A stretch of DNA of 64,000 nt from Flavobacterium sp. KACC 22763 (lineage in GTDB: Bacteria > Bacteroidota > Bacteroidia > Flavobacteriales > Flavobacteriaceae), in the NCBI RefSeq assembly GCF_028736155.1, contig NZ_CP117879.1, forward strand, positions 372,001-436,000, given 5' to 3'. The notes beneath the pieces were generated by a model that worked only from the letters and a program-made list of their open reading frames with translations, made no database searches and had not been told where the DNA came from. Shown in pieces: positions 1 to 64,000 of this stretch; the stretch's first letter is position 1; every line of letters begins with the position of its first letter. Both the position numbers and the translations under genes were made by a program.

Positions 1-3000
1 TACTAATAAAAGATAATGTTGTTGCAGAAAGATTGGTTTTTCTAAACTATCAAAACGGACTAAAAATCGAAATTAAAACCGATAAAGAAACGTATTTGCC
101 TAGAGAAAAGGTAAATGTTTCAATTGTAACAAAGGACAAAAATAATATGCCGATTCCGTCAAGTTTGTCAGTTTCTGTAGTCGATTCAAAATTACTCACT
201 TATATTGATGATAAACAGGATAATATTTTGTCATGGCTTTTTCTTGGATTTGAGTTAAAAGGAAAAATACATGAACCAAGATTTTATTTTGATGATAATA
301 AAACTCAGGAAATAAAAGAAGAAGCAATTGATTTACTGTTGAATACACACGGATGGAGAAAGTACAATCAAAAAAATCTTCAAAATTTAGTGTCAGAAGT
401 AAAAAACGGAATCTTACCAGAACAAAATAATGGGATAGCAGGTTTTGTTACAAATCAAAGAAAAAAAGGAGTTTCAAAAAAAGTGCTTCTTTTTTCAGAT
501 GGTGGAAAAGTTTATGAAACAAAAAGCAATTCCAGTGGCTATTTTATCTTTAATAAAGTTTCCTTCTCAAACTTTGCTTATTTGCTAGTTGAAGGGAAAA
601 ACAATGGTGAAGAATATTTGATAACAAATTCATATACAAATAGTAGTAGGTTCTTGTTAATGAAAGATACACTTAGAAATAAAACACCGTTAGAAGTAAG
701 TTTTAGACCAACTGAGACAAAAGAAACGATAACAGAAAGTGGTCAGATTAGGGGAACTCCAATTGTTATGTCATCAGATTCGGCTGAGTTATCAGACGTA
801 GTAGTTGTAGGTTATGGAATGAGTAACAAAAAATTGATTTCTGGAGCCATTACAAAAATAAGTGCAACAGATATTATTAGTAGTTCTTTAAGCGGAAGAG
901 TAGCTGGAGTTCAAATAACAGAATCTTCTGGACAGCCAGGATCTGCAGACAAAGTCAGAATTAGAGGTTTAAGTTCAGTCTATGGAAATAGAGCGGGAGG
1001 ACAGCCTTTAATTGTTGTAGACGGAATTGCTTATGTAAACAATGAAAACTCCTCGGTATTTGGCAATTTATCGGTAAATTCTATAGAATCGGTTACAATT
1101 CTGAAAGATGCTTCGGCAACCGCTATTTACGGATCTGCAGGCAGTTCTGGCGTAATTTTGATCACTACAAAAGGCAGACTCTTTCAAGGAAATATTCTTT
1201 TAGGAAAAAAATATAAATACTCTTATCAGGAAATAAATAAAACTTCGGCTAAAGCGATAAGTATAGCAGAAAGGTTTTATGTGCCAAAATATCAATCGAC
1301 AATCGTAGAAGAAAAAACAGATTTTAGAACTTGTATTTACTGGAATTCAATTATTCAGACCGATAAAAATGGTAAGGCTAATTTCGAATTTTATAATTCT
1401 GATGATAATACTTCTTTTAAAATTCTAGCCGAAGGAACATCTTATAAAGGTGATCTTGGAAAATCGGAAGCTGTTTTTTCTGTAAAAGAGCTAATTCAGA
1501 CAGATGTAAAAGTGCCGCTTTATGCTTCTCAGGAAGATGTAATTGCAGTGCCGCTTTGGCTGAAAAATAATTCAGACAAAGACTTAAACTTAACCTATAA
1601 AGTGAAGTTTTATGAAAAAAAGGATTTGATCGAACAAACTGCTTCTGTCGGGCTGAAACCAAATGAAACGAAAAGCATTAATATCAAATTAATTGCGTCT
1701 AAAATTGGAAAAGATATACCGTTGGAAATTGCCTTAACTGGAGACAATTATAAGACAACTATTAAAAAAACAATTGATGTATATTCAAAAGGATTTCCTG
1801 TAAATATTGATATTTCTGGGGTAAAATCTCAAACAACAGATTTTGTAATTCAAGATGTATTTCCGGGATCAATTACTTCTGATTTTAAATTGTTTTACAA
1901 TCCATTTTCTTCAATTTTCAGTACTCTCGAAGGAATGGTGCGTGAACCTTACGGATGTTTTGAGCAAGTTTCTTCTTCAAATTATCCTAATATCATGGCA
2001 ATGCAATTGCTTAAGTTTAAAAATACGTCGCCAGAATTTAAAGAACGTGCCTTGAAGTTTTTAGAATCGGGATATAAAAAACTTAAAAACTATGAGTCTA
2101 AAGATGGCGGTTTTGAATGGTATGGCGGAAATCCTGGCAATGAAGCATTGACAGCTTACGGATTATTGCAGTTCTATGAAATGAAAGAATTTATCAATAT
2201 AGATCAGAAATTGATTGAAAGAACAATTGCATGGATGGATTCTAGAAAAGATGGTAAAGGTGGATTTAAGCAAAACCCTGCAAAATATGGCTTTTCGGGA
2301 ATAAAAAATATCGTGAATAATGCTTATATCGTTTATGTTTTATCTGAAATTGGAAAAATTGATATTGAAAAGGAGTATCAAACAGCGTTGCAAGAAGCTC
2401 TAAAAAGCAAAGATTTATATAGAATGGAACTGGTTGCTTTGTCAGCATTTAATTTAGGTAAAATTCCAGAATACAAATCTCTTATGAGTTTGATAAAAAC
2501 TGAAATTGATAAAAAAGGTTTTAATAAATTAGAAGCTGAACAAACTGTTATTAACAGTTACGGCGAATCGATGAATATGGAAATTGCTTCATTATATGCG
2601 ATTGCTTTATTGAAAGAAAAAGAAATTACACCTGAAGTTGTAAAAGCTTTAAACTTTATTCAATCGTCCAGAACTTCCTATGGATTTGGATCAACACAAT
2701 CGACCGCTTTGGCTTTAAAAGCAATCACAGAATTTAATAAACTTTACATCAATACGGTAGCGGTTAAAAATGCGGTAATGAGTTTTAATGATGAGTCAAT
2801 TGATTTATCTGTAAGAGATAAAAACAGTAATGTAGCTTTAAATGAGTTAAAAGTAAAAGAAGGAAAAAATAAGTTTGATATTCAAATTCAAGAAGATAAT
2901 ATGGTGCCTTATAGTTTGCAGATTCAGTACAATACTTATACACCAATTAATTCTAAAGAATGTAAATTGTCTTTAAAAACTAATGCTTTGCAGAACAAGG

Positions 3001-3347
3001 CAAAAGTAAGTGAAACGCTTAGAGTGCAAATTGAAGTTGAAAATAAAAGCACAAAAGAAATTTCAAATCCAATTGCTAGAATAGGTATTCCGGGTGGACT
3101 AACTCCTGAACCTTGGCAGCTAAAAGAACTTGTAGAAAAAAATAATGTCGATTTTTATGAAATCTTTGGTAATGAATTGGTGTTCTATTTCAGAAAATTG
3201 AATGCAAGAGAAAATCGAAAAATTAATATTGACTTTAAAGCCATTGTTCCCGGAAATTATAAAGGAGCTGCTTCGTCGGCCTATTTATATTACGAAAAGG
3301 AGCATAAAAACTGGAACAAAGGTTTAGAAATTGAGGTTTTGCCTTGA
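1..3347 (+). CDS. Alpha-2-macroglobulin-family protein with embedded TonB-receptor plug domain (5' partial)
   Basis: The reading frame is open from base 3, so the gene begins before the window and the apparent TTG start at 33 is not a real start. Visible order: a macroglobulin (MG2-like) strand-rich region, a carboxypeptidase-regulatory-like stretch (about 420-600), a TonB-dependent receptor plug introduced by the SusC-type box DVVVVGYG (about 795-820) and running to about 1175, then an A2M core. A thioester-type motif GCFEQ lies near 1950-1966, comparable to GCGEQ of complement and macroglobulins. No beta-barrel follows the plug, so this is not a transporter. Family knowledge suggests an envelope-anchored protease trap; what the plug does is unknown. 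It ends convergent to the DUF3810 gene with a palindrome between them. I am confident of the two domain types and unsure of the role. Confidence 0.85.
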   Translation, partial: LIKDNVVAERLVFLNYQNGLKIEIKTDKETYLPREKVNVSIVTKDKNNMPIPSSLSVSVVDSKLLTYIDDKQDNILSWLFLGFELKGKIHEPRFYFDDNKTQEIKEEAIDLLLNTHGWRKYNQKNLQNLVSEVKNGILPEQNNGIAGFVTNQRKKGVSKKVLLFSDGGKVYETKSNSSGYFIFNKVSFSNFAYLLVEGKNNGEEYLITNSYTNSSRFLLMKDTLRNKTPLEVSFRPTETKETITESGQIRGTPIVMSSDSAELSDVVVVGYGMSNKKLISGAITKISATDIISSSLSGRVAGVQITESSGQPGSADKVRIRGLSSVYGNRAGGQPLIVVDGIAYVNNENSSVFGNLSVNSIESVTILKDASATAIYGSAGSSGVILITTKGRLFQGNILLGKKYKYSYQEINKTSAKAISIAERFYVPKYQSTIVEEKTDFRTCIYWNSIIQTDKNGKANFEFYNSDDNTSFKILAEGTSYKGDLGKSEAVFSVKELIQTDVKVPLYASQEDVIAVPLWLKNNSDKDLNLTYKVKFYEKKDLIEQTASVGLKPNETKSINIKLIASKIGKDIPLEIALTGDNYKTTIKKTIDVYSKGFPVNIDISGVKSQTTDFVIQDVFPGSITSDFKLFYNPFSSIFSTLEGMVREPYGCFEQVSSSNYPNIMAMQLLKFKNTSPEFKERALKFLESGYKKLKNYESKDGGFEWYGGNPGNEALTAYGLLQFYEMKEFINIDQKLIERTIAWMDSRKDGKGGFKQNPAKYGFSGIKNIVNNAYIVYVLSEIGKIDIEKEYQTALQEALKSKDLYRMELVALSAFNLGKIPEYKSLMSLIKTEIDKKGFNKLEAEQTVINSYGESMNMEIASLYAIALLKEKEITPEVVKALNFIQSSRTSYGFGSTQSTALALKAITEFNKLYINTVAVKNAVMSFNDESIDLSVRDKNSNVALNELKVKEGKNKFDIQIQEDNMVPYSLQIQYNTYTPINSKECKLSLKTNALQNKAKVSETLRVQIEVENKSTKEISNPIARIGIPGGLTPEPWQLKELVEKNNVDFYEIFGNELVFYFRKLNARENRKINIDFKAIVPGNYKGAASSAYLYYEKEHKNWNKGLEIEVLP

Positions 3348-3366
3348 TATGATATAAGTTGATTAT

Positions 3367-3393
3367 CCTAACAGGTTTTGAGAACCTGTTAGG
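3367..3393. repeat. 27-bp palindrome, probable bidirectional terminator
   Basis: The arms CCTAACAGGTT and AACCTGTTAGG surround a short centre and are followed by T-rich sequence. It lies between two convergent genes, so it can act as a terminator. Its layout (CCT..AGG outside, GGTT..AACC inside) is shared with the palindromes at 21627 and 21678, which suggests a dispersed repeat family. Confidence 0.7.
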
Positions 3394-3417
3394 TATTTTT
3401 GACTTAAGACTAAAAAG

Positions 3418-4479
3418 TTAAAGTGGTTTATCTCGATAATAATTAATCGTCAGATCGATGAACTTACTGTAGCTTTCCATTCCGTCTTTTTGATTATTTG
3501 TTTTTAAAAAACTATCCCATAGAAAATGGAACCCTTCGTCTATAAATGTGTCATATTTTTTCCAGAAATCTTGGTCTTCTTGATAGTTTTTTAAAATTCC
3601 AGTATTTACTTGTTTCTTTAGTATTTCAAAAATTTTCTCGTTTTTAAACTGCCAGATTCCGAGACAATAGCGTAATGCAAAACTATATCCTGCATATTGA
3701 TAATATAAATTGTCATTTTTGACAGAAGCTAAAAGGCCAATAAAATTGCATTCACTTTCACTTGCAAAACCAATCTGATGCGCCATTTCATGAGATGTAG
3801 TTAGTGGAAAAGTGTACATTGGCAATAAGTCATTAATTTGCGCTTCGTTTGTAAATGGATTTAAATAACCGCCAAATCCCATATAAGTTAAAGGAACGCT
3901 GAATAATGATTTTTTTACGCTTAATGTTTTGTATTCAAAATAAGAATGTTCTTTTGCTAAATTATCATAACCGTTTAAAATCATGTTGAATGACTCTTTC
4001 TGTGAATATGGAAAGACAATTTTAGAGCTTTTATTTTTTGTGATTTGAAACTGAACTTCATTCGTCTTTACAATTAATCTCTTAGTGAAAGCCAGAAGAT
4101 CAGCATCGGTATATTCTCTTTTGATTTCCATTTTTTCAAAAAGAGGTTTGCGATAATAATTGAAAGCCCAAAGCAGATGGAAGAAAAAGTAAAAAATAGA
4201 AATTTTGCCTATTATTTTTAAAAGATGATCTTTCCAATTAGTCTTCCATGTTCCTCTGATTCTCCAAAACCAGCTAATTATGGAAATCATCAAAATAGCA
4301 TAAATTATGTCGCCAACAGAAAACGGAATTTTACCTAAAACCATTCTAGAGAAATGTGAAATCCTGACGAATAAATTTTTACTGTAAAAACCTTCAACAA
4401 AATCTGGGAAGTATGGAAGGGTTTTATAAAAGATAATTTGAACTATAAGAAATAGAGGAAGTATATATTTTGATTTCAC
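3418..4479 (-). CDS. DUF3810 family membrane protein with HExxH metalloprotease motif
   Basis: A 353-residue protein with three predicted membrane helices in the first third (about residues 5-20, 57-72 and 92-106) and a larger soluble region. HEMAHQ at residues 230-235 matches the zincin HExxH motif, and acidic residues shortly after (ESE near 241-243) could supply a third zinc ligand, as in gluzincins. The arrangement matches DUF3810, a Bacteroidota family with no characterised reaction. A membrane-bound zinc peptidase is inferred from the motif only. It is transcribed divergently from pepD and convergently to the macroglobulin-like gene. Confidence 0.85.
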   Translation of the reverse strand: MKSKYILPLFLIVQIIFYKTLPYFPDFVEGFYSKNLFVRISHFSRMVLGKIPFSVGDIIYAILMISIISWFWRIRGTWKTNWKDHLLKIIGKISIFYFFFHLLWAFNYYRKPLFEKMEIKREYTDADLLAFTKRLIVKTNEVQFQITKNKSSKIVFPYSQKESFNMILNGYDNLAKEHSYFEYKTLSVKKSLFSVPLTYMGFGGYLNPFTNEAQINDLLPMYTFPLTTSHEMAHQIGFASESECNFIGLLASVKNDNLYYQYAGYSFALRYCLGIWQFKNEKIFEILKKQVNTGILKNYQEDQDFWKKYDTFIDEGFHFLWDSFLKTNNQKDGMESYSKFIDLTINYYRDKPL

Positions 4480-4586
4480 AGTGTAATTTTTGAATACGTA
4501 AATATAATTACAATTATTTATAACTAAAAAGAATAGTATTTGAGGGATTTTATTTTAAAACGAATAATTAGTGCTAATTCGTGAAA

Positions 4587-4622
4587 TTTGTGGCGAAAAA
4601 AAATATAAACTTTGTAACTTTG
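4587..4622 (+). promoter_or_regulatory. Putative Bacteroidota-type promoter of pepD
   Basis: TAACTTTG (4615-4622) is an exact TAnnTTTG -7 element. A TTTG at 4587-4590 is the nearest -33 candidate, with a 24-base spacer that is slightly longer than usual. The start codon is 35 bases downstream of the -7 box. Confidence 0.45.
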
Positions 4623-4656
4623 AAGCTCTTTATTGTTAAACATCAAACAAAACATA

Positions 4657-6117
4657 ATGAGTCAAGAAATAAGAAATCTGGAACCAAAAGCACTTTGGAA
4701 CAAATTTGCAGATTTAAATGCTGTTCCGCGTCCATCGAAGAAAGAAGAGCGTGTAATTGAGTTTATGAAAAACTTTGGAAACAGCTTAGGTTTAGAAACT
4801 TTCGAAGATGAAATCAGAAACGTAATCATTAGAAAACCGGCAACTCCAGGAATGGAAAACCGTAAACCAATCGTTATGCAAGGGCATTTAGATATGGTGC
4901 ACCAAAAAAATGCAGATACAGTTTTTGATTTTGATACACAAGGAATCGATATGTATGTGGATGGTGACTGGGTTCGCGCGCGTGGTACAACACTTGGGGC
5001 AGACAATGGGCTAGGCGTGGCGACTATTATGGCTATTCTAGAAAGCAAAGATATTCCGCATCCTGCAATTGAAGCTTTGTTTACCATTGATGAAGAAACT
5101 GGAATGACAGGAGCTTTAAACTTAAAAGGCGGAATTCTTCAAGGTCAGATTTTATTGAATTTGGATACTGAAGAAGATGATGAAATTGATATCGGTTGCG
5201 CTGGTGGAATTGATGTAACAGCAACAAGAACGTATCATGAAGAAGAAGTTCCAGAAGGTTCTGTTGGTTATACCATTACAGTAAAAGGACTAAATGGAGG
5301 GCATTCAGGAATGGATATTAATAAAGGTCTAGGAAATGCCAACAAGATCATGAATCGTTTGTTATTTGATGCATTTGAAAACTTCGGTTTGCAGATTGTT
5401 GAAATTAATGGAGGAAGTCTTAGAAATGCAATTCCAAGAGAAAGTGTTGCTAAAGTAATTATTTCTCAGATGTTTGATGAAGCTTATGTTTATGATATGC
5501 AGGAGATTATTTCTGATATTAAAGCAGAATATAAAACGACTGAACCAAACTTGTCTATTGAAATCGTAAAAGGCGATTTGCCTGAGAAAGTAATGGAACT
5601 TGGTGTTCAAGAAGGAATTATCAGAGCGATTTATGCAGCTCAGAATGGAGTTTATAAAATGAGTGCTGATATGGCAGATCTGGTTGAAACTTCAAACAAT
5701 ATTGCTCGTGTTGTTATCAAAGACGGAGAGATTTTGGTTGGGTGTTTAACACGTTCTTCTGTTGAATCTTCAAAATTTGATTTGGCTAATTCGTTACGTT
5801 CTGCTTTTGAATTAGTAGGATGCGAAGTAGAACTTTCGGGTTCTTATCCAGGTTGGACACCAAACGTAAACTCTGAAATCTTAGAAGTTTTAAAAGAGAT
5901 ATACGAAAAACAAAATGGCGAACAGCCAAAAGTTGTGGCTTGTCACGCTGGTTTAGAGTGCGGAATTTTAGGAACAAATTATCCAGATATGGATATGATT
6001 TCTTTTGGTCCAACAATTCACGGAGCACATTCTCCAGATGAAAGAGCAAGTATTTCTTCTGCTCAAAAATATTGGAAATTCGTATTGGAAATTCTTTCTA
6101 ATATACCAGTTAAATAA
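4657..6117 (+). CDS. pepD: Aminoacyl-histidine dipeptidase (M20C family)
   Basis: Cytosolic zinc dipeptidase of the PepD (carnosinase-like) family that hydrolyses Xaa-His and other dipeptides. I take the ATG at 4657 (486 residues, MSQEIRN...) rather than the upstream in-frame TTG at 4633, because it opens the conserved N-terminus and suits the promoter spacing. Metal and catalytic residues are visible: H77 and D79 in GHLDM, D116 in GADNGLG, the glutamate pair 146-147 in IDEETG, and the C-terminal HGAHSPDER histidine. Length is typical for the family. The gene appears monocistronic; a 13-bp tandem repeat follows it. Confidence 0.95.
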   Translation: MSQEIRNLEPKALWNKFADLNAVPRPSKKEERVIEFMKNFGNSLGLETFEDEIRNVIIRKPATPGMENRKPIVMQGHLDMVHQKNADTVFDFDTQGIDMYVDGDWVRARGTTLGADNGLGVATIMAILESKDIPHPAIEALFTIDEETGMTGALNLKGGILQGQILLNLDTEEDDEIDIGCAGGIDVTATRTYHEEEVPEGSVGYTITVKGLNGGHSGMDINKGLGNANKIMNRLLFDAFENFGLQIVEINGGSLRNAIPRESVAKVIISQMFDEAYVYDMQEIISDIKAEYKTTEPNLSIEIVKGDLPEKVMELGVQEGIIRAIYAAQNGVYKMSADMADLVETSNNIARVVIKDGEILVGCLTRSSVESSKFDLANSLRSAFELVGCEVELSGSYPGWTPNVNSEILEVLKEIYEKQNGEQPKVVACHAGLECGILGTNYPDMDMISFGPTIHGAHSPDERASISSAQKYWKFVLEILSNIPVK

Positions 6118-6156
6118 AAAGTTTTCAGTCGCAGTCTCAGTGTTCAGTTTTGTAAA

Positions 6157-6260
6157 ACTGTACACTGAGACTGTATACTAAGACTGTATACTAAGACTGT
6201 ATACTAAGACTGTGTACTAAGACTGTGTACTAAGACTGTAAACTGAGACTGTAAACTGAG
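6157..6260. repeat. 13-bp tandem repeat, eight copies
   Basis: Eight consecutive 13-base units with consensus ACTGTATACTAAG run without gaps from 6157. Variant classes are grouped: one ACTGTACACTGAG, three ACTGTATACTAAG, two ACTGTGTACTAAG and two ACTGTAAACTGAG. The array fills the gap between the convergent pepD and cupin genes and abuts the stop codon of the cupin gene. Adjacent identical variants indicate recent unit duplication. Confidence 0.95.
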
Positions 6261-6261
6261 A

Positions 6262-6600
6262 CTAAACTAAAAAGTCCCCGTCTATTATTAGCAATTCGAC
6301 ACCTTTAGTTGTAATAGAGCGATGAGAACTCATATCGTCAGAAACAATATAAGTCATTCCTTTTGTTAATGTCATTTTTTCACCGTTATCTAATTCGCTG
6401 ATGAAATCCCCTTTCAAGCAATGTACAATGTGTCCTTTTTGGCACCAGTGATCAGCAAGATAATTTTTACTATAAACAACTTTTCGAACACGTAGACCTC
6501 CTAATTGTATGGTCTGCCAATAAGCAGTTCCGGTTTCTCCTATGTGTTCTGTTTTTTCGATTTGACTCCAATCAATCGTCTGAAAAGGTATTGTAGACAT
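6262..6600 (-). CDS. Small cupin-fold protein (DHCW-motif-like)
   Basis: A 112-residue single-domain protein. The central segment ADHWCQKGHIVHCLKG, with a later GMTYIVSDDMSSHRS, has the histidine spacing and strand pattern of a cupin barrel and resembles the small family NCBI names DHCW motif cupin fold protein; here the order is W-C. The substrate is unknown, and metal binding through the histidines is inferred. It is alone on the minus strand, with the 13-bp array directly behind its stop codon. Confidence 0.75.
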   Translation of the reverse strand: MSTIPFQTIDWSQIEKTEHIGETGTAYWQTIQLGGLRVRKVVYSKNYLADHWCQKGHIVHCLKGDFISELDNGEKMTLTKGMTYIVSDDMSSHRSITTKGVELLIIDGDFLV

Positions 6601-6641
6601 TTTTTTTTATGGTTTAGGTAGTTAATAGTTATATTTAAAAC

Positions 6642-6673
6642 AAAAAAAATCCTCAGTTTTAAAAATGAGGATT
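6642..6673 (-). terminator. Rho-independent terminator of the 6693-7475 gene
   Basis: The stem AATCCTCA / TGAGGATT is followed on the minus strand by a run of eight T residues (A run at 6642-6649 on the plus strand). It lies 20 bases past the stop of the upstream minus-strand gene. Confidence 0.8.
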
Positions 6674-6692
6674 GATTTTTTATGTTGTGAGT

Positions 6693-7475
6693 TTAATTTC
6701 GTTTCAAAACTTTATATTGTTCATAACAAGCGCTTATTGCATCCATAATCTGGAGGTCGTTTGCAGTTTGGATGAAAGAATCTGAATAATTGCAACGATG
6801 CATAATTTCAGGAATTTCGTCTTTGCTGATGCCTAATAATACTGCAACGGTTTCACGATCATATTTAGATTCTAAAAGTGTTCGTACGGTATCATCCTTT
6901 TTCATTTCCTTTAGCTTCTTGAGTTCTTTTCCATTCTTTCCAAAGAAATTATAAAGCATATCGGCGGGGTTGAAAATCGAACCGAGGACTTTTCCAAAAG
7001 CATTTGGCGCATATTCTCCAGCTTCGTAACCTTGCGTTAAACCTGAAATGCTATAACGGTAGTTTTCTTTTGTTGGAATTAATTTAGAGTCAATTTCAAG
7101 ATAACCTGTTAGCGAGAAAGGAGCAATAACAACCTCTTCCAAAGCAATTGCTTTTTCAGTAAGCTGAATTCTAGTTACTTTATTTTTAATCCAGTCATTT
7201 GTAACTCTGATTCTTAGAGATTGAAATCCTAGGATAGAAAAATGTAGCGTATCGTTGACTTGTACGTCAATTTCAAAATATCCTTTTTCGTCAGATTTTG
7301 CACCACGCACTTTGTTGGTGTTAATGATATTTACTCCAGCAAGCGGTTGTTTGCTGTCGTCATTAATAACGTAACCTGAAACTCTTTGTGGAACTGTTGG
7401 TTGTGTATCTTGCGTATCTTGTGCAAAACCAATGTTGGCGAGAAGTGTAAAAAAGAAAATTGCGAAATATTTCAT
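6693..7475 (-). CDS. Secreted carboxypeptidase-regulatory-like domain protein
   Basis: A 260-residue exported protein. Residues 1-18 are a signal peptide ending in GFAQ. Residues about 33-110 form a CarboxypepD_reg-like beta-sandwich (VSGYVINDDSKQPLAGVNI, then GYFEIDV and LHFSILGFQS), the domain that usually opens SusC-type receptors; here it is followed by a helical region of unknown function rather than by a receptor. Such proteins are periplasmic or outer-membrane associated in Bacteroidota, and their role is unassigned. It has its own terminator and stands between the cupin and helicase genes on the same strand. Confidence 0.75.
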   Translation of the reverse strand: MKYFAIFFFTLLANIGFAQDTQDTQPTVPQRVSGYVINDDSKQPLAGVNIINTNKVRGAKSDEKGYFEIDVQVNDTLHFSILGFQSLRIRVTNDWIKNKVTRIQLTEKAIALEEVVIAPFSLTGYLEIDSKLIPTKENYRYSISGLTQGYEAGEYAPNAFGKVLGSIFNPADMLYNFFGKNGKELKKLKEMKKDDTVRTLLESKYDRETVAVLLGISKDEIPEIMHRCNYSDSFIQTANDLQIMDAISACYEQYKVLKRN

Positions 7476-7584
7476 ATCCTGATTTAAAGCTCTAAAAGTA
7501 GTAAATAGGGATTAAATATCTCGCAGTCTTGGAATTTAATTATAAGAAAATTAACAAAGACATTGATAAGATTATTGGATATAA

Positions 7585-7626
7585 GAAAAAATCCCAAATT
7601 CCGTATAAAATTGGAATTTGGGATTT
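7585..7626 (-). terminator. Terminator of the DEAD-box helicase gene
   Basis: A 14-base stem (AAATCCCAAATTCC and its complement GGAATTTGGGATTT) with a 10-base loop, followed by a T tract on the minus strand. It sits 23 bases downstream of the helicase stop codon. Confidence 0.85.
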
Positions 7627-7648
7627 TGTATTTTAAGAAATTGAAGTA

Positions 7649-9565
7649 TTAATCTCTTCTTGATCTTCTTGGTCTTGAACTATCTCCGAAGTTTTCTGAA
7701 CGTCTTGGAGCTCTATCTGAACCACCTTCGTTTCTTGGAGCAGAGCTTCTAAAACCACCTTCTCTTCTTGAAGATGAATTTCTGTCGCTTCTAAAACCAC
7801 CTTCACGAGATCCGCCTTCGCGTGAACCTCCGTCTCTTGAAGAACCTCTATCGCTTCTGAATCCGCCTTCACGTCTTGGAGCGAAGTTTCCTTCTCTTCT
7901 TCCAGAATCACGTCTTCCACCACGGTTGTTGTGATCACGTCTTCCACCACCATCATTTTTAGAAATCTCAACATTGATACGACGACCTTCTAATTGTACG
8001 TTGTTTAAAACATCCATTACTTTGTCTGTATGTTGTGGATCTGTGTTAAAGAAAGAGAATCCTTCTTTTACATCTACTTTAAAGATATCATCACGACCTA
8101 AATCTAATGTTTCTTTCAAGTAATCTTTTAATGACATCCAGTCGAAGTTGTCTCTAGAACCAATGTTCACAAAATAACGAACTGCTCCGTTGTTGCTGAA
8201 TTCTCTTGGTTCAGAATCGCCTCTTTCGCGTCTTTCGCCACCACCTACAGAGATATCTCTGTTTTTCTTGTAATAAGTGATGAAACGGTTAAATTCTACT
8301 GAAACCATTTTCTTAATCAACTCTTCTTTAGATAAATCTTCAAGAACATTGTTGATTGCTGGTAAATAGTTGTCAATTTCGTGATCAACCTCAGTATCTT
8401 TAATCTTGTTTGCTAAGTGTAATAACTGAATTTCGCAGATTTCGATTCCAGATGGAATAGATTTTTCTTCGAATTTTTGTTTGATGATTCTCTCGATAGA
8501 AGAAATTTTACGTAACTCGCTTTTTGTAACAATTACAATAGAAGTTCCTAATTTTCCAGCTCTACCTGTACGACCAGAACGGTGGTTATAAGTTTCGATT
8601 TCGTCAGGCAATTGGTAGTTTACAACGTGTGTTACGTTATCAACGTCAATACCACGTGCAGCAACGTCAGTAGCAACAAGCATCTGAATTTGTCTTCCAC
8701 GGAACGATTTCATTACACCATCACGTTGTGCTTGAGATAAATCTCCGTGTAACGCAGCGGCGCTATATCCATCTTCAATTAATTTCTCAGCAATAGCTTG
8801 TGTGTCTCTTTTTGTACGACAGAAAACTACTGAGAAAATGTCTGGATTAGCATCAGCTAAACGTTTCAAAGCTTCATAACGGTCACGAGCATTAACTAAA
8901 TAAAATTCGTGAGAAACTGTAGATGAACCTGAGTTTTTAGTTCCTACAGTAATTTCTAATGGTTCGCTCATGAATTGTTTTGCAATTCTAGCAACCTCTT
9001 GCGGCATAGTTGCAGAGAACAACCATGTGCTTTTTTCGTCTGGAGTATCTGATAAAATAGATACGATATCATCATAGAATCCCATGTTTAACATCTCATC
9101 AGCCTCATCAAGAACACAGTAATCTATGTTTTTAATGTTTACTAAACCTCTGTTAATCATGTCTTGCATTCTTCCTGGAGTTGCCACAATAATTTGTGCA
9201 CCTCTCTTTATTTCTCTTGCTTGCTCTGTTATACTAGCTCCTCCGTAAACTGCTACCACATTAATACCTTTTTCGTATTTTGAGTAGTTTTTAAGTTCGT
9301 TAGTAATCTGTAAACATAACTCGCGTGTTGGCGATAAAACTAATGCTTGTGTATTTCTGTTGTCGGCATCAATTTTTTGAATTAGCGGAAAACCGAAAGC
9401 TGCCGTTTTCCCTGTCCCTGTTTGAGCCAACGCAACCATATCCGTGTCTTTTTCCAATAATAGGGGAATCGCCTTTTCCTGTACCTCTGACGGATTTTCA
9501 AATCCTAGATCTAAAATCGCCTTCAGTAACGATTCATTCAATCCTAATTGTTCAAATTTATTCAT
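7649..9565 (-). CDS. DEAD-box RNA helicase with RNA-binding domain and RGG-rich tail
   Basis: A 638-residue CsdA/DeaD-type helicase. Visible in order: the Q-motif region (about 5-34), Walker A AQTGTGKT (47-54), PTREL, DEAD (153-156), SAT (184-186), the second RecA domain with ARGIDV and HRSGRTGRAG, a DbpA/RRM-like domain (about 460-545), then a tail of about 90 residues dense in Arg, Gly, Ser and Asp (GGRRD, REGGFRSDR). Such enzymes unwind structured RNA during ribosome assembly and cold adaptation. The repetitive tail leaves a long open frame on the same strand (7633-7974) that is only a shadow. The gene is monocistronic, with a -7 box upstream and a terminator downstream. Confidence 0.95.
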   Translation of the reverse strand: MNKFEQLGLNESLLKAILDLGFENPSEVQEKAIPLLLEKDTDMVALAQTGTGKTAAFGFPLIQKIDADNRNTQALVLSPTRELCLQITNELKNYSKYEKGINVVAVYGGASITEQAREIKRGAQIIVATPGRMQDMINRGLVNIKNIDYCVLDEADEMLNMGFYDDIVSILSDTPDEKSTWLFSATMPQEVARIAKQFMSEPLEITVGTKNSGSSTVSHEFYLVNARDRYEALKRLADANPDIFSVVFCRTKRDTQAIAEKLIEDGYSAAALHGDLSQAQRDGVMKSFRGRQIQMLVATDVAARGIDVDNVTHVVNYQLPDEIETYNHRSGRTGRAGKLGTSIVIVTKSELRKISSIERIIKQKFEEKSIPSGIEICEIQLLHLANKIKDTEVDHEIDNYLPAINNVLEDLSKEELIKKMVSVEFNRFITYYKKNRDISVGGGERRERGDSEPREFSNNGAVRYFVNIGSRDNFDWMSLKDYLKETLDLGRDDIFKVDVKEGFSFFNTDPQHTDKVMDVLNNVQLEGRRINVEISKNDGGGRRDHNNRGGRRDSGRREGNFAPRREGGFRSDRGSSRDGGSREGGSREGGFRSDRNSSSRREGGFRSSAPRNEGGSDRAPRRSENFGDSSRPRRSRRD

Positions 9566-9585
9566 ATGTGTTTTAAAATAGGGTG

Positions 9586-9593
9586 CAAAATTA
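9586..9593 (-). promoter_or_regulatory. -7 element of the DEAD-box helicase gene
   Basis: On the minus strand this reads TAATTTTG, an exact TAnnTTTG box, 20 bases before the start codon. No good -33 element lies at the usual distance; the nearest TTG is 26 bases away. Confidence 0.45.
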
Positions 9594-9768
9594 CTGTTAA
9601 TTATTCAGATAAACTAATGCAATTTTAAGAATTATGTATTTGTTAAGAATTGATTATCAAAAAGTTACAGTTTTATTAAAATAATTTTTTACAAGAAATG
9701 AGGAAACACGCCAAAAAATACGTCGTGAAATGTAAAATTTAGCCTCTAAAATGTTGTGTTTTAAACAA

Positions 9769-10347
9769 TTATTTTGTGGTGCTCAGAAAATCAATTAGTT
9801 GCTTAACTGCTTTTCCGCGATGACCTATAGTGTTTTTGGTTGTTAAAGGCAATTCTGCAAAGGTCTCATTGAAATTTTCAGGTTTAAAAATAGGATCGTA
9901 ACCAAAACCGTTTGTTCCTGTTTTGGTTAGGGTAATGTCTCCTTTCACAATTCCAGTAAACAAATATTGCTTTCCATTTAGGTTTAATGTTATAACGGTC
10001 TTGAACTGGGCACTGCGGTTTTCTTCATTTGTTAAAGCTTCCAGAAGCTTGTTCATATTATCATCGGCATTTTTTTGTTCGCCTGCATATCTCGCAGAAT
10101 AAACTCCAGGTTCACCATTTAAAGCGTTTACTTCCAGACCTGTATCATCGGCAAAACAATCATAACCATATTTTTCGGTTACATAATCAGCTTTTAAAAT
10201 GGCATTTCCTTCTATAGTATCTGCTGTTTCTGGAATATCTTCCAAACAATTAATATCTTCTAAGCTTAAAATTTTGATGCTTTCTGGAAGCATACTTTGA
10301 ATTTCTGCGATTTTATTTTTGTTGTTTGATGCGAAAACTAGATTCAT
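9769..10347 (-). CDS. rdgB: Non-canonical purine NTP pyrophosphatase (RdgB/HAM1)
   Basis: Cytosolic enzyme of 192 residues that hydrolyses dITP, ITP and XTP to the monophosphates and so keeps deaminated purines out of nucleic acid. Signature elements are present: FASNNKNKIAEI at the N-terminus, the ADDTGLEV metal-binding motif, GVYSARYAG, and the C-terminal GFGYDPIF and HRGKA motifs. Length is normal for the family. Its start overlaps the 3' end of the DUF2809 gene by 35 bases, so the two are probably co-transcribed and translationally coupled. Confidence 0.95.
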   Translation of the reverse strand: MNLVFASNNKNKIAEIQSMLPESIKILSLEDINCLEDIPETADTIEGNAILKADYVTEKYGYDCFADDTGLEVNALNGEPGVYSARYAGEQKNADDNMNKLLEALTNEENRSAQFKTVITLNLNGKQYLFTGIVKGDITLTKTGTNGFGYDPIFKPENFNETFAELPLTTKNTIGHRGKAVKQLIDFLSTTK

Positions 10348-10717
10348 GATTGTAGTATTTTAAAAATGATTTTTCAGTAATAAAAGCAATTGCAATTCCA
10401 AACGTATAAGCAAGAATATCAGACCATAAAAATCCTTGACCTAATACATATTTGCCAAAAAGTGTTTTCCTAAGATCAACAATCCATTCGCTTTGATAAA
10501 GCTGTAAAAACTCAATGCAATAACAAATAAAAAGAGAAAGTAGTATAATAAAGAAGAACTTTTTTGACGGAAAAAACACTCTAACTAAAAAGTAAATCAT
10601 CACGGCATAAAGAAAATCGCCAATCCATAAAGGTATAAAAGATATTTTTCTTGAAAGTATTCCAAAGAGAATAATGCTTAGGAAGATTAGAGAGTAGTTG
10701 ATTCTTGTTTTGTTCAA
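10313..10717 (-). CDS. DUF2809 family membrane protein
   Basis: A 134-residue protein with four predicted membrane helices and the conserved DUF2809 pattern (LSRKI near the start, WIGDFLYAVMIYF, CIEFLQLYQ, then GFLWSDILAYTFGI). The family resembles VanZ-like small membrane proteins, and its function is not established. It is the first gene of a two-gene unit; its last 35 bases overlap the start of rdgB in another frame. Confidence 0.85.
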   Translation of the reverse strand: MNKTRINYSLIFLSIILFGILSRKISFIPLWIGDFLYAVMIYFLVRVFFPSKKFFFIILLSLFICYCIEFLQLYQSEWIVDLRKTLFGKYVLGQGFLWSDILAYTFGIAIAFITEKSFLKYYNHESSFRIKQQK

Positions 10718-10763
10718 GTTTAGTATTGTTTTGTTGAAGCAAATTTATGCAAACATTGGTAAT

Positions 10764-10800
10764 TCCTCTTTGTCAAAGTTTAAAACTTTGACAAAGAGGA
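10764..10800. repeat. 37-bp perfect palindrome upstream of the GH88 gene
   Basis: Eighteen-base arms (TCCTCTTTGTCAAAGTTT and its complement) flank one central A. It lies between divergent starts, where no gene ends, so it is not an ordinary terminator. Part of the same word recurs at 48279-48313. I read it as a dispersed palindromic repeat. Confidence 0.8.
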
Positions 10801-10938
10801 AAAAGTAGAAACATTAATAAACATGAAAAAATGGTGTATCAATAATCCATTTTTGGGTAACAAAAAATACAAACCCCGAATAGCGTCACTTTATTTTATA
10901 AATTTATCAGTTAATTAATTATCTATCAAAATAACCAG

Positions 10939-12117
10939 ATGAAGGCAAAATTTTTTACCCTGATTGCAGCTTTGTTCCTTTTAGGAAACCAAGGCTATTC
11001 TCAAAAAAATAATTCGTTTAATATTAAAAAGCAATTGGATTATTGCGCAGAACAAGCTTCAAAAACTTTAAAAGTAATTCCAAATGATGGGACTTCTCCT
11101 AGAACAGTTCCAAACGGAAGCAATGAATGGAAATTTGTGGGCTACAAAGATTGGACTAGCGGATTCTGGCCTGGAGAATTGTGGTTTTTGTATGAAGCAA
11201 CCAAAGATAAAAAATGGGAAAACGAAGCTGATAAATTTAGTCGTTTTTTAACGCCATTATCTACAAGTAAAGCAGGAGATCACGATTTAGGTTTTCAGGT
11301 TTTTAATAGTTTCGGGAATGGATACAGACTGACTAAAAATCCAGAATACAAACAGATTATTTTAAGAACTGCAGATACATTGGCAACACTTTTTAATCCG
11401 AAAGTGGGAACAATACAATCGTGGCCTCATAACAAAATGGGCGGTCACAATACTATTATTGATAATATGATGAATTTGGAGCTTTTGTTTTGGGCTTCAA
11501 AAAATGGCGGAAGTAAAAAATTATACGACATAGCTGTAAAACATGCCGAAACTACAATGGCAAATCATTTTAGACCAGATAACACTTCTTATCATGTCAT
11601 AATTTACGATTACGAAACTGGGAAAAAGATAAAAGGAAGAACAGCACAAGGATATAGTGATGACAGTATGTGGGCGCGTGGTCAGGCTTGGGCGATTTAT
11701 GGTTTTACAATGACTTATAGAGAAACAAAAGATGCTAAGTTTTTAGATTTTGCTCATAAAGTAGCAAGAGTTTATTTGGACAAATTAACAACTGAAGATT
11801 TAATTCCGTATTGGGATTTTAATGCGCCAAATATTCCTAATGAGCCTCGAGATGCTTCGGCCGCAGCCATTGTTTCATCTGCACTTTTAGAATTAAGTTC
11901 GTATACAAAAGACAAGAATTTAAAAGCAGAATATCTAACAAAAGCTAAAAAGATGATTGTTTCGCTTTCAGATAATTATCAAAGTCATGATGTAAATTCG
12001 GCATTTTTACTGCATTCAACAGGGCATAAACCAGCAAATAGTGAGGTAGATTGTTCTATAAATTACGCAGATTATTACTATCTTGAAGCACTTTTAAGAC
12101 TTCAAAAACTAAAATAG
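10939..12117 (+). CDS. Glycoside hydrolase family 88 unsaturated glucuronyl hydrolase
   Basis: A 392-residue exported enzyme with a signal peptide (about 1-21) and an (alpha/alpha)6-barrel of GH88. The family releases the 4,5-unsaturated uronic acid left at the non-reducing end of oligosaccharides by polysaccharide lyases. DHDLGF and the IIDNMMNLELLFW segment carry the two aspartates that match the general acid/base pair of GH88, and GYSDDSMWARGQAW is also family-typical. This suggests degradation of a lyase-processed polyuronide, but no lyase gene is adjacent; the pectate-lyase-like protein lies about 48 kb away. The two lipoprotein genes follow, the first 7 bases after its stop. Confidence 0.9.
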   Translation: MKAKFFTLIAALFLLGNQGYSQKNNSFNIKKQLDYCAEQASKTLKVIPNDGTSPRTVPNGSNEWKFVGYKDWTSGFWPGELWFLYEATKDKKWENEADKFSRFLTPLSTSKAGDHDLGFQVFNSFGNGYRLTKNPEYKQIILRTADTLATLFNPKVGTIQSWPHNKMGGHNTIIDNMMNLELLFWASKNGGSKKLYDIAVKHAETTMANHFRPDNTSYHVIIYDYETGKKIKGRTAQGYSDDSMWARGQAWAIYGFTMTYRETKDAKFLDFAHKVARVYLDKLTTEDLIPYWDFNAPNIPNEPRDASAAAIVSSALLELSSYTKDKNLKAEYLTKAKKMIVSLSDNYQSHDVNSAFLLHSTGHKPANSEVDCSINYADYYYLEALLRLQKLK

Positions 12118-12124
12118 AAAAATT

Positions 12125-12532
12125 ATGCTAAAGAGAATAAGCCAGATTGCCTTTGTGATAATGATGGTATTGACAGTTGTAAGCTGTAAAAATACCAAAC
12201 AAAAGCTTCAAGAGTATGTTGTTACATACAACAAAAATATTGCTCCAAGTTTTAGAGCCGAAAATGTAACGCTTACTACGGCAAGAGGTTATATTAACGA
12301 TGATAAAATTGAATTACGTTTTGAAACCGATTTAGAACAAAATGAAGTTAATAAATCTGCATCTGTAATTTCTTTTCCAAAATTGATAAAACTGATGATC
12401 GATAAGGACGAGATTCCAAGGCAATTGATTGAAGAAGGAGTTCAATTTGATGTTTATTTTCTTGCAGATGATAATACCGTTTTAGACAAAGAAACCTTAA
12501 CGGGAGAATCGCTTAAAGATTTTTTGAAATAA
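12125..12532 (+). CDS. Small lipoprotein, paralogue of the next gene
   Basis: A 135-residue protein with a lipoprotein signal peptide ending in VVSCK. The mature part starts NTKQKLQEYV and contains YINDDKIELRFETDLEQNE and EEGVQFDVYFLADDNTVL, closely paralleling the protein encoded at 12798. No domain is recognised. It begins 7 bases after the GH88 gene and is probably co-transcribed with it; a terminator follows. The two copies look like an old tandem duplication, and their function is unknown. Confidence 0.8.
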   Translation: MLKRISQIAFVIMMVLTVVSCKNTKQKLQEYVVTYNKNIAPSFRAENVTLTTARGYINDDKIELRFETDLEQNEVNKSASVISFPKLIKLMIDKDEIPRQLIEEGVQFDVYFLADDNTVLDKETLTGESLKDFLK

Positions 12533-12579
12533 AAGATTGAGGTTTGTAGAAAAACAAATCGTTTTAATTCTTACATATT

Positions 12580-12617
12580 AAAAGTCTCTTTAAGATTTAT
12601 TTAAAGAGACTTTTTTA
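12580..12617 (+). terminator. Terminator after the first lipoprotein gene
   Basis: The stem AAAAGTCTCTTTAA / TTAAAGAGACTTTT with a short loop is followed by further T residues. It closes the GH88-lipoprotein unit and separates it from the paralogue. Confidence 0.85.
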
Positions 12618-12735
12618 TGTTTACGACTAAAATTAAGTGTAAATGAGACGTTTTTATTCTTACAAATTTTACTCTTTTGGGTAGATAATTGGGTTGTATT
12701 CAAAGAATTATCTATATGCTTTTTGTAATTGAATG

Positions 12736-12766
12736 TTGTTTTTATGTTATGAATTAATTATGTTTG
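12736..12766 (+). promoter_or_regulatory. Promoter of the second lipoprotein gene
   Basis: TTG at 12736-12738, a 20-base spacer, then TATGTTTG at 12759-12766, an exact TAnnTTTG. The start codon follows 31 bases later. The second copy therefore has its own promoter. Confidence 0.6.
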
Positions 12767-12797
12767 AGTTAAAAAATAACTATTAAACCAAAAAATT

Positions 12798-13229
12798 ATG
12801 AAAAAAATTACCCAAATCGCATTCGTGCTTGCTTTTGCATTATTTTTAATTAGCTGTAAAAACACTAAACAGAAAATACAGGAATATGTAAGTAATTACA
12901 ATAATTCTGTTTCTATAAAAGGAAGTGGTATTACCAGTACTGCAGCAAAAGCTTTTCTGAATGATAATAAAATCGAAATTAGAATCGAAACCAATTTAGA
13001 AGAAAACGATGCAAATAAATTAGCCTACAAAGAATCTTTTCCAGACTTATTAAAAGAGATGATCAAGAACGACCAGATTTCTTCTTCTCTTATTGCTGAA
13101 GGAGTAAAGTTTGATGTGTATTTCTTGGCTTATAATAATGCTATTTTGGCACAGGAATTAGTAGATCAGGAAGAATTAGCGGTTTTAGAAGGAACTGCAA
13201 AAAAAGGTAAAGAAACGGCAAAATTATAG
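12798..13229 (+). CDS. Small lipoprotein, tandem paralogue
   Basis: A 143-residue lipoprotein (signal ending in LISCK) that matches its upstream neighbour in the lipobox, the NTKQKIQEYV start, FLNDNKIEIRIETNLEEND and AEGVKFDVYFLAYNNAIL. Its C-terminus is about eight residues longer, and the last codons (GKETAKL then stop) lie inside a 68-bp direct repeat, so part of the end was shaped by repeat sequence. No known domain; probably periplasmic and membrane-anchored. Confidence 0.8.
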   Translation: MKKITQIAFVLAFALFLISCKNTKQKIQEYVSNYNNSVSIKGSGITSTAAKAFLNDNKIEIRIETNLEENDANKLAYKESFPDLLKEMIKNDQISSSLIAEGVKFDVYFLAYNNAILAQELVDQEELAVLEGTAKKGKETAKL

Positions 13230-13344
13230 ATATAAACATTTTAATATTCCGTTAGGAATATCTCATTGGTAGAAGTAAAGAAACGGTAAAATTATAGACA
13301 TAAACAATTTTTAATATTCCGCTAGGAATATCTCATCGGTAGAA
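13207..13344. repeat. Tandem direct repeat (68 and 70 bp) covering a gene end
   Basis: Two near-identical units, 13207-13274 and 13275-13344. Each runs from GTAAAGAAACGG through a stop codon and the hairpin word ATTCCG.TAGGAAT to TCTCAT.GGTAGAA. The first contains the 3' end of the lipoprotein gene; the second keeps the same coding-like words (KETVKL, stop) although it is untranslated. Confidence 0.9.
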
Positions 13345-13520
13345 AAAAATGGTATTGTTTTGGATAGTGTCCTGTAGGGACACCTGTTTTTTATGTTAAA
13401 TATATGTATTGTTAATCAAACGTTCCTACGGAACGTACGCGTAACAACAATTCAAATTTAATTCTACCGATGAGACATTCCTACGGAATGAATTTCAGTT
13501 GTTTGATTGCCTTATTTCAT
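13345..13520. repeat. REP-like palindrome cluster (gene-free stretch 13230-13558)
   Basis: This gene-free stretch holds the palindromes GTGTCCTGTAGGGACAC (13367-13383) and CGTTCCTACGGAACG (13421-13435), and at 13461-13490 an inverted copy of the ATTCCG..GGTAGAA word that ends both units of the direct repeat. The whole therefore has inverted outer copies with inner hairpins, the architecture of REP/REPIN elements. No coding sequence is seen. Confidence 0.75.
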
Positions 13521-13560
13521 AAACAAAAAGTCTCTTCAATTTTGAAGAGGCTTTTTGTTT
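13521..13560. terminator. Bidirectional terminator overlapping a stop codon
   Basis: A nearly perfect symmetric hairpin, AAACAAAAAG.CTCTTCAA and its complement, with T tracts in both directions. Its right end includes the stop codon of the minus-strand gene at 13559, so it terminates that gene and can also stop transcription from the lipoprotein side. Confidence 0.85.
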
Positions 13561-15073
13561 ATGAGAATTGAGTAACGTTTTTAAGATTATCTGGGAAATA
13601 GAGTTCTGATAAGTTAGTAAACTCATCTCCGCGCATAAAAATATTAATATCAACATCTGCAAATGATGTTTTTCCAGCTGCAGCCAAAAGTTCATTAGCG
13701 GCATGTAGCGTATTTTTATGAAAATGATACACTCTTTCAGACTTATCTGTAACAACCAAACCTTTCATCAGCATTTTGTTTTGTGTGGCAACTCCAGTTG
13801 GGCATTCGTTATTATGACAACGTAAAGCCTGAATACAACCTAAAGAGAACATAAAGCCTCTTGCACTGTTACACATGTCTGCACCCAACGCAATGGCATG
13901 TAAAATAGAATAGCCAGAAATAATTTTGCCGCTTCCGATAATGCGCATTTTATCGCGAATTCCTAAACGCACCAAAGTTTTATTCACAAAAATTAAAGCA
14001 GGTTCAAAAGGCATTCCTACACCATCTGCAAATTCAAGCGGAGCAGCTCCTGTTCCTCCTTCAGCGCCGTCAACTGTAATAAAATCTGGATAAGTATCTT
14101 CATTAATCATTTCTTGACAGATAGCTTCAAACTCAGCTGTATTTCCAATACACAATTTAAATCCGATTGGTTTCCCATTAGATAAATCACGTAATTGTTT
14201 GATAAACTGAATTAATCCATTAGGATCAGAAAAAGCATGATGGCCTGGAGGAGAAAGAATCATCGTATGTGGCACAACGCCTCTAATTTTAGCAATCTGC
14301 TCTGTATTTTTTCTTGCAGGAAGAACACCCCCGTGACCTGGTTTTGCACCTTGCGAAATTTTGATTTCGATCATCTTTACATTGGGAAGATTTGCTTTTT
14401 CAGAGAAATTTTCAGGACTGAAATTTCCTTCTGCATCACGGCAACCAAAATATCCAGTTCCAATCTGCCAAGTAATGTCTCCGCCTCCAGCAAGGTGAAA
14501 TTCTGTTAATCCGCCTTCTCCAGTATTTTGATAGAAATTTCCTTTTTGCGCACCAATATTAATGGCACGAACTGCATGTTCGCTCAACGAACCAAAACTC
14601 ATTGCCGAAACATTAAATAAAGAAGCAGAGTAAGGCTGTTTACAATCTTTTCCACCCACCAATACGCGAGGTAATTCTTCGTTTACTTTTGCAGGGAAAA
14701 TAGAATGTTTTATTCCTTCGTAATTTTCTGTATTTAAATTTAATTGTGTTCCAAAAGGAGTGCTCGAATCAATATTTTTGGCTCTTTGGTAAACTAACGA
14801 ACGTTGGTTTCTTGAAAAAGGTTTTCCGTCTGTAGATCTTTCGATAAAATATTGCTGAATCTCAGGCGCAATCATTTCAAATAAATATCTGAAATATCCC
14901 AAAACTGGAAAGTTCCTTAAAATAGCATGTTTTTCCTGAGATGCGTTGTAGGCTCCCACAATTAGCAAAAGCGGAATAATAAATACGAGTAAATAGCCTC
15001 GTCCAGTATAATAATAAATTGCAGCAACAATTATAAACAATAAGAATCCGTAAATGAAGAATTTTTTTCTCAT
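13559..15073 (-). CDS. FMN-binding glutamate synthase family protein, membrane-anchored
   Basis: A 504-residue protein. The N-terminus has two membrane helices (about residues 5-20 and 27-42), followed by a TIM-barrel domain like the FMN-binding synthase domain of glutamate synthase large subunit (SFGSLSEHAVRAIN, GEGGLTEFH, KPGHGGVLPARK, TVDGAEGGTGAAP). The amidotransferase domain and the FAD/NADPH subunit are missing. A cysteine-bearing segment CHNNECPTGVATQ near 430 resembles the 3Fe-4S region of GltB. The reaction is unknown; it is a stand-alone GltB-like oxidoreductase common in many phyla. It lies 35 bases downstream of the NYN gene on the same strand. Confidence 0.9.
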   Translation of the reverse strand: MRKKFFIYGFLLFIIVAAIYYYTGRGYLLVFIIPLLLIVGAYNASQEKHAILRNFPVLGYFRYLFEMIAPEIQQYFIERSTDGKPFSRNQRSLVYQRAKNIDSSTPFGTQLNLNTENYEGIKHSIFPAKVNEELPRVLVGGKDCKQPYSASLFNVSAMSFGSLSEHAVRAINIGAQKGNFYQNTGEGGLTEFHLAGGGDITWQIGTGYFGCRDAEGNFSPENFSEKANLPNVKMIEIKISQGAKPGHGGVLPARKNTEQIAKIRGVVPHTMILSPPGHHAFSDPNGLIQFIKQLRDLSNGKPIGFKLCIGNTAEFEAICQEMINEDTYPDFITVDGAEGGTGAAPLEFADGVGMPFEPALIFVNKTLVRLGIRDKMRIIGSGKIISGYSILHAIALGADMCNSARGFMFSLGCIQALRCHNNECPTGVATQNKMLMKGLVVTDKSERVYHFHKNTLHAANELLAAAGKTSFADVDINIFMRGDEFTNLSELYFPDNLKNVTQFS

Positions 15074-15108
15074 GTTTTTAAAAAATTAAATAGTATTAAA
15101 TGCGATAA

Positions 15109-15888
15109 TTAGTTGAATCTTAAACGTACATAGACGTGTTTGATTCCTTTTTTGTCTGACTCTCTTTCGTCAATTTCCAGAATATCAGTAAGTGATTTAA
15201 GCATTGGAGTCAGTTTTGAATAACCATAATTTCGAGGATCAAATTCAGGTTTTTTCTTTACGATTAGATTTCCGACATCCCCAAGAAACGCCCACCCATC
15301 ATCATCTTCAATGTCTTCTATAGTAGCTTCAATTAGTTCTATAGTTTGTTTGTCAATTTTGTGAAGCGCTTTTTCTGCTGGTTTTTCAACTGTTTTTTTG
15401 GTATCAGCTGCAACTGCTTTTGGTTTTTTCTTTTGAGTTGCACCATCCAAAACTTCAATATAAATAAATCGATCGCAGGCAACAATAAACGAGTTTGGCG
15501 TTTTCTTTTCTCCAATTCCAATCACTTTCATACCCGATTCGCGAAGTCTTACAGCAAGTCTTGTAAAATCACTGTCGCTGGAAACAATGCAGAAACCATC
15601 TAGTTTTCCAGAATAAAGTAAATCCATTGCATCGATAATAAGAGCAGAATCTGATGAATTTTTTCCAACCGTGTAACTATATTGTTGAATAGGAGTAATA
15701 GCATGTTCTAATAAAACACCTTTCCAGCCATTTGCATTTGGTTTTGTCCAATCGGCATAAATCCTTTTCGTAGTTGGTGTTCCTAGTTTTGCAATTTCTT
15801 CCATCATACCTTTTACATTGCTGTAGGGCACATTGTCTGCATCAATAAGGACTGCCAGTTTTAAATCTTTTGAATTGCTTAAAGGCAT
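15109..15888 (-). CDS. NYN-domain (PIN-like) protein with C-terminal OST-HTH/LOTUS-type domain
   Basis: A 259-residue cytosolic protein. Residues about 10-150 form a LabA-like NYN domain with the conserved acidic residues AVLIDADN, DSALIIDAMD and SSDSDFTRLA, expected to bind metal for RNA cleavage. A lysine-rich linker (about 151-175) precedes a winged-helix OST-HTH/LOTUS-like region (about 180-259, DDDGWAFLGDVGNLIVKKKPEFDPRNYGYSKL). Such proteins are probably RNases or RNA-binding regulators; the target is unknown. It is likely co-transcribed with the glutamate-synthase-like gene, 35 bases apart. Confidence 0.85.
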   Translation of the reverse strand: MPLSNSKDLKLAVLIDADNVPYSNVKGMMEEIAKLGTPTTKRIYADWTKPNANGWKGVLLEHAITPIQQYSYTVGKNSSDSALIIDAMDLLYSGKLDGFCIVSSDSDFTRLAVRLRESGMKVIGIGEKKTPNSFIVACDRFIYIEVLDGATQKKKPKAVAADTKKTVEKPAEKALHKIDKQTIELIEATIEDIEDDDGWAFLGDVGNLIVKKKPEFDPRNYGYSKLTPMLKSLTDILEIDERESDKKGIKHVYVRLRFN

Positions 15889-16022
15889 TTGTTAAATATT
15901 TAAAATTTAATACTCTCAAAGTTAAAATTAAAATTGGTTTTTATCAGAATTGAATGATGAATATATGTTTTTATGACTATTAATTAGTTTCATTATAAAT
16001 AATGTTTGGTCTTTATAAAAAT

Positions 16023-16048
16023 AATTAAAGATAAATTTGTCTTTTATT
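16023..16048. promoter_or_regulatory. Putative Rrf2 operator, autoregulatory site
   Basis: AATTAAAGAT, six bases, GTCTTTTATT. The right half is identical to the NirK and NO reductase sites, and the left differs at two positions from the perfect form. It overlaps the -33 element of the regulator's own promoter, a position that suits repression. That the Rrf2 protein binds here is inference. Confidence 0.7.
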
Positions 16049-16067
16049 TAAAACCTCTCTATCTTTG
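16036..16067 (+). promoter_or_regulatory. Promoter of the Rrf2 regulator gene
   Basis: TTTG (16036-16039), a 20-base spacer and TATCTTTG (16060-16067) match the Bacteroidota consensus exactly. The start codon lies 22 bases past the -7 box, giving a short leader. Confidence 0.7.
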
Positions 16068-16088
16068 TCTAGAATTAATTAAGGATGT

Positions 16089-16538
16089 ATGTTTTCAAAA
16101 GCGTGTGAGTACGGAATAAGGGCCTCAATATTTATTGCGACCAAATCTTCTAAAGGAATTAGGGTTGGAATAAAAGACGTGGCAAAAGAAATTGATTCGC
16201 CAGAACCATTTACAGCCAAGATTATGCAGATTTTGACCAAAAGTGGCATAATTCATTCGACAAAAGGAGTAGGAGGTGGATTTGAAGTTTCGCCAGAAGC
16301 ATCAAAGTCTATCAAATTAATTCAGATTGTGGATGCCATTGACGGAAATAAAATATACAGTGGTTGCGGAATCGGATTAAAAGAATGTTCAGAAGAACAC
16401 CCTTGTCCAGTTCATCACGAGTTCAAGAAAATAAGAGGACTTCTGTTAGAAATGCTTATCAATACCACTTTAGAACAGCTTGCTTCTGATGTTAAATCGG
16501 GAGATTTCTTTCTTAAAGCGACAAATGCGAACAATTAA
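16089..16538 (+). CDS. Rrf2-family transcriptional regulator (NsrR-like)
   Basis: A 149-residue DNA-binding protein. Residues 1-75 are an Rrf2 winged helix-turn-helix (CEYGIRASIFIA, PFTAKIMQILTKSGIIHSTKGVGGG). Three cysteines, C93, C100 and C106, in the dimerisation-helix region match the position of the Fe-S ligands of NsrR and IscR, with spacing C-x6-C-x5-C. NsrR senses NO by damage to its cluster. Position at the head of azurin, NO reductase and RIC genes, with a palindrome in its own promoter that recurs in front of two NO-locus transcripts, supports an NO-responsive repressor. IscR-like control of iron-sulfur genes is the main alternative, and no isc or suf gene is in the window. Confidence 0.88.
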   Translation: MFSKACEYGIRASIFIATKSSKGIRVGIKDVAKEIDSPEPFTAKIMQILTKSGIIHSTKGVGGGFEVSPEASKSIKLIQIVDAIDGNKIYSGCGIGLKECSEEHPCPVHHEFKKIRGLLLEMLINTTLEQLASDVKSGDFFLKATNANN

Positions 16539-16558
16539 CATTATTAAATATCTTAAAA

Positions 16559-17086
16559 ATGAATACAAAAACCAAAATTTCAGTACTAATCCTAATGGGA
16601 TTTCTAGCCGTTACTTCTTGCGGTAAAAAAGAAACAGCTCCAGCTGATCAAACAGAAACAACTGAACCGTCTACAGAAGGAGAACAAGCTCCTGTAGCAG
16701 CGGCATCAGAGGAAAATGTTTTAGTTATTGAAGGAAATGACCAAATGCAGTTTAGTGTAAATGAATTAAAAGCTGTTGCAGGAAAACCAATCAAATTGAC
16801 TTTGAAACACGTTGGTAAAATTCCGAAAGAGGCGATGGGTCACAATTTAGTGATTTTGCAAGAAGGAACAGACCAAGCAGCTTTTGCTTTAAAAGCTAAT
16901 GACGCCAAAGCAACTGATTATATTCCGGAATCTGAAAAAGCTTCAATCATTGCACACACTAAATTAATTGGTGGTGGAGAAGAAGATACAATCGAGTTTA
17001 CAATTGATAAAAAAGGGTCATACCCATTTATTTGCTCTTTCCCTGGACACGTAGCCATGATGAAAGGTGTATTAATTGTTGAGTAA
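16559..17086 (+). CDS. azu: Azurin-family blue copper lipoprotein
   Basis: A 175-residue electron-transfer protein. The signal peptide ends with lipobox VTSC (C21), then a Pro/Thr/Glu-rich linker (about 22-50), then a cupredoxin domain. Type 1 copper ligands are visible as H95 (MGHN), C159, H164 and M167 or M168 in CSFPGHVAMMKG. Azurin passes electrons to copper nitrite reductase, and NirK is encoded nearby. The lipid anchor would keep it at the outer or inner membrane facing the periplasm. It begins 20 bases after the regulator, so the two probably share a transcript, which a terminator closes before the NO reductase. Confidence 0.93.
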   Translation: MNTKTKISVLILMGFLAVTSCGKKETAPADQTETTEPSTEGEQAPVAAASEENVLVIEGNDQMQFSVNELKAVAGKPIKLTLKHVGKIPKEAMGHNLVILQEGTDQAAFALKANDAKATDYIPESEKASIIAHTKLIGGGEEDTIEFTIDKKGSYPFICSFPGHVAMMKGVLIVE

Positions 17087-17100
17087 ATAAACAAAAGCTG

Positions 17101-17134
17101 CTCCAAATGCTGTAACTGGCTTTGGAGTTTTTTT
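17101..17134 (+). terminator. Terminator after azurin
   Basis: The stem CTCCAAA / TTTGGAG with a 13-base loop is followed by seven T residues. It separates the regulator-azurin unit from the NO reductase, which has its own operator just downstream. Confidence 0.75.
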
Positions 17135-17141
17135 AAAAACT

Positions 17142-17167
17142 AATAAAAGATAAAAATGTCTTTTATT
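17142..17167. promoter_or_regulatory. Putative Rrf2 operator in front of NO reductase
   Basis: AATAAAAGAT, six bases, GTCTTTTATT, with one mismatch between the arms and a further pairing T/A outside. It ends 13 bases before the NO reductase start codon, so a bound repressor would cover the promoter or transcript start. It shares both half-sites with the NirK site. Confidence 0.75.
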
Positions 17168-17180
17168 AAATTGAAAAAGA

Positions 17181-19415
17181 ATGAAAAGAGAAAAAAAATT
17201 ATGGTTGGTTTTTGCATTGGTAATGAGTATATCATTTGCAGTGTTGGGTTATTTTGGTTACGAAATCTATCAGCAGGCACCGCCAGTTCCAAAGGAAATT
17301 GTAACCGATTCGGGTAAAGCTGTTTTTAGCGAAAGCGAAATTAAAGACGGACAAAATATCTGGCAAAGTATAGGAGGCCAGGAAGTGGGATCTATCTGGG
17401 GACACGGCGCCTATGTGGCCCCAGACTGGACCGCAGATTGGTTGCATAGAGAAGCCGTTTTTATATTGGATATTTATGCTCAAAAAGACTTCAATAAAAA
17501 GTATGAAGAACTAGATGCCGAAAAACAATCAGCTCTAAAGGTTCGTCTTCAGAAAGATTTAAGAACCAATCGTTACAATGCTGACACTGGTACACTTACT
17601 ATTTCTGAAAACCGTTTGGCTGCAATTGAACATTTAAGCGAATATTATAAAGGTCTTTTTACAAATGATCCAAAATTTGATAAACTGAGAGAAGAATATG
17701 CGATTCCGAAAAACTCTATTACAGATGTGGAGAGAATGCATAAAATGAACGCATTTTTCTTTTGGGCAACTTGGGCGACAGTTACCAATCGTCCTAATGG
17801 AGATATTTCGTATACACATAACTGGCCGTCAGATGAATTGGTTGGAAATAAGGCTACAACAGAGCTTTTAGCTTGGTCTGGAGTAAGTATTATTTTATTG
17901 ATTTTGAGTGTTGGAATCTTAGTTTTCTATCATGCAAAATCGGGTGAAGAAGAAGAATTTCCGCTTCCAAAAGAAGATCCGTTGATTAAGCAAGGCAAAA
18001 CCAAATCTATGGGATTGGTGACCAAATATTTCTGGATTGTAAGTTTACTAATGGTTCTGCAAATGGTTTTCGGAATTATCACTGCGCATTACGGAGTGGA
18101 AGGAAATGGTTTGTACGGAATTCCGATTGATAAAATACTGCCTTATGCCGTAACACGTACATGGCACACGCAATTGGCTATTTTCTGGATTGCAACAGCT
18201 TGGCTGGCAACAGGTTTATATATTGCACCAGCAGTTTCTGGTAAAGATCCTAAATTTCAATGTTTTGGAATTAACTTCTTGTTCATCGCTTTATTGATTA
18301 TTGTTTTAGGATCAATGGCTGGACAATGGTTTGGAGTGATGCAAAAACTGAATTTGGTTCAGAATTTCTGGTTCGGACATCAAGGTTATGAATATGTTGA
18401 TTTAGGCCGTTTTTGGCAGATTTTCCTATTGGTCGGATTGTTTTTATGGTTGGCTTTAATGATTCGTCCGTTACTTCCAGTTTTAAAGAAAAAAACAGAA
18501 GAGAAAAACCTAATCATTTTGTTCTTAGTTTCTTGTACTGCAATTGCCATGTTTTATGGAGCAGGATTAATGTGGGGAAGACAAACCAATCTAGCCATTG
18601 CCGAATATTGGAGATGGTGGGTAGTTCACCTTTGGGTTGAAGGATTCTTTGAAGTATTTGCAACCGTTGTAATTGCGTTCTTGTTTGTTCGTTTGGGATT
18701 ATTGAAAACGAAAACAGCGACTTTAAATGTGCTTTTTGCTACGATTATTTTCATGTCTGGAGGTATTTTAGGAACATTTCACCACTTATATTTCTCAGGA
18801 ACGCCAACAGCAATTATGGCTTTAGGAGCAACATTTAGCGCTTTAGAAGTTGTGCCATTAACTTTAATAGGTTTTGAAGCGTATCAAAACTATAAAATTT
18901 CAAAATCAACACAATGGATTGCCGATTACAAATGGCCAATTTACTTTATGATTTCTGTAGCTTTTTGGAATTTCCTTGGAGCTGGAATCTTCGGATTCAT
19001 CATTAATCCGCCAATTGCCTTGTATTATGTTCAAGGATTAAACACAACGCCTTTACACGGACACACGGCTCTGTTTGGAGTTTACGGAATGCTTGGAATT
19101 GGTCTGGTATTATTTGTACTGAGAAGTTTATACCGAAATGTAAGCTGGAATAACAAACTGCTTAAAATCACTTTCTGGTCTTTAAATATTGGATTGTTCC
19201 TGATGGCAATCTTAAGTCTTCTTCCAATTGGAGTTTGGCAGGCAATTGAAAGTATTAGTCACGGAATGTGGTATGCTCGTTCATCAGAATTAATGCAACA
19301 GCCAGCAATGATTACTTTAAAATGGCTTCGTGCAATTGGAGATTCTATTTTCGGAATCGGGTTTATCACAATGGCTTGGTTTGTATTTGAACTGACATTA
19401 AAAAACAAAAAATAA
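17181..19415 (+). CDS. norB: Quinol-dependent nitric oxide reductase (qNOR)
   Basis: A 744-residue cytoplasmic-membrane enzyme that reduces two NO to N2O using quinol. The length and fused N-terminal periplasmic domain between helix 1 and helix 2 (residues about 30-220, GQNIWQSIGGQEVGSIWGHG) distinguish qNOR from cytochrome-c-dependent NorCB. About fourteen helices follow, with the conserved haem and FeB histidines in TWHTQLAIFW, GTFHHLYFSG and PLHGHTALFG. It detoxifies NO made by NirK or by host or competing microbes. RIC follows 27 bases downstream of its stop. Also called norZ. Confidence 0.96.
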   Translation: MKREKKLWLVFALVMSISFAVLGYFGYEIYQQAPPVPKEIVTDSGKAVFSESEIKDGQNIWQSIGGQEVGSIWGHGAYVAPDWTADWLHREAVFILDIYAQKDFNKKYEELDAEKQSALKVRLQKDLRTNRYNADTGTLTISENRLAAIEHLSEYYKGLFTNDPKFDKLREEYAIPKNSITDVERMHKMNAFFFWATWATVTNRPNGDISYTHNWPSDELVGNKATTELLAWSGVSIILLILSVGILVFYHAKSGEEEEFPLPKEDPLIKQGKTKSMGLVTKYFWIVSLLMVLQMVFGIITAHYGVEGNGLYGIPIDKILPYAVTRTWHTQLAIFWIATAWLATGLYIAPAVSGKDPKFQCFGINFLFIALLIIVLGSMAGQWFGVMQKLNLVQNFWFGHQGYEYVDLGRFWQIFLLVGLFLWLALMIRPLLPVLKKKTEEKNLIILFLVSCTAIAMFYGAGLMWGRQTNLAIAEYWRWWVVHLWVEGFFEVFATVVIAFLFVRLGLLKTKTATLNVLFATIIFMSGGILGTFHHLYFSGTPTAIMALGATFSALEVVPLTLIGFEAYQNYKISKSTQWIADYKWPIYFMISVAFWNFLGAGIFGFIINPPIALYYVQGLNTTPLHGHTALFGVYGMLGIGLVLFVLRSLYRNVSWNNKLLKITFWSLNIGLFLMAILSLLPIGVWQAIESISHGMWYARSSELMQQPAMITLKWLRAIGDSIFGIGFITMAWFVFELTLKNKK

Positions 19416-19442
19416 AAACACAAAAAATATAAATTGATTATC

Positions 19443-20174
19443 ATGGAAAATTTAAAAAACAAAACAATAGGATCATTTGTAGCTGAAGATTTTAGAACAG
19501 CTGCAGTATTCTCTAAATATAGAATTGATTTTTGCTGCAAAGGAAACAGAACAGTTACCGAAGTATGCGAAAAACAAAATATTGATGCAGATGCTTTACT
19601 AGAAAATGTATTGCAAGTTGTACAATCAGAAAATAACGGAAGTATTGATTTCAACTCATGGCCTTTAGATTTATTGGCAGATTATATTGAGAAAACGCAT
19701 CACCGTTATGTGGAAGAAAAAACGAATGTTTTGCTTCCGTTTTTAGATAAATTATGCAAAGTTCATGGAGCAAATCATCCTGAATTGTTTAAAATAAACG
19801 AATTGTTCATTGGCTGTGCAGGAGAATTATCTCAGCACATGAAAAAAGAAGAGTTAGTTTTATTTCCATTTGTAAAAAGAATGGTGAAAACGAAAGATAC
19901 AGATGGAGTTTTACATCAGCCATCTTTCGGAACCGTTGCAAATCCGATTGCGATGATGATGCACGAACATGACAATGAAGGCGAGCGTTTTAGAGAAATC
20001 GCTGCGTTGACAGATAATTATACTCCGCCAGCAGATGCTTGTACGACTTACAGAGTAACTTTTGCAATGTTGAAAGAGTTTGAAGCAGATTTGCATAAAC
20101 ACATTCATTTGGAAAACAATATTTTATTTCCAAAAGCTGTGATTTTAGAAAAAGACTTTGTTGAAGTAGAATAA
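19443..20174 (+). CDS. ric: Di-iron iron-sulfur cluster repair protein (RIC/ScdA/YtfE)
   Basis: A 243-residue cytosolic protein; I use the ATG at 19443, not the TTG nine bases earlier. The N-terminal ScdA_N domain carries the CC pair of DFCCKGN (C31, C32), and the C-terminal hemerythrin-like four-helix bundle carries the ligand-rich segments EKTHHRYVEEK, SQHMKKEE, HEHDNEGERF and HKHIHLENNILFP. The family repairs Fe-S clusters damaged by NO and oxidants, and is typically NsrR-controlled. Its place directly behind NO reductase fits that role. A terminator follows. Confidence 0.93.
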   Translation: MENLKNKTIGSFVAEDFRTAAVFSKYRIDFCCKGNRTVTEVCEKQNIDADALLENVLQVVQSENNGSIDFNSWPLDLLADYIEKTHHRYVEEKTNVLLPFLDKLCKVHGANHPELFKINELFIGCAGELSQHMKKEELVLFPFVKRMVKTKDTDGVLHQPSFGTVANPIAMMMHEHDNEGERFREIAALTDNYTPPADACTTYRVTFAMLKEFEADLHKHIHLENNILFPKAVILEKDFVEVE

Positions 20175-20199
20175 AGGTTGATTTTAATAGTGGAAAAAG

Positions 20200-20245
20200 C
20201 ACCGATAAAATATCTAAATATGATAATTATCGGTGTTTTTTATTT
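20200..20245 (+). terminator. Terminator after ric
   Basis: The stem CACCGATAA / TTATCGGTG is followed by a run of T residues. It closes the norB-ric transcript. Confidence 0.8.
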
Positions 20246-20270
20246 CAAGAAATGTTATTTTTAATTGGAA

Positions 20271-20407
20271 TTAAACACATAGAAACATAGATTAAAAAAC
20301 TCAAAAGATGATTTTAGAAAATCTAGATTTTCACACATAGCTATGTGTATTAATGCAAGTGAAACGCCTTTTATGCGTCTAGAAAATCTATGTTTCTATG
20401 TGTTTAA
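20271..20407. repeat. 137-bp element with 23-bp perfect terminal inverted repeats, copy 1
   Basis: The ends TTAAACACATAGAAACATAG.. and their exact complement enclose GAAAATCTAGATTTTC (20317-20332), the palindrome CACATAGCTATGTG (20334-20347) and the segment GTGAAACGCCTTTTATGCGT. The same parts occur, in reverse orientation, at 21833-21990. No coding capacity. It ends 16 bases before the next start codon. Confidence 0.9.
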
Positions 20408-20422
20408 ATAAAAATATAATCT

Positions 20423-21652
20423 ATGAATTCTCAAAAAAGCTGGATACTGTGCTGTTTTTTTAATTTTCTGATGGCCTGCGTTTTCGGATTATTAATGCGG
20501 TTTATGTATCTGTTTCCTTTAGATCTTTTGAACTATAGTTTTCTGCTTCATGCGCATTCGCATGTTGCCATGTTAGGCTGGGTTTATATGATCGTATATG
20601 TTTTGGTGGTTCATTTTTTTATTCCGAAAGGAAAAAGCCAGAAACCCATTTATAACCGTTTGTTTTGGCTGACAGAATTTTCAGTAATCGGAATGATGAT
20701 TGCTTTTCCAATTCAAGGATATGCTTTGTTTTCGATTGTATTTTCAACCATGCATATTTTGCTGAGTTATGTTTTTTGCCGTTTGGTTTGGAAAGATTGT
20801 GTTAAAGATAAATCGCCATCTCAAAGACTTTTATTGGTCTCAGTTCTATTTATGATTTTATCAACTTTTGGAGTTTGGTGTCTTGGTCCAGCCGTGAGCA
20901 CGCTAGGAAAACAAAGTGCTTTTTATCAAATTGCGATTCAATTTTTTCTTCATTTTCAATTTAACGGCTGGTTTATAGTGGCGATTTTGGCTTTATTTTT
21001 AAAGCAATTTCAAAATAAAATTGATGAGGTAAAGTTTAAGAAGTTTTACTTTCTAATGGTTGTTTCTACTCTATTGACGGTTTGTTTTCCAGTTCGATGG
21101 TTCATCGAAAATGATATTTTGAGTTATATCAATGGCTTGGGAGTTTTACTGCAATTAGGGGCATTTATTTATTTTTATAAAATGCTAAAACCTCAAATCC
21201 ATCATTTCAAAAGCACTTTAGATAAAACGACTAAAATAGTTTATGGTTTGGCATTGTGTTCTTTGTTTTTGAAAGTTGGAATTCAGTTGCTGACTCTTTT
21301 TCCCAATCTGGCAGAAGTTTCACATCAAATTCGAAACTTTGTAATTGGTTTTATTCATTTAACAACTTTAGGAATCATAACTGGATTTTTGTTCGGGATT
21401 CTGCTTCAGAATAAAATGCTTTCTGCTAATTCTTCATCATTGAAAATAGGAGTGAAGTGTTTTATTTCAGGATATATTTTGACAGAAGTTTTGTTATTTC
21501 TTCAAGGTTGGTCTTTCTTTTTTGGAAAAGGAAGTATTCCAGGATATTTTCAGAGTATTTTGATTTTTAGTATTCTTTTGGTTTTGGGGTTGGTTTTGAT
21601 TGTGATATCTAAAATAAATTTTCTTTCCTGCAAGGTTTCAAAAACCTTGTAG
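20423..21652 (+). CDS. Polytopic membrane protein of the NO locus, possibly haem-copper-oxidase-I-like
   Basis: A 409-residue protein with about twelve predicted membrane helices. Helix 2 carries LLHAHSHVAMLGW, and further helix-borne histidines occur in FFLHFQFNGWF and FVIGFIHLTTLG; such patterns recall subunit I of haem-copper oxidases and NnrS, but the full ligand set is not evident. I do not recognise a defined family. Its position behind norB-ric suggests a part in NO or nitrite metabolism or in haem or copper handling. The last eight codons (SCKVSKTL) and the stop lie inside a 27-bp palindromic repeat, so the native C-terminus may have been altered by repeat insertion. The gene is bracketed by inverted copies of a 137-158 bp element. 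Confidence 0.7.
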   Translation: MNSQKSWILCCFFNFLMACVFGLLMRFMYLFPLDLLNYSFLLHAHSHVAMLGWVYMIVYVLVVHFFIPKGKSQKPIYNRLFWLTEFSVIGMMIAFPIQGYALFSIVFSTMHILLSYVFCRLVWKDCVKDKSPSQRLLLVSVLFMILSTFGVWCLGPAVSTLGKQSAFYQIAIQFFLHFQFNGWFIVAILALFLKQFQNKIDEVKFKKFYFLMVVSTLLTVCFPVRWFIENDILSYINGLGVLLQLGAFIYFYKMLKPQIHHFKSTLDKTTKIVYGLALCSLFLKVGIQLLTLFPNLAEVSHQIRNFVIGFIHLTTLGIITGFLFGILLQNKMLSANSSSLKIGVKCFISGYILTEVLLFLQGWSFFFGKGSIPGYFQSILIFSILLVLGLVLIVISKINFLSCKVSKTL

Positions 21653-21704
21653 GTCTTATCTTTTAAATATTTAGATACCTACAAGGTTTTTGAAACCTTG
21701 CAGG
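21627..21704. repeat. Pair of 27-bp palindromes in inverted arrangement
   Basis: 21627-21653 and 21678-21704 are exact reverse complements of each other, and each is itself a near palindrome (CCTGCAAGGTT .. AACCTTGTAGG). A 24-base gap separates them. The first contains the stop codon of the membrane-protein gene. The structure can act as a terminator for that gene. Confidence 0.9.
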
Positions 21705-21832
21705 AAGTCAAACTTTTCTAAATCATAAATTTAATGATAGAAGTCCGATTTAAATAAAAAACAAGAGTCAATTTATTTCTAAATCTGCTCTTGCTTCTTA
21801 CTAATTAACCTATTTATCTAATGATTTTTTTA

Positions 21833-21990
21833 TTTTAAACACATAGAAACATTCCCGATAGCTATCGGGATTGCAAACGCATAAAAGGCGTTTCACTTAC
21901 ATCAATGCACATAGCTATGTGTTAAAATCTAGATTTTTTAAAATTATTTTTTTTACTTTCTTAAAAATCTATGCTTCTATGTGTTTAAAA
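21833..21990. repeat. 158-bp inverted-repeat element, copy 2 (gene-free stretch 21653-21997)
   Basis: The ends TTTTAAACACATAGAAACAT and its complement (one mismatch) enclose the palindrome TCCCGATAGCTATCGGGA (21853-21870), CGCATAAAAGGCGTTTCAC and CACATAGCTATGTG. The inner part is the reverse complement of copy 1, so the copies face each other across the membrane-protein gene. The rest of the gene-free stretch holds the 27-bp palindrome pair and nothing else I can recognise. Confidence 0.9.
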
Positions 21991-21997
21991 ATTATGT

Positions 21998-22594
21998 CTA
22001 TATTTTTCCTGCTTCTAAATTTATTGTTTCGATTGTTTTTTCATTATTTACACCTAAACCTTCCTGCTGAAAAACCAATTCTCCTTCAGGATTAAAAACG
22101 CTGATAATATTTGAATGCGAAAAATCTATTGGAGAGATTTTTTTATAATTGACAGCCAAGACTGCTGCAAACTCTCTCGTGTTTTCTTCAGATGAACGAA
22201 GAAAAATCCAAGGATCTTGGTTCATTTTATTTTCAATAGCAAACGATTTTAATCTTTCAGGTGTGTCTGTATTTGGATCAATACTGACCAAAATCAATTT
22301 GACATGCTCTTTTGTTTGTTTCTCCAATTTTGATTCAATATCACGCATGTCGGCAACTAATCTAGGACATGCAGCTTTGCAGCTTGTGTAAATCATTACC
22401 ATTACGAGAACATTTCCTCGAAGTGATTTTAATTCAATATCTTTTCCATCTTGTGTTGTCCATTTTGATGGCAGATTATAAATTGATAAATCGCTGATTT
22501 CCTTTTTTGTTTCTGCTTTGCTTTCTTTTTTATCGGCTTCTTTACAGCTGTAAAATGAGAATAGGAGAAGAAAAGCAATTGCTATTTTTTTCAT
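21998..22594 (-). CDS. SCO1/SenC-family lipoprotein, copper chaperone or thiol reductase
   Basis: A 198-residue thioredoxin-fold protein with lipobox SFYSC (C17). The copper-binding CxxxC motif is C72 and C76 in TSCKAACP, and the distal histidine lies in DFSHSN. SCO proteins deliver copper to CuA of cytochrome oxidase, and related members serve other cupro-enzymes. As third gene behind nirK and nirV, with 17 bases to the preceding gene, it most plausibly supports copper loading of NirK; that role is inference. Confidence 0.9.
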   Translation of the reverse strand: MKKIAIAFLLLFSFYSCKEADKKESKAETKKEISDLSIYNLPSKWTTQDGKDIELKSLRGNVLVMVMIYTSCKAACPRLVADMRDIESKLEKQTKEHVKLILVSIDPNTDTPERLKSFAIENKMNQDPWIFLRSSEENTREFAAVLAVNYKKISPIDFSHSNIISVFNPEGELVFQQEGLGVNNEKTIETINLEAGKI

Positions 22595-22611
22595 TGTAAA
22601 CTAATTTTAAA

Positions 22612-23388
22612 TTAGATTTTCGGTTTTGTTGTGCTGGCACATCTAAAGCCAAGATTTCGTGTTGAATATTGCGCTTTCAAGCTCCCACGAAAGGCGTATC
22701 GCATAAAAGCGGCATAATCCATTAAATCGGATGCATTTACAGATCCGCTGCCGCAAAAGAGGTTTTTGTCAGTGCTTTTGTCTTTTCTAGATTCTCCTGA
22801 TAAAAAAATGCTGTTAAAGTCAGAAGTCCATTCCCAAACTAAACCGTGCATGTCGTAAACTCCCCAATAATTTTTGAAAGTTTTTCCAATTTCATTTTCA
22901 TACGTTCTTGATTTCTCATACCAAGACAAAATGTATTCGTTGAATTCTTTTTTGGTTCTAGCATCTATTTTTTTAGTATCTGCCATTGCCACATATTCCC
23001 ATTCATCCATTGTTGCCAAACGTTTTCCTTGACATTCGCAGTATTTTTTTGCAGCAAACCAAGAAACACTGGTTACAGGCGATTTGGGTTTTGCATTTCC
23101 AAAATCAAAATCATTTTTCCAATAAGAGAGATAACTTTTATCAGCGAAAATCCCTTTAATCTTCGATTTTTGATAAGAAGGATTCTTTTTGACAAATTCT
23201 AAAAACTCACTATTGGTTACAGGATAAATGTCTATGTAAAAAGGCCTTACTACTACAGGTTTTTGAGAAACAGCTCCATAAAGAGGGACATAAGATCCCT
23301 CTTTTATGAAAGCCATTTCTTTTTCCTGCGCCTTCATGACACTAAACACAGAGAAAAAGATAGTTAGTATGAAAATGTATTTTTTCAT
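22612..23388 (-). CDS. nirV: NirV-like formylglycine-generating-enzyme (SUMF1) family protein
   Basis: A 258-residue exported protein with a signal peptide (about 1-20). The FGE/SUMF1 fold is marked by MAFIKEGSYVPL, DIYPVTNSEFLEFVKK, PVTSVSWFAAKKYCECQGKRLATMDEWEYVA, GLVWEWTSDF and the C-terminal NLGFRCA. In several denitrifiers a protein of this family, NirV, is encoded directly behind nirK; its exact biochemical role is unsettled. Here it lies 16 bases behind nirK in the same operon, which supports the name. Whether it makes formylglycine is not indicated. Confidence 0.85.
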   Translation of the reverse strand: MKKYIFILTIFFSVFSVMKAQEKEMAFIKEGSYVPLYGAVSQKPVVVRPFYIDIYPVTNSEFLEFVKKNPSYQKSKIKGIFADKSYLSYWKNDFDFGNAKPKSPVTSVSWFAAKKYCECQGKRLATMDEWEYVAMADTKKIDARTKKEFNEYILSWYEKSRTYENEIGKTFKNYWGVYDMHGLVWEWTSDFNSIFLSGESRKDKSTDKNLFCGSGSVNASDLMDYAAFMRYAFRGSLKAQYSTRNLGFRCASTTKPKI

Positions 23389-23404
23389 GCTGAATGTTTG
23401 CTGT

Positions 23405-24850
23405 TTATCTTAATGCTTTTACCATTTCTGGCGTAACTTCAGTTTTATTGTTGCCCCAGCTGTTATAAATGTAGGTCAGTACATTTGCAATTTCATCGTC
23501 AGATAAATTCTGAGCCGGCATTACGTTGTTGTATTTTTTACCGTTAACGGTTACTTCTCCAGTTAAACCATGCAGAATGGTTTTAATCGCGCGTTTAGAA
23601 TCGGCATTTAAATAATCTGATTTCGCTAAAGGAGGGAAAGTACTCGGAATTCCTTGTCCTTCAGATTGATGGCAAGCGAAACAAGTTGTTCCGAAAATTT
23701 CTTTACCAATATTAATTTTCTCAGCAACTGTTCGTTTCGGAATTGCAGTTTTTGCAGCCGATCCGCCTGGCATTTTTTGGATTGTTCCACCTTCAGGCAG
23801 ATAAATACCTTCTTGAATGGTTCCAGAATAAATGTTCTTATTCTCTTTTCCTTCCACTTTTAGCATTCCTAGCGCCCCTTTATTAAATGCTCTAAAAATA
23901 GAGTGGTCAACCAAAATGAAAGTTCCTGGAGTTTCAACTTTAAAATCTACAATTGCCGCACCACCAGCAGGAATCAAGGTTGTCTGAACATTTTTATTGA
24001 TTGTACTTCCGCCTTCAATATGTACACTATCGAAAATTTCTCCAATAACGTGGAAAGAAGAAACCAAATTTGGTCCACCGTTTCCAACAAAAAGACGAAC
24101 AGTTTCGCCCACTTTTGCTGTTAATTCACCGCCATTTGTCAAAGCACCTACTTTTCCATTAAATACAACATAATCAGGTGTTTCTTTTACCGCTTTATTC
24201 ATGTCAAACGGCTGAAGACCTTTTGCTCCATATTCGCCTTGCGTATAAAAATCACCCTGCATTACGTAGTACTCTTTATCAACAGGAGGAAGTCCACCTT
24301 CTGGTTCAACCAAAATCAGTCCGTACATACCATTTGCAATATGCATTCCAACAGGAGCAGTAGCACAGTGGTAAACGTACAATCCAGGATTTATAACTTT
24401 AAAACTAAATACTTTTTCGTGTCCCGGCGCTACGAGAGATGAGGTTGCTCCACCACCTGGGCCAGTTACGGCATGTAAATCTATATTATGAGGTAATTTA
24501 TTATCGGGATGGTTTTTTAAGTGAAATTCTACTTCATCGCCAACGCGTGTTCTAATGAAGCTTCCAGGAACAGAACCGCCAAATGTCCAATAGGTATATT
24601 TTACGCCATCAGTCATTGTGCCTTCTTGTTCCTTAATTTCCATGTTTAGTTTTAGCTTCATCGCGGTTCTGTCTCCTACAGGTTTGGGCACATGAGGAGG
24701 TGCGGTAAGTTCGGCATCCATTTCGCCTTCAGTCATAATGTCTGCATAGGCTTTTTCTTCGTTTTTCTTGCAGCTTCCTAAGATTAGAAGCAAGCAAAAT
24801 AAACCTGCAAGAGCATACAGTTTACTTAGAATTTTGCTTTTGTTTTTCAT
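23405..24850 (-). CDS. nirK: Copper-containing nitrite reductase fused to C-terminal cytochrome c
   Basis: A 481-residue periplasmic enzyme reducing nitrite to NO. Lipobox LILGSC (C27) predicts a lipoprotein. Two cupredoxin domains carry the type 1 copper ligands H121, C162, H170, M175, the type 2 ligands H126, H161, H316, and the catalytic D124 and H267. Residues about 378-481 add a class I cytochrome c with CFACH (390-394) and a methionine in NNVMPAQ as likely axial ligand. Canonical NirK lacks this haem domain, which should accept electrons directly from redox carriers. It is the first gene of a nirK-nirV-sco operon with a perfect palindromic operator upstream. Confidence 0.97.
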
Positions 24851-24910
24851 AACTTATTGATTTTGTATTAGTTGTATTTTAATTTAAAGATAATTAAAAT
24901 TTTATTCAAA

Positions 24911-24936
24911 AATAAAAGACATATTTGTCTTTTATT
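24911..24936. promoter_or_regulatory. Putative Rrf2 operator in front of nirK (perfect palindrome)
   Basis: AATAAAAGAC, six bases, GTCTTTTATT: perfect 10-base arms, 61 bases upstream of the nirK start. On the minus strand a near -7 box (TATCTTTA, 24892-24885) lies 18 bases downstream of the site. It is the best copy of the element also found at 16023 and 17142. Confidence 0.8.
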
Positions 24937-25081
24937 ATGATAAAAATCATACTTAGTATAGAAATAGTATGTTAAATTACATCTGGCAATTATTATTTAG
25001 AAACTAACACTGTTAGAAAAAATGTTTGGAATATTTTTTAATAAAAATAATTGAGGTTCTTCATTTTAAATTAATAATGAT

Positions 25082-25089
25082 TATTTTTG
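25082..25089 (+). promoter_or_regulatory. -7 element before the alpha-oxoamine synthase gene
   Basis: TATTTTTG matches TAnnTTTG exactly, 37 bases before the start codon. No TTG lies at the usual distance; the nearest, at 25051, is 28 bases away. The match is weak evidence in AT-rich DNA. Confidence 0.35.
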
Positions 25090-25126
25090 CTCGCTGATTA
25101 AGTAAAAAAAATTACTACAATATATT

Positions 25127-26386
25127 ATGGTAAAAGATTTATTCGAAAGAATTCAGGACAATAAAGGACCTTTAGGAAAATGGGCTTCTCAAGCAGAAGG
25201 TTATTATGTTTTCCCAAAGTTAGAAGGAGAGTTGGGTCCTAGAATGCAATTTCACGGAAAAAATATTTTAAACTGGAGTTTAAATGATTATTTAGGTTTA
25301 GCAAATCATCCAGAAGTTCGTCAGGCAGATACAGATGCAGCAATTCAGTTTGGTGCAGCATATCCAATGGGAGCTCGTATGATGTCTGGACACACTACGT
25401 ACCACGAACAATTAGAAAATGAATTGGCTGAGTTCGTAATGAAAGAATCTGCTTATTTGTTAAATTTTGGTTACCAAGGAATGGTTTCTATCATTGATGC
25501 TTTGGTTACAAAAAATGACATTATCGTTTATGACGTAGATTCACATGCTTGTATCATTGATGGTGTTCGTTTGCACATGGGTAAACGTTTCACATACAAA
25601 CACAATGATTTGGAAAGTATGGAGAAAAACCTGCAGCGTGCTACAAAAATGGCCGAAGAAACTGGTGGAGGTATTTTATTTATTACTGAAGGAGTTTTTG
25701 GAATGCGCGGACAGCAAGGAAAATTAAAAGAGATTGCTGAACTAAAGAAAAAATACAATTTCAGATTATTAGTAGATGATGCTCACGGTTTTGGTACTTT
25801 AGGTAAAACGGGTGCTGGAGCAGGTGAGGAGCAAGGAGTTCAAGATCAGATTGATGTTTACTTCTCTACTTTTGCAAAATCTATGGCTAATATTGGGGCT
25901 TTCGTAGCTGCTGATAAAACGGTTATCGATTATTTGAAATACAACTTACGTTCTCAAATGTTTGCTAAAGCATTACCAATGATTCAAACAATTGGTTCTT
26001 TGAAACGTTTAGAGTTATTACGTCAATCTTCTGCAATTAAAGACAAGCTTTGGGAAAACGTAAATGCATTGCAAAACGGTCTTAAAGAGAAAGGATTTAA
26101 TATTGGAGATACAAATACTTGTATTACACCAGTTTACTTAGAAGGAAGTATTCCTGAGGCAATGGTAATGGTAAACGATTTAAGAGAAAATTATGGTATT
26201 TTCCTTTCTATCGTGGTTTATCCAGTTATTCCAAAAGGAATTATCTTGTTGAGAATGATTCCTACGGCTTCTCATACATTAGAAGATATCAATGAAACGT
26301 TAACAGCTTTCGAAGCAATCCGCGAGAAACTGACTAACGGAACTTATAAAGAAATTGCAGAGCGTACAACTGTTGACGTTTCGTAA
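25127..26386 (+). CDS. Alpha-oxoamine synthase, serine palmitoyltransferase type
   Basis: A 419-residue cytosolic PLP enzyme. Fold-type I features: H140 (DVDSHACIIDG) for stacking on PLP, DDAH (217-220), and the Schiff-base lysine K251 in FSTFAKSMANIGAF. The family condenses an amino acid with an acyl-CoA or acyl-ACP. The N-terminal extension and lack of a biotin-gene neighbourhood favour the SPT group over 8-amino-7-oxononanoate synthase or Gly C-acetyltransferase. In Flavobacterium the product could be 3-ketosphinganine, or with cysteate the precursor of sulfonolipid (capnine). The sequence alone does not settle serine against cysteate. Confidence 0.85.
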   Translation: MVKDLFERIQDNKGPLGKWASQAEGYYVFPKLEGELGPRMQFHGKNILNWSLNDYLGLANHPEVRQADTDAAIQFGAAYPMGARMMSGHTTYHEQLENELAEFVMKESAYLLNFGYQGMVSIIDALVTKNDIIVYDVDSHACIIDGVRLHMGKRFTYKHNDLESMEKNLQRATKMAEETGGGILFITEGVFGMRGQQGKLKEIAELKKKYNFRLLVDDAHGFGTLGKTGAGAGEEQGVQDQIDVYFSTFAKSMANIGAFVAADKTVIDYLKYNLRSQMFAKALPMIQTIGSLKRLELLRQSSAIKDKLWENVNALQNGLKEKGFNIGDTNTCITPVYLEGSIPEAMVMVNDLRENYGIFLSIVVYPVIPKGIILLRMIPTASHTLEDINETLTAFEAIREKLTNGTYKEIAERTTVDVS

Positions 26387-26432
26387 TGACTTAAAAAAAA
26401 TAAATTCTCAGAACATGGGAATTATGTAAAAG

Positions 26433-26465
26433 AATCCATTCGTTATGCGAATGGATTTTTTTTTA
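26433..26465 (+). terminator. Terminator after the alpha-oxoamine synthase gene
   Basis: The stem AATCCATTCG / CGAATGGATT with a 5-base loop is followed by nine T residues. The same 10-base stem is reused in the terminator of the next gene. Confidence 0.9.
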
Positions 26466-26509
26466 TTTAAAGTAACTTTATTTTATAATCAGAAAAATAA
26501 AAGACAAAT

Positions 26510-26995
26510 ATGAAAAAAGTACTTATAATAGCTGTGATAGCGCTGTCTGTTTTTGTTTCTTGTAAAAAAGAAACAACGACAATAGAGCCAGTACAGATTA
26601 CACCGAATCCGCCGAAAGAAGCTGAAATTGTTGAGCCTGCTGGAGATCAATGTTATGCTTGGAAATCTAATGGAAGCGTTATTGAAATGAGCTTTAATGT
26701 TAATTCTCATCAAGAGGTAAACGGAAAACTAAGCTATAATCTGGTTGGAAAAGATAAAAATGAAGGAACTTTAATAGGTAATATGAAAGGTGATACTTTG
26801 GTTGCTGATTATACCTTTAATTCTGAAGGCGCTTCATCTGTTCGAGAAGTTGTCTTTCTACAAAAAGACGGGGCTTTTATTGAAGGATATGGCGATGTTG
26901 CAGAAGCAAATAATAAAGTTTCTTTTAAAGATAAATCAAAACTAAAATTTGATGCCAAAAATACTTTGGTAAAAGTAGATTGCAAAGTAGAGTAA
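26510..26995 (+). CDS. Small lipoprotein of unknown function
   Basis: A 161-residue protein with a lipoprotein signal (FVSCKK) and an acidic, Pro-rich linker up to about residue 45. The mature domain begins GDQCYAWKSNGSVIEMSFNV and alternates short strands (NGKLSYNLVGKDKNEGTLIGN, GDTLVADYTFNSEG), suggesting a beta-barrel or lipocalin-like fold. A similar C-x-W opening appears in the lipoprotein at 47806. No function is recognised. It has its own terminator. Confidence 0.75.
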   Translation: MKKVLIIAVIALSVFVSCKKETTTIEPVQITPNPPKEAEIVEPAGDQCYAWKSNGSVIEMSFNVNSHQEVNGKLSYNLVGKDKNEGTLIGNMKGDTLVADYTFNSEGASSVREVVFLQKDGAFIEGYGDVAEANNKVSFKDKSKLKFDAKNTLVKVDCKVE

Positions 26996-27015
26996 GATGT
27001 GTTTTATAAAGTAAA

Positions 27016-27050
27016 AAATCCATTCGTTTGGGGGCGAATGGATTTTTTTA
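27016..27050 (+). terminator. Terminator after the lipoprotein gene
   Basis: The stem AAATCCATTCG / CGAATGGATTT with a G-rich loop, then seven T residues. Its arms repeat those of the terminator 600 bases upstream. Confidence 0.9.
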
Positions 27051-27153
27051 TTTTTAAAGATATTTTCGTATTTAAGTTGATTTGTAAAGCGCTAGAATTT
27101 TAGATTCACTTTAAAACTGTACACTAAAAACTGTAAACTGATGACTAAAAAAA

Positions 27154-28272
27154 TTAAAGGTTCTTCAAATAAGTCTTTCTCTGACAGTGAATAATTGGAT
27201 CAAAGTTTTTCCAAAGTAAATGAATAGCATTATTTTCTAATAACTCTGGAGTTCTAATGCAAGTCTGAATTCCTTTGGCAGAAAAAGTCTTGTAATATTC
27301 ATCAAAAATAATAGCGGTTACACCTTTATTCTGGTATTCTGGATGAACTCCGATGAGGTAAAAAACAACATCTTTACTGTGTTTTCTAGCCTTTAATAAT
27401 TGCAGAAAACCAAACGGAAATAATTTACCTCTTATTTTTTGTAGCGCTTCCACAAAACTTGGCATTACAATACTAAAAGCAACCAATTTATCATCTTTAT
27501 CAACTACAAATTTGATGTATTCAGGATTGATAAAGCTGATGTATTTCTTTTTAAAGTATTCTTTCTGTACATCAGAAATGGCTACAAACGAAGCTAATTT
27601 CTCATAAGATTCGTTAAACAAATCAAACATTTTGTCTACGTGAGGCATAATGTCTTTTGTTTTTGTAAAATTAAGCGCTTTAAGTCCGTAGCGTTTCTTG
27701 ATTAACTCCTGCGCTTTTTGGAAGAATTCTGGTTTAACATTAGAAAAAGGGAATATACTTTCGATATATTGTTTTTCAACCTGAAAGCCTAATTCTTCAA
27801 AATGTCTCACATAATATTCATGATTGTACCACGTAATCATAGTTCCAACTTGATCAAATCCTTCGGTAAGAACTCCAACTTTGTCTAAGTTTGAGAATCC
27901 CATTGGCCCTTCAGCGTGTTCTAAGTTGTGTTTTCTTCCTAAGTCATACACTTTTTCAAGAAGTGCTTTAGTGACTTCAATATCATCAATTACATCAAAC
28001 CAGCCAAAACGAACTTTTCTTTTATGTTGATTGTTTACCTCAGACCAATTGATAATAGCTGTAATACGGCCAACAATTTTATTGTCTCTGTATGCTAAGT
28101 AAAAATAAGCTTCGGCATTATCAAAAGCCGGATTTTTAGTTTTATCAAAAGATGCCAATTCATCTGAAATAATAGGCGGTACCCAATACGGATTGTCCTT
28201 GTATAATGAAAAAGGAAATTTGATGTATTCGGTTAATTCTTTCTTGCTTTTGGCTTCTTTAATTGTAATCAT
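27154..28272 (-). CDS. GNAT-fold acyltransferase family protein (YghO-like), possible lipid N-acyltransferase
   Basis: A 372-residue protein. The N-terminal segment FPFSLYKDNPYWVPPI with NPAFDNAEAYFYLAYRDNKIVGRITAIIN is characteristic of a widespread GNAT-related family including E. coli YghO, and a C-terminal half carries FYLIGVHPEYQNKGVTAIIF, the acyl-CoA binding loop of GNAT proteins. Database records often call homologues GTP cyclohydrolase, which nothing here supports. Bacterial ceramide synthase of Caulobacter belongs, as I recall, to the same broad group. Together with the nearby SPT-type gene this makes N-acylation of a sphinganine or capnine base plausible but unproved. Confidence 0.75.
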   Translation of the reverse strand: MITIKEAKSKKELTEYIKFPFSLYKDNPYWVPPIISDELASFDKTKNPAFDNAEAYFYLAYRDNKIVGRITAIINWSEVNNQHKRKVRFGWFDVIDDIEVTKALLEKVYDLGRKHNLEHAEGPMGFSNLDKVGVLTEGFDQVGTMITWYNHEYYVRHFEELGFQVEKQYIESIFPFSNVKPEFFQKAQELIKKRYGLKALNFTKTKDIMPHVDKMFDLFNESYEKLASFVAISDVQKEYFKKKYISFINPEYIKFVVDKDDKLVAFSIVMPSFVEALQKIRGKLFPFGFLQLLKARKHSKDVVFYLIGVHPEYQNKGVTAIIFDEYYKTFSAKGIQTCIRTPELLENNAIHLLWKNFDPIIHCQRKTYLKNL

Positions 28273-28317
28273 TATATGGTATTGAGAGTCCTTAAAAAAG
28301 GATCTAGTTATTTATGT

Positions 28318-29286
28318 TTATTCGTATTTCGCTTTACGTTTTCTTTCTCTTTCTTGATAATCTATTGGTTTCTCATTGTCAGGATTCTTTTTTGCTTTTG
28401 CGGCTGCTTTGTTTTCTATCTGTTTTTCTTTGTACCATCCATCATAACGCCATGATACTCCAACTCCGCCATATAAAATAGAAGGCGTATTCTTAAAGTT
28501 AGTGCTTATAGAAGCATCAACCTGTAAGTTTGAAGAAAGCAAATAAGCAGCACCTGTACGCAGAATTGAATCGCTGTAAAAGTCGCTTTTATATCCTTGA
28601 TTTTCTAGAAAACCTGACCAATGGTCATTAAATCCGTGCGTCAAAGTTAATACATATCCGTAACTTGGATAGTCTGTACCGATATAATCTGCAATAATAT
28701 TGGTAACAAAAACCCAAGATCCACCTCCAAGAAGGTTTTGGGTAATAATCGAAACCTTAGGAGAAATGGCTCCATCAGGAGAAAAATAATAAGGATTGTC
28801 GGCGCCAACAAAATTTGCTCCTGCAAATACCGAAACCGCAGGAATCAGCTCTCTCCATTGAAAATTACGATTGGCTTTATAGCTGTAAATATTCACTTCT
28901 CTTTTGTAATTTTTATACGGATCGTAAATAAGGTATTTAGCTCCTAAAACAGTCTGTCTAAAATTGTTCTTTTTGTAGCTTGTATACGGTGTATCGTAGT
29001 TAGCTGCTTGGTATTGTAAATCTGCAATAAATTCTAATTGCTCTAGAAAAGCACCAAATCTTATGGTTAAATCAGTGCCAAATCCGCTGGCATCGTAGTC
29101 TAATAAATCGTGTTTTTCTTTAATGCCATAAACACCAAGTTCGGCTTGAATTACAGATTTCCCAACAGCGTAAGCAGACATGGTTTCGCCAGGACGGTTG
29201 GAATTAATAACGTCGGTGTATTGTGCAAAAAATAGTTGTGGAATAAAAAAAAGTACCGGGGCAAGTAAGTTTTTAATTTTGGACAT
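28318..29286 (-). CDS. Outer-membrane beta-barrel protein (MetA-pathway transporter-like)
   Basis: A 322-residue protein with a signal peptide ending near FFAQ and a series of amphipathic strands typical of outer-membrane barrels (RPGETMSAYAVGKSVIQAELGVYG, LEFIADLQYQAANY, VDASISTNF, GGVGVSWRYDGW). The start NSNRPGET and overall pattern resemble the family called phenol degradation meta-pathway transporter. The C-terminal 45 residues are very basic and would extend beyond the barrel. The substrate is unknown. It precedes the GNAT-like gene on the same strand by 45 bases and may share its transcript. Confidence 0.75.
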   Translation of the reverse strand: MSKIKNLLAPVLFFIPQLFFAQYTDVINSNRPGETMSAYAVGKSVIQAELGVYGIKEKHDLLDYDASGFGTDLTIRFGAFLEQLEFIADLQYQAANYDTPYTSYKKNNFRQTVLGAKYLIYDPYKNYKREVNIYSYKANRNFQWRELIPAVSVFAGANFVGADNPYYFSPDGAISPKVSIITQNLLGGGSWVFVTNIIADYIGTDYPSYGYVLTLTHGFNDHWSGFLENQGYKSDFYSDSILRTGAAYLLSSNLQVDASISTNFKNTPSILYGGVGVSWRYDGWYKEKQIENKAAAKAKKNPDNEKPIDYQERERKRKAKYE

Positions 29287-29384
29287 ATAATTTTTTTTGG
29301 ATTAAAAAATAATAACGCATTTCAAATGTACATATTTTATTATTTATTTAAGATTCATATTTTATTTTTAAGGAATGGATTTAT

Positions 29385-29392
29385 TAATTTTG
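29385..29392 (+). promoter_or_regulatory. -7 element before the DUF4834 gene
   Basis: TAATTTTG matches TAnnTTTG exactly and lies 17 bases before the ATG at 29410. It also argues that the real start is this ATG and not an upstream in-frame codon, because the longer frame would begin before the promoter. No clear -33 element. Confidence 0.4.
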
Positions 29393-29409
29393 GAAAAAAA
29401 TATATAGTT

Positions 29410-29703
29410 ATGCAAGAAGCATCATTTTCAGGGTTGTTTAAAACCATCATGTGGGTTATAGCTTTTTATTACATTTTTAAATTTTTAGCTAGAATCTTTT
29501 TGCCAGTATTGGTTAAAAAGGCGGTAGAGAATGCTAGTGAAAATTTTCAAAGACAACAGCAGCAGTATAATCAAGGCAATACATATCAGAACAATCACAA
29601 TACAAATAATAATGATGAAATAATCATTAATACTGCTAATGCTAAAAATCCGCGCGAAACCAAAAAAGTGGGAGAGTATGTCGATTACGAAGAAATAGAT
29701 TAG
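29410..29703 (+). CDS. DUF4834 family small membrane protein
   Basis: A 97-residue protein from the ATG at 29410 (MQEASFSGLFKT). One membrane helix (about residues 9-33) is followed by a Gln/Asn-rich linker (about 45-67) and a conserved end, KKVGEYVDYEEID. This arrangement matches DUF4834 of Flavobacteria, whose function is unknown. An in-frame start at 29326 would add 28 hydrophobic residues, but it lies upstream of the promoter-like box. The YfhO gene follows 49 bases later and may be co-transcribed. Confidence 0.8.
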   Translation: MQEASFSGLFKTIMWVIAFYYIFKFLARIFLPVLVKKAVENASENFQRQQQQYNQGNTYQNNHNTNNNDEIIINTANAKNPRETKKVGEYVDYEEID

Positions 29704-29752
29704 ATTTGTGTCCTGAAAATTTAGGATTCATTTTAACCCAAACTAGCCAAAA

Positions 29753-32212
29753 TTGAAAATAGTAAATAAGTTCTATCCGCATGCCCTTGTTATCTTGGGC
29801 TTTATTTTTGTTTCGTTAATTTATTTTTATCCAGTTCTACAAGGAAAACAAATCTTCCAGTCTGATATTGCTCAATACACCGGAATGGCAAAAGAGCAAA
29901 ATGACTTTAGAGCAGTAGAAAATGCTGAGCCTTATTGGACCAACTCTGCTTTTGGAGGTATGCCAACGTATCAGCTTGGAGCAAATTATCCGAACGATTT
30001 TATCGGTAAAGTTGATGACGTTTTGCGTTTTCTTCCACGTCCTGCAGATTACTTGTTTTTATATTTCCTTGGTTTTTATGGCTTATTATTAGTTTTAAAA
30101 ACAGATCCTTTGAAAGCCTTTATTGGTTCAATTGCATTTGGTTTTTCAACTTATATGATTATCATTTTAGGAGTTGGACATAATGCAAAAGCGCACGCAA
30201 TAGCTTATATGCCTCTGGTAATTGCTGGTTTTATACTCGTCTTTCAGAAGAAGTATATTAAGGGCGGTCTGCTCACCATGTTTGCGGTGGCATTAGAAAT
30301 TAGCGCCAATCACTTCCAGATGACCTATTATTTATTGATTTTCTTATTGATGCTTTCAGGTTATTTTGCTTTTAATTATATCAAAGAGAAAGATTTTAAA
30401 GGACTTCTAATTTCTTGTGGCGTTTTATTAGTTGCTGGAATTTTTGCATTGGGTGCCAACGCAGGTAATTTAATGGCAACAAACGAATATGCTAAATACA
30501 GTATCAGAGATAAAAGCGAGTTGACTTTTAATCCAGATGGATCTAAAAATGAAACCACTGCTTCTATGACTACAGATTATATCACTGAATATAGTTATGG
30601 TATTGCAGAGAGTTTAAATTTAATTGCTCCAAGAATTTTTGGAGGTTCAAGTCACGAAAATGTAGGTACAGACAGCCGTATGTACGCATTTATGCTTGAA
30701 CAGGGAGTTCCTGCTTCTCAAGCTCAGGATTTTGTTTCAGGAATGCCTACTTATTGGGGAGATCAGCCAATTGTTTCAGCACCGGCTTATATTGGAGCAG
30801 TAGTTTTCTTTTTGGCAGTTTTAGCTTTATTTATTGACGAAAGAAAAATCAAATATGTTTTCCTTACTGGAGCACTTTTCACTTTAGTGCTTTCTTGGGG
30901 TAAAAACTTCTCTTTATTGACAGACTTTTTTATTGAATATGTTCCGCTTTACGATAAATTTAGAGCAGTATCTTCAATTCAGGTTATATTAGAATTATGT
31001 TTCCCTGTTTTAGCTGTTATGGGATTACAATCATTTTTTAAAGCTAAGGACGAGCCAAAATTACAGCAGAAAGCATTAGTGCAGACAGGAGTTTTTGGTT
31101 TGGGGGTTCTCGTTATTCTTCTAATAGCAAAAAGCTTCTTCCATTTTACAGGAATGAACGATAATGTTTATTTGGAAAGCTACGGGCCAGGATTTGTTGA
31201 TGCTTTAAGAGAAGACAGAATGACCATGTACTATGCAGATTTGTTAAGATCTGGATTCTTAATTATAGTGACATTTGTGGTTCTTTGGATGTTTGTAAAG
31301 AACAAATTCTCTCAAACTACAACCTTAATTGTGGTTGGAATAGTAATGATTTTTGATTTGTTCTTTGTCGATAAAAAATATGTTTCTGCTAAAGATTTTG
31401 TGAGCCCAGTTCAAATTGCTGCTCCTTTTCAAGAAACGCAGGCAGATGCTCAGATTTTAAAAGATACTTCAGTTTACCGTGTATTTGATCTTCAAGGACA
31501 ATTGCAAGGAAGATCATCTTATTTCCATAAAACAATTGGAGGTTATAGTGCTGTAAGACCAAGAAGAATGCAGCAATTATATGATTACCAAATTGCTAAA
31601 AATAATTTAGAAGTGCTTAATATGTTGAATGTTAAGTATGTTATTCAAGTTGATAAAGACGGAAACCAAATTCCTGCGGTTAATCCAGATGCTAACGGAA
31701 ATGCTTGGTTTGTGGAGTCGGTAAAACTGGTAAACAAACCAGATGACGTAATGAAAGCGCTGAATACTTTAGATACTAAAAAAGTTGCAGTTTTCAATGT
31801 TCACGAACATGAAAGCAAATTCCAAAATGCAAGATTGAAGAAAGCTTTTGATACAACAGGAACTATTAAAGTTGTTGCTTACAAGCCAAATTATATCAAA
31901 TACAAATCAGAAAATAAAGGAGATGGTTTAGCTGTTTTTTCTGAAATGTATTATAAAAATGGTTGGAACGCTTATATTGACGGAAAATTGACAGATCATT
32001 TCCCAGTTGATTATGTTTTAAGAGCAATGGAAATTCCTGCCGGAAAACATACTATTGAATTTAAATTTGAGCCTCAGATTATTAAAACTGGAGGAACAAT
32101 TACTTTAATAAGTTCAATTGGAATGCTGTTGCTTTTAGTTGGAGGGATTTATTTTGAGAAATTCTACCGCAAAGATTCGCAAAAAAGTCACAGAGATACT
32201 CAAAATAATTAA
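29753..32212 (+). CDS. YfhO family integral membrane protein
   Basis: An 819-residue protein with about twelve membrane helices, a large periplasmic loop in the C-terminal third (about 560-770) and a final helix. The YfhO pattern is seen in LQGKQIFQSDIAQYTGM, EPYWTNSAFGGMPTYQLGA and the C-terminal WNAYIDGKLTDHFPVDYVLRAMEIPAG. In Bacillus, YfhO glycosylates lipoteichoic acid; the fold belongs to GT-C-like glycosyltransferases. Here it heads a three-gene set with a glycosyltransferase and a flippase, so surface glycan assembly is likely. The start codon is TTG; the N-terminus MKIVNKFYPHALVILGF reads as a natural first helix. Confidence 0.88.
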   Translation: MKIVNKFYPHALVILGFIFVSLIYFYPVLQGKQIFQSDIAQYTGMAKEQNDFRAVENAEPYWTNSAFGGMPTYQLGANYPNDFIGKVDDVLRFLPRPADYLFLYFLGFYGLLLVLKTDPLKAFIGSIAFGFSTYMIIILGVGHNAKAHAIAYMPLVIAGFILVFQKKYIKGGLLTMFAVALEISANHFQMTYYLLIFLLMLSGYFAFNYIKEKDFKGLLISCGVLLVAGIFALGANAGNLMATNEYAKYSIRDKSELTFNPDGSKNETTASMTTDYITEYSYGIAESLNLIAPRIFGGSSHENVGTDSRMYAFMLEQGVPASQAQDFVSGMPTYWGDQPIVSAPAYIGAVVFFLAVLALFIDERKIKYVFLTGALFTLVLSWGKNFSLLTDFFIEYVPLYDKFRAVSSIQVILELCFPVLAVMGLQSFFKAKDEPKLQQKALVQTGVFGLGVLVILLIAKSFFHFTGMNDNVYLESYGPGFVDALREDRMTMYYADLLRSGFLIIVTFVVLWMFVKNKFSQTTTLIVVGIVMIFDLFFVDKKYVSAKDFVSPVQIAAPFQETQADAQILKDTSVYRVFDLQGQLQGRSSYFHKTIGGYSAVRPRRMQQLYDYQIAKNNLEVLNMLNVKYVIQVDKDGNQIPAVNPDANGNAWFVESVKLVNKPDDVMKALNTLDTKKVAVFNVHEHESKFQNARLKKAFDTTGTIKVVAYKPNYIKYKSENKGDGLAVFSEMYYKNGWNAYIDGKLTDHFPVDYVLRAMEIPAGKHTIEFKFEPQIIKTGGTITLISSIGMLLLLVGGIYFEKFYRKDSQKSHRDTQNN

Positions 32213-32267
32213 AAAAAATCTTTGTGATACTCAGTGCTGACTTTGTGAATCTCTGTGTAATTTAAAT

Positions 32268-33554
32268 ATGGAACAAAAAAAACTTTTAATAATTACCTAT
32301 TACTTTCCGCCTGCGGGTGGGCCAGGTGTACAGCGCTGGCTAAAATTTGTAAAATATCTTCCTGAATTTGACGTTCAGCCAATAGTTTATGTTCCAGAAA
32401 ACCCGACTTATCCAATTGTTGACGAAGGATTGGTGAGCGAAATATCAGATAAAGTAATTGTTTTAAAAAATAAAATTTGGGAGCCTTACCAATTGGCTTC
32501 CATTTTTTCGAAGAATAAAACCAAGAAAATCAGTTCTGGAATTTTTCCGCAAAAGAAAAAACAAACTTTTCTGGACAAAACGTTTCTTTGGGTTCGAGGA
32601 AATCTTTTTATTCCAGATGCCCGCGTTTTTTGGGTAAAACCATCAGTTTCTTATTTAGAAAAATACATTCAAGAAAATAATATCGATACAATTGTAACTT
32701 CTGGACCACCGCACAGTTTGCATTTAATTGGTTTAGAATTGCAGCAGAAATTAAAAGTAAAATGGTTTGCCGATTTCCGTGATCCTTGGACAACAATCGG
32801 ATATCATAAAGCACTTCGTCTATCTTCTTATGCAGAAAAAAAGCATAAGAGCTTAGAGCACAAAGTACTTAATTCTGCAGACGAAATCATTGTAACTAGT
32901 AAAACAACAAAAGCCGAATTTGAAGCGATTACCAATAAACCAATTACGGTAATTACGAACGGTTACGATGTTGAAACTGTAGAGAAACAAACTTTAGATA
33001 CAAAATTCACTTTAGCTCATATTGGTTCTTTCTTGTCTGATAGAAACCCGCCATTTTTATGGGAAGTTTTGGTTGAATTACTTAAAGAAGTACCAGAATT
33101 TAAATCTCATTTAGAAATTAAATTAATTGGCGCTGTAAGTCAGGAAGTTTTAGATGCTATTCAAGAACATCAATTAAAGGATTATTTAAATTTGGTTGGT
33201 TACGTTTCTCATAAAGAAGCTGTTGCACACCAAAGAAAATCTCAAGTATTGCTTTTAATAGAAATTAATTCTGAGGATACTAAAAGCATTATTCCAGGAA
33301 AGTTATTCGAATATATGGTGTCAAACCGTCCAATAATTGCTATTGGGCCTCAAGGTTCTGACTTTGCCGATATCGTTACACAGACCAATACTGGAGTATT
33401 TTTTGATTATTCTGAAAAAGCGAAATTAAAAAGTGTAATTTTGGACTTTTTTAATCAGTTTTTGGAAGGGAAATTACAATCGCATGGGATTGGTTTACAG
33501 CAATATTCGAGAAAAAACCTAACCAAACAATTAGCCCAGCTGATTAAAGGATAA
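32268..33554 (+). CDS. GT-B glycosyltransferase (family 4-like)
   Basis: A 428-residue cytosolic or membrane-associated transferase. The N-terminal domain begins LLIITYYFPPAGGPGVQRW, the acceptor-side loop of GT4 enzymes, and the C-terminal nucleotide-sugar domain has AHIGSFLSDRNPP, LIGAVSQEV and the donor-binding region IIPGKLFEYMVSNRPIIAIGP with the ExxxxxxxE-like pattern shortened. It lies 55 bases behind YfhO and 35 bases before the flippase, so the three are probably one unit for exopolysaccharide or O-antigen synthesis. Donor and acceptor cannot be told from sequence. Confidence 0.88.
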   Translation: MEQKKLLIITYYFPPAGGPGVQRWLKFVKYLPEFDVQPIVYVPENPTYPIVDEGLVSEISDKVIVLKNKIWEPYQLASIFSKNKTKKISSGIFPQKKKQTFLDKTFLWVRGNLFIPDARVFWVKPSVSYLEKYIQENNIDTIVTSGPPHSLHLIGLELQQKLKVKWFADFRDPWTTIGYHKALRLSSYAEKKHKSLEHKVLNSADEIIVTSKTTKAEFEAITNKPITVITNGYDVETVEKQTLDTKFTLAHIGSFLSDRNPPFLWEVLVELLKEVPEFKSHLEIKLIGAVSQEVLDAIQEHQLKDYLNLVGYVSHKEAVAHQRKSQVLLLIEINSEDTKSIIPGKLFEYMVSNRPIIAIGPQGSDFADIVTQTNTGVFFDYSEKAKLKSVILDFFNQFLEGKLQSHGIGLQQYSRKNLTKQLAQLIKG

Positions 33555-33589
33555 TCAATTAAACATCAAATACAATCTAAACTCAAGAA

Positions 33590-35059
33590 ATGGGTATTGT
33601 CTTAAATCAGTCTTTTAAAAATACTATAATTACATACATTGGTTTTGGTATCGGAGCCATTAATACATTATATCTTTATCCCGTTTTTCTTGGGGCAACT
33701 TATTACGCATTAACAAATTACATTACTTCTGCGGCAAACGTAATCATGCCTTTGTTTGCTATCGGAATGCAAAATACGCTTGTAAAATTTTATTCGCAAT
33801 ATAAAACAGAAGAAGAAAGAGAGCAGTTTTTGTCCTTTACGGCGCTGTTTCCTATTTTAATGTGTATTCCGTTAGGACTTATCGGAATCTTTTTCTACGA
33901 CGACATAACCGATTTTGTTTCAAAAGAAAACCCAGTTGTTCGTGAGTTCATGCTTCTTATTCCGTTTATCGGAATCTGTATGGCTTATTTTGAAATTTTT
34001 TATGCCTGGGCGAGAGTGCATATGCATTCGGTCTTTGGGAACTTTATTAAAGAAGTCGGTTTAAGGCTACTTTCTACATTTGCTTTGATCGGATTGTATT
34101 TCAATTGGATTTCATTGGTAGGATTTGTGTACATAACAGCAGGAATCTATTTTTTTGCTTTTTTGATCACTATGTTTTATGCCTTTTATATCAAAAAGCC
34201 TAATTTCCAGATTACAATACCTGAAAATGTAAAGGCAGTAATGGAGTATACTTTTTATATTATCTTATCAGGAAGCGTAGCCAATTTGCTTCTAGATGGT
34301 GATAAGCTGATGCTAAATCAATATATGAAGATCGAGAATATTGCGTACTATTCTGTGGCAACTTATATCGCTTTGGTTATTTCGGTGCCGAGCCGCGCCA
34401 TGCACCAAATCGTATATCCAATTACAGCTAAGTTAATGCATGAAAATAAACACGACGAATTGAATCAGCTGTATAAAAAAACGTCAATTAATTTACAGAT
34501 TGTCGGCGGATTTGTAATGCTGTGCATTTTTGTGAATATTAGGCAATTATATGAATTGGTTCCAAAAGAATACAGCGGCGGTATCTCAGTTGTATTTATG
34601 ATTGGTCTTTCTAAATATTTTGATCTGATTTTAGGAAATAATAACGCCATTATTTTCAATACCAAATATTACCGAATGGTATTGTATTTAGGATTAATGC
34701 TAGTTGTTTTAACCGTGATTTTAAACATGTTGTTCATTCCTGATTTTGGAATTATGGGTTCAGCATTTGCGACACTTTTGTCTATTACTTTGTATAGTTT
34801 GGCAAAATTACTTTTTGTAGTTAAGAAGCTTGATTTGTATCCTTTTACAAAGCAGACAATTCATTCAATACTGCTTACATTTGCGTTGTTTTTACTGTTT
34901 TATTTCTGGGAATTTCCATTTTTCCAATTAATCAGTATTGCTTTAAAATCGATATTGGTGACTATTTTATATCTGTATTTAAACTATAAGTTCAAGATTT
35001 CTTCAGATATCAATAATGTTATTGATTCTATTTTCAAAAAGTTAGGTTTTAAAATTTGA
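33590..35059 (+). CDS. Wzx-type polysaccharide flippase (MOP superfamily)
   Basis: A 489-residue inner-membrane protein with about fourteen helices, of the oligosaccharide flippase/MVF group. Typical features are the paired N-terminal helices with TYIGFGIGAINTLYLYP, the conserved middle segment LLLDGDKLMLNQYM, and the charged loop VPSRAMHQIVYPI. It would move lipid-linked glycans to the periplasmic leaflet, using products of the upstream glycosyltransferase. It is the third gene of the YfhO-glycosyltransferase-flippase set. No polymerase or initiating transferase is in the window, so it may not be a complete glycan locus. Confidence 0.88.
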   Translation: MGIVLNQSFKNTIITYIGFGIGAINTLYLYPVFLGATYYALTNYITSAANVIMPLFAIGMQNTLVKFYSQYKTEEEREQFLSFTALFPILMCIPLGLIGIFFYDDITDFVSKENPVVREFMLLIPFIGICMAYFEIFYAWARVHMHSVFGNFIKEVGLRLLSTFALIGLYFNWISLVGFVYITAGIYFFAFLITMFYAFYIKKPNFQITIPENVKAVMEYTFYIILSGSVANLLLDGDKLMLNQYMKIENIAYYSVATYIALVISVPSRAMHQIVYPITAKLMHENKHDELNQLYKKTSINLQIVGGFVMLCIFVNIRQLYELVPKEYSGGISVVFMIGLSKYFDLILGNNNAIIFNTKYYRMVLYLGLMLVVLTVILNMLFIPDFGIMGSAFATLLSITLYSLAKLLFVVKKLDLYPFTKQTIHSILLTFALFLLFYFWEFPFFQLISIALKSILVTILYLYLNYKFKISSDINNVIDSIFKKLGFKI

Positions 35060-35115
35060 TCTGATTTTTCTTTAAAAAAGAAAGAGATTTAAAAAAATTG
35101 TAGCTTTTTTGTTTT

Positions 35116-35123
35116 TATATTTG
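35116..35123 (+). promoter_or_regulatory. -7 element of the MscS gene
   Basis: TATATTTG matches TAnnTTTG and lies 34 bases before the ATG. The nearest TTG (35098-35100) leaves a 15-base spacer, slightly short. Confidence 0.45.
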
Positions 35124-35157
35124 TTAGAAAGGATAACTAATTTATTTCTAATTGAAT

Positions 35158-36810
35158 ATGAAAATAAAAGTACTTAGGTTATTAGCTCTCTTTTTTGTCT
35201 TGTTTTCTTTTTCTGTAATTGCCCAGAAAAATAATCTGAAAAGCGCTGGAAAAGATTCTATAACAGTAAAACTAAAAGGTTATCCTGTAAAGCCTTTTAA
35301 CGATACACTTTTTTTTATTTATCATAATGTTGGATCCTTTTCTGCAAAAGAAAGGGCACAATACATTACAGATAAGATTAAAAGGTTGTACAATGAGTCT
35401 TTTTTTGAAAAAGACTCTATAAAAGTTATTCCTTCTGATGTTTCTATGGATATTGTGTATCAAAGCGATTTGGTAATAATGTCTGTTTTAGAAGCTGATG
35501 CAAAAGCAGAAAATACTACGATAAAGGTTATTGCCAATCGCAATCTGGATAAAATTAAAAGCGCAATACTTTATCAGAATGAAAATTATTCACAATTGCC
35601 AAAACGAATTGGCTATACAGCGCTATTGGTTCTTATAATTGGTATAGTTTTATTTTTGACCTCTAGGATATTTAATTTTATTAAAAAATATATTGTAAAA
35701 AATAGAGCAAAGTATTTTAAAGGAGTAAGCTATAATTCCATTAAAATATTATCTCCAGAGAAACAACTGGTTTTATTACTTCGAATCTTTGGTGTTATAA
35801 AAATAATAACGCTTATTTTAATAGTCTATCTTTCGCTTCCTGTTTTATTTAGCATTTTTCCAGCAACAAAAGACTATACTACAACATTACTCAGATGGAT
35901 CTTAACACCTGCAAAATCTGCCTTTATGGGATTTGTTGGTTTTCTTCCTAGCTTATTTACTATAATTGTAATCATCGTTATTTTTAAATATTCGATCAAA
36001 ATAATTAAGTTTTTCTTTTATGAAATAAAATCAGAGAATATTAAGATTAGTGGTTTTTATAGCGATTGGGCATTGCCGACATTCAACATTATTCGTCTTT
36101 TGATGTATGCTTTTATGCTGGTGATTATTTTTCCGTACTTGCCAGGTTCAGATTCTCCAATTTTTAAAGGAGTTTCAGTATTTGTAGGGGTTTTATTTTC
36201 GCTTGGTTCTTCTAATGCGATTGCCAATATGGTAGCAGGTTTGGTTATTACCTATATGCGTCCGTTTAAGATTGGAGATTTTATAAAAATTGGTGATGTA
36301 AGTGGGGAAGTGATAGAAAAAACGGCTTTGGTTACCCGAATCAGGACACCAAAATTTGAAGACATTACAATTCCAAATGCGACCGTTTTGTCGAGTACTT
36401 CTACAAATTATTCTGCAAATACAAATCAGTCGACCAACGGATTATTAATTCATACCACAGTAACAATCGGATATGATGTGCCTTGGAAAGACATTCATGC
36501 TGCTTTGATTGATGCTGCTGGAAAAACAGAAATGACAGAAAAAGAACCTAAACCGTTTGTGCTTCAAACCAGTTTGGACGATTTTTATGTATCGTATCAA
36601 ATCAATGTGTATACCAAAGAGCCAACGAAACAGCCTAGGATTTATTCTTCGCTTCATCAGAATATTCAAGATTCTTTTAATGCTGCAGGTATCGAGATCA
36701 TGTCGCCACATTACAGCGCTTTACGAGACGGAAACACCACGACGATTCCGCCAAATTATCTGAAAGAAGATTACGAAGCACCTTTCTTTAATATTAAAAA
36801 CAAAGGTTAA
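35158..36810 (+). CDS. Mechanosensitive ion channel, MscS family
   Basis: A 550-residue protein from the ATG at 35158; a TTG six bases upstream is in frame but less likely. A signal peptide (about 1-23, ending SVIAQ) leads to a periplasmic domain of about 130 residues, then roughly five membrane helices, and the MscS pore helix and beta domain: SLGSSNAIANMVAGLVITYMRPFKIGDFIKIGDVSGEV and TRIRTPKFEDITIPNATVLS. The family releases solutes on hypo-osmotic shock. The extra periplasmic region makes it one of the larger MscS paralogues. A promoter-like box separates it from the flippase gene. Confidence 0.92.
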   Translation: MKIKVLRLLALFFVLFSFSVIAQKNNLKSAGKDSITVKLKGYPVKPFNDTLFFIYHNVGSFSAKERAQYITDKIKRLYNESFFEKDSIKVIPSDVSMDIVYQSDLVIMSVLEADAKAENTTIKVIANRNLDKIKSAILYQNENYSQLPKRIGYTALLVLIIGIVLFLTSRIFNFIKKYIVKNRAKYFKGVSYNSIKILSPEKQLVLLLRIFGVIKIITLILIVYLSLPVLFSIFPATKDYTTTLLRWILTPAKSAFMGFVGFLPSLFTIIVIIVIFKYSIKIIKFFFYEIKSENIKISGFYSDWALPTFNIIRLLMYAFMLVIIFPYLPGSDSPIFKGVSVFVGVLFSLGSSNAIANMVAGLVITYMRPFKIGDFIKIGDVSGEVIEKTALVTRIRTPKFEDITIPNATVLSSTSTNYSANTNQSTNGLLIHTTVTIGYDVPWKDIHAALIDAAGKTEMTEKEPKPFVLQTSLDDFYVSYQINVYTKEPTKQPRIYSSLHQNIQDSFNAAGIEIMSPHYSALRDGNTTTIPPNYLKEDYEAPFFNIKNKG

Positions 36811-37040
36811 ATAATTGATAACGAGTGATTAAATTTAAAACTTTAACACTTGAATTCTTTGTAATTAATTTAATAAAAATTAACTTTATCATGAATGTTT
36901 AGCAGTACTTTGCTCAAAATGCAGTTTTTTTTCTAACTAAACGATTAAATGCAGGCATTTTTTTAATTTTTTAGAATTAAATATTTTTGCAGTAAAGTAC
37001 GAATAAAAGTGTAACCAGAATTAATTGTAGATTAGTAATT

Positions 37041-37340
37041 ATGAAGTACAATCATCTCAGCCATGAACAAAGCATGCAAGTATTTTCTAATATGATATCA
37101 AACAAAGTTCATAACGGATTTACTTTAGAAGAAAGAAATGATGAACTTCTTTTTGCAGTCTTATCTAAAGGCGGAAAAGTGGTGAATCACAGTTTAAATT
37201 TTATGATTTTCTGTTTAACTCTAGGTTTGTGGTCATTTGCATGGCTTTATCTTACTTTTGAGGCTTCAAAACAGAAAAAGATCTTAGTAGCTATTGATGA
37301 AGATGGTCTTCCTTTTGAGGAAAGATGTTTAGTAGCTTAA
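37041..37340 (+). CDS. Small membrane protein of unknown function
   Basis: A 99-residue protein. Residues 1-52 are soluble (SHEQSMQVFSNMISNKVHNGFTLEERND), and a hydrophobic stretch from 53 to 75 (LNFMIFCLTLGLWSFAWLYLTF) forms one or two helices, followed by a charged tail. Such an arrangement is seen in small proteins of Flavobacteria, but I do not recognise the family. It is monocistronic, with a strong terminator shared with the convergent uvrA. Confidence 0.7.
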   Translation: MKYNHLSHEQSMQVFSNMISNKVHNGFTLEERNDELLFAVLSKGGKVVNHSLNFMIFCLTLGLWSFAWLYLTFEASKQKKILVAIDEDGLPFEERCLVA

Positions 37341-37368
37341 AAACATTAAAAAAAGAGAAATAAAATAT

Positions 37369-37409
37369 AAAGCCATAAATACAAACTAATCAATTGTATT
37401 TATGGCTTT
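37369..37409. terminator. Bidirectional terminator between the small membrane protein and uvrA
   Basis: A perfect 16-base stem (AAAGCCATAAATACAA and its complement) with a 9-base loop, flanked by A/T-rich ends on both sides. It serves two convergent genes. Confidence 0.85.
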
Positions 37410-37433
37410 GTTAATTGAAAACGGTTAGATGTC

Positions 37434-40229
37434 TTATAATTTATCTTTTAAATAAACTCCCGTTACAGATTCTTTTACTTTTAGAATGTCTTCTGGAGTT
37501 CCAGACGCCAATAAACGTCCTCCGTTTTCTCCGCCTTCAGGGCCTAAATCAAGGATCCAGTCGGCACATTTTATTAGATCTAGATTATGTTCGATGACAA
37601 TTATCGAATGTCCTTTTTCTATTAAAGCATCAAACGAAGCCAAAAGTTTTTTAATATCATGAAAGTGAAGACCAGTTGTAGGTTCGTCAAAAACAAATAA
37701 GGCTTTTTCTTTTGTTGCCCCTTTTACAAGGAAAGAAGCCAACTTAATACGCTGTGCCTCTCCGCCAGATAAAGTAGAAGAAGACTGCCCTAATTGAACA
37801 TACCCTAAACCAACATCTTGCAAAGGCTGTAATTTTTGAGTGATTTTTGCTTGCTTGTTTTTCTCGAAAAAAGCAATAGCATCGTCAATGGTCATTGTAA
37901 GAATATCATTGATGTTTTGATTGTCAAAAGTTACTTCTAAAATCTCTTTTTTAAATCGTTTTCCTCCGCAGGTTTCACAAGGAAGCGAAACATCGGCCAT
38001 GAAAACCATTTCGACATTGATAGAACCTTCTCCTTTACAAGTTTCGCATCGGCCTCCATCAACATTAAAAGAAAAGTGTTTGGCCTGATAACCTCTTATT
38101 TTTGACAGTTTTTCTTTGGCATACAAATCACGAATATCATCATAAGCTTTGATATAGGTAACCGGATTTGATCTAGAGCTTCTTCCAATAGGATTTTGAT
38201 CTACATATTCAATATGTTTAATGTGAGAAAAAGATCCTGAAATCTCGGTAAATTGCCCTGCTTTTTCAGCAGCGCTTTCTAGTTTTTTCTGAACGGCAGG
38301 AAACAAAATTTTCTTAATTAAAGTACTTTTTCCACTTCCAGATACTCCCGTTACAACAGTTAGAACATCTAAAGGAAAAGTAACATCAATATTTTTTAAG
38401 TTGTTTTCGCGCGCGCCTATAATATCTATATGGTTTTTGAATTTTCTTCTTCTCTTTGGAATAGAAATTTCTAAGTCTCCATTAAGATATTTCGCTGTCA
38501 AAGAATCAGACTTTAGAATTTCATCATAAGTTCCTTGAGCAACCAATTTTCCTCCAAAAGTTCCAGCTTCAGGACCAATGTCAATAATCATATCGGCAGC
38601 TTTCATGATATCTTCATCATGTTCAACCACAATTACAGTGTTGCCAAGATCACGAAGAGAAAGCAGTACTTTGATTAATCTTTCAGAATCTTTAGGATGC
38701 AGACCAATACTTGGTTCATCTAGAATATACATCGATCCTACTAAACTACTACCAAGAGAAGTAGCCAAGTTAATTCGCTGCGATTCACCTCCAGAAAGAG
38801 TGGCAGAATTTCTATTTAAGGTAAGATAGTCTAAACCAACTTCAGATAAAAAAGACAAACGATTATTGATTTCGATCATTAGTCGTTTAGCGATCTGCTG
38901 TTCGTATTGATTTAATTCGATGTTTTTGAAGAATGTAACCAAATGTTTAATTGGTAAATCAACCAAATCAGAAACTGTTTTTCCGTTGATTTTTACATAA
39001 GACGCTTCTTCGCGTAAGCGTTTGCCTTTGCAAGCATGACATTTGGTTTTACCGCGGTAACGTGATAACATTACTCGGTTTTGAATCTTATAATTTTTTT
39101 CTTCTAATTCTCTAAAGAAATCATTCAATCCTTGAAAATATTGATTTCCAGTCCAGATTAAATCTTTTTGCTCTTCAGTTAATTGGAAATAAGGTTTGTG
39201 AATTGGGAAATCAAATTTATAGGCATGTTTTACCAATTCATCTTTATACCAGCTCATGCTTTCGCCACGCCAAGGATAAATGGCACTTTCATAAATAGAC
39301 AATGCAGTGTTTGGAACCACAAGGTCGGCATCAATACCAATTATATTTCCGTAGCCCTCGCAAACGGGACATGCTCCGTATGGATTGTTGAAACTGAATA
39401 AATGAACATTTGGCTCTAGAAAAGTTATTCCGTCAAGCTCAAAATTATTAGAGTAAGAAAATCTTTTTTCACCATTTAATTCTTGAAGGAAACAAATTCC
39501 TTTTCCTTCAAAAAATGCAGTTTGAACGGCGTCGGCTAGACGATTGTAGAATTCTTCTTCCTCTTTAACTACAATACGGTCAATTATAAGAAGTATGTCT
39601 TTATTGTCGAATTGATGTAAATCTGAAGCAGAAAATTCATCCAGACGAATCATTTCGTTATCAACCAAAATACGAGCAAAACCTTGCTGTAAAAGTACTT
39701 TCAGTTTGTCTTCCAGCTGTCTGCCTTCTTCAAGATGAATAGGAGCAAGCAACAGCCATCTGCTGTCAAGAGGAAGGCCCTTAACATCAGAGATAACATC
39801 TGTAACTGTATTTTTTTTGACTTCCTGTCCAGAAATAGGAGAGTACGTGCGTCCAATTCTGGCAAACAAAAGTTTGATGTAATCGTATATTTCTGTAGAA
39901 GTTCCAACAGTAGAACGGGCATTGGTCGTATTTACTTTTTGCTCTATAGCAATTGCGGGAGCAATACCTTTAATATATTCTACTTTCGGTTTGTCTAAAC
40001 GGCCTAAAAACTGACGCGCATAAGACGACAGACTTTCTACATAACGTCTTTGTCCTTCAGCATATAAAGTATCAAAAGCTAAACTCGATTTTCCTGATCC
40101 TGAAAGACCTGTAATAACAACCAGTTTATTTCTCGGAATAACAACGTCTACATTTTTTAAATTATGTACTTGCGCTCCTTTAATTATAATATTTGATTTT
40201 GGATCTATTTTAGAAAGGTCAATTTGCAT
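37434..40229 (-). CDS. uvrA: Excinuclease ABC subunit UvrA
   Basis: A 931-residue DNA-damage recognition ATPase of nucleotide excision repair. I use the ATG at 40229 ([13 protein letters not shown]); the TTG ten codons upstream adds residues not expected for UvrA. Both ABC modules are complete: [12 protein letters not shown] and [10 protein letters not shown] for Walker [10 protein letters not shown] and LSGGEAQRI signatures, and [11 protein letters not shown] and [11 protein letters not shown]alker B. Zinc ligands are present in CPVCEGYGN .. CHACKGKR and CETCKGEG .. CETCGGKR. It appears monocistronic. Confidence 0.97.
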
Positions 40230-40619
40230 AAAAAAGTCAATTTTTACAAAAGTAATCAATTTTGAATTGGATTTAGTTAAGGATTTAGTTCCAAATCTTA
40301 ACTATTTTATCGTAAAAAAAACTTCCTGATGGATCCCTTTTGTCAGAAAAAAATCAGTTTTTGAAAGGTGAAAAGATGCAGTTTAAAGGTTTTTTTAGAA
40401 AATTATCGAGTATTTGTTTATTTATTAGAGGAAAAATTGTAATTTAAATTCAGATTTAATGTAATGATTAAAATTTATCTTGCTAATTGTAAGTTATTTA
40501 CGTTTGTTTTTTAACATTTTTTGAGAGCTTTTGTTTTACGGATTTTTAGCTCTTTTTAGGTAAATTTTATGTTTATTGTACATTAATAAAAGTTTTACTA
40601 ATAATAATTAATGATTTTA
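40230..40619. other. AT-rich intergenic region upstream of the sigma factor gene
   Basis: About 520 bases separate uvrA from the sigma-factor start, and this is the part before its promoter. It is very AT-rich with many T runs. I see no coding sequence, no clear hairpin and no repeat of the families found elsewhere. It holds the promoter of uvrA by position, but no convincing TAnnTTTG box on the minus strand. Confidence 0.5.
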
Positions 40620-40652
40620 TTTGCTTTTTAAAAGTAAAATTTGTTAAATTTG
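40620..40652 (+). promoter_or_regulatory. Promoter of the sigma factor gene
   Basis: TTTG (40620-40623), a 21-base spacer and TAAATTTG (40645-40652) match the Bacteroidota housekeeping consensus. The leader to the start codon at 40754 is about 95 bases, longer than most in the window. Confidence 0.65.
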
Positions 40653-40753
40653 GTCGCAATATTAACATAACCAAAAAAGATACGCCTATATAAAAAAACT
40701 ACTTTTTAGAAAATACTCCAAATTTTAAAATAAAACTAAAAAAAGTAGTTATT

Positions 40754-41338
40754 ATGGCTGATCTGCATACTCCAGACGCTCTATTAGTAAAAAATTATGT
40801 TGACGGTAGCGAAGCTGCTCTGGCAACATTAATAAAAAGGCACGAATCTAAGATATATGGATTTATATATTCTAAGATAGCTGATAGAGATATTTCAAAT
40901 GATATTTTTCAAGACACATTTATTAAAGTTATTAAAACTTTAAAAAGCAATTCGTACAACGAAGAAGGTAAATTTTTGCCTTGGGTAATGCGTATTTCTC
41001 ATAACTTAATTGTTGATCATTTTCGTAAGACCAAAAAAATGCCAATGTATAGAGAAACAGAAGAATTTTCTATCTTCTCTATTATGTCAGACGATGCGCT
41101 TACAATTGAAGGCAAAATGATTGTAGATCAGGTAGAGCTTGATTTAAAAAAGCTAATCGAAGAACTTCCTGAAGATCAAAAAGAGGTACTTGTAATGCGT
41201 ATGTACCAAGATATGAGCTTTAAAGAAATCTCAGAAGTAACAGGCGTAAGCATCAATACAGCACTTGGAAGAATGCGTTATGCTCTAATGAATTTGAGAA
41301 AAATAATAGATAAACATCAAATTATTTTAACCAACTAA
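40754..41338 (+). CDS. Sigma-70 family (ECF-like) RNA polymerase sigma factor
   Basis: A 194-residue sigma factor with region 2 (YGFIYSKIADRDISNDIFQDTFIKVIK, then FLPWVMRISHNLIVDHFRK) and region 4 (LPEDQKEVLVMRMYQDMSFKEISEVTGVSINTALGRMRYAL), and nothing between them but a linker of about 40 residues. That is the ECF layout. No anti-sigma factor gene with a membrane helix follows; instead a 47-residue basic protein does. It uses a housekeeping-type promoter. Highly similar genes are typical of Flavobacteria. Confidence 0.92.
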   Translation: MADLHTPDALLVKNYVDGSEAALATLIKRHESKIYGFIYSKIADRDISNDIFQDTFIKVIKTLKSNSYNEEGKFLPWVMRISHNLIVDHFRKTKKMPMYRETEEFSIFSIMSDDALTIEGKMIVDQVELDLKKLIEELPEDQKEVLVMRMYQDMSFKEISEVTGVSINTALGRMRYALMNLRKIIDKHQIILTN

Positions 41339-41388
41339 TACTATTTTGATAATAACCTCGTTATATTAGTATAAAACATTCTGATAGT

Positions 41389-41532
41389 ATGGGGAAAATT
41401 TACTCAAAAAAAGCACAAGCTTCTAAAAATCTTAAACCTAAAAAAGAAGTCGTTTCTTTTTTACTGAATTACTCGAAAGCCTTGACTGTTGTTAAGATTG
41501 ACGATAAAAATTTTGAGATTATAGCTAACTAA
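41389..41532 (+). CDS. 47-residue basic protein downstream of the sigma factor
   Basis: ATG at 41389 to TAA at 41530-41532. The product begins MGKIYSKKAQASKNLKPKKE, is very rich in lysine for its first 20 residues, and continues as VVSFLLNYSKALTVVKIDD with a hydrophobic-alternating tail (NFEIIAN). It starts 50 bases after the sigma gene, and terminator hairpins follow closely, so it fits as the last gene of that transcript. There is no recognised family; a small regulator of the sigma factor is one possibility, offered as inference only. Confidence 0.65.
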   Translation: MGKIYSKKAQASKNLKPKKEVVSFLLNYSKALTVVKIDDKNFEIIAN

Positions 41533-41595
41533 ACAGCCCACTGCTCCTGTCGGATGTTTATAAAAAAACAAACCAAATGGTCGTTTTGGTTTAAG

Positions 41596-41638
41596 AACTC
41601 ACAGTTTGTATATTTTATACAAGTTGTGAGTTTTTTTG
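41596..41638 (+). terminator. Terminator of the sigma factor transcript
   Basis: The stem AACTCAC..TTGTATA / TATACAA..GTGAGTT is followed by a T run. A smaller hairpin, AAACCAAA / TTTTGGTTT, lies just before at 41570-41592. Both come after the 47-residue gene. Confidence 0.8.
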
Positions 41639-42081
41639 TTTCTGCTTTTTTGTGTAAAAAATATAAGGTTTTTACAGCATTTTTCTCTCTATTTGTTAAA
41701 ATTTAATATTTTGATTAGATTTTATGGGTTTATTTGGTTTTTAATTCTATTTTAGTTAAAAAACTAATTTTTTAGTCGTTATAAATGCGTTTATTAAGTG
41801 TTATTCGTATTGAAAGGTTGGTTTTAGCTAAGAATTGTAAAAATAATACATTAAGAATTAAATATTTAACCCCAAAAACAGATTGTTTATGAAGAAAAAC
41901 TACCCTGCTTTATTTTGTTAAGTTTGATGTTTGTTTGATTTTTTGAGAGACTATTTGGACCAGCAAATGTTACTCATGAAATGGTAATAAAAGATAATTT
42001 TTGAACCAGTTTAATTATCTCTTTTACTGTACCTCAAAACAAGCTAAGAAAATCATTTAATCACCAAAACTTAACCGCAAA
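41639..42081. other. AT-rich intergenic region before the TPR gene
   Basis: After the terminator, about 440 bases contain no open frame worth calling and no repeat I recognise. No exact TAnnTTTG box at a usual distance from the TPR start was found, so its promoter is not located. Confidence 0.5.
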
Positions 42082-43146
42082 ATGAAAGAGAACATTAAAA
42101 TGTTGTCATGCTTATTAATGATAAGTATTGGCGCATTTGCTCAAAAAGACAAAATTAAAGAAGCACAGTCTTTATTTGATAAAGGAAATAGCCAAGAAGC
42201 TTTGGCAATTTTAACCAAAACCGAATACCTTATACTTAACGCATCCGACGAAGACAAATCTGATTATTACTATTTAAAAGGTAATGTCTTAAAAGATTTG
42301 GCTGTAAAAAATGTAGATGCAGCTAATAATTTTACATTGGCATCGCAATCATATCAAGACGTATTCTTGTACGAGAATGAATCAGGCAAATTTAAATGGA
42401 CAATTAAAGCTAATATGGCTTTAAAAGATATGAAAGCCAGTCTTGTAAATGGCGCAATGGCTGATTTTAACGCCGGAAAATTTAAAGAAAGTGCCGAGAA
42501 AAGCTATAAAGTGTATTTATTCGATAAGAAAGATACCATCAACTTGTATAACGCGGCATCTTCGTCTATAAATGCAAAAGATTTCAACGCAGCAGTTACC
42601 TATTACGAACTTTTGAAAAAGATTAATTTCTCTGGAAAAGGAGTTTTGTATTATGCTACAAACAAGAAAACAAAAGAAGAAGACGCTTTCGTTTCGCCAA
42701 AAGCTAGAGAATCAGCAATTCAACAAGGGTTCTATGAAAAACCAAGAACAGAATCTGTACCTTCTAAAAAAATAGAAGTAAACAATAATCTTGCTTATGC
42801 CTACCTTGAAAGAAAAGAGTATTCTAAAGCTGAAACGGTGTATAATTATGTTTTAGAATTGAATCCAAATTATGTGGATGCCTATATTAATTTGGCTTAC
42901 TTAAAGCTGCAAATGAAGAAAGACTTGGCCGATGAAATATCTTCATTGGGAACTACGCCAGCTGAGATGCAGAAGTACGATAAGCTTAATGCTAGAAAAG
43001 ATGATATTACAAGAAGTGCAATTCCGTATCTGAAAAAAGTACTTACACTAGAACCAAAAAATCCAGATGCAACAAAAACATTGCTAGGTGTTTATAGATC
43101 GCTTGACATGACAGCTGAATATAATGCTCTAAAAGCGGGAATGTAA
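42082..43146 (+). CDS. Exported tetratricopeptide repeat protein
   Basis: A 354-residue protein with a signal peptide (about 1-20, ending GAFAQ). Repeated helix pairs with TPR spacing are visible: KIKEAQSLFDKGNSQEALAIL, NGAMADFNAGKFKESAEKSYKVY, NAASSSINAKDFNAAVTYYELL, NNLAYAYLERKEYSKAETVYNYVLELNPNYVDAYINLAYLKLQM and AIPYLKKVLTLEPKNPDATKTLLGVY. The second half is best conserved. It probably scaffolds envelope proteins in the periplasm; partners are unknown. Confidence 0.88.
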   Translation: MKENIKMLSCLLMISIGAFAQKDKIKEAQSLFDKGNSQEALAILTKTEYLILNASDEDKSDYYYLKGNVLKDLAVKNVDAANNFTLASQSYQDVFLYENESGKFKWTIKANMALKDMKASLVNGAMADFNAGKFKESAEKSYKVYLFDKKDTINLYNAASSSINAKDFNAAVTYYELLKKINFSGKGVLYYATNKKTKEEDAFVSPKARESAIQQGFYEKPRTESVPSKKIEVNNNLAYAYLERKEYSKAETVYNYVLELNPNYVDAYINLAYLKLQMKKDLADEISSLGTTPAEMQKYDKLNARKDDITRSAIPYLKKVLTLEPKNPDATKTLLGVYRSLDMTAEYNALKAGM

Positions 43147-43162
43147 ATAAATTGGGTAATGA

Positions 43163-43202
43163 GAAAATTTGATAATTAGAAAATTTGATAATTAGAAAAT
43201 TT
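43163..43202. repeat. 16-bp tandem repeat, 2.5 copies
   Basis: GAAAATTTGATAATTA occurs at 43163 and 43179, and half a unit follows at 43195. It lies between the TPR and nth genes, just before the shared terminator. Confidence 0.85.
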
Positions 43203-43245
43203 CTACAGATTCCGAACACATTGTCTAATTTTATAATTGGCACAT

Positions 43246-43285
43246 TAAAGCACAAAGATTTTTAATCTTTGTGCTTTATTTTTTT
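43246..43285. terminator. Bidirectional terminator overlapping the nth stop codon
   Basis: A perfect 15-base stem (TAAAGCACAAAGATT and its complement) with a short loop. The right arm includes the nth stop codon at 43276-43278, and T tracts occur both ways. Confidence 0.85.
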
Positions 43286-43938
43286 GAAACTGTTTTTTCT
43301 AGTTCTTCAATTAGAGATTTCTTTCCGACAGTCTTAGTAATAATGTCTTTTTCAAGATTCCACCCACGAGCTGGAGAATATTCTCGGCCGTACCAAATAA
43401 TCTGCAAATGCAAGTCATTCCATAATTCTCTAGGGAATAATCTTTTAGCATCTTTCTCGGTTTGCGCTACATTTTTTCCGTTAGATAAATTCCATCTGTA
43501 CATCAATCTATGAATATGTGTGTCAACAGGAAAAGCAGGAACTCCAAAAGCTTGCGACATTACCACGCTGGCCGTTTTATGTCCAACGGCTGGTAAAGCT
43601 TCAAGCGCTTCAAAACTTTGAGGAACTTCTCCGTTGTGTTTTTCAATCAAAATTTCGGATAACCCATGAATCCCTTTCGATTTCATAGGAGATAAACCAC
43701 ACGGACGAATAATTTCCTTGATTTCCTCGACCGACATTTTAACCATATCATACGGATTGTCAGCTTTTGCAAAAAGTAGCGGTGTAATCTGGTTCACACG
43801 AACGTCTGTGCATTGAGCAGAAAGTAAAACTGCAATCAAAAGCGTGTAAGGATCTTTATGGTCAAGCGGAACAGGTATAGTAGGGTAGAGTTCTTTTAAG
43901 GTGTCGATAACAAATTGTACGCGAGCTTCTTTATTCAT
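43276..43938 (-). CDS. nth: Endonuclease III homologue lacking the 4Fe-4S cluster
   Basis: A 220-residue DNA glycosylase/AP lyase for oxidised pyrimidines. I use the ATG at 43938 (MNKEARVQFV); the longer frame to 44007 reads into a repeat element. The helix-hairpin-helix with catalytic K121 (LPAVGHKTASVV) and D139 (FPVDTHIHRL) is intact. The C-terminal C-x6-C-x2-C-x5-C of E. coli Nth is absent: only C43 and C80 remain in the whole protein, and the region reads WYGREYSPARGWNLEKD. It is therefore a cluster-less member, still likely active. Confidence 0.92.
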   Translation of the reverse strand: MNKEARVQFVIDTLKELYPTIPVPLDHKDPYTLLIAVLLSAQCTDVRVNQITPLLFAKADNPYDMVKMSVEEIKEIIRPCGLSPMKSKGIHGLSEILIEKHNGEVPQSFEALEALPAVGHKTASVVMSQAFGVPAFPVDTHIHRLMYRWNLSNGKNVAQTEKDAKRLFPRELWNDLHLQIIWYGREYSPARGWNLEKDIITKTVGKKSLIEELEKTVSKK

Positions 43939-43981
43939 TTCCGTGTTTTTAATACTGTAAAAATAGTATAATTTTAATGAT

Positions 43982-44122
43982 GTGCCTAATCCAGCTTTCC
44001 GTTTCAACTCCTCATTATGCTAGCAACATTTTTAAGTATTTAAAAGAGCTTCCGTTGGTCGCTTTTTAAATACAAAAAATGTAAGCTATCATAATTCCGG
44101 GGTTTTCACTTCAATCTGGGGC
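43982..44122. repeat. Dispersed hairpin element, about 140 bp
   Basis: It begins GTGCCTAATCCAGCTTTCCG and ends CACTTCAATCTGGGGC, and its centre forms a long imperfect hairpin (AACATTTTTAAGTATTTAAAAG against CTTTTTAAATACAAAAAATGT, 44025-44081) around GCTTCCGTTGGTCGC. I know this sequence type from many Flavobacteria intergenic regions. It lies between the divergent nth and bcp genes. Confidence 0.75.
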
Positions 44123-44206
44123 ATGAAAAAAGTTATGAATTATAAGTTATGAGTTATCTTTGTGAATAATCTAAAATCTAAAATCAACAATCTAAAATAA
44201 AAAGAT

Positions 44207-44659
44207 ATGACAACATTAAAAGCCGGAGATAAAGCACCAAATTTTTCAGGAACAGATCAAGAAGGAAAAGCACATAAACTGGCAGATTACGTAGGAAAGA
44301 AACTGGTTGTTTTCTTTTATCCAAAAGCAAGCACACCTGGATGCACAGCTGAGGCCTGTGATTTGAGAGATAATTTTCACCGTTTTCAAGCTAATAATTA
44401 CGAGCTTTTAGGAGTAAGTGCCGATAGTGCAAAAGCACAAATCAAGTTTAAGGATAAATATGAATTGCCTTTTCCATTAATCGCAGACGAAGACAAATCG
44501 GTTATCAATGCATTTGGAGTTTGGGGACCAAAGAAATTCATGGGAAGAGAATATGATGGAATTCATAGAACTACTTTCGTAATCAACGAAAAAGGAATTA
44601 TAGAAGAAGTAATTGAAAAAGTGAAAACAAAAGAGCACGCTTCTCAGATTTTGAAATAG
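44207..44659 (+). CDS. bcp: Thioredoxin-dependent thiol peroxidase (Bcp/PrxQ)
   Basis: A 150-residue atypical two-cysteine peroxiredoxin of the cytosol that reduces H2O2 and organic hydroperoxides. The peroxidatic cysteine C46 lies in STPGCTAEACDLRD, with the resolving cysteine C51 five residues on, as in the PrxQ subgroup. The rest (KKLVVFFYPKA, GVWGPKKFMGREYDGIHRTTFVI) is family-typical and full length. It is monocistronic; upstream are short AT-rich repeats (TCTAAAATCTAAAATC). Confidence 0.96.
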   Translation: MTTLKAGDKAPNFSGTDQEGKAHKLADYVGKKLVVFFYPKASTPGCTAEACDLRDNFHRFQANNYELLGVSADSAKAQIKFKDKYELPFPLIADEDKSVINAFGVWGPKKFMGREYDGIHRTTFVINEKGIIEEVIEKVKTKEHASQILK

Positions 44660-44668
44660 CTTTTTTTT

Positions 44669-44879
44669 GTTTCAGGTTTCAGGTTTCAAGTTTCAAGTTT
44701 CAAGTTATCTGTTGTGGCTTATATTTAAACGCAAAGAACGCTAAGATATACGCAAAGTTCGCAAAGCTTTATATAGATTAAGCTTTGCGAACTTTGCATT
44801 TTTAGCATAAACGGAGACAAGAAAACTTAGCGTGCTTTGCGGTAAAAAAAAACTCCAAGAATAACTTGAAACTTGAAAC
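44669..44879. repeat. Nested inverted repeats with heptamer arrays
   Basis: Five 7-base units GTTTCAG/GTTTCAA run from 44669 to 44703. Their last 18 bases (44690-44707) are the exact complement of 44862-44879 (TAACTTGAAACTTGAAAC). Inside, an 18-base perfect stem GCAAAGTTCGCAAAGCTT (44752-44769) pairs with 44780-44797. Related GCAAAG/CTTTGC words lie between. The whole gap between bcp and the next gene is repeat-derived. Confidence 0.85.
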
Positions 44880-44894
44880 GAAAAAAACTTGAAA

Positions 44895-44927
44895 CAAAAA
44901 AAAGTCCCAACAAAGGGACTTTTTTTA
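44895..44927. terminator. Bidirectional terminator before the 44928 stop
   Basis: The stem AAAGTCCC / GGGACTTT with a short loop has A/T tracts on both sides. It directly abuts the stop codon of the minus-strand gene. Confidence 0.8.
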
Positions 44928-46388
44928 TTATTTATTTTGTTCTAATTCTTTCTGCGGATGATATCCAAAAAGATGATGTTCTTTTATGATTTCTGGAATA
45001 CCAGGAGGAAGCATTGGTTCCCAACCCGTTTTGCCTTGATTAATCATTTTTAAAATTTCTCTAGAGAAAACATCTAGAATATTTGGATCATAATCTTCAA
45101 TATCAACCACTTTTCCGTTGAATTTAAAGAACTTGTATAATTCTTTCATTCTAGGATGAACTTTTAAGTTGTTCGAATTCATCAATGAGCCATCTTCATC
45201 TAACATTGGATATAAGAATACTTTCATATCGCGATAGAATAATTTTCCGAAAGCTTCCAGAATTCCACCGCTTAAATGGCGGTAGTACTTCTCGTCAAAA
45301 ATATCAACAAGGTTATTTACACCCATTGCCAATCCCATACGAGCTTTGGTGTAGTTTGCGAAGTATTCTACAACTTTATAATATTCTTGGAAATTCGAAA
45401 TCATAACCGTTTGACCAAGAGAACAAAGCAATTCGGCTCTATCCATAAAGTCTCTTTCGTCAATTTCACCATCTGAACGTAAATTCGAAAGTGTAATTTC
45501 AAAAATTACAAGAGTATTATTTTTTTCAACCTTATTTTCTTTAAGAAACATTTCCAAAGATTTCTCATACATATCCATGTTTACTTTAGTAACAGGACGG
45601 AAACTTCCTCTTAAAGCTAAAAGGTTCTTTTTGTATAATATAGCAGCCGGAAGAATATTTTTCCCTTCAGGGTTAAACATTACAGCATCTGTCATTCCGT
45701 TTTTAACCAATTGCAAACTCATCAAACGATTGTCTACATCAGCAAAACGAGGCCCAGAAAAGTTAATGGTATCGATCTCTAATTGATCTTTGTCTAAGTG
45801 ATCATATAAGTAGCGAAGTAATCGTTTTGGATCGTTATATTTGTAAAAAGCACCGTAAATTAAGTTAACTCCCAAAATACCAAGTGTTTCTTGTTGTAAT
45901 CTTGCGTCAGTCTCTTTAAAACGAATATGAAGGATAATTTCGTTGTAAGCTTCATCTGGCTCAATTTGGTAACGAATTCCAACCCATCCGTGACCTTTAA
46001 ACTGTTTGGCAAAATCTATTGTCGCAACAGTGTTAGCGTAACTAAAGAAAAGTTTTGTTGGGTGTTTTTCTCTGCTTAAACGCTCTTCAATAATCTGGCT
46101 TTCATGGGTAAGCATTTTTTTTAAACGCTCTTCGGTAACATATCTTCCATCAGTTTCAGCACCATAAACGGCGTCGCTAAAATCTTTATCATAGGCAGAC
46201 ATCGCTTTTGCAATAGTTCCTGAAGAACCTCCGGATCTGAAAAAATGCCTAACTGTCTCTTGTCCAGCACCAATCTCAGCAAATGTTCCGTAAATATTCT
46301 CGTTTAAATTAATGCGTAATGCTTTGTCTTTTATAGAAGGAATCTGTTCGATGACCTTGTCACCTTTGAGTTTTATTTCTGTACCCAT
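44928..46388 (-). CDS. Conserved Bacteroidota protein of unknown function
   Basis: A 486-residue soluble protein without signal peptide or membrane helix. It begins MGTEIKLKGDKVIEQIPSI, and contains GTFAEIGAGQETVRHFFRSGGSSGTIAKAMSAYDKDFSDAVYG, a striking glycine-rich segment. Homologues in databases carry unrelated names such as TonB-dependent receptor or nicotinate-nucleotide adenylyltransferase; nothing in the sequence supports these. The phrases RYLYDHLDKDQLEIDTINFSG and RDMKVFLYPMLDEDG may belong to an enzyme core. It is monocistronic and divergent from the MBL gene. Confidence 0.8.
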   Translation of the reverse strand: MGTEIKLKGDKVIEQIPSIKDKALRINLNENIYGTFAEIGAGQETVRHFFRSGGSSGTIAKAMSAYDKDFSDAVYGAETDGRYVTEERLKKMLTHESQIIEERLSREKHPTKLFFSYANTVATIDFAKQFKGHGWVGIRYQIEPDEAYNEIILHIRFKETDARLQQETLGILGVNLIYGAFYKYNDPKRLLRYLYDHLDKDQLEIDTINFSGPRFADVDNRLMSLQLVKNGMTDAVMFNPEGKNILPAAILYKKNLLALRGSFRPVTKVNMDMYEKSLEMFLKENKVEKNNTLVIFEITLSNLRSDGEIDERDFMDRAELLCSLGQTVMISNFQEYYKVVEYFANYTKARMGLAMGVNNLVDIFDEKYYRHLSGGILEAFGKLFYRDMKVFLYPMLDEDGSLMNSNNLKVHPRMKELYKFFKFNGKVVDIEDYDPNILDVFSREILKMINQGKTGWEPMLPPGIPEIIKEHHLFGYHPQKELEQNK

Positions 46389-46410
46389 TTTGTTTTAAAT
46401 AGATTTGTTA

Positions 46411-46418
46411 CAAAGTTA
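46411..46418 (-). promoter_or_regulatory. -7 element of the 486-residue protein gene
   Basis: On the minus strand this reads TAACTTTG, an exact TAnnTTTG, 22 bases before the start codon. No TTG at the standard distance. Confidence 0.4.
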
Positions 46419-46452
46419 GTAAATTAGGAGTCTAATGAAAGAGAAATAATCC

Positions 46453-46460
46453 TATTTTTG
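46453..46460 (+). promoter_or_regulatory. -7 element of the MBL-fold gene
   Basis: TATTTTTG matches TAnnTTTG, 18 bases before the TTG start at 46479. The position supports that start. No clear -33 element. Confidence 0.4.
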
Positions 46461-46478
46461 TAAAAAAATTAAGTTCAA

Positions 46479-47243
46479 TTGAAGGTTTATTTTTTAGGTA
46501 CAGGTACTTCTCAAGGTATTCCAATTATCGGAATCGATCATCCAGTTTGTAAAAGCACTGATGCTAAGGATAAAAGGCTTCGTGTGTCCATTTGGATAAC
46601 ATGGGACGAGCATTCGTATGTGATTGATTGCGGTCCCGATTTCAGACAGCAAATGCTTTCATGCGGATGCCGTAAACTCGATGCAATTCTTTTTACACAC
46701 GAACACTCCGATCATACTGCTGGGTTAGATGATATTCGTCCATTTAATTTCAGACAGGGAGAAATTCCGATTTACGGACATAAACGCGTTTTAGATAATC
46801 TGCGACGCCGTTTTGATTATGTTTTTGAAACTGTAAATAAATATCCAGGAGCTCCAAGTGTAAAAACAATCGAAGTGCAAAATAATGCACCTTTTGCCGT
46901 TGGAGATAAAATGGCAATTCCGATAAACGCAATGCACGGTGATTTACAGGTTTTTGGATACAGAATAGAGGATTTTGCCTATTTAACCGATGTAAAAACT
47001 ATTGAACAAGCTGAAGTTGAGAAACTCAAGGGAATAAAAGTTCTGGTAGTAAATGCTTTACGTGTTGAACCTCACGATACTCATTTTAATCTGCAAGAAG
47101 CGCTTGATTTTATTGATTTGGTTAAACCTGAAAGAGCGTATTTAACCCATATTAGCCATGTTTTAGGTTTTCATGAAGAAGTGCAGCAAAAACTTCCAGA
47201 AAATGTTTTCTTAGCTTACGATAATTTAGAAATTACAATTTAA
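46479..47243 (+). CDS. Metallo-beta-lactamase-fold hydrolase
   Basis: A 254-residue cytosolic metal hydrolase. The HxHxDH motif HEHSDH lies at residues 74-79, with later histidines in NAMHGDLQVFGYR and THISHVLGFHEE. The opening FLGTGTSQGIPIIG and cysteine-bearing HPVCKSTDAKDKR match the PhnP/RNase Z-like subgroup, which cleaves phosphodiesters such as cyclic nucleotides. The start is TTG, which keeps the strand-1 sequence MKVYFLGTGTS intact. The next gene starts 12 bases downstream and is probably co-transcribed. Confidence 0.9.
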   Translation: MKVYFLGTGTSQGIPIIGIDHPVCKSTDAKDKRLRVSIWITWDEHSYVIDCGPDFRQQMLSCGCRKLDAILFTHEHSDHTAGLDDIRPFNFRQGEIPIYGHKRVLDNLRRRFDYVFETVNKYPGAPSVKTIEVQNNAPFAVGDKMAIPINAMHGDLQVFGYRIEDFAYLTDVKTIEQAEVEKLKGIKVLVVNALRVEPHDTHFNLQEALDFIDLVKPERAYLTHISHVLGFHEEVQQKLPENVFLAYDNLEITI

Positions 47244-47255
47244 TTATACCACACA

Positions 47256-47759
47256 ATGAAAAAATCCTTAATGCTTTATCTTTTTATTCTTGCCATTTTA
47301 ATGAATGTTTTTACCTATTCGTTTTATAGCGGAGAAGTGAAATTTGCAGAAAATAGATATGATAAAACAACTAAGAAATTAAGAGACAGCATTAGTCTTA
47401 TGAAAAATAAGTTGGCAGAAGCAGATTATTTTTCTTTAGAGCATAACGAAAATGCACAAAATTACTTTGATAACAGTGCTTCTGGCGGGAAAGTGATTTT
47501 GTATGAAAAACTGATTCCAGTTGTAACTGAAAAACTATTAGATTTCAATTCAAATCCAAAAGGAAACCCTTATACAGGGCAAGATCAGATTGGGCCGAAT
47601 AAATTTATTATCAATAAAGTAAAAATTTTAAACCACCGTTGGATCATTGCAGATTATAGTAATGGTGAATTATGGGGAGAAGTCTTGTTAAAATACTTTG
47701 TTGATAACGATGATAATATTACCTTTGAAGTAAATCAAACTTGGTTATATCAAAAATAG
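47256..47759 (+). CDS. Membrane-anchored protein of unknown function
   Basis: A 167-residue protein with one N-terminal helix (about 5-25) and a predicted coiled stretch (about 30-55, RYDKTTKKLRDSISLMKNKLAEADY). The remainder is soluble and probably periplasmic (GPNKFIINKVKILNHRWIIADYSNGELWGEVLLKYFVDND), with strands like a small lipocalin or NTF2-type fold; I do not recognise it. It follows the MBL gene closely. Homologues are often annotated as hydrolases without evidence. Confidence 0.7.
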   Translation: MKKSLMLYLFILAILMNVFTYSFYSGEVKFAENRYDKTTKKLRDSISLMKNKLAEADYFSLEHNENAQNYFDNSASGGKVILYEKLIPVVTEKLLDFNSNPKGNPYTGQDQIGPNKFIINKVKILNHRWIIADYSNGELWGEVLLKYFVDNDDNITFEVNQTWLYQK

Positions 47760-47785
47760 GATTATAAAATCCTATTTTTTTTGAC
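47753..47785 (+). terminator. Terminator overlapping the stop of the 47256 gene
   Basis: The stem AAATAGGATT / AATCCTATTT is followed by T residues; the TAG stop codon is within the left arm. Confidence 0.85.
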
Positions 47786-47805
47786 CTTTAAATAAATTTA
47801 GGATT

Positions 47806-48228
47806 ATGAAAAAGATGTTTTTGTTTTTGATTATGGCAAGTGCAATTTCTTGCGGAAAAAAAGTTTCTCAAGAAAGTACAACTCCGAAAGAGCCACAAAG
47901 AGAAGTTGCTGTAGGAGGAGACTCAGATTCTCATGGCTGTAAAGGTTCAGCAGGATATACTTGGTCAGTTTTGAAAAAAGAATGTATCCGAGTTTTTGAA
48001 AATAGCACAAGGCTAAATCATGCTGAAGATGGAAAAACGTATTCTACTGTTTCCTATGTAATTTTTGATGGAAATAAAGCAGAACTTTTTTTAGATACTC
48101 AAAAGGAATCCATTATTCTTGAAAGAAAATCAGAAGGTGATTCGTGGGTTAACGGCGATTGGCAGTTAATTGCTTGGAAAGGATATGTTTTGAAAAAAGG
48201 AGGAAAGATTCTTTATACGGGAGAATAA
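47806..48228 (+). CDS. Small lipoprotein of unknown function
   Basis: A 140-residue protein with lipobox AISC near residue 16, then a Ser/Thr/Glu-rich linker and a domain that starts HGCKGSAGYTWSVLKKECIRVFE. Three cysteines are seen, two of which (C-x14-C region) may form a disulfide. It resembles short lipoproteins of Flavobacteria but no domain is known. Its core opens similarly to the lipoprotein at 26510, both having a Cys followed shortly by a Trp. Confidence 0.7.
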   Translation: MKKMFLFLIMASAISCGKKVSQESTTPKEPQREVAVGGDSDSHGCKGSAGYTWSVLKKECIRVFENSTRLNHAEDGKTYSTVSYVIFDGNKAELFLDTQKESIILERKSEGDSWVNGDWQLIAWKGYVLKKGGKILYTGE

Positions 48229-48278
48229 ATTTAAATTCCAATTTTTTGAAATTCCAAATTCCAAAGATGAAATCTGAA

Positions 48279-48313
48279 AAACTTTGTCAAAATTTGAAAC
48301 TTTGACAAAGTTT
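48279..48313. repeat. Palindromic repeat of the CTTTGTCAAA type
   Basis: AAACTTTGTCAAA and TTTGACAAAGTTT enclose a 9-base centre. The same arms form the 37-bp palindrome at 10764. It lies between convergent genes and can act as a terminator. Confidence 0.75.
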
Positions 48314-48354
48314 TTCACAATTCAAGACTGAAAATTGCGATCGTGGCTTGAATA

Positions 48355-48924
48355 CTAAACAATCTCTTTAATAAACTCAGAATCTACCACCTGAGCAAAT
48401 TCTTCATTTAAGCTTGCTAAAGCTGTCTGATGTATTAATTCAGCAGAGAAATCTTCTCCGTTTAAACCTTTTTTATTGAAAGTTGCTGTTGCATCAGAAA
48501 CTAGATAAACGTTGTAGCCAAAATTTCCAGCCATTCTCGTTGTAGTAGAAACGCAGTGATCTGTAGTTAAACCAACAATTACCAGATTAGTGATTTTGGC
48601 ATTATCAAGAAGCTCTTTTAAATTAGTTCCGATAAAAGCACTATTGACATTCTTTTTGATGATGGTTTCTCCTTCAAGAGGTTTTACGACATCTTGAAAT
48701 TCATTTCCAGGATTTGTTTCGTTTAAAATTGAATTTGGATTTGATGAACAATGCTGTACATGAAAAATAGGGAGTTTTTTGCTTCGCCAGATTTCCAGAA
48801 GCTCACCAGCTTTTTCTTCTGCCGTAACATTATTACGGTCTCCTCCCCAATAGGCAACATCGTGAAAACCTTTCTGAATGTCAATTAAAATTAATGCGGG
48901 ATTATTAAGTTTTGTTGGGTTCAT
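48355..48924 (-). CDS. Isochorismatase-family cysteine hydrolase
   Basis: A 189-residue cytosolic hydrolase. The catalytic triad of the family is visible: D15 in LIDIQKGF, the lysine in TIIKKNVNSAF, and the nucleophilic cysteine in TTDHCVSTTTRM. Members act on amides such as nicotinamide, N-carbamoyl compounds or pyrazinamide, and the substrate cannot be told here. It ends convergent to the lipoprotein gene and lies 33 bases downstream of the antitoxin gene on the same strand. Confidence 0.9.
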   Translation of the reverse strand: MNPTKLNNPALILIDIQKGFHDVAYWGGDRNNVTAEEKAGELLEIWRSKKLPIFHVQHCSSNPNSILNETNPGNEFQDVVKPLEGETIIKKNVNSAFIGTNLKELLDNAKITNLVIVGLTTDHCVSTTTRMAGNFGYNVYLVSDATATFNKKGLNGEDFSAELIHQTALASLNEEFAQVVDSEFIKEIV

Positions 48925-48957
48925 TTATAAAGTATTGTAGTTATAAAAGAGTGAAAT

Positions 48958-49272
48958 TTATTTATCTAAACTGATCGTTAAGTCTTTTAGTTCTATTTGA
49001 AATTTGACTGTAGCTTTTAGTGCTGTAAACACTTTTATTACTGTTTCCAATGTTACATTTCCGGCATTTTTTTCAAGTTTGGATATTTGTGCTTTTTGAA
49101 CACCAATAAGTTTTCCTAATTCTTCTTGGGTTAAATTACGTTCTTTACGAGTTTGTTTAATGGCATTTCCAATTAAATCCATTTGCAAATCATATTCAAA
49201 TTGATCTCTGGCAGGAGTTCCAATTTTGCCAACGATCTCATCCGTCACTTGATTTAAAGTATATGTTTTCAT
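48958..49272 (-). CDS. XRE-family antitoxin (HigA-like)
   Basis: A 104-residue protein with a lambda-repressor-type helix-turn-helix (residues about 40-85): LTQEELGKLIGVQKAQISKLEKNAGNVTLETVIKVF. The N-terminal 35 residues probably dimerise or bind the toxin. It lies 4 bases behind the toxin gene, in the toxin-first order typical of higBA loci. It is expected to neutralise the toxin and repress the shared promoter. Confidence 0.88.
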   Translation of the reverse strand: MKTYTLNQVTDEIVGKIGTPARDQFEYDLQMDLIGNAIKQTRKERNLTQEELGKLIGVQKAQISKLEKNAGNVTLETVIKVFTALKATVKFQIELKDLTISLDK

Positions 49273-49276
49273 ATTT

Positions 49277-49621
49277 TTAAATTGAATCTTTATCTTTAAA
49301 ATATTGCAATCTTAGTTTTTGCGCTTTTAATATTTCTTTCTCAGGTACTTTTCCTTGTTTCTTTACAAAGCCATGTGTAGAAATTACAAGAGTGTTTTGT
49401 GTATTGCTTTTGTCCCAAAACGCTAATAGCCGATATTGATTTCCTTGAAATAAAGTTCGAAACTCCCAAATTTCATTATTTAGCTTTTTGAAGAGTTCAG
49501 GATCATTTTTTGCTTGTGATTTTCGGATATTATAGATTATTTTTTCTGAATGTTTTGGTTTTAATTCTTTTAAAAAGGCAAATACTTCTTCTAGAAAGAT
49601 TACATCAAAATTTTTTTCCAT
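49277..49621 (-). CDS. RelE/HigB-superfamily toxin (Gp49-like)
   Basis: A 114-residue protein of the type II toxin, phage-derived Gp49-like family: IIYNIRKSQAKNDPELFKKLNNEIWEFRTLFQGNQYRLLAFWDK followed by HGFVKKQGKVPEKEILKAQ. The pattern W-E-F-R .. Y-R-L-x-x-F and the late H-G-F-x-K-K-x-x-K are characteristic of these ribosome-dependent RNases. It precedes the antitoxin by 4 bases. Toxicity is inferred from family. Confidence 0.88.
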   Translation of the reverse strand: MEKNFDVIFLEEVFAFLKELKPKHSEKIIYNIRKSQAKNDPELFKKLNNEIWEFRTLFQGNQYRLLAFWDKSNTQNTLVISTHGFVKKQGKVPEKEILKAQKLRLQYFKDKDSI

Positions 49622-49634
49622 TCTCTCTATATTA

Positions 49635-49642
49635 CAAAAATA
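49635..49642 (-). promoter_or_regulatory. -7 element of the toxin-antitoxin operon
   Basis: TATTTTTG on the minus strand (exact TAnnTTTG) lies only 13 bases before the toxin start, so the transcript would be nearly leaderless. It overlaps the end of the hairpin at 49638, so promoter and hairpin share sequence. Confidence 0.5.
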
Positions 49643-49679
49643 CCCAAAAGTTTCTTTTTAAGGAAACTTTTGGGTATTT
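49638..49679 (-). terminator. Hairpin: terminator of the esterase unit and possible toxin operator
   Basis: A 17-base stem AAATACCCAAAAGTTTC with its complement and a short loop, followed on the minus strand by T residues. It ends the esterase transcript. Being fused with the toxin promoter it could also be the binding site of the antitoxin. Confidence 0.7.
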
Positions 49680-49770
49680 AATTATTGTTAATCTTTTATA
49701 AGACTAAAATAAGTAATATAATTTAGAAATATTTAAAAAAAAATAAGTTTTTTCTTTCTTTTTAAAGCTT

Positions 49771-50415
49771 TTAAGAAGCCAACCAATTCTTAAAATCAAA
49801 GAAATTCTGAGGAGCAACTCCATGTCCAACAGGATATTCTTTATAAGTAAGCGGAATATTTAATTTTTCTAAAGCAGCGGGTGTTTTTCTTGCCCATTCA
49901 ATTGGAATAACTTGATCTACAGTTCCGTGTGAAGCGAAAAATTTTAAGTTTTTGAAATCATTGTTTTTAAAACCTTCTTTGATGATTTCTTCATTAAAAT
50001 AACCGCTCATTGCCACAACTCTCTGAATTTTTTCAGGATAAGAAAGTGCTGTTGCATAACTTAAAATAGATCCTTGGCTGAATCCAATTAATGTAACGTT
50101 GTTAGCATCAATTGGATAATTTGCTACTAGTTCATCAATAAAAGTTGCAATTACATCTCTTGAAGTTCTAGCTTGTTCGTTGTCTGAAAATTTATTCTGA
50201 TCAGCATCAAAGTTGATGGCATACCAAGCGTAAGCGCCATATTGCAAATCGTAAGGAGCTCTCGCAGAAATGATGTAATAATTATCTGGAAGTTCAGAAG
50301 CAAAAGAGAATAAATCGGCTTCATTGCTGCCATATCCATGCAATAAAAGCAATAACGGATTTTTGTCTAAAATTACCTTTGGTTCTCTTATTTTATATTC
50401 TAAAGATAGATTCAT
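49771..50415 (-). CDS. Alpha/beta-hydrolase (phospholipase/carboxylesterase family)
   Basis: A 214-residue cytosolic esterase from the ATG at 50415. The nucleophile elbow is GFSQGSILS, the oxyanion region LLLLHGYGSNE, and the acid and histidine lie in HGTVDQVIP and YPVGHGVAPQNF. The family acts on short acyl esters or lysophospholipids. The alternative TTG start at 50442 lies in the AATTGT repeat and is rejected. It is the last gene of a minus-strand run from the BatA-like protein, 50 bases after the Tic20-like gene. Confidence 0.9.
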   Translation of the reverse strand: MNLSLEYKIREPKVILDKNPLLLLLHGYGSNEADLFSFASELPDNYYIISARAPYDLQYGAYAWYAINFDADQNKFSDNEQARTSRDVIATFIDELVANYPIDANNVTLIGFSQGSILSYATALSYPEKIQRVVAMSGYFNEEIIKEGFKNNDFKNLKFFASHGTVDQVIPIEWARKTPAALEKLNIPLTYKEYPVGHGVAPQNFFDFKNWLAS

Positions 50416-50419
50416 TTTT

Positions 50420-50461
50420 AATTGTAAATTGTAAATTGTCAATTGTGAATTGTGAATTGTA
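50420..50461. repeat. 7-bp tandem repeat, six copies
   Basis: AATTGTN repeats exactly six times (last base A, A, C, G, G, A), and a seventh degenerate unit follows. It sits just upstream of the esterase start codon and so lies in its leader. Confidence 0.9.
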
Positions 50462-50465
50462 AATT

Positions 50466-50795
50466 TTATCCGATTTTCTTAAACCATTTTTGAAACAATT
50501 CCCCAACCAAAGGAATTGGTCTCATTTGTCCTTGAATGGCATTAAAAATTCCAAAAGTCCATAGAATTGAAATACAAATCCACATTGGGAAAGTGATAAA
50601 AAAGCTGTCAAAATTGCTGATGATAGCTCCGAAAGAAATGAAGGTTAGAGACAACCCTAAAGATTGACGGATATGAAAAGAAGCAAAACTGTTTTTGTTC
50701 TCAGAGTTCATGCTCATGGCAATTAAAACACCAATGATTAAAATGTAACTGGTAATAGCAATTGGTTTTCCTTCTTCGACTGAATTATTATTCAT
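50466..50795 (-). CDS. DUF4870/Tic20-like small membrane protein
   Basis: A 109-residue protein with three or four hydrophobic segments: IAITSYILIIGVLIAMSM, SLGLSLTFISFGAIIS and FPMWICISILWTFGIF, and the conserved FHIRQSLGL and PLVGELFQKW. These match the DUF4870 group, related to chloroplast Tic20. Function in bacteria is unknown. It starts 4 bases after the dihydroorotase-like gene, so translation of the two is probably coupled. Confidence 0.85.
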   Translation of the reverse strand: MNNNSVEEGKPIAITSYILIIGVLIAMSMNSENKNSFASFHIRQSLGLSLTFISFGAIISNFDSFFITFPMWICISILWTFGIFNAIQGQMRPIPLVGELFQKWFKKIG

Positions 50796-50799
50796 TTTA

Positions 50800-52050
50800 T
50801 TATTTTGTAACTAATTGATTTTGATTTAAAATTCCGTACACAGAACCTTTAAGCTCGGTTCCTAAAAAAGCAGAATTTTTTGATTTTGAAAGAATGTTTT
50901 CTTTTGTAAAAGTTGATTTTCCTTCTGTTGTAAACAAAGTTAGGTTTGCTTTTGCGCCTTCTTCAATAATATTGTTTTCTAAACCAAAAACAGTTCTGGC
51001 AGCCGTTAATTTAGAAACAACCGTTTCAGCTGGTAAAACCGTTAATAAAGCTCCGAAAGCACTTTCTAGGCCAATTGTTCCGTTTTTAGCAGTATCAAAT
51101 TCCATTTTTTTGAATTCAATATCAATAGGATTATGGTCTGAAGTAATCATGTCGATTGTGCCGTCAGCAATTCCGTTTAATAGAGCCTGTCTGTCAACTT
51201 CTGTTCTTAATGGTGGTGTAACTTTAAAGCGAGTGTCAAATCCGTCTAGTTTTTCATCAGTTAAAACCAAATGATGAACTGAAACACTTGCAGTAACATT
51301 TAAGCCTTTCGCTTTAGCTTCTCTAATCAATTCAACCGATTTTGCTGTAGAAATTGTTGGAATATGAAGTTTTCCGCCTGTATATTCCAGCAAAAATAAG
51401 TTTCTCGAAATTTGCAGTTCTTCGGCTAGATTCGGAATTCCTTTCAATCCTAATCTTGTAGAAACAATTCCTTCATTAGCAACTCCATTTCCTTTTATGT
51501 TTGGATCTTGAGAGTAGGCAATTACCAATCCGTCAAAATCTTGTACATACTGTAAAGCAATTTTCAGAATATTAGCATTATCGATGCTTTTGTTATAATC
51601 TCCAAAAGCGATTGCTCCCGAGTTTTTCATGTCAAAAAGCTCTGCCATATCTTTTCCTTCACTAGCTTTAGTTAAAGCACCGATTGGGAAAATTTCTGTA
51701 GCAGAACCATTTGCTTTGTTTTTTACAAAATTTACCTGAGATTGATTGTCAATAATTGGCAACGAATTCGGCTGTAATGCGATTGCTGTGAATCCGCTTT
51801 TTGCTGCCACATTCAATCCGTTTGCGATAGTTTCTCTGTCTTCGTAGCCTGGCTCTCCAAGGGAAACACTGCTGTCAAACCAGCCTTGAGAAACATGAAG
51901 ATTTTCAAAACGTACTACTTCTGCATCATCGTTTGGAAGAGAAACTCCTATTTTTTCTATTACACCATCTGCAATTAAAAGATCAACGGTCTGATTGTGA
52001 AACGGACTTTTTGAGTCGATAATTTTGGCGCTTTTGATGATTAGTTTCAT
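50800..52050 (-). CDS. Dihydroorotase homologue without metal-ligand HxH (probable pseudoenzyme)
   Basis: A 416-residue amidohydrolase-fold protein clearly related to type I dihydroorotase (RLGLKGIPNLAEE, SVHHLVLTDE, FKVTPPLR, ITSDHNPID). The metal motif that reads D-x-H-x-H-L-R-E-P-G in active enzymes is D59-S-S61-V-S63-L-G65-E-P-G here: both histidines became serine and the substrate-binding arginine became glycine. The later HCED-like histidine site reads AYSQD. It should therefore lack dihydroorotase activity. Inactive homologues (PyrC') in pseudomonads stabilise aspartate transcarbamoylase, which is a possible role. It is followed at 4 bases by the Tic20-like gene. Confidence 0.9.
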   Translation of the reverse strand: MKLIIKSAKIIDSKSPFHNQTVDLLIADGVIEKIGVSLPNDDAEVVRFENLHVSQGWFDSSVSLGEPGYEDRETIANGLNVAAKSGFTAIALQPNSLPIIDNQSQVNFVKNKANGSATEIFPIGALTKASEGKDMAELFDMKNSGAIAFGDYNKSIDNANILKIALQYVQDFDGLVIAYSQDPNIKGNGVANEGIVSTRLGLKGIPNLAEELQISRNLFLLEYTGGKLHIPTISTAKSVELIREAKAKGLNVTASVSVHHLVLTDEKLDGFDTRFKVTPPLRTEVDRQALLNGIADGTIDMITSDHNPIDIEFKKMEFDTAKNGTIGLESAFGALLTVLPAETVVSKLTAARTVFGLENNIIEEGAKANLTLFTTEGKSTFTKENILSKSKNSAFLGTELKGSVYGILNQNQLVTK

Positions 52051-52207
52051 ATTTTGAATATTTATTTTATTAAAACATTAAATGTTTTTTATTTACTACC
52101 ATAAAGAAATTAAGTTCATAAAGTGAAAAACTTAATTTTTTGGACATTTAGAATAAGATCATAAAGGAAAAACTTAATAATCTTAATGCCTTAATGGTGA
52201 AAAAAAA

Positions 52208-54136
52208 TCATTTTACAAATTTTATAATTGCCATTTCTAATGCTAAAAATAACAGTGCAAAGATAACAAACCATTTCCAAATTTGGCTGTCTGTTCTTTC
52301 TGTTTGTAACGTATTGAAAATGGTCGAAATTGTATCGGCAGTTTTGAAATCTGAAACTACATTGGTATTTACCTGACTCAAATCGCTTTCGGTTCTTTTG
52401 TAATTAAAACTGATATTTTCAACCCATTCTTTTTTGTCAAAAATGCTGTAATTTCCAGCTGTTTCAGGGAAATCATTAAAGGTTAGTTTAACTTTGTTAT
52501 TCAAAATCTGCTGAATTGGAATAAACGAATCGTCTGCTCCTTTTACTTCCAAAATGGCATCTTTAGTCAATAAAACGTCAACAAAATAAGGCTGATTGTT
52601 TCCAATTGTTAAAGCATTTACACCGGTTTTCTGATTGTTCTGAGCAATTTTGTAAAATAACGGAACGATTAAAGGCGATTGCTGAAAATTAGAGTTCGCA
52701 CTATTAATTGGAGCTGTAAAGACCGTTATTCCAGAAACTTGATTTTGAACGGCAGTTACAAATGCAGTCTGATCTTCAAACGAAAGAACGGCTGGATAAG
52801 AACTTGAAACGGCAAACGAACTGTTTACTTTTGGATATTGGAAATTGGTTATCTTATTTTCGAAAACGCCTGAAAATAAAGGATGATCAAAATTAATTTT
52901 AGTGATTAATTTACTGTTGGTTTCTAAATTCCCAAATTGAATTTTTCCGAAATTCCCTAATAATGCATTTAAGCTTGAAAGAGAAGTTTTCTCAGACGGA
53001 ATCACAACTAAATTTCCGCCTTTAGAGACAAAAGCTTTTAAAGTCGTTTGCAATGCTTGCGGAATATCAGCCAATTCGTTTAGAATAATAGTATTTTGCT
53101 TTTCTAAACTATTATAATCTAAAGAACCGATTGGATAATTGTTATAGTTGAATTCTGCTGAAGTATAAATTCTCGATAAAAAATTGCTTTTTTCAGGTTC
53201 GCCAATGCTGATAACGTTTGTTTTTTTGTTTTTTGAAATGCTGAAAAACAATTTGTTATCGTAAGTCAACCCATTATCTTCAATTGTTACATATCCGTGA
53301 AAAGCTTCTTTTGGAATAGTAAAATTGATTGTCTTTTTCTTCGTGTCAAAATTGACAATGGTCTTTGCAATTAGTTTGTTTTGATTGTAAAGAGCTGTAG
53401 AAACTGGTTTGAAATCTTCGCCATAAGCTGATAAATTGATGCCAATTTCGTAGAAGTTTTCTAAAGTCTGATTGATATAAACGCTGTCAATTGAAACATT
53501 GTTTTTCTGTTCTGCTTCTGGAACAATAAAGTACGGTTTTTCTTCGAAATCTATAGTTGCAATATCTTTTTCTTTTAAACCAACAGCATCGGTAATAATG
53601 ACAATATCTTTTTTATGAGCTGATTTGTGTGCTTTAATTTTGGCTGTAATTGCCGAAAGATCAAAAGGAGAAGCGCTGTATTTTAAGTTTTGTAAAGCAC
53701 TTTTAGATGATTTAATATCGGTATTCCAGAAATTTTCGGTGTTGGTTAAAAGCGAAAATTGTGTGTTTTCTGGAGTGTTTTCAAGCAATTCCTGAACAGC
53801 TCTTTTCAGTAATTCTCCTTTTTTGCCTTTTGCCTGCATACTGAAAGAATTATCCAATACAATATACATCTCATTTGATGCGTTCTTACTGTCGGCGGCT
53901 TCAAAAAAAGGTTGTGCAAAAGCGATAATGGCACAGGCAAGCAATAATAAACGTGTCGCTAATAAAAGACGTTTTTTGATTTTAGAACTCTTACGAGTCT
54001 GAATTGCAAGTTCTTTTAAGAATCGAACGTTGGTGAAATAGGAAGTTTTAAATCGTCTTAATTGAAATAAGTGAACCAAAATTGGAACGATCAATAAAAA
54101 CAGAAAGTATAGAATTTCGGGATGTTTAAAATGCAT
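52208..54136 (-). CDS. BatA N-terminal domain and von Willebrand A-like membrane protein
   Basis: A 642-residue protein. The BatA (aerotolerance) N-terminal domain is at 1-80 with two helices (FLFLLIVPILVHLFQLRRFKTSYFTNVRFLKEL and RLLLATRLLLLACAIIAFAQ). A vWA-like domain follows (about 90-200, EMYIVLDNSFSMQAKG with the DxSxS metal site). A long periplasmic region and a last C-terminal helix (WKWFVIFALLFLALEMAI) complete it. The family appears to work in envelope stress resistance, with unclear mechanism. It heads the minus-strand run with the dihydroorotase-like gene 157 bases downstream. Confidence 0.88.
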   Translation of the reverse strand: MHFKHPEILYFLFLLIVPILVHLFQLRRFKTSYFTNVRFLKELAIQTRKSSKIKKRLLLATRLLLLACAIIAFAQPFFEAADSKNASNEMYIVLDNSFSMQAKGKKGELLKRAVQELLENTPENTQFSLLTNTENFWNTDIKSSKSALQNLKYSASPFDLSAITAKIKAHKSAHKKDIVIITDAVGLKEKDIATIDFEEKPYFIVPEAEQKNNVSIDSVYINQTLENFYEIGINLSAYGEDFKPVSTALYNQNKLIAKTIVNFDTKKKTINFTIPKEAFHGYVTIEDNGLTYDNKLFFSISKNKKTNVISIGEPEKSNFLSRIYTSAEFNYNNYPIGSLDYNSLEKQNTIILNELADIPQALQTTLKAFVSKGGNLVVIPSEKTSLSSLNALLGNFGKIQFGNLETNSKLITKINFDHPLFSGVFENKITNFQYPKVNSSFAVSSSYPAVLSFEDQTAFVTAVQNQVSGITVFTAPINSANSNFQQSPLIVPLFYKIAQNNQKTGVNALTIGNNQPYFVDVLLTKDAILEVKGADDSFIPIQQILNNKVKLTFNDFPETAGNYSIFDKKEWVENISFNYKRTESDLSQVNTNVVSDFKTADTISTIFNTLQTERTDSQIWKWFVIFALLFLALEMAIIKFVK

Positions 54137-54388
54137 TCTGGCTTCGATTTACTTCACTACGTTTTGTTTTTCGCGAAGATGCAGGTCAAAAATACAAATT
54201 AAAATTATTAAACCATATAAGTAGGAGAATTATGAATTGTAAATTATAAATTGAAAATGTATTAATGGACAATCGGGTAGTGGAAAAATATCAAAAAATG
54301 TAACTTTTGTAATTTCTTTGTAACTTAGAAGCTCCTTCAAACAGATATTATTACTTATTTTAGCTAATTCAAAAAACAAAAATAAACT

Positions 54389-55501
54389 ATGAAAAAAATA
54401 TACCTAGTATTATTTTCTGCTTTATCATTAACCGCGGTTAAAGCTCAAAACAAATTCAATTTACTGGTAGGAACTTATACCAATACTTGCCAAAGCAACG
54501 GTATTTATGTATATGAATTTGATGCTTCTACAGGCGATTATAAGTTAAAAAAATCATCAGAGAGTGTTGTCAGTCCAAGTTATTTATCGGTTTCAGCAGA
54601 TAATAAATTTATTTATGCTGTAAACGAAAACGGGACACAAAGTACGGTAAGTTCTTTTTCTTATGATTCGCAAACGGGCAAGATCAGCCTTATAAATAAA
54701 AATGATGCATTAGGAGCAGATCCTTGCCATTTAATAAATGATGATAAAAATGTAATTGCTGCCAATTACTCTGGTGGAAGTATTGCTGTTTTTAAGAAAA
54801 ATCCAGATGGAAGCATTACAGAGGCGCAGCAGCTGGTTCAGCATGAAGGAAAAGGACCAAATGTGGCACGTCAGGAAAAAGCGCATGTGCACATGGTTAT
54901 GTTTTCTCCAGACAAAAAGTTTGTATTGTCAAATGATTTAGGTTTGGATAAAGTGTTTATTTACAAATACAATCCAACTGCAAAAAATGAAATCTTGACT
55001 TTAAAAGGAAGTGTTGACGTGAAGCCTGGAAGCGGACCAAGACACTTAACTTTCAGCAAAGATGGAAAATTTGTCTATTTAGTTCAGGAATTGGATGGAA
55101 CTTTAACAACTTTAAGCTGGGATAAAACTGGAAGTTTAAAAATAGTTGCCGAAACAAGCATTCTTCCAAAAGACTTCAAAGGAGGAACTGGAGCAGCGGC
55201 AATCAAACTTTCTCCAGACGGAAACTTTTTATATGTTACTGATCGTGTAGATGCTAATGCTATTTCTGTATACAAAATTTCTAAAACAGGAAGTTTGGAA
55301 TTGGTAGAACAGCAAAGCACTTTAGGGAAAGGTCCGCGTGATTTTGCCATTGATCCAACAGGAAATTACCTTTTAGTAGGGCATCAGTATACTAATGATA
55401 TAGTTATTTTTAAAAGAGATATTGCAACAGGAAAAATTGTAGATACGGGTAGAAGAATACAAATGTGTTCGCCAGTGGGGCTTTTGTTTACGAAAATTTA
55501 G
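54389..55501 (+). CDS. Lactonase-family seven-bladed beta-propeller, exported
   Basis: A 370-residue protein with a signal peptide (about 1-19, AVKAQ). The propeller repeats carry SPSYLSVSADNKFIYAVNE, GPRHLTFSKDGKFVYLVQE, KLSPDGNFLYVTDR and GPRDFAIDPTGNYLLVGHQ. This matches the Pgl-type 6-phosphogluconolactonase/lactonase family. The signal peptide places it outside the cytosol, so its substrate is probably not 6-phosphogluconolactone but an extracytoplasmic lactone; this is inference. It has its own terminator. Confidence 0.9.
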   Translation: MKKIYLVLFSALSLTAVKAQNKFNLLVGTYTNTCQSNGIYVYEFDASTGDYKLKKSSESVVSPSYLSVSADNKFIYAVNENGTQSTVSSFSYDSQTGKISLINKNDALGADPCHLINDDKNVIAANYSGGSIAVFKKNPDGSITEAQQLVQHEGKGPNVARQEKAHVHMVMFSPDKKFVLSNDLGLDKVFIYKYNPTAKNEILTLKGSVDVKPGSGPRHLTFSKDGKFVYLVQELDGTLTTLSWDKTGSLKIVAETSILPKDFKGGTGAAAIKLSPDGNFLYVTDRVDANAISVYKISKTGSLELVEQQSTLGKGPRDFAIDPTGNYLLVGHQYTNDIVIFKRDIATGKIVDTGRRIQMCSPVGLLFTKI

Positions 55502-55548
55502 TAAAAAAGGTTCTAAGGTGCTGAGATACTAAGTTTCTAAGGTTAAAA

Positions 55549-55584
55549 AAAGGGTAAAGATTCAAAGAATCTTTACCCTTTTTT
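55549..55584. terminator. Terminator after the lactonase gene
   Basis: A 15-base stem AAAGGGTAAAGATTC with its complement, followed by T residues. Adjoining bases hold CTAAG/CTTAG repeats. It serves the lactonase gene and possibly the convergent helicase gene. Confidence 0.85.
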
Positions 55585-55643
55585 AGTGTTATATAAAAAC
55601 TTAGAATCTTAGCAACTTAGTAGCTTAGTATCTAAAAAAAGAA

Positions 55644-56990
55644 TTATTTTTTCTTTTTCTTCTCGTTTCTTGTCTTCAACATATTTCTGTTGACAGAACC
55701 ATGTGTTTTCTTTTTGGTTTTTGAAGGGCCTCCAAGATTGACTTTTTGGTTCTTTTTAGATTTTTCGTGAAAAGCGCCGTCACCTTCCAATTTCGGTTTT
55801 TTCATTAAAAACTTTCTTGGCAATCTATCTTTTTCAGCTTCAATAAGTTTTTCTGAGATTTCAACTTCTTCAGGGAAATCAGCTACTTCAAGCTCTTGAT
55901 CCATTAAAAGTTCTGTTGCAATTTTGAATTCTTCTTCTCTAGGAGTAACAAAACTGATTGCAGTTCCTGTTGCATCTGCACGACCTGTACGTCCAATTCT
56001 GTGCATGTACAATTCAGGCTCTTCTGGAAGTTCGAAGTTAATTACGTGTGTAATATTCGAAATGTCCAAACCTCTTGCCATAACGTCCGTAGTAATTAAA
56101 CCGCGAAGATTTCCTTCTTGGAATTCAGCCATTGTACTCAAACGGTAATTTTGAGATTTGTTGGAGTGAATAACACCAAATTGTCCATCAAAAAGCTCAT
56201 CAATACGATTGAAAAGCATATCTGAAATCTTTTTGTTGTTTACGAAAACCAAAATACGACTCATGCTTTCGTCGGTTTCCAATAAATGTTTCAACAGATT
56301 TACTTTGGTGTTGAAATTCGGAACATTATAAGTGATCTGCGTAATTTTTTCAAGAGGAGTTCCTGATGGTGCTAATGTTACTTCTTCAGGAAAATCAAAA
56401 TAATCGTTTAAAAGATCATCAACTTCATCTGTCATCGTTGCCGAGAACAGAATATTTTGACGTTTGGTTTTCATCATCGCAAAAAGCGAAGTCAGCTGTG
56501 GTCTGAAACCTAAATTCAACATTTCGTCAAACTCGTCGATAACCAGTTTTTGTGTTTCGTCAAAACGAACAACAGCATCTAGCGCCAAGTCCATTGTACG
56601 TCCAGGCGTCCCAACTAAAATATCAACACCTTCGTAAACGGCTTTTTTCTGCGTATTAATGTTTACACCACCATAAATTCCTAAAGTTTTAACCGACATG
56701 TATGTAGTCAGTTTTTCCACTTCTTCAACTACTTGAACAACTAATTCGCGGGTTGGAACTAGAATTACGATTTTTGGCGTATTGGTGTGCGTGAATTTAT
56801 AAAGCTTTAAAAGAGGCAGTAAATAAGCAAATGTTTTACCGGTTCCGGTCTGTGCAATTCCCATCATATCACGTCCAGACATGATTACAGAAAAAGATTT
56901 TTCTTGAATAGGAGTAGGCGTAACAAATCCTAATTCGTCAACTGCTTTTTGTAATGATTTTGGAAGATTAAATTTTTCGAAAGTGCTCAT
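55644..56990 (-). CDS. DEAD-box-family RNA helicase with DEFD motif II
   Basis: A 448-residue helicase core with a basic tail. Q motif GFVTPTPIQEKS, Walker A AQTGTGKT, PTREL, TPGR, SAT, RGLDI and HRIGRTGRA are all present. Motif II reads DEFD (IDEFDEMLNLGF) rather than DEAD; aspartate, glutamate and the final aspartate are kept, so ATP hydrolysis should be possible. The tail after residue 400 is lysine-rich and probably binds RNA. It resembles RhlE-type ribosome assembly helicases. It is alone, with no RRM-like domain. Confidence 0.93.
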   Translation of the reverse strand: MSTFEKFNLPKSLQKAVDELGFVTPTPIQEKSFSVIMSGRDMMGIAQTGTGKTFAYLLPLLKLYKFTHTNTPKIVILVPTRELVVQVVEEVEKLTTYMSVKTLGIYGGVNINTQKKAVYEGVDILVGTPGRTMDLALDAVVRFDETQKLVIDEFDEMLNLGFRPQLTSLFAMMKTKRQNILFSATMTDEVDDLLNDYFDFPEEVTLAPSGTPLEKITQITYNVPNFNTKVNLLKHLLETDESMSRILVFVNNKKISDMLFNRIDELFDGQFGVIHSNKSQNYRLSTMAEFQEGNLRGLITTDVMARGLDISNITHVINFELPEEPELYMHRIGRTGRADATGTAISFVTPREEEFKIATELLMDQELEVADFPEEVEISEKLIEAEKDRLPRKFLMKKPKLEGDGAFHEKSKKNQKVNLGGPSKTKKKTHGSVNRNMLKTRNEKKKKK

Positions 56991-57137
56991 TTGCTTTAAA
57001 TTTTGTGCAAATGTACGTTAAAATGATGGTTAGAACACAAGATTTTTCGAATCATCTAAAATTTTGTTTGTTTAATTATTTGATTTTCAGTTTTTAAAAT
57101 GTTTTTATTCGTGATTAAAAGTATCAGATAAACTAAA

Positions 57138-57818
57138 ATGGTAGCGGGATTTTTTAATATTTTTGAAAAGAAAGTAAAAGACGAATACCAAATAAATAAG
57201 ATGGGGACATTTTCACAAACAAGTATTAAGTGTGATAATATTGAAGTTATAGTAAGGGAATTAAAGAAATACTTACCAATTGGGAGAGAAATATGGCTTG
57301 AAACTAATAAATGGTGGTTTTATAATGTGCCGCATGAAGAAAATTCTTTTGAAGGTCAAAAACTAACATTAATAGTTTCCCAAAATCTAACCAAAGATTG
57401 GGTTGAAGTGGAGCTAGACTTTCAGGACGGATTATATTTTTTTGATGAGATTTTAAAGCGAATTTCAAAAAATCTGAAGACAGAGGTTTTGTTAGTTTAT
57501 TATCAATCTACTGTTGGTGAAGGAAGATTGGCGAAATTTAAAAATGGGCAACTAGAATTGTCTTACTACGAAAAATATTTTTATGAAGAAGTTATTGAAA
57601 ATAATGTACTTATAAGGAAGTCTAATTATGTAGCCGACAATTTTGGAGTCTCTACTTCGACCATTGAAGAACTTAAAAATTCGAAATTAGGAGACGAAAC
57701 TCTATGGATTGAATATGATTTTATATATAAATATCTAAACTCTGAAGGCTGGAAAGCTGATTCAGGGAAAGAAGTTTTTTTAGACTGGAACTATTTGCAT
57801 TTAGAGTACTTGAAATAG
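57138..57818 (+). CDS. Hypothetical protein
   Basis: A 226-residue soluble protein with no recognised domain, signal peptide or helix. It is rich in Trp, Tyr and Glu (IWLETNKWWFYNVPHEENSFEG, KDWVEVELDFQDGLYFFDEIL), a composition seen in small bacterial immunity and SMI1-like proteins, but I see no clear family motif. The start is uncertain: an internal ATG at 57201 (MGTFSQTS) is equally possible. The codon usage is like the neighbours. It ends 17 bases from the convergent TIGR02757 gene. Confidence 0.6.
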   Translation: MVAGFFNIFEKKVKDEYQINKMGTFSQTSIKCDNIEVIVRELKKYLPIGREIWLETNKWWFYNVPHEENSFEGQKLTLIVSQNLTKDWVEVELDFQDGLYFFDEILKRISKNLKTEVLLVYYQSTVGEGRLAKFKNGQLELSYYEKYFYEEVIENNVLIRKSNYVADNFGVSTSTIEELKNSKLGDETLWIEYDFIYKYLNSEGWKADSGKEVFLDWNYLHLEYLK

Positions 57819-57835
57819 ATTAGTTATTTCAAAAT

Positions 57836-58600
57836 TTAAAACCCTTCAAAAACCCCTAATCCAAACAAAGCAAAATCATATTTTACAGGATCTTTTGCAT
57901 CCATTTCTCTTAATTTGGTGTCTAATTCTAATAAAGCTTTTGCATCATTTTGCTTTCGCGAAAGAATTCCAAGTTTGCGGGCAACATTTCCAGAATGGAC
58001 GTCTAACGGGCAAGATAAAACAGAAGGTGAAATGCTTTTCCAGATTCCTAAATCGACTCCTTTTGCATCTTGACGCACCATCCAGCGCAGGTACATGTTG
58101 ATTCTCTTGGCTGCTGAATTGTTTAGCGGATCTGAAATGTGTTTTTGAGTTCGAGCTAAATGATCTGTTTCGAAGAATATTTTTTTGAATTCACTGATGC
58201 TTTTCTGCAAGCTGTCTTTTTCTTGATTTTTAGCAAAAACAGCTTCCAGTCCGTTGTGGTTTTGGTAGATGTTTTTTAAGCCTTTTATAAAGCCTGCAAA
58301 ATCATGTCCGTTAAAAGTTCTGTGTACAAAAGTTTCCAGTTTAGCCAAATCTTCATCAGAATGTGACATAACGAAATCGTAAGGTGTGTTGCCCATTAAT
58401 TCCATCATTTTATGAGAATTCTTGATAATCATTTTGCGGTTTCCCCAAGCAATAGAAGCGCTCAGAAAACCTGCGATTTCGATATCTTCTTTTTGGGTAA
58501 AGAGATGCGGAATCTGTACAGGATCACTTTCTATAAAGTCCTGATTGTTATATTGAATGACTTTTTCGTCTAGAAATTCTTTGAGTTCTTTTTGGTTCAT
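57836..58600 (-). CDS. TIGR02757 (DUF2400) family protein
   Basis: A 254-residue protein of a helical Bacteroidota family related to endonuclease III-like helix bundles by fold prediction only. Conserved parts are DPVQIPHLFTQKEDIEIAGFLSASIAWGNRKMII, HRTFNGHDF, AAKRINMYLRWMVRQD and LGIWKSISPSVLSCPLDVHSGNVARKLG. The family spans Bacteroidota and spirochaetes with no known reaction. It begins with ATG at 58600, and a hairpin repeat separates it from the ABC gene upstream. Confidence 0.9.
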   Translation of the reverse strand: MNQKELKEFLDEKVIQYNNQDFIESDPVQIPHLFTQKEDIEIAGFLSASIAWGNRKMIIKNSHKMMELMGNTPYDFVMSHSDEDLAKLETFVHRTFNGHDFAGFIKGLKNIYQNHNGLEAVFAKNQEKDSLQKSISEFKKIFFETDHLARTQKHISDPLNNSAAKRINMYLRWMVRQDAKGVDLGIWKSISPSVLSCPLDVHSGNVARKLGILSRKQNDAKALLELDTKLREMDAKDPVKYDFALFGLGVFEGF

Positions 58601-58628
58601 TTTGAATGAAATCTTCTTGTTTAACGGA

Positions 58629-58715
58629 ATGCCCTAGCCCTGATGGGAGCGGCATCCTTTTGTGGCGGGGTTCGCCACAAAAGATATAGCGGACAGCAGG
58701 AATTAGCTCCTGATT
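58629..58715. repeat. Dispersed hairpin repeat (CCTAGCCCTGATGGGAGCGG type)
   Basis: The element runs from TGCCCTAGCCC through a hairpin CTTTTGTGGCG / CGCCACAAAAG (58657-58683) to GGAATTAGCTCCTG. It is markedly more GC-rich than the surroundings. I recognise it as a repeat common between genes of Flavobacteria. It fills the gap between two minus-strand genes. Confidence 0.8.
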
Positions 58716-58718
58716 ATT

Positions 58719-59597
58719 TTAATTGCTAATCTGTCCGTCGACCATTACTAATTTTCTATCAGCCATGTTGGCCAATTCTTCGTTGTGTGTTACAATGACA
58801 AAAGTTTGTCCGAATTCGTCTCGAAGCTGAAAAAATAATTGATGCAGATTTTCGGCAGAATGTGTATCTAAGTTTCCAGAAGGTTCATCGGCAAAAATGA
58901 CATCTGGTTTATTGATTAAAGCTCTCGCAACGGCAACGCGCTGCTGTTCACCACCCGAAAGTTCGCTAGGTTTATGATTGATTCTATGCGAAAGTCCTAG
59001 ATAAGAAAGGAGTTTTTTTGCTTCTTCTTCTGTTTCGGCTGTTTTTTTGCCTGCAATATGAGCTGGAATACAAACGTTTTCTAAGGCAGTAAACTCAGGT
59101 AAAAGCTGATGAAATTGAAAAATAAAACCTAAATTTAAGTTTCTAAAGTCGGATAAAACCTTGTCTTGCTTGCTTTTCTTTTTGAAGTAACGGTTATAGT
59201 AAACCAGCAATAAAAGAGTAGGCGCAAGTACTATTGCCCACGTTCCGTAGCCAAAAATATCGTTTTCTATTTTACTTCTAAAAAACAATACAAATACTGC
59301 CAATAAAATAAAATAAAGGGCTCCTAACCAAGTAATGATTTTAAACGCTTTTTCTTGATTTGAGCTTTCGTTTTTAATGTTTTGTAACTCCAAGACATTT
59401 CTGCCATTTATAGTCAAAGATGATTCTGGATTATGGTCTGGTTTGTCTAAAGTTCCTAAAATCTGCAATAATGTCGTTTTACCAGCACCCGAAGCACCAA
59501 CAATAGAAACAATTTCACCTTTTTTGATATGTAGATCGACTCCTTTAAGAACTTCAAGTTTGTCGTAGAATTTATGTATGTTTTTTGCGTGTATCAT
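58719..59597 (-). CDS. LolD-like ABC ATPase with two inserted membrane helices
   Basis: A 292-residue ATPase, about 60 residues longer than LolD. Walker A GASGAGKT (34-41), Q-loop Q161 ([13 protein letters not shown]), signature LSGGEQQR (213-220), Walker [13 protein letters not shown] and H271 are intact and resemble LolD/MacB-type ATPases. Between Walker A and the Q-loop, residues about 73-147 hold two hydrophobic stretches (about 88-106 and 118-135) with a charged loop between, ending KKKSKQDK. In ordinary LolD this place has about 12 residues. The frame is continuous and the flanks align normally. No permease gene is adjacent. The insert would tether the ATPase to the membrane. Confidence 0.9.
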
Positions 59598-59819
59598 GTA
59601 CTGAAACTGTTTTTACAAAGAAACGAAGATTATCATTATAATCAAATTCCAATATTTTTAAATTCCAAATCTCAAATTTCAAAAAGAAAGTGACTATTTT
59701 AGAAATAAACAATTGGTATATAAATTGATATGGGAAAGTTGGAAATTAAATTTAATAAATAAGTAAAACTACTTTGAAGAATTATTTTTAATTTCGATTA
59801 ACTTAAAAGTGAATGTGTT

Positions 59820-60104
59820 ATGCAAGATTTAGAAGTTGCAGAAGATGATAGAATGTCAAAACTGCTTATTGGGTTGGTTTTGGACGGAATAGGTATGATT
59901 TCTTTTTCGATTCCGTTTCTTGGTGAATTTTCAGATGTGGTTTGGGCACCTATTGCTGCGATAATTATGGCAAGAATGTATAAAGGAAGAGTAGGGAAAG
60001 TTGCTGGTGTTTTGACTTTTCTTGAAGAGATATTGCCTTTTACAGATGTAATTCCGTCTTTCACTTTGACATGGATTTACACTTATTTTTTTCAGAAAAA
60101 ATAG
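59820..60104 (+). CDS. Small membrane protein of unknown function
   Basis: A 94-residue protein with two hydrophobic segments, LLIGLVLDGIGMISFSIPFLG and DVVWAPIAAIIMARMY, and a third weak one near the end (LTWIYTYFF). The pattern recalls small uncharacterised membrane proteins of Bacteroidota (LPFTDVIPSFTLTWIY is conserved-looking). No function. A terminator follows immediately and is shared with the convergent pectate-lyase-like gene. Confidence 0.75.
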   Translation: MQDLEVAEDDRMSKLLIGLVLDGIGMISFSIPFLGEFSDVVWAPIAAIIMARMYKGRVGKVAGVLTFLEEILPFTDVIPSFTLTWIYTYFFQKK

Positions 60105-60132
60105 AAAAGACGGCTTTAAGCCGTCTTTTTCT
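60104..60132. terminator. Bidirectional terminator
   Basis: The stem GAAAAGACGGC / GCCGTCTTTTTC with a 5-base loop. It lies 9 bases from the stop codon of the minus-strand gene and directly behind the plus-strand gene. Confidence 0.85.
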
Positions 60133-60140
60133 GGATGTTG

Positions 60141-62921
60141 CTATTGTATAATTATTTTCTTTACGTATTGTGTTTTCTTTGTCTGAGGATTTACGACTTT
60201 GATCAAGAAAACTCCTTTTGAGTGCAATTGAATATTTTCTTGTGTGTTTCCTCTAATTTTTTGCTTTAACAATTCTTTTCCAAAAACATCATAAATTTTT
60301 AAATCTGAAACTTCCGTTTCTTCGCTCTCAATGAGTACCGAGAAAGTTCCTTTACTTGGAATTGGCCAAATGTTAAACGCATTATTTTTATTTTCTTTAA
60401 TAATATCGTCTGTTCCTAAAGTTAAACTTTGTCCGCTTATAACGTTTACCTTTCTTTTCATGGTTCCTCCTTCAGAATCGGTTACAGTAAATTCAAAAGA
60501 GCATAATCCGTTTGAAGCGGGAGTAAAGGCAACAACATCAGTATTTAGCGTTGCGTTTCCGTTTATTACATTTGAAATTGCGTAAGAAACTCCACTTGTA
60601 AAACCTCTAGATAATTTTTGAATATTGATGTCTATTTTGTTTCCGTTTGGAGATTCATAATGAGGCAAAGACATCCATTGTAAATATTTGTCCAGATTGG
60701 TATAACCATCTAAATCAGGATCTGCATTAGCGTCTGAGAAGTCTCCAATCGCAGAGTTTACATTTGTTCCAATGATGTTTTCCCACCAATTTGGCAGTCC
60801 GTCCTGATCTGTGTCCCAATTTGAATCTCTAACTTCTGCTGGATAACTTTCGAAACCCCCTACATCAGCTTCGTTATCAGGGAATCCAGGTTTTCCTGTT
60901 ACACTTCCAACTGCAGAATATGTTCCGTTTAATGTTTCTGAGATGATTCGCTGATCATGATCGTCAAATTCAGGCTGTGTGCATCCAACATCAGAAAGAA
61001 CAATCTTATAAGCATTTTTTGCAGATTGAGTCGTTACATAAGAAGGAAAAAACGGCGTGTCTACAAAGTTATCATAAGGAACCGTATTACCCGAAGCTTT
61101 TCTGCCCAGTGTCTGATTGCTTTCATCGAAATAGCCCGGCATTACATTTCCGTTAAAATAGCATCGCTGCATTCCTGTTCCAACGCCTTCATTTTGCTGA
61201 TTGAAAGCGACAAATATTTTTGATCCAGCTCCCGGTTTATAATAGTTGTTTACGAAGTTAACTTCTTTTGTTCCTCCGTCGGTTGTTCTTCCTCCCCAGT
61301 TGTAAACCACGTTATTGGTAATATCCATTCGTCCTGTATAAGCACCACTGCCGTCTAATCCGCCACCAAGACTCCAGTTTCTGCCATAACAATGCGCTAA
61401 TAGGTTATGATGAAAACTTCCAATATCACCGCCAATTGTGGCAGCATAGCCGTGTTCTGTTCCTGCTGGGTAATTTTGATGGTTTGCGGCGTTTAGAGCT
61501 TCAGAAATAAGTGTTCTCTGAAGAGTTATATTTTTTCCAGATCTTGAACTGAAAGATTCGTCAATTGTCCAACTAATAGAGCAATGATCAATGATGCTAT
61601 TATCAGCACCAGTAAGTCCCATTCCGTCATAAGTAGGTCCAGCGCCAATTCTAACTCTTAAGTTTTGTACAACTGCATCATTTCCTGTCACGCCAAAAGG
61701 AGCAGAACGAATACAGATTCCTTTTCCTGGTGCAGTTTGTCCAGCTACAGTTACATAAGGCTGGCTTAAAACAAGTCGAGATTGCAATTGAATCACTCCA
61801 GAAGTATTAAAAACAATTGTTCTTGGGCCGATATCATTTGTAACGGCTTCGCGAAAACTTCCTGGACCACTGTCGTTTAGATTGGTAACGGCAATTACTT
61901 TTCCTCCGCGCCCTCCGCGCGCAAAACGGCCATATCCTTCGGCTTCAGGAAAAGCAAGCTGTGCGGGACGAAAGCGCCAAACATTTCCCTTTTCAACTCC
62001 GTTTGCTAAAACTTCGTCAATACGCCAATAGTATGTCGCGCCTGTATATAATCCGCTTACTTGATAAGAATTGCTAGCTAAAGCTTGGTTTCCTTTAAAT
62101 TCTGGAGAAGATGTTGTAGCATTGTCAACAGCTGTTTGGTCTGTTCCAAAATAAATATTATGAGAAACAGCATTTGCAGCGGCTGTCCATTGCAATAATT
62201 TTCCGCTAGAGGTTAATTCGACATGTTCGTCATTTTGTTTTGGGTTTGGATTTGTAGCTTGATAAAAAATATTAGGCGTATTTAACTCAAAACCATTAAG
62301 AATGAAGTTTTTGACATTTTCTGTTCCAGAAGTTTCAGCTGCCATTAGAATCACAACATCAGTTCCTGCTGTCGCTTGAAATTTTAAATAAGTAGATTTA
62401 GCATCAGCAGTTTTAGTTGCTCGAACTGATGGAATTAAATTATCTACTACTAAATTTCCATTGACAGAAATATCTATTGGACTAAAGGTATTGGTTGTTG
62501 GACTGTCTACATTATTAAAAAAGGCTAATAATGTATGTTCGCCAGTTGCTAAACCGCTTATTTTAAGTTCGATCTGCGCGCCTAGATTTGCAGTTGTGCC
62601 CTTTACGGTAAGTCCGTCAGAGACCAATCGGGCATAATAAGGAGCTTGAATTCCTGCTTTGTACCAATTGGTTCCTAAGTTATCTCCATTGTTTCCAACG
62701 CGAGTAATGGTAAACGTAACTCCATTTTCAGAATAAGTGCTAGTGTTGCCAGAAGCGATTACCCAAGCAGTATAATCAGGGTCGTTTACTTCTGCTTTAG
62801 GTCTTCCTGACTGATCAAAATCAATTTTTACAATCGGATTTTGGGCAAAAATCTTGTTTACCGACGTAATTAGGCAGATTACTGCCGCTACTACGGAGAG
62901 TTTTAAGTAATTTTTCAGCAT
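60141..62921 (-). CDS. Secreted pectate-lyase-like multidomain protein with T9SS sorting domain
   Basis: A 926-residue exported protein. Order: signal peptide (about 1-26), a carbohydrate-binding or malectin-like domain (about 28-215), a fibronectin-like region (about 220-320), a right-handed parallel beta-helix like family 1 pectate lyases (about 325-690; GGRGGKVIAVTNLNDSGPGSFREAV and DHCSISWTIDESFS), a Ca-binding-like stretch DTDQDGLPNWWE .. DANADPDLDGYTN, a cadherin-like domain and a type A T9SS C-terminal domain (last 75 residues, IWPIPSKGTFSV .. YVKKIIIQ). It would be released at the cell surface to bind and cleave pectic glycans; cleavage is inferred. Confidence 0.9.
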   Translation of the reverse strand: MLKNYLKLSVVAAVICLITSVNKIFAQNPIVKIDFDQSGRPKAEVNDPDYTAWVIASGNTSTYSENGVTFTITRVGNNGDNLGTNWYKAGIQAPYYARLVSDGLTVKGTTANLGAQIELKISGLATGEHTLLAFFNNVDSPTTNTFSPIDISVNGNLVVDNLIPSVRATKTADAKSTYLKFQATAGTDVVILMAAETSGTENVKNFILNGFELNTPNIFYQATNPNPKQNDEHVELTSSGKLLQWTAAANAVSHNIYFGTDQTAVDNATTSSPEFKGNQALASNSYQVSGLYTGATYYWRIDEVLANGVEKGNVWRFRPAQLAFPEAEGYGRFARGGRGGKVIAVTNLNDSGPGSFREAVTNDIGPRTIVFNTSGVIQLQSRLVLSQPYVTVAGQTAPGKGICIRSAPFGVTGNDAVVQNLRVRIGAGPTYDGMGLTGADNSIIDHCSISWTIDESFSSRSGKNITLQRTLISEALNAANHQNYPAGTEHGYAATIGGDIGSFHHNLLAHCYGRNWSLGGGLDGSGAYTGRMDITNNVVYNWGGRTTDGGTKEVNFVNNYYKPGAGSKIFVAFNQQNEGVGTGMQRCYFNGNVMPGYFDESNQTLGRKASGNTVPYDNFVDTPFFPSYVTTQSAKNAYKIVLSDVGCTQPEFDDHDQRIISETLNGTYSAVGSVTGKPGFPDNEADVGGFESYPAEVRDSNWDTDQDGLPNWWENIIGTNVNSAIGDFSDANADPDLDGYTNLDKYLQWMSLPHYESPNGNKIDINIQKLSRGFTSGVSYAISNVINGNATLNTDVVAFTPASNGLCSFEFTVTDSEGGTMKRKVNVISGQSLTLGTDDIIKENKNNAFNIWPIPSKGTFSVLIESEETEVSDLKIYDVFGKELLKQKIRGNTQENIQLHSKGVFLIKVVNPQTKKTQYVKKIIIQ

Positions 62922-63282
62922 GTCAAATTGTGGTTTGGTTAGTAAGCAATAATGTATGTCGAAGAAATTAACGGACTGATTGTCAGTTTTGAATAATTAA
63001 TTTCGACTTTTGTAAAGTTTATTATTACTTAAAATAAAACTATCCTGCACAATGCTGTTCTGCTTGATGTATTATTATGAAATCTAGACAAAAAACAAGA
63101 TCGTTCCCTTCTTTTAGGCTAATTTTTTTAATACTCGATATCTGATAAATACAGGGATTGATCCAAATAAAGCTTATAAAATATAATTAATTGAAGAAAA
63201 TAAAAAAGAAACTAAAAAATGAGAATGAAGGAAAATTTTAACCAGAACGGTTTTTGAAATTTAAAAGAGAGGGAGAAGAAAA
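62922..63282. other. AT-rich gene-free stretch
   Basis: About 360 bases upstream of the pectate-lyase-like gene. It holds no credible open frame, no hairpin with a T run and no repeat of the families named elsewhere. The promoter of the minus-strand gene should be here, but I find no exact TAnnTTTG at the expected place. Confidence 0.5.
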
Positions 63283-63585
63283 CTAATCTTTAAACAAAAA
63301 TCCAAGTCCCATGTTTTTAAGCATTTTCTTTTCAAAGTTCCAAAAGAATTTAAATTGCCCAAAAATAGTTCCGATAGCAACCAATAGCACTTGATAAATC
63401 GGGAAGATGACAATAAGGCGAATAAGTGTAAACCAGCCACCAAAATCTTCTTTAGTAATTCCTAGCCAAACGCAGAAGGGTTTAGACAGCCAAGCAGATG
63501 CCGATCCTGTGATGGCAAAAACGATAAATATAATTACGGCTTGTAAATTGGAGGTGATTCCCCAGCGTTTTTTTAATCTGTTCAT
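63283..63585 (-). CDS. DUF6787 family small membrane protein
   Basis: A 100-residue protein with two membrane helices, LQAVIIFIVFAITGSASAWL and WFTLIRLIVIFPIYQVLLVAIGTIF, a KKRW start and a conserved end GQFKFFWNFEKKMLKNMGLGF. The pattern matches DUF6787. Its function is unknown. It lies 31 bases downstream of the DUF6146 gene on the same strand and is probably co-transcribed with it. Confidence 0.85.
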   Translation of the reverse strand: MNRLKKRWGITSNLQAVIIFIVFAITGSASAWLSKPFCVWLGITKEDFGGWFTLIRLIVIFPIYQVLLVAIGTIFGQFKFFWNFEKKMLKNMGLGFLFKD

Positions 63586-63616
63586 TGCTATTTGTAATGA
63601 TTACAAATATAGTACA

Positions 63617-64000
63617 TTATCTTGACGGAACATAACCCCAAAGCTTTTGTTTGTAAGTATTTTGAAAATAAATCATGTAATTGTAAATTAGGTAATTTAC
63701 TTCATAGCCGTAATGAATGTCAGGACGATAGTCAATTGACATTTCATATAGATTTGGGTTATATCGCTGTGGCTGCAAAACACGATTATTCCATTCTGTT
63801 ACATACAGTTTGTTTTTGTTTTCAAGATATTCTAATGAATGATAATTTCGAGGGTAAGCTCTAGAAACAAGCCAATTGCTAAAGCCATTATCAATAATAA
63901 TAACTTCGTATTCAAGTGAATCATTTGCAATTCTAACGGTATCGCTTATTTTTTTATTTGATGAAGATGCAGTATCTGTGCTTGCAATATTCTGAGAAGC
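63617..64000 (-). CDS. DUF6146 family protein (5' partial, cut by the window edge)
   Basis: The minus strand is open from base 64000 to the TAA at 63619-63617, giving 127 residues of C-terminus. It reads KISDTVRIANDSLEYEV, then IIDNGFSNWLVSRAYPRN, EWNNRVLQPQRYNPNLYEMSID and a final KQKLWGYVPSR. This matches DUF6146 of Flavobacteria, lipoproteins of unknown function. The start lies outside the window. A frame on the opposite strand (63622-63864) is only its shadow. Confidence 0.8.
   Translation of the reverse strand, partial: ASQNIASTDTASSSNKKISDTVRIANDSLEYEVIIIDNGFSNWLVSRAYPRNYHSLEYLENKNKLYVTEWNNRVLQPQRYNPNLYEMSIDYRPDIHYGYEVNYLIYNYMIYFQNTYKQKLWGYVPSR

Follow-up and report, generated by a model that had tools for sequence, protein, structure and literature searches.

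A LolD-like ATPase of Flavobacterium carries a conserved, lineage-restricted insert predicted to form a transmembrane hairpin beside its permease-contacting helix

ABC ATPase subunits of the LolD kind are expected to be soluble and to reach the membrane through the coupling and elbow helices of a permease. Passages of PMC8333309 describe known LolD as a cytosolic subunit of its transporter. For Escherichia coli LolD, the available text of PMC11671585 places a side helix, S78 through Q87, in contact with the coupling helices of LolC and LolE; it names T302A, T307A and Y93A, all three of which disturb the Q-loop contact, as mutants that impair viability, and in those passages gives no effect for the side-helix residues R85 and S78. 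Excerpts of a study of LolA and LolB in Bacteroidota (PMC11885536) name LolCDE/F and do not mention LolD by that name, and they present F. johnsoniae as a genetic model of two processes, gliding and type IX secretion, that depend on lipoproteins being placed correctly.

The window analyzed here is a stretch of 64,000 nucleotides from Flavobacterium sp. KACC 22763 (NZ_CP117879.1, positions 372,001 to 436,000), and it contains an open reading frame at 58719-59597 whose top NCBIfam model, within the best 25 of 189 families, is TIGR02211 (LolD), matched in two stretches at 251.6 bits against a curated cut-off of 307.75 bits. Insertless homologues from Flavobacterium and Aquimarina also fall below this cut-off (271.9, 276.1 and 263.8 bits), so that the shortfall is mostly not caused by the insert described below. 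Because the cut-off is missed and a MacB-like paralogue, L002, scores 244.1 bits against the same model, we use the name LolD-like. All ABC motifs can be read intact from the sequence, including the D-loop SGNLD at residues 240-244 and the H-loop histidine H271, and no FtsX or MacB permease domain is found in the same 292-residue chain among the best 25 of 30 Pfam families. The ORF is the sole close LolD-like copy in its genome (one contig, 5.56 Mb). A second LolD that would free the window copy was sought and rejected, the next-best ABC proteins being at most 45% identical over the C-terminal half. The nearest of these other ABC proteins is L002, whose best family match is MacB and which, at G000:C1:3185093, has no adjoining FtsX-type match; another, L003, directly precedes a permease ORF. 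Far from lolD, a further ABC ATPase, L004, has next to it, at G000:C1:935927-943836, three open frames in tandem (804-821 aa) that together contain six FtsX-domain matches. As judged from its sequence, ORF 58719-59597 encodes the LolD-like ATPase of this genome, the putative motor that would drive lipoprotein release together with LolC and LolE. Its parts, in the order of the protein, are as follows.

58719..59597, minus strand: lolD-like ABC ATPase gene, 292 aa from an ATG start, with the predicted membrane hairpin (ORF and NCBIfam TIGR02211)
59475..59498, minus strand: Walker A, GASGAGKT, residues 34-41 (sequence; invariant in alignments)
59346..59396, minus strand: N-terminal stalk, residues 68-84, continuous with the first helix (AlphaFold helix 68-111; dN/dS of residues 72-84, 0.11)
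59166..59384, minus strand: the insert, residues 72-144 (alignment with insertless LolD, which has no counterpart)
59277..59345, minus strand: predicted TM1, residues 85-107 (hydropathy; conservation, Y95)
59256..59276, minus strand: short loop predicted to be periplasmic, residues 108-114 (K+R count below that of the linkers; helix break at 112-115)
59193..59255, minus strand: predicted TM2, residues 115-135 (hydropathy; conservation, P126)
59166..59192, minus strand: C-terminal basic stalk, residues 136-144, RYFKKKSKQ (dN/dS; conserved residues)
59136..59165, minus strand: side helix, residues 145-154, counterpart of E. coli LolD S78-Q87 (phmmer offset of 67 against 7arh_F)
59115..59117, minus strand: Q-loop glutamine, Q161 (sequence; invariant in alignments)
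58947..58961, minus strand: ABC signature, LSGGE, residues 213-217 (sequence; invariant in alignments)
58884..58901, minus strand: Walker B, VIFADE, residues 233-238 (sequence; alignment)

The ORF and its alignment confirm what a sequence-only reading of this DNA had proposed, a LolD-like ATPase with intact motifs and an insert of two hydrophobic helices between Walker A and the Q-loop. In the window protein 105 residues separate LD51 from GFIFQ157, compared with 33-34 in 37 of 42 insertless Flavobacterium rows (the remaining rows have 36, 36, 36, 42 and 56), which puts the extra length between Walker A and the Q-loop at ∼71-72 residues. The earlier placement of the insert at about 59157-59381 was close to the 59166-59384 found here, and the insert itself stands, while its estimated size of about 60 residues was too low both by alignment and by spacing. 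The insertless row with a spacing of 56 belongs to L171, a lolD of the same genus that carries a Pro- and Glu-rich addition of ∼22 residues in the loop leading into the strand ahead of the hairpin site; the stretch as a whole seems permissive.

The site had been described as a short loop of normal LolD, a description that holds in part, as it is not simply a loop and coincides with the N-terminal end of the side helix. In a phmmer alignment with E. coli LolD (7arh_F), residues 147-290 of the window protein match residues 80-223, an offset of 67, with the first two side-helix residues extrapolated, and by this mapping the end of the insert is the start of the permease-contacting helix. By the same offset, R152 and F160 are the counterparts of E. 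coli LolD residues discussed in the available text of PMC11671585. An AlphaFold model of the window protein shows a helical hairpin (helices 68-111 and 116-155) on an undisturbed LolD fold, and its ATPase part superposes on LolD of LolCDE (9rlc_D) over 216 residues with an rmsd of 1.9. The pLDDT is 70-91 over residues 81-150 and only 60 over residues 71-80, in the N-terminal stalk. In a model of an Aquimarina protein with the insert, the helices span residues 68-105 and 112-137 and TM2 is not continuous with the side helix, so a rigid lever is not a consistent prediction; 19 of the 41 alignment rows behind this model are Flavobacterium proteins with the insert, and it is therefore not independent. 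The mean pLDDT values of the window and Aquimarina models are only 76 and 73, and the ATPase parts are partly weak.

We consider it probable that this protein is a LolD-like motor with a lineage-restricted transmembrane hairpin at the N-terminal end of its side helix, which would serve as an inner-membrane anchor at the point of power transmission, on the side of the coupling helix. In such an arrangement the strand end, stalk, TM1, short periplasmic loop, TM2, basic stalk and side helix would form one long hairpin that leaves the ATPase fold unchanged. Each LolD would then be anchored in the inner membrane by a hairpin of its own, giving a LolC-LolE-LolD2 complex 12 membrane helices as compared with 8. 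The hairpin would keep the ATPase at the membrane, next to the coupling helix of LolC/LolE, and would act as a second mechanical link through which ATP-driven movement of the side helix is passed to the membrane without a new permease. We derive this mechanism from the geometry of the side helix; among the uses that the hairpin might have, we consider anchorage next to the coupling helix the most likely, its function being predicted.

The insert is a real, conserved and lineage-restricted variant of LolD. Of 398 genomes of the genus, sampled evenly from a larger group, 385 yield a match (E of 1e-40 or better), and at least 47 of these 385, the window genome included, align through the insert; the value of 47, drawn from about 150 match rows, is a minimum, also because a divergent insert may leave only the C-terminal half aligned. 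A spacing pattern, which had matched 30 of 60 loci in earlier use (the window's own and 29 other lolD loci from the genus search), retrieved 62 stretches of named genomes with an insert of about this size; other inserts would escape it, since it requires particular codons and one size range. By title, 51 of these stretches are from Flavobacterium (including F. johnsoniae CI04), 3 from 'Flavobacteriaceae bacterium', 1 from '[Flexibacter] sp.', 4 from Aquimarina, 2 from Cellulophaga and 1 from a Bacteroidia MAG. Among the best 30 loci of a family search, 2, both of the same genus, have the insert, and all 28 loci from other genera have uninterrupted spacing. When the insert alone was used as the query, matches with E of 1e-15 or better were confined to the window's genus, both among 397 genomes of the family (2 genomes; next best 1.9e-5) and among 395 genomes of the order (9 genomes; next best 4.7e-5). 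Up to 14 candidates per genome were scored in these two samples, whose members are not assignable to Aquimarina or Cellulophaga, and matches weaker than 1e-15 were taken, by the gap in score, as generic membrane segments. The presence of the insert is patchy within Flavobacterium and within Aquimarina, and because close relatives live without it, the insert is not required for lipoprotein export as such.

The coding sequence of the insert is under purifying selection. With dN/dS taken as mean dN over mean dS (62 distinct of 78 lolD genes, 292 codons, up to 307 pairs with an overall dS of 0.15-1.0, saturated pairs excluded segment by segment), the insert has a value of 0.134, with 0.11 for residues 72-84, 0.139 for TM1, 0.254 for TM2 and 0.052 for the C-terminal stalk (residues 136-147), compared with 0.011 and 0.028 for the two ATPase parts. 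Tyr95, Pro126, Tyr137 and Asp145 are invariant in all 131 distinct proteins of 292 aa, in which the conservation of stalk residues is 1.0 for Tyr137, 0.98 for Phe138, 0.98 for Lys141 and 0.99 for Ser142. A Tyr, a Pro and one Lys are also invariant across 8 inserts from Flavobacterium, Aquimarina, Cellulophaga and one MAG. The most divergent proteins with the insert, P0096 and P0105, group with Flavobacterium and lack the Pro of TM2; these two may indicate the extent to which the hairpin can vary. P0129 is another divergent member.

These values bear on the reading that best competes with an anchor, namely that the hairpin is inserted in the membrane and yet is a mechanically idle ornament: a permissive site would tolerate it, its hydrophobicity would be kept up because the protein would suffer from a broken hairpin, and it would sometimes be lost. 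Its patchy distribution in the two genera, a dN/dS that is ∼5-12 times that of the ATPase parts and permeases with no fixed difference would all be expected of such an ornament. Against it stand the constraint on the insert and above all on its C-terminal stalk, the Tyr and Pro kept in 131 of 131 proteins, and the three residues shared by inserts of different genera, and we regard it as unlikely.

Two matches to TIGR02212 in the window's genome cover nearly the whole model, at 180.7 and 171.0 bits against a cut-off of 362.45; these LolCE-type permeases, of 411 and 399 aa, are located away from lolD, and because the genes are dispersed, the pairing of LolD with LolC and LolE is only inferred. 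One LolC-like and one LolE-like permease are present in each of 30 relatives (15 with and 15 without the insert; E of 1e-60), and both proteins have four transmembrane peaks in all 16 sets with the insert, the window's genome included, and in the 15 sets without it. An alignment of the LolC/LolE-like proteins of these 16 and 15 genomes reveals no fixed residue difference. Conservative columns that are nearly fixed (majorities that differ, with at least 80% on each side) number 4 in the LolC-like and 0 in the LolE-like proteins. At alignment column 313 of the LolC-like proteins (L038), Met is found in 13 of 16 genomes with the insert and Leu in 14 of 15 without it, a difference that is inseparable from shared descent, as the species with the insert are largely close kin; the column lies in a K-S/A-x-G stretch between TM2 and TM3 that, by comparison with E. 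coli, we take to be the site of the coupling helix. The suggestion that the insert changes how the ATPase meets its permease is therefore supported only in part: the insert abuts the side helix that in E. coli touches the coupling helices, but LolC and LolE have the same number of transmembrane peaks and no fixed difference.

The lack of such a difference, together with the strongly conserved stalk and the Tyr in TM1, could be read as a sign that the hairpin docks another inner-membrane or periplasmic partner of lipoprotein handling instead of forming a link to LolC/LolE. As far as the downstream neighbor goes, this reading finds no support: a TIGR02757 gene lies next to copies with and without the insert alike. 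By a motif test it follows lolD at 17 of 19 insertless loci and 52 of 92 loci with the insert (of the others, 14 have flanks that are too short and at 26 it was not found; L172, which has no pattern match, was left out of the survey); the 52 include one Aquimarina and one Cellulophaga locus, so that in these the same gene occupies the same position. We give a docking role somewhat less weight still than an idle hairpin. Between lolD and the TIGR02757 gene lies a Flavo-1 RNA (RF01705; 58632-58707, plus strand; 78.1 bits against a gathering score of 42).

Whether the two helices enter the membrane at all can be approached through hydropathy. The window protein has 19-residue peaks of 2.61 (from residue 87) and 1.94 (from residue 114). 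Two non-overlapping segments with a 19-residue mean of at least 1.6 are present in the inserts of 152 of 157 distinct proteins, and no such peak occurs in any of 64 distinct insertless proteins. The loop between the segments averages 8 residues and 1.7 K+R, compared with 3.5 and 6.0 K+R in the two linkers, the distribution that a hairpin with cytosolic ends should show. By a summed scale of insertion energy, insertion is favored for TM1 (mean −1.8) over TM2 (mean +1.2), and TM2 is the weaker segment by its dN/dS of 0.25 and by one protein that peaks at only 1.09. The hydropathy and the AlphaFold models predict, as the sequence-only reading did, that the insert makes the ATPase an integral membrane protein, although models that contain no membrane cannot, even together with hydropathy, prove insertion. 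LolD with the insert is thus probably an integral inner-membrane protein by prediction. That the two helices instead form a soluble or surface-lying hairpin and LolD stays peripheral, an outcome also named in that reading, would agree with the absence of a membrane from the models and with the existence of ABC ATPases that carry inserted helical hairpins, such as the arms of SMC/Rad50. The paired hydrophobic segments, their basic flanks and the short loop make this improbable, and the predictions are of a membrane hairpin. Finally, an artefact of assembly or gene model, or a spliced element such as an intein or intron, has nothing in its favor except the oddity itself and can be dismissed, given in-frame inserts that differ little in length across dozens of genomes (in the genus, 47 or more of 385, plus the 62 named stretches, exclude both an assembly error and a peculiarity of one assembly), purifying selection acting on the reading frame, the lack of any Rfam match at E 0.1 across 58708-60047, and ∼73 residues without intein-like termini (by eye).

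Alignment with LolD of other Flavobacteriaceae, proposed as a means to date the insert, shows that it is lineage-restricted and does not decide between transfer and ancestral presence with losses. The inserts of Flavobacterium and of Aquimarina/Cellulophaga occupy the same site and, from sequence comparison, look homologous: with the conserved end removed, hhalign scores them at 40.8, a value that none of 200 segment shuffles reaches (maximum 35.7). The ATPase parts, by contrast, cluster by genus, with 100/100 support for Flavobacterium versus the rest (P0116, which the pattern did not match, was left out of the tree). The 13-residue N-terminal flank of Aquimarina proteins with the insert resembles Flavobacterium proteins with the insert slightly more (0.60) than insertless proteins of Flavobacterium (0.53) or Aquimarina (0.52), while their C-terminal half is nearest that of insertless Aquimarina (0.93 versus 0.79). 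The flank begins with SSL in 179 of 182 Flavobacterium, 12 of 12 Aquimarina, 3 of 3 Cellulophaga and 1 of 1 other rows with the insert, and in 3 of 42 insertless Flavobacterium rows, counts in which a protein may be repeated; a few insertless loci of other genera, such as L137, have it as well. Three histories agree with this pattern: a segment was transferred, the insert was ancestral and lost many times, or the flank became adapted. For the Flavobacterium sample neither the permease tree (2 changes, p-AU 0.074) nor the ATPase tree (5 changes, p-AU 0.097) rejects a single clade of proteins with the insert, and such a clade is not rejected for Aquimarina either (3 changes, p-AU 0.245). A larger ATPase tree forces at least 5 changes for Flavobacterium through well-supported branches, and, with the AU tests set against it, repeated gain or loss of the insert within a genus is likely, not proven. 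No paralogue or free-standing source of the insert was found in the window's own genome (E of 0.5 or worse besides lolD itself), and a search for scars of mobile elements around the insert returned short, chance-like repeats only. By eye, some Aquimarina sequences show a duplication of DKxL at the borders of the insert, which is suggestive at most. As a tentative proposal, which we hold with considerably less confidence than the anchor itself, these proteins would form a 12-helix LolCDE whose hairpin, on the helix that meets the permease, is a portable module gained by or passed among the LolD genes of Flavobacterium, Aquimarina and Cellulophaga, and sometimes lost, with the permease hardly changed.

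In the open-licence literature we found no account of such an insert in LolD and no membrane-spanning hairpin inside an ABC ATPase domain. A natural LolD with an anchor of its own would test how far force transmission in LolCDE depends on the coupling helix alone. Species with and without the insert, whose LolD is otherwise near-identical and whose LolC and LolE are nearly unchanged, amount to a natural swap experiment. Inhibitor-bound structures of LolCDE exist, to judge from the title of a structure entry (SMT-738).

Compared with LolD of LolCDE (the E. coli 7ARH series; Aquifex 2PCJ), the window protein is longer by ∼71-72 residues; this addition, which holds the two predicted membrane helices, sits at the N-terminus of the side helix. 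Its ATPase domain is related to those of MacB and other type VII ABC systems (BceA, FtsE and YbbA). MacB likewise has its ATPase linked covalently to membrane helices, but there the membrane domain comes after the ATPase domain, whereas here a two-helix hairpin interrupts the ATPase domain itself. The arms of SMC/Rad50 and the regulatory insertion of CFTR are also elements placed inside an ABC ATPase domain, but they are soluble and are found at other sites of that domain.
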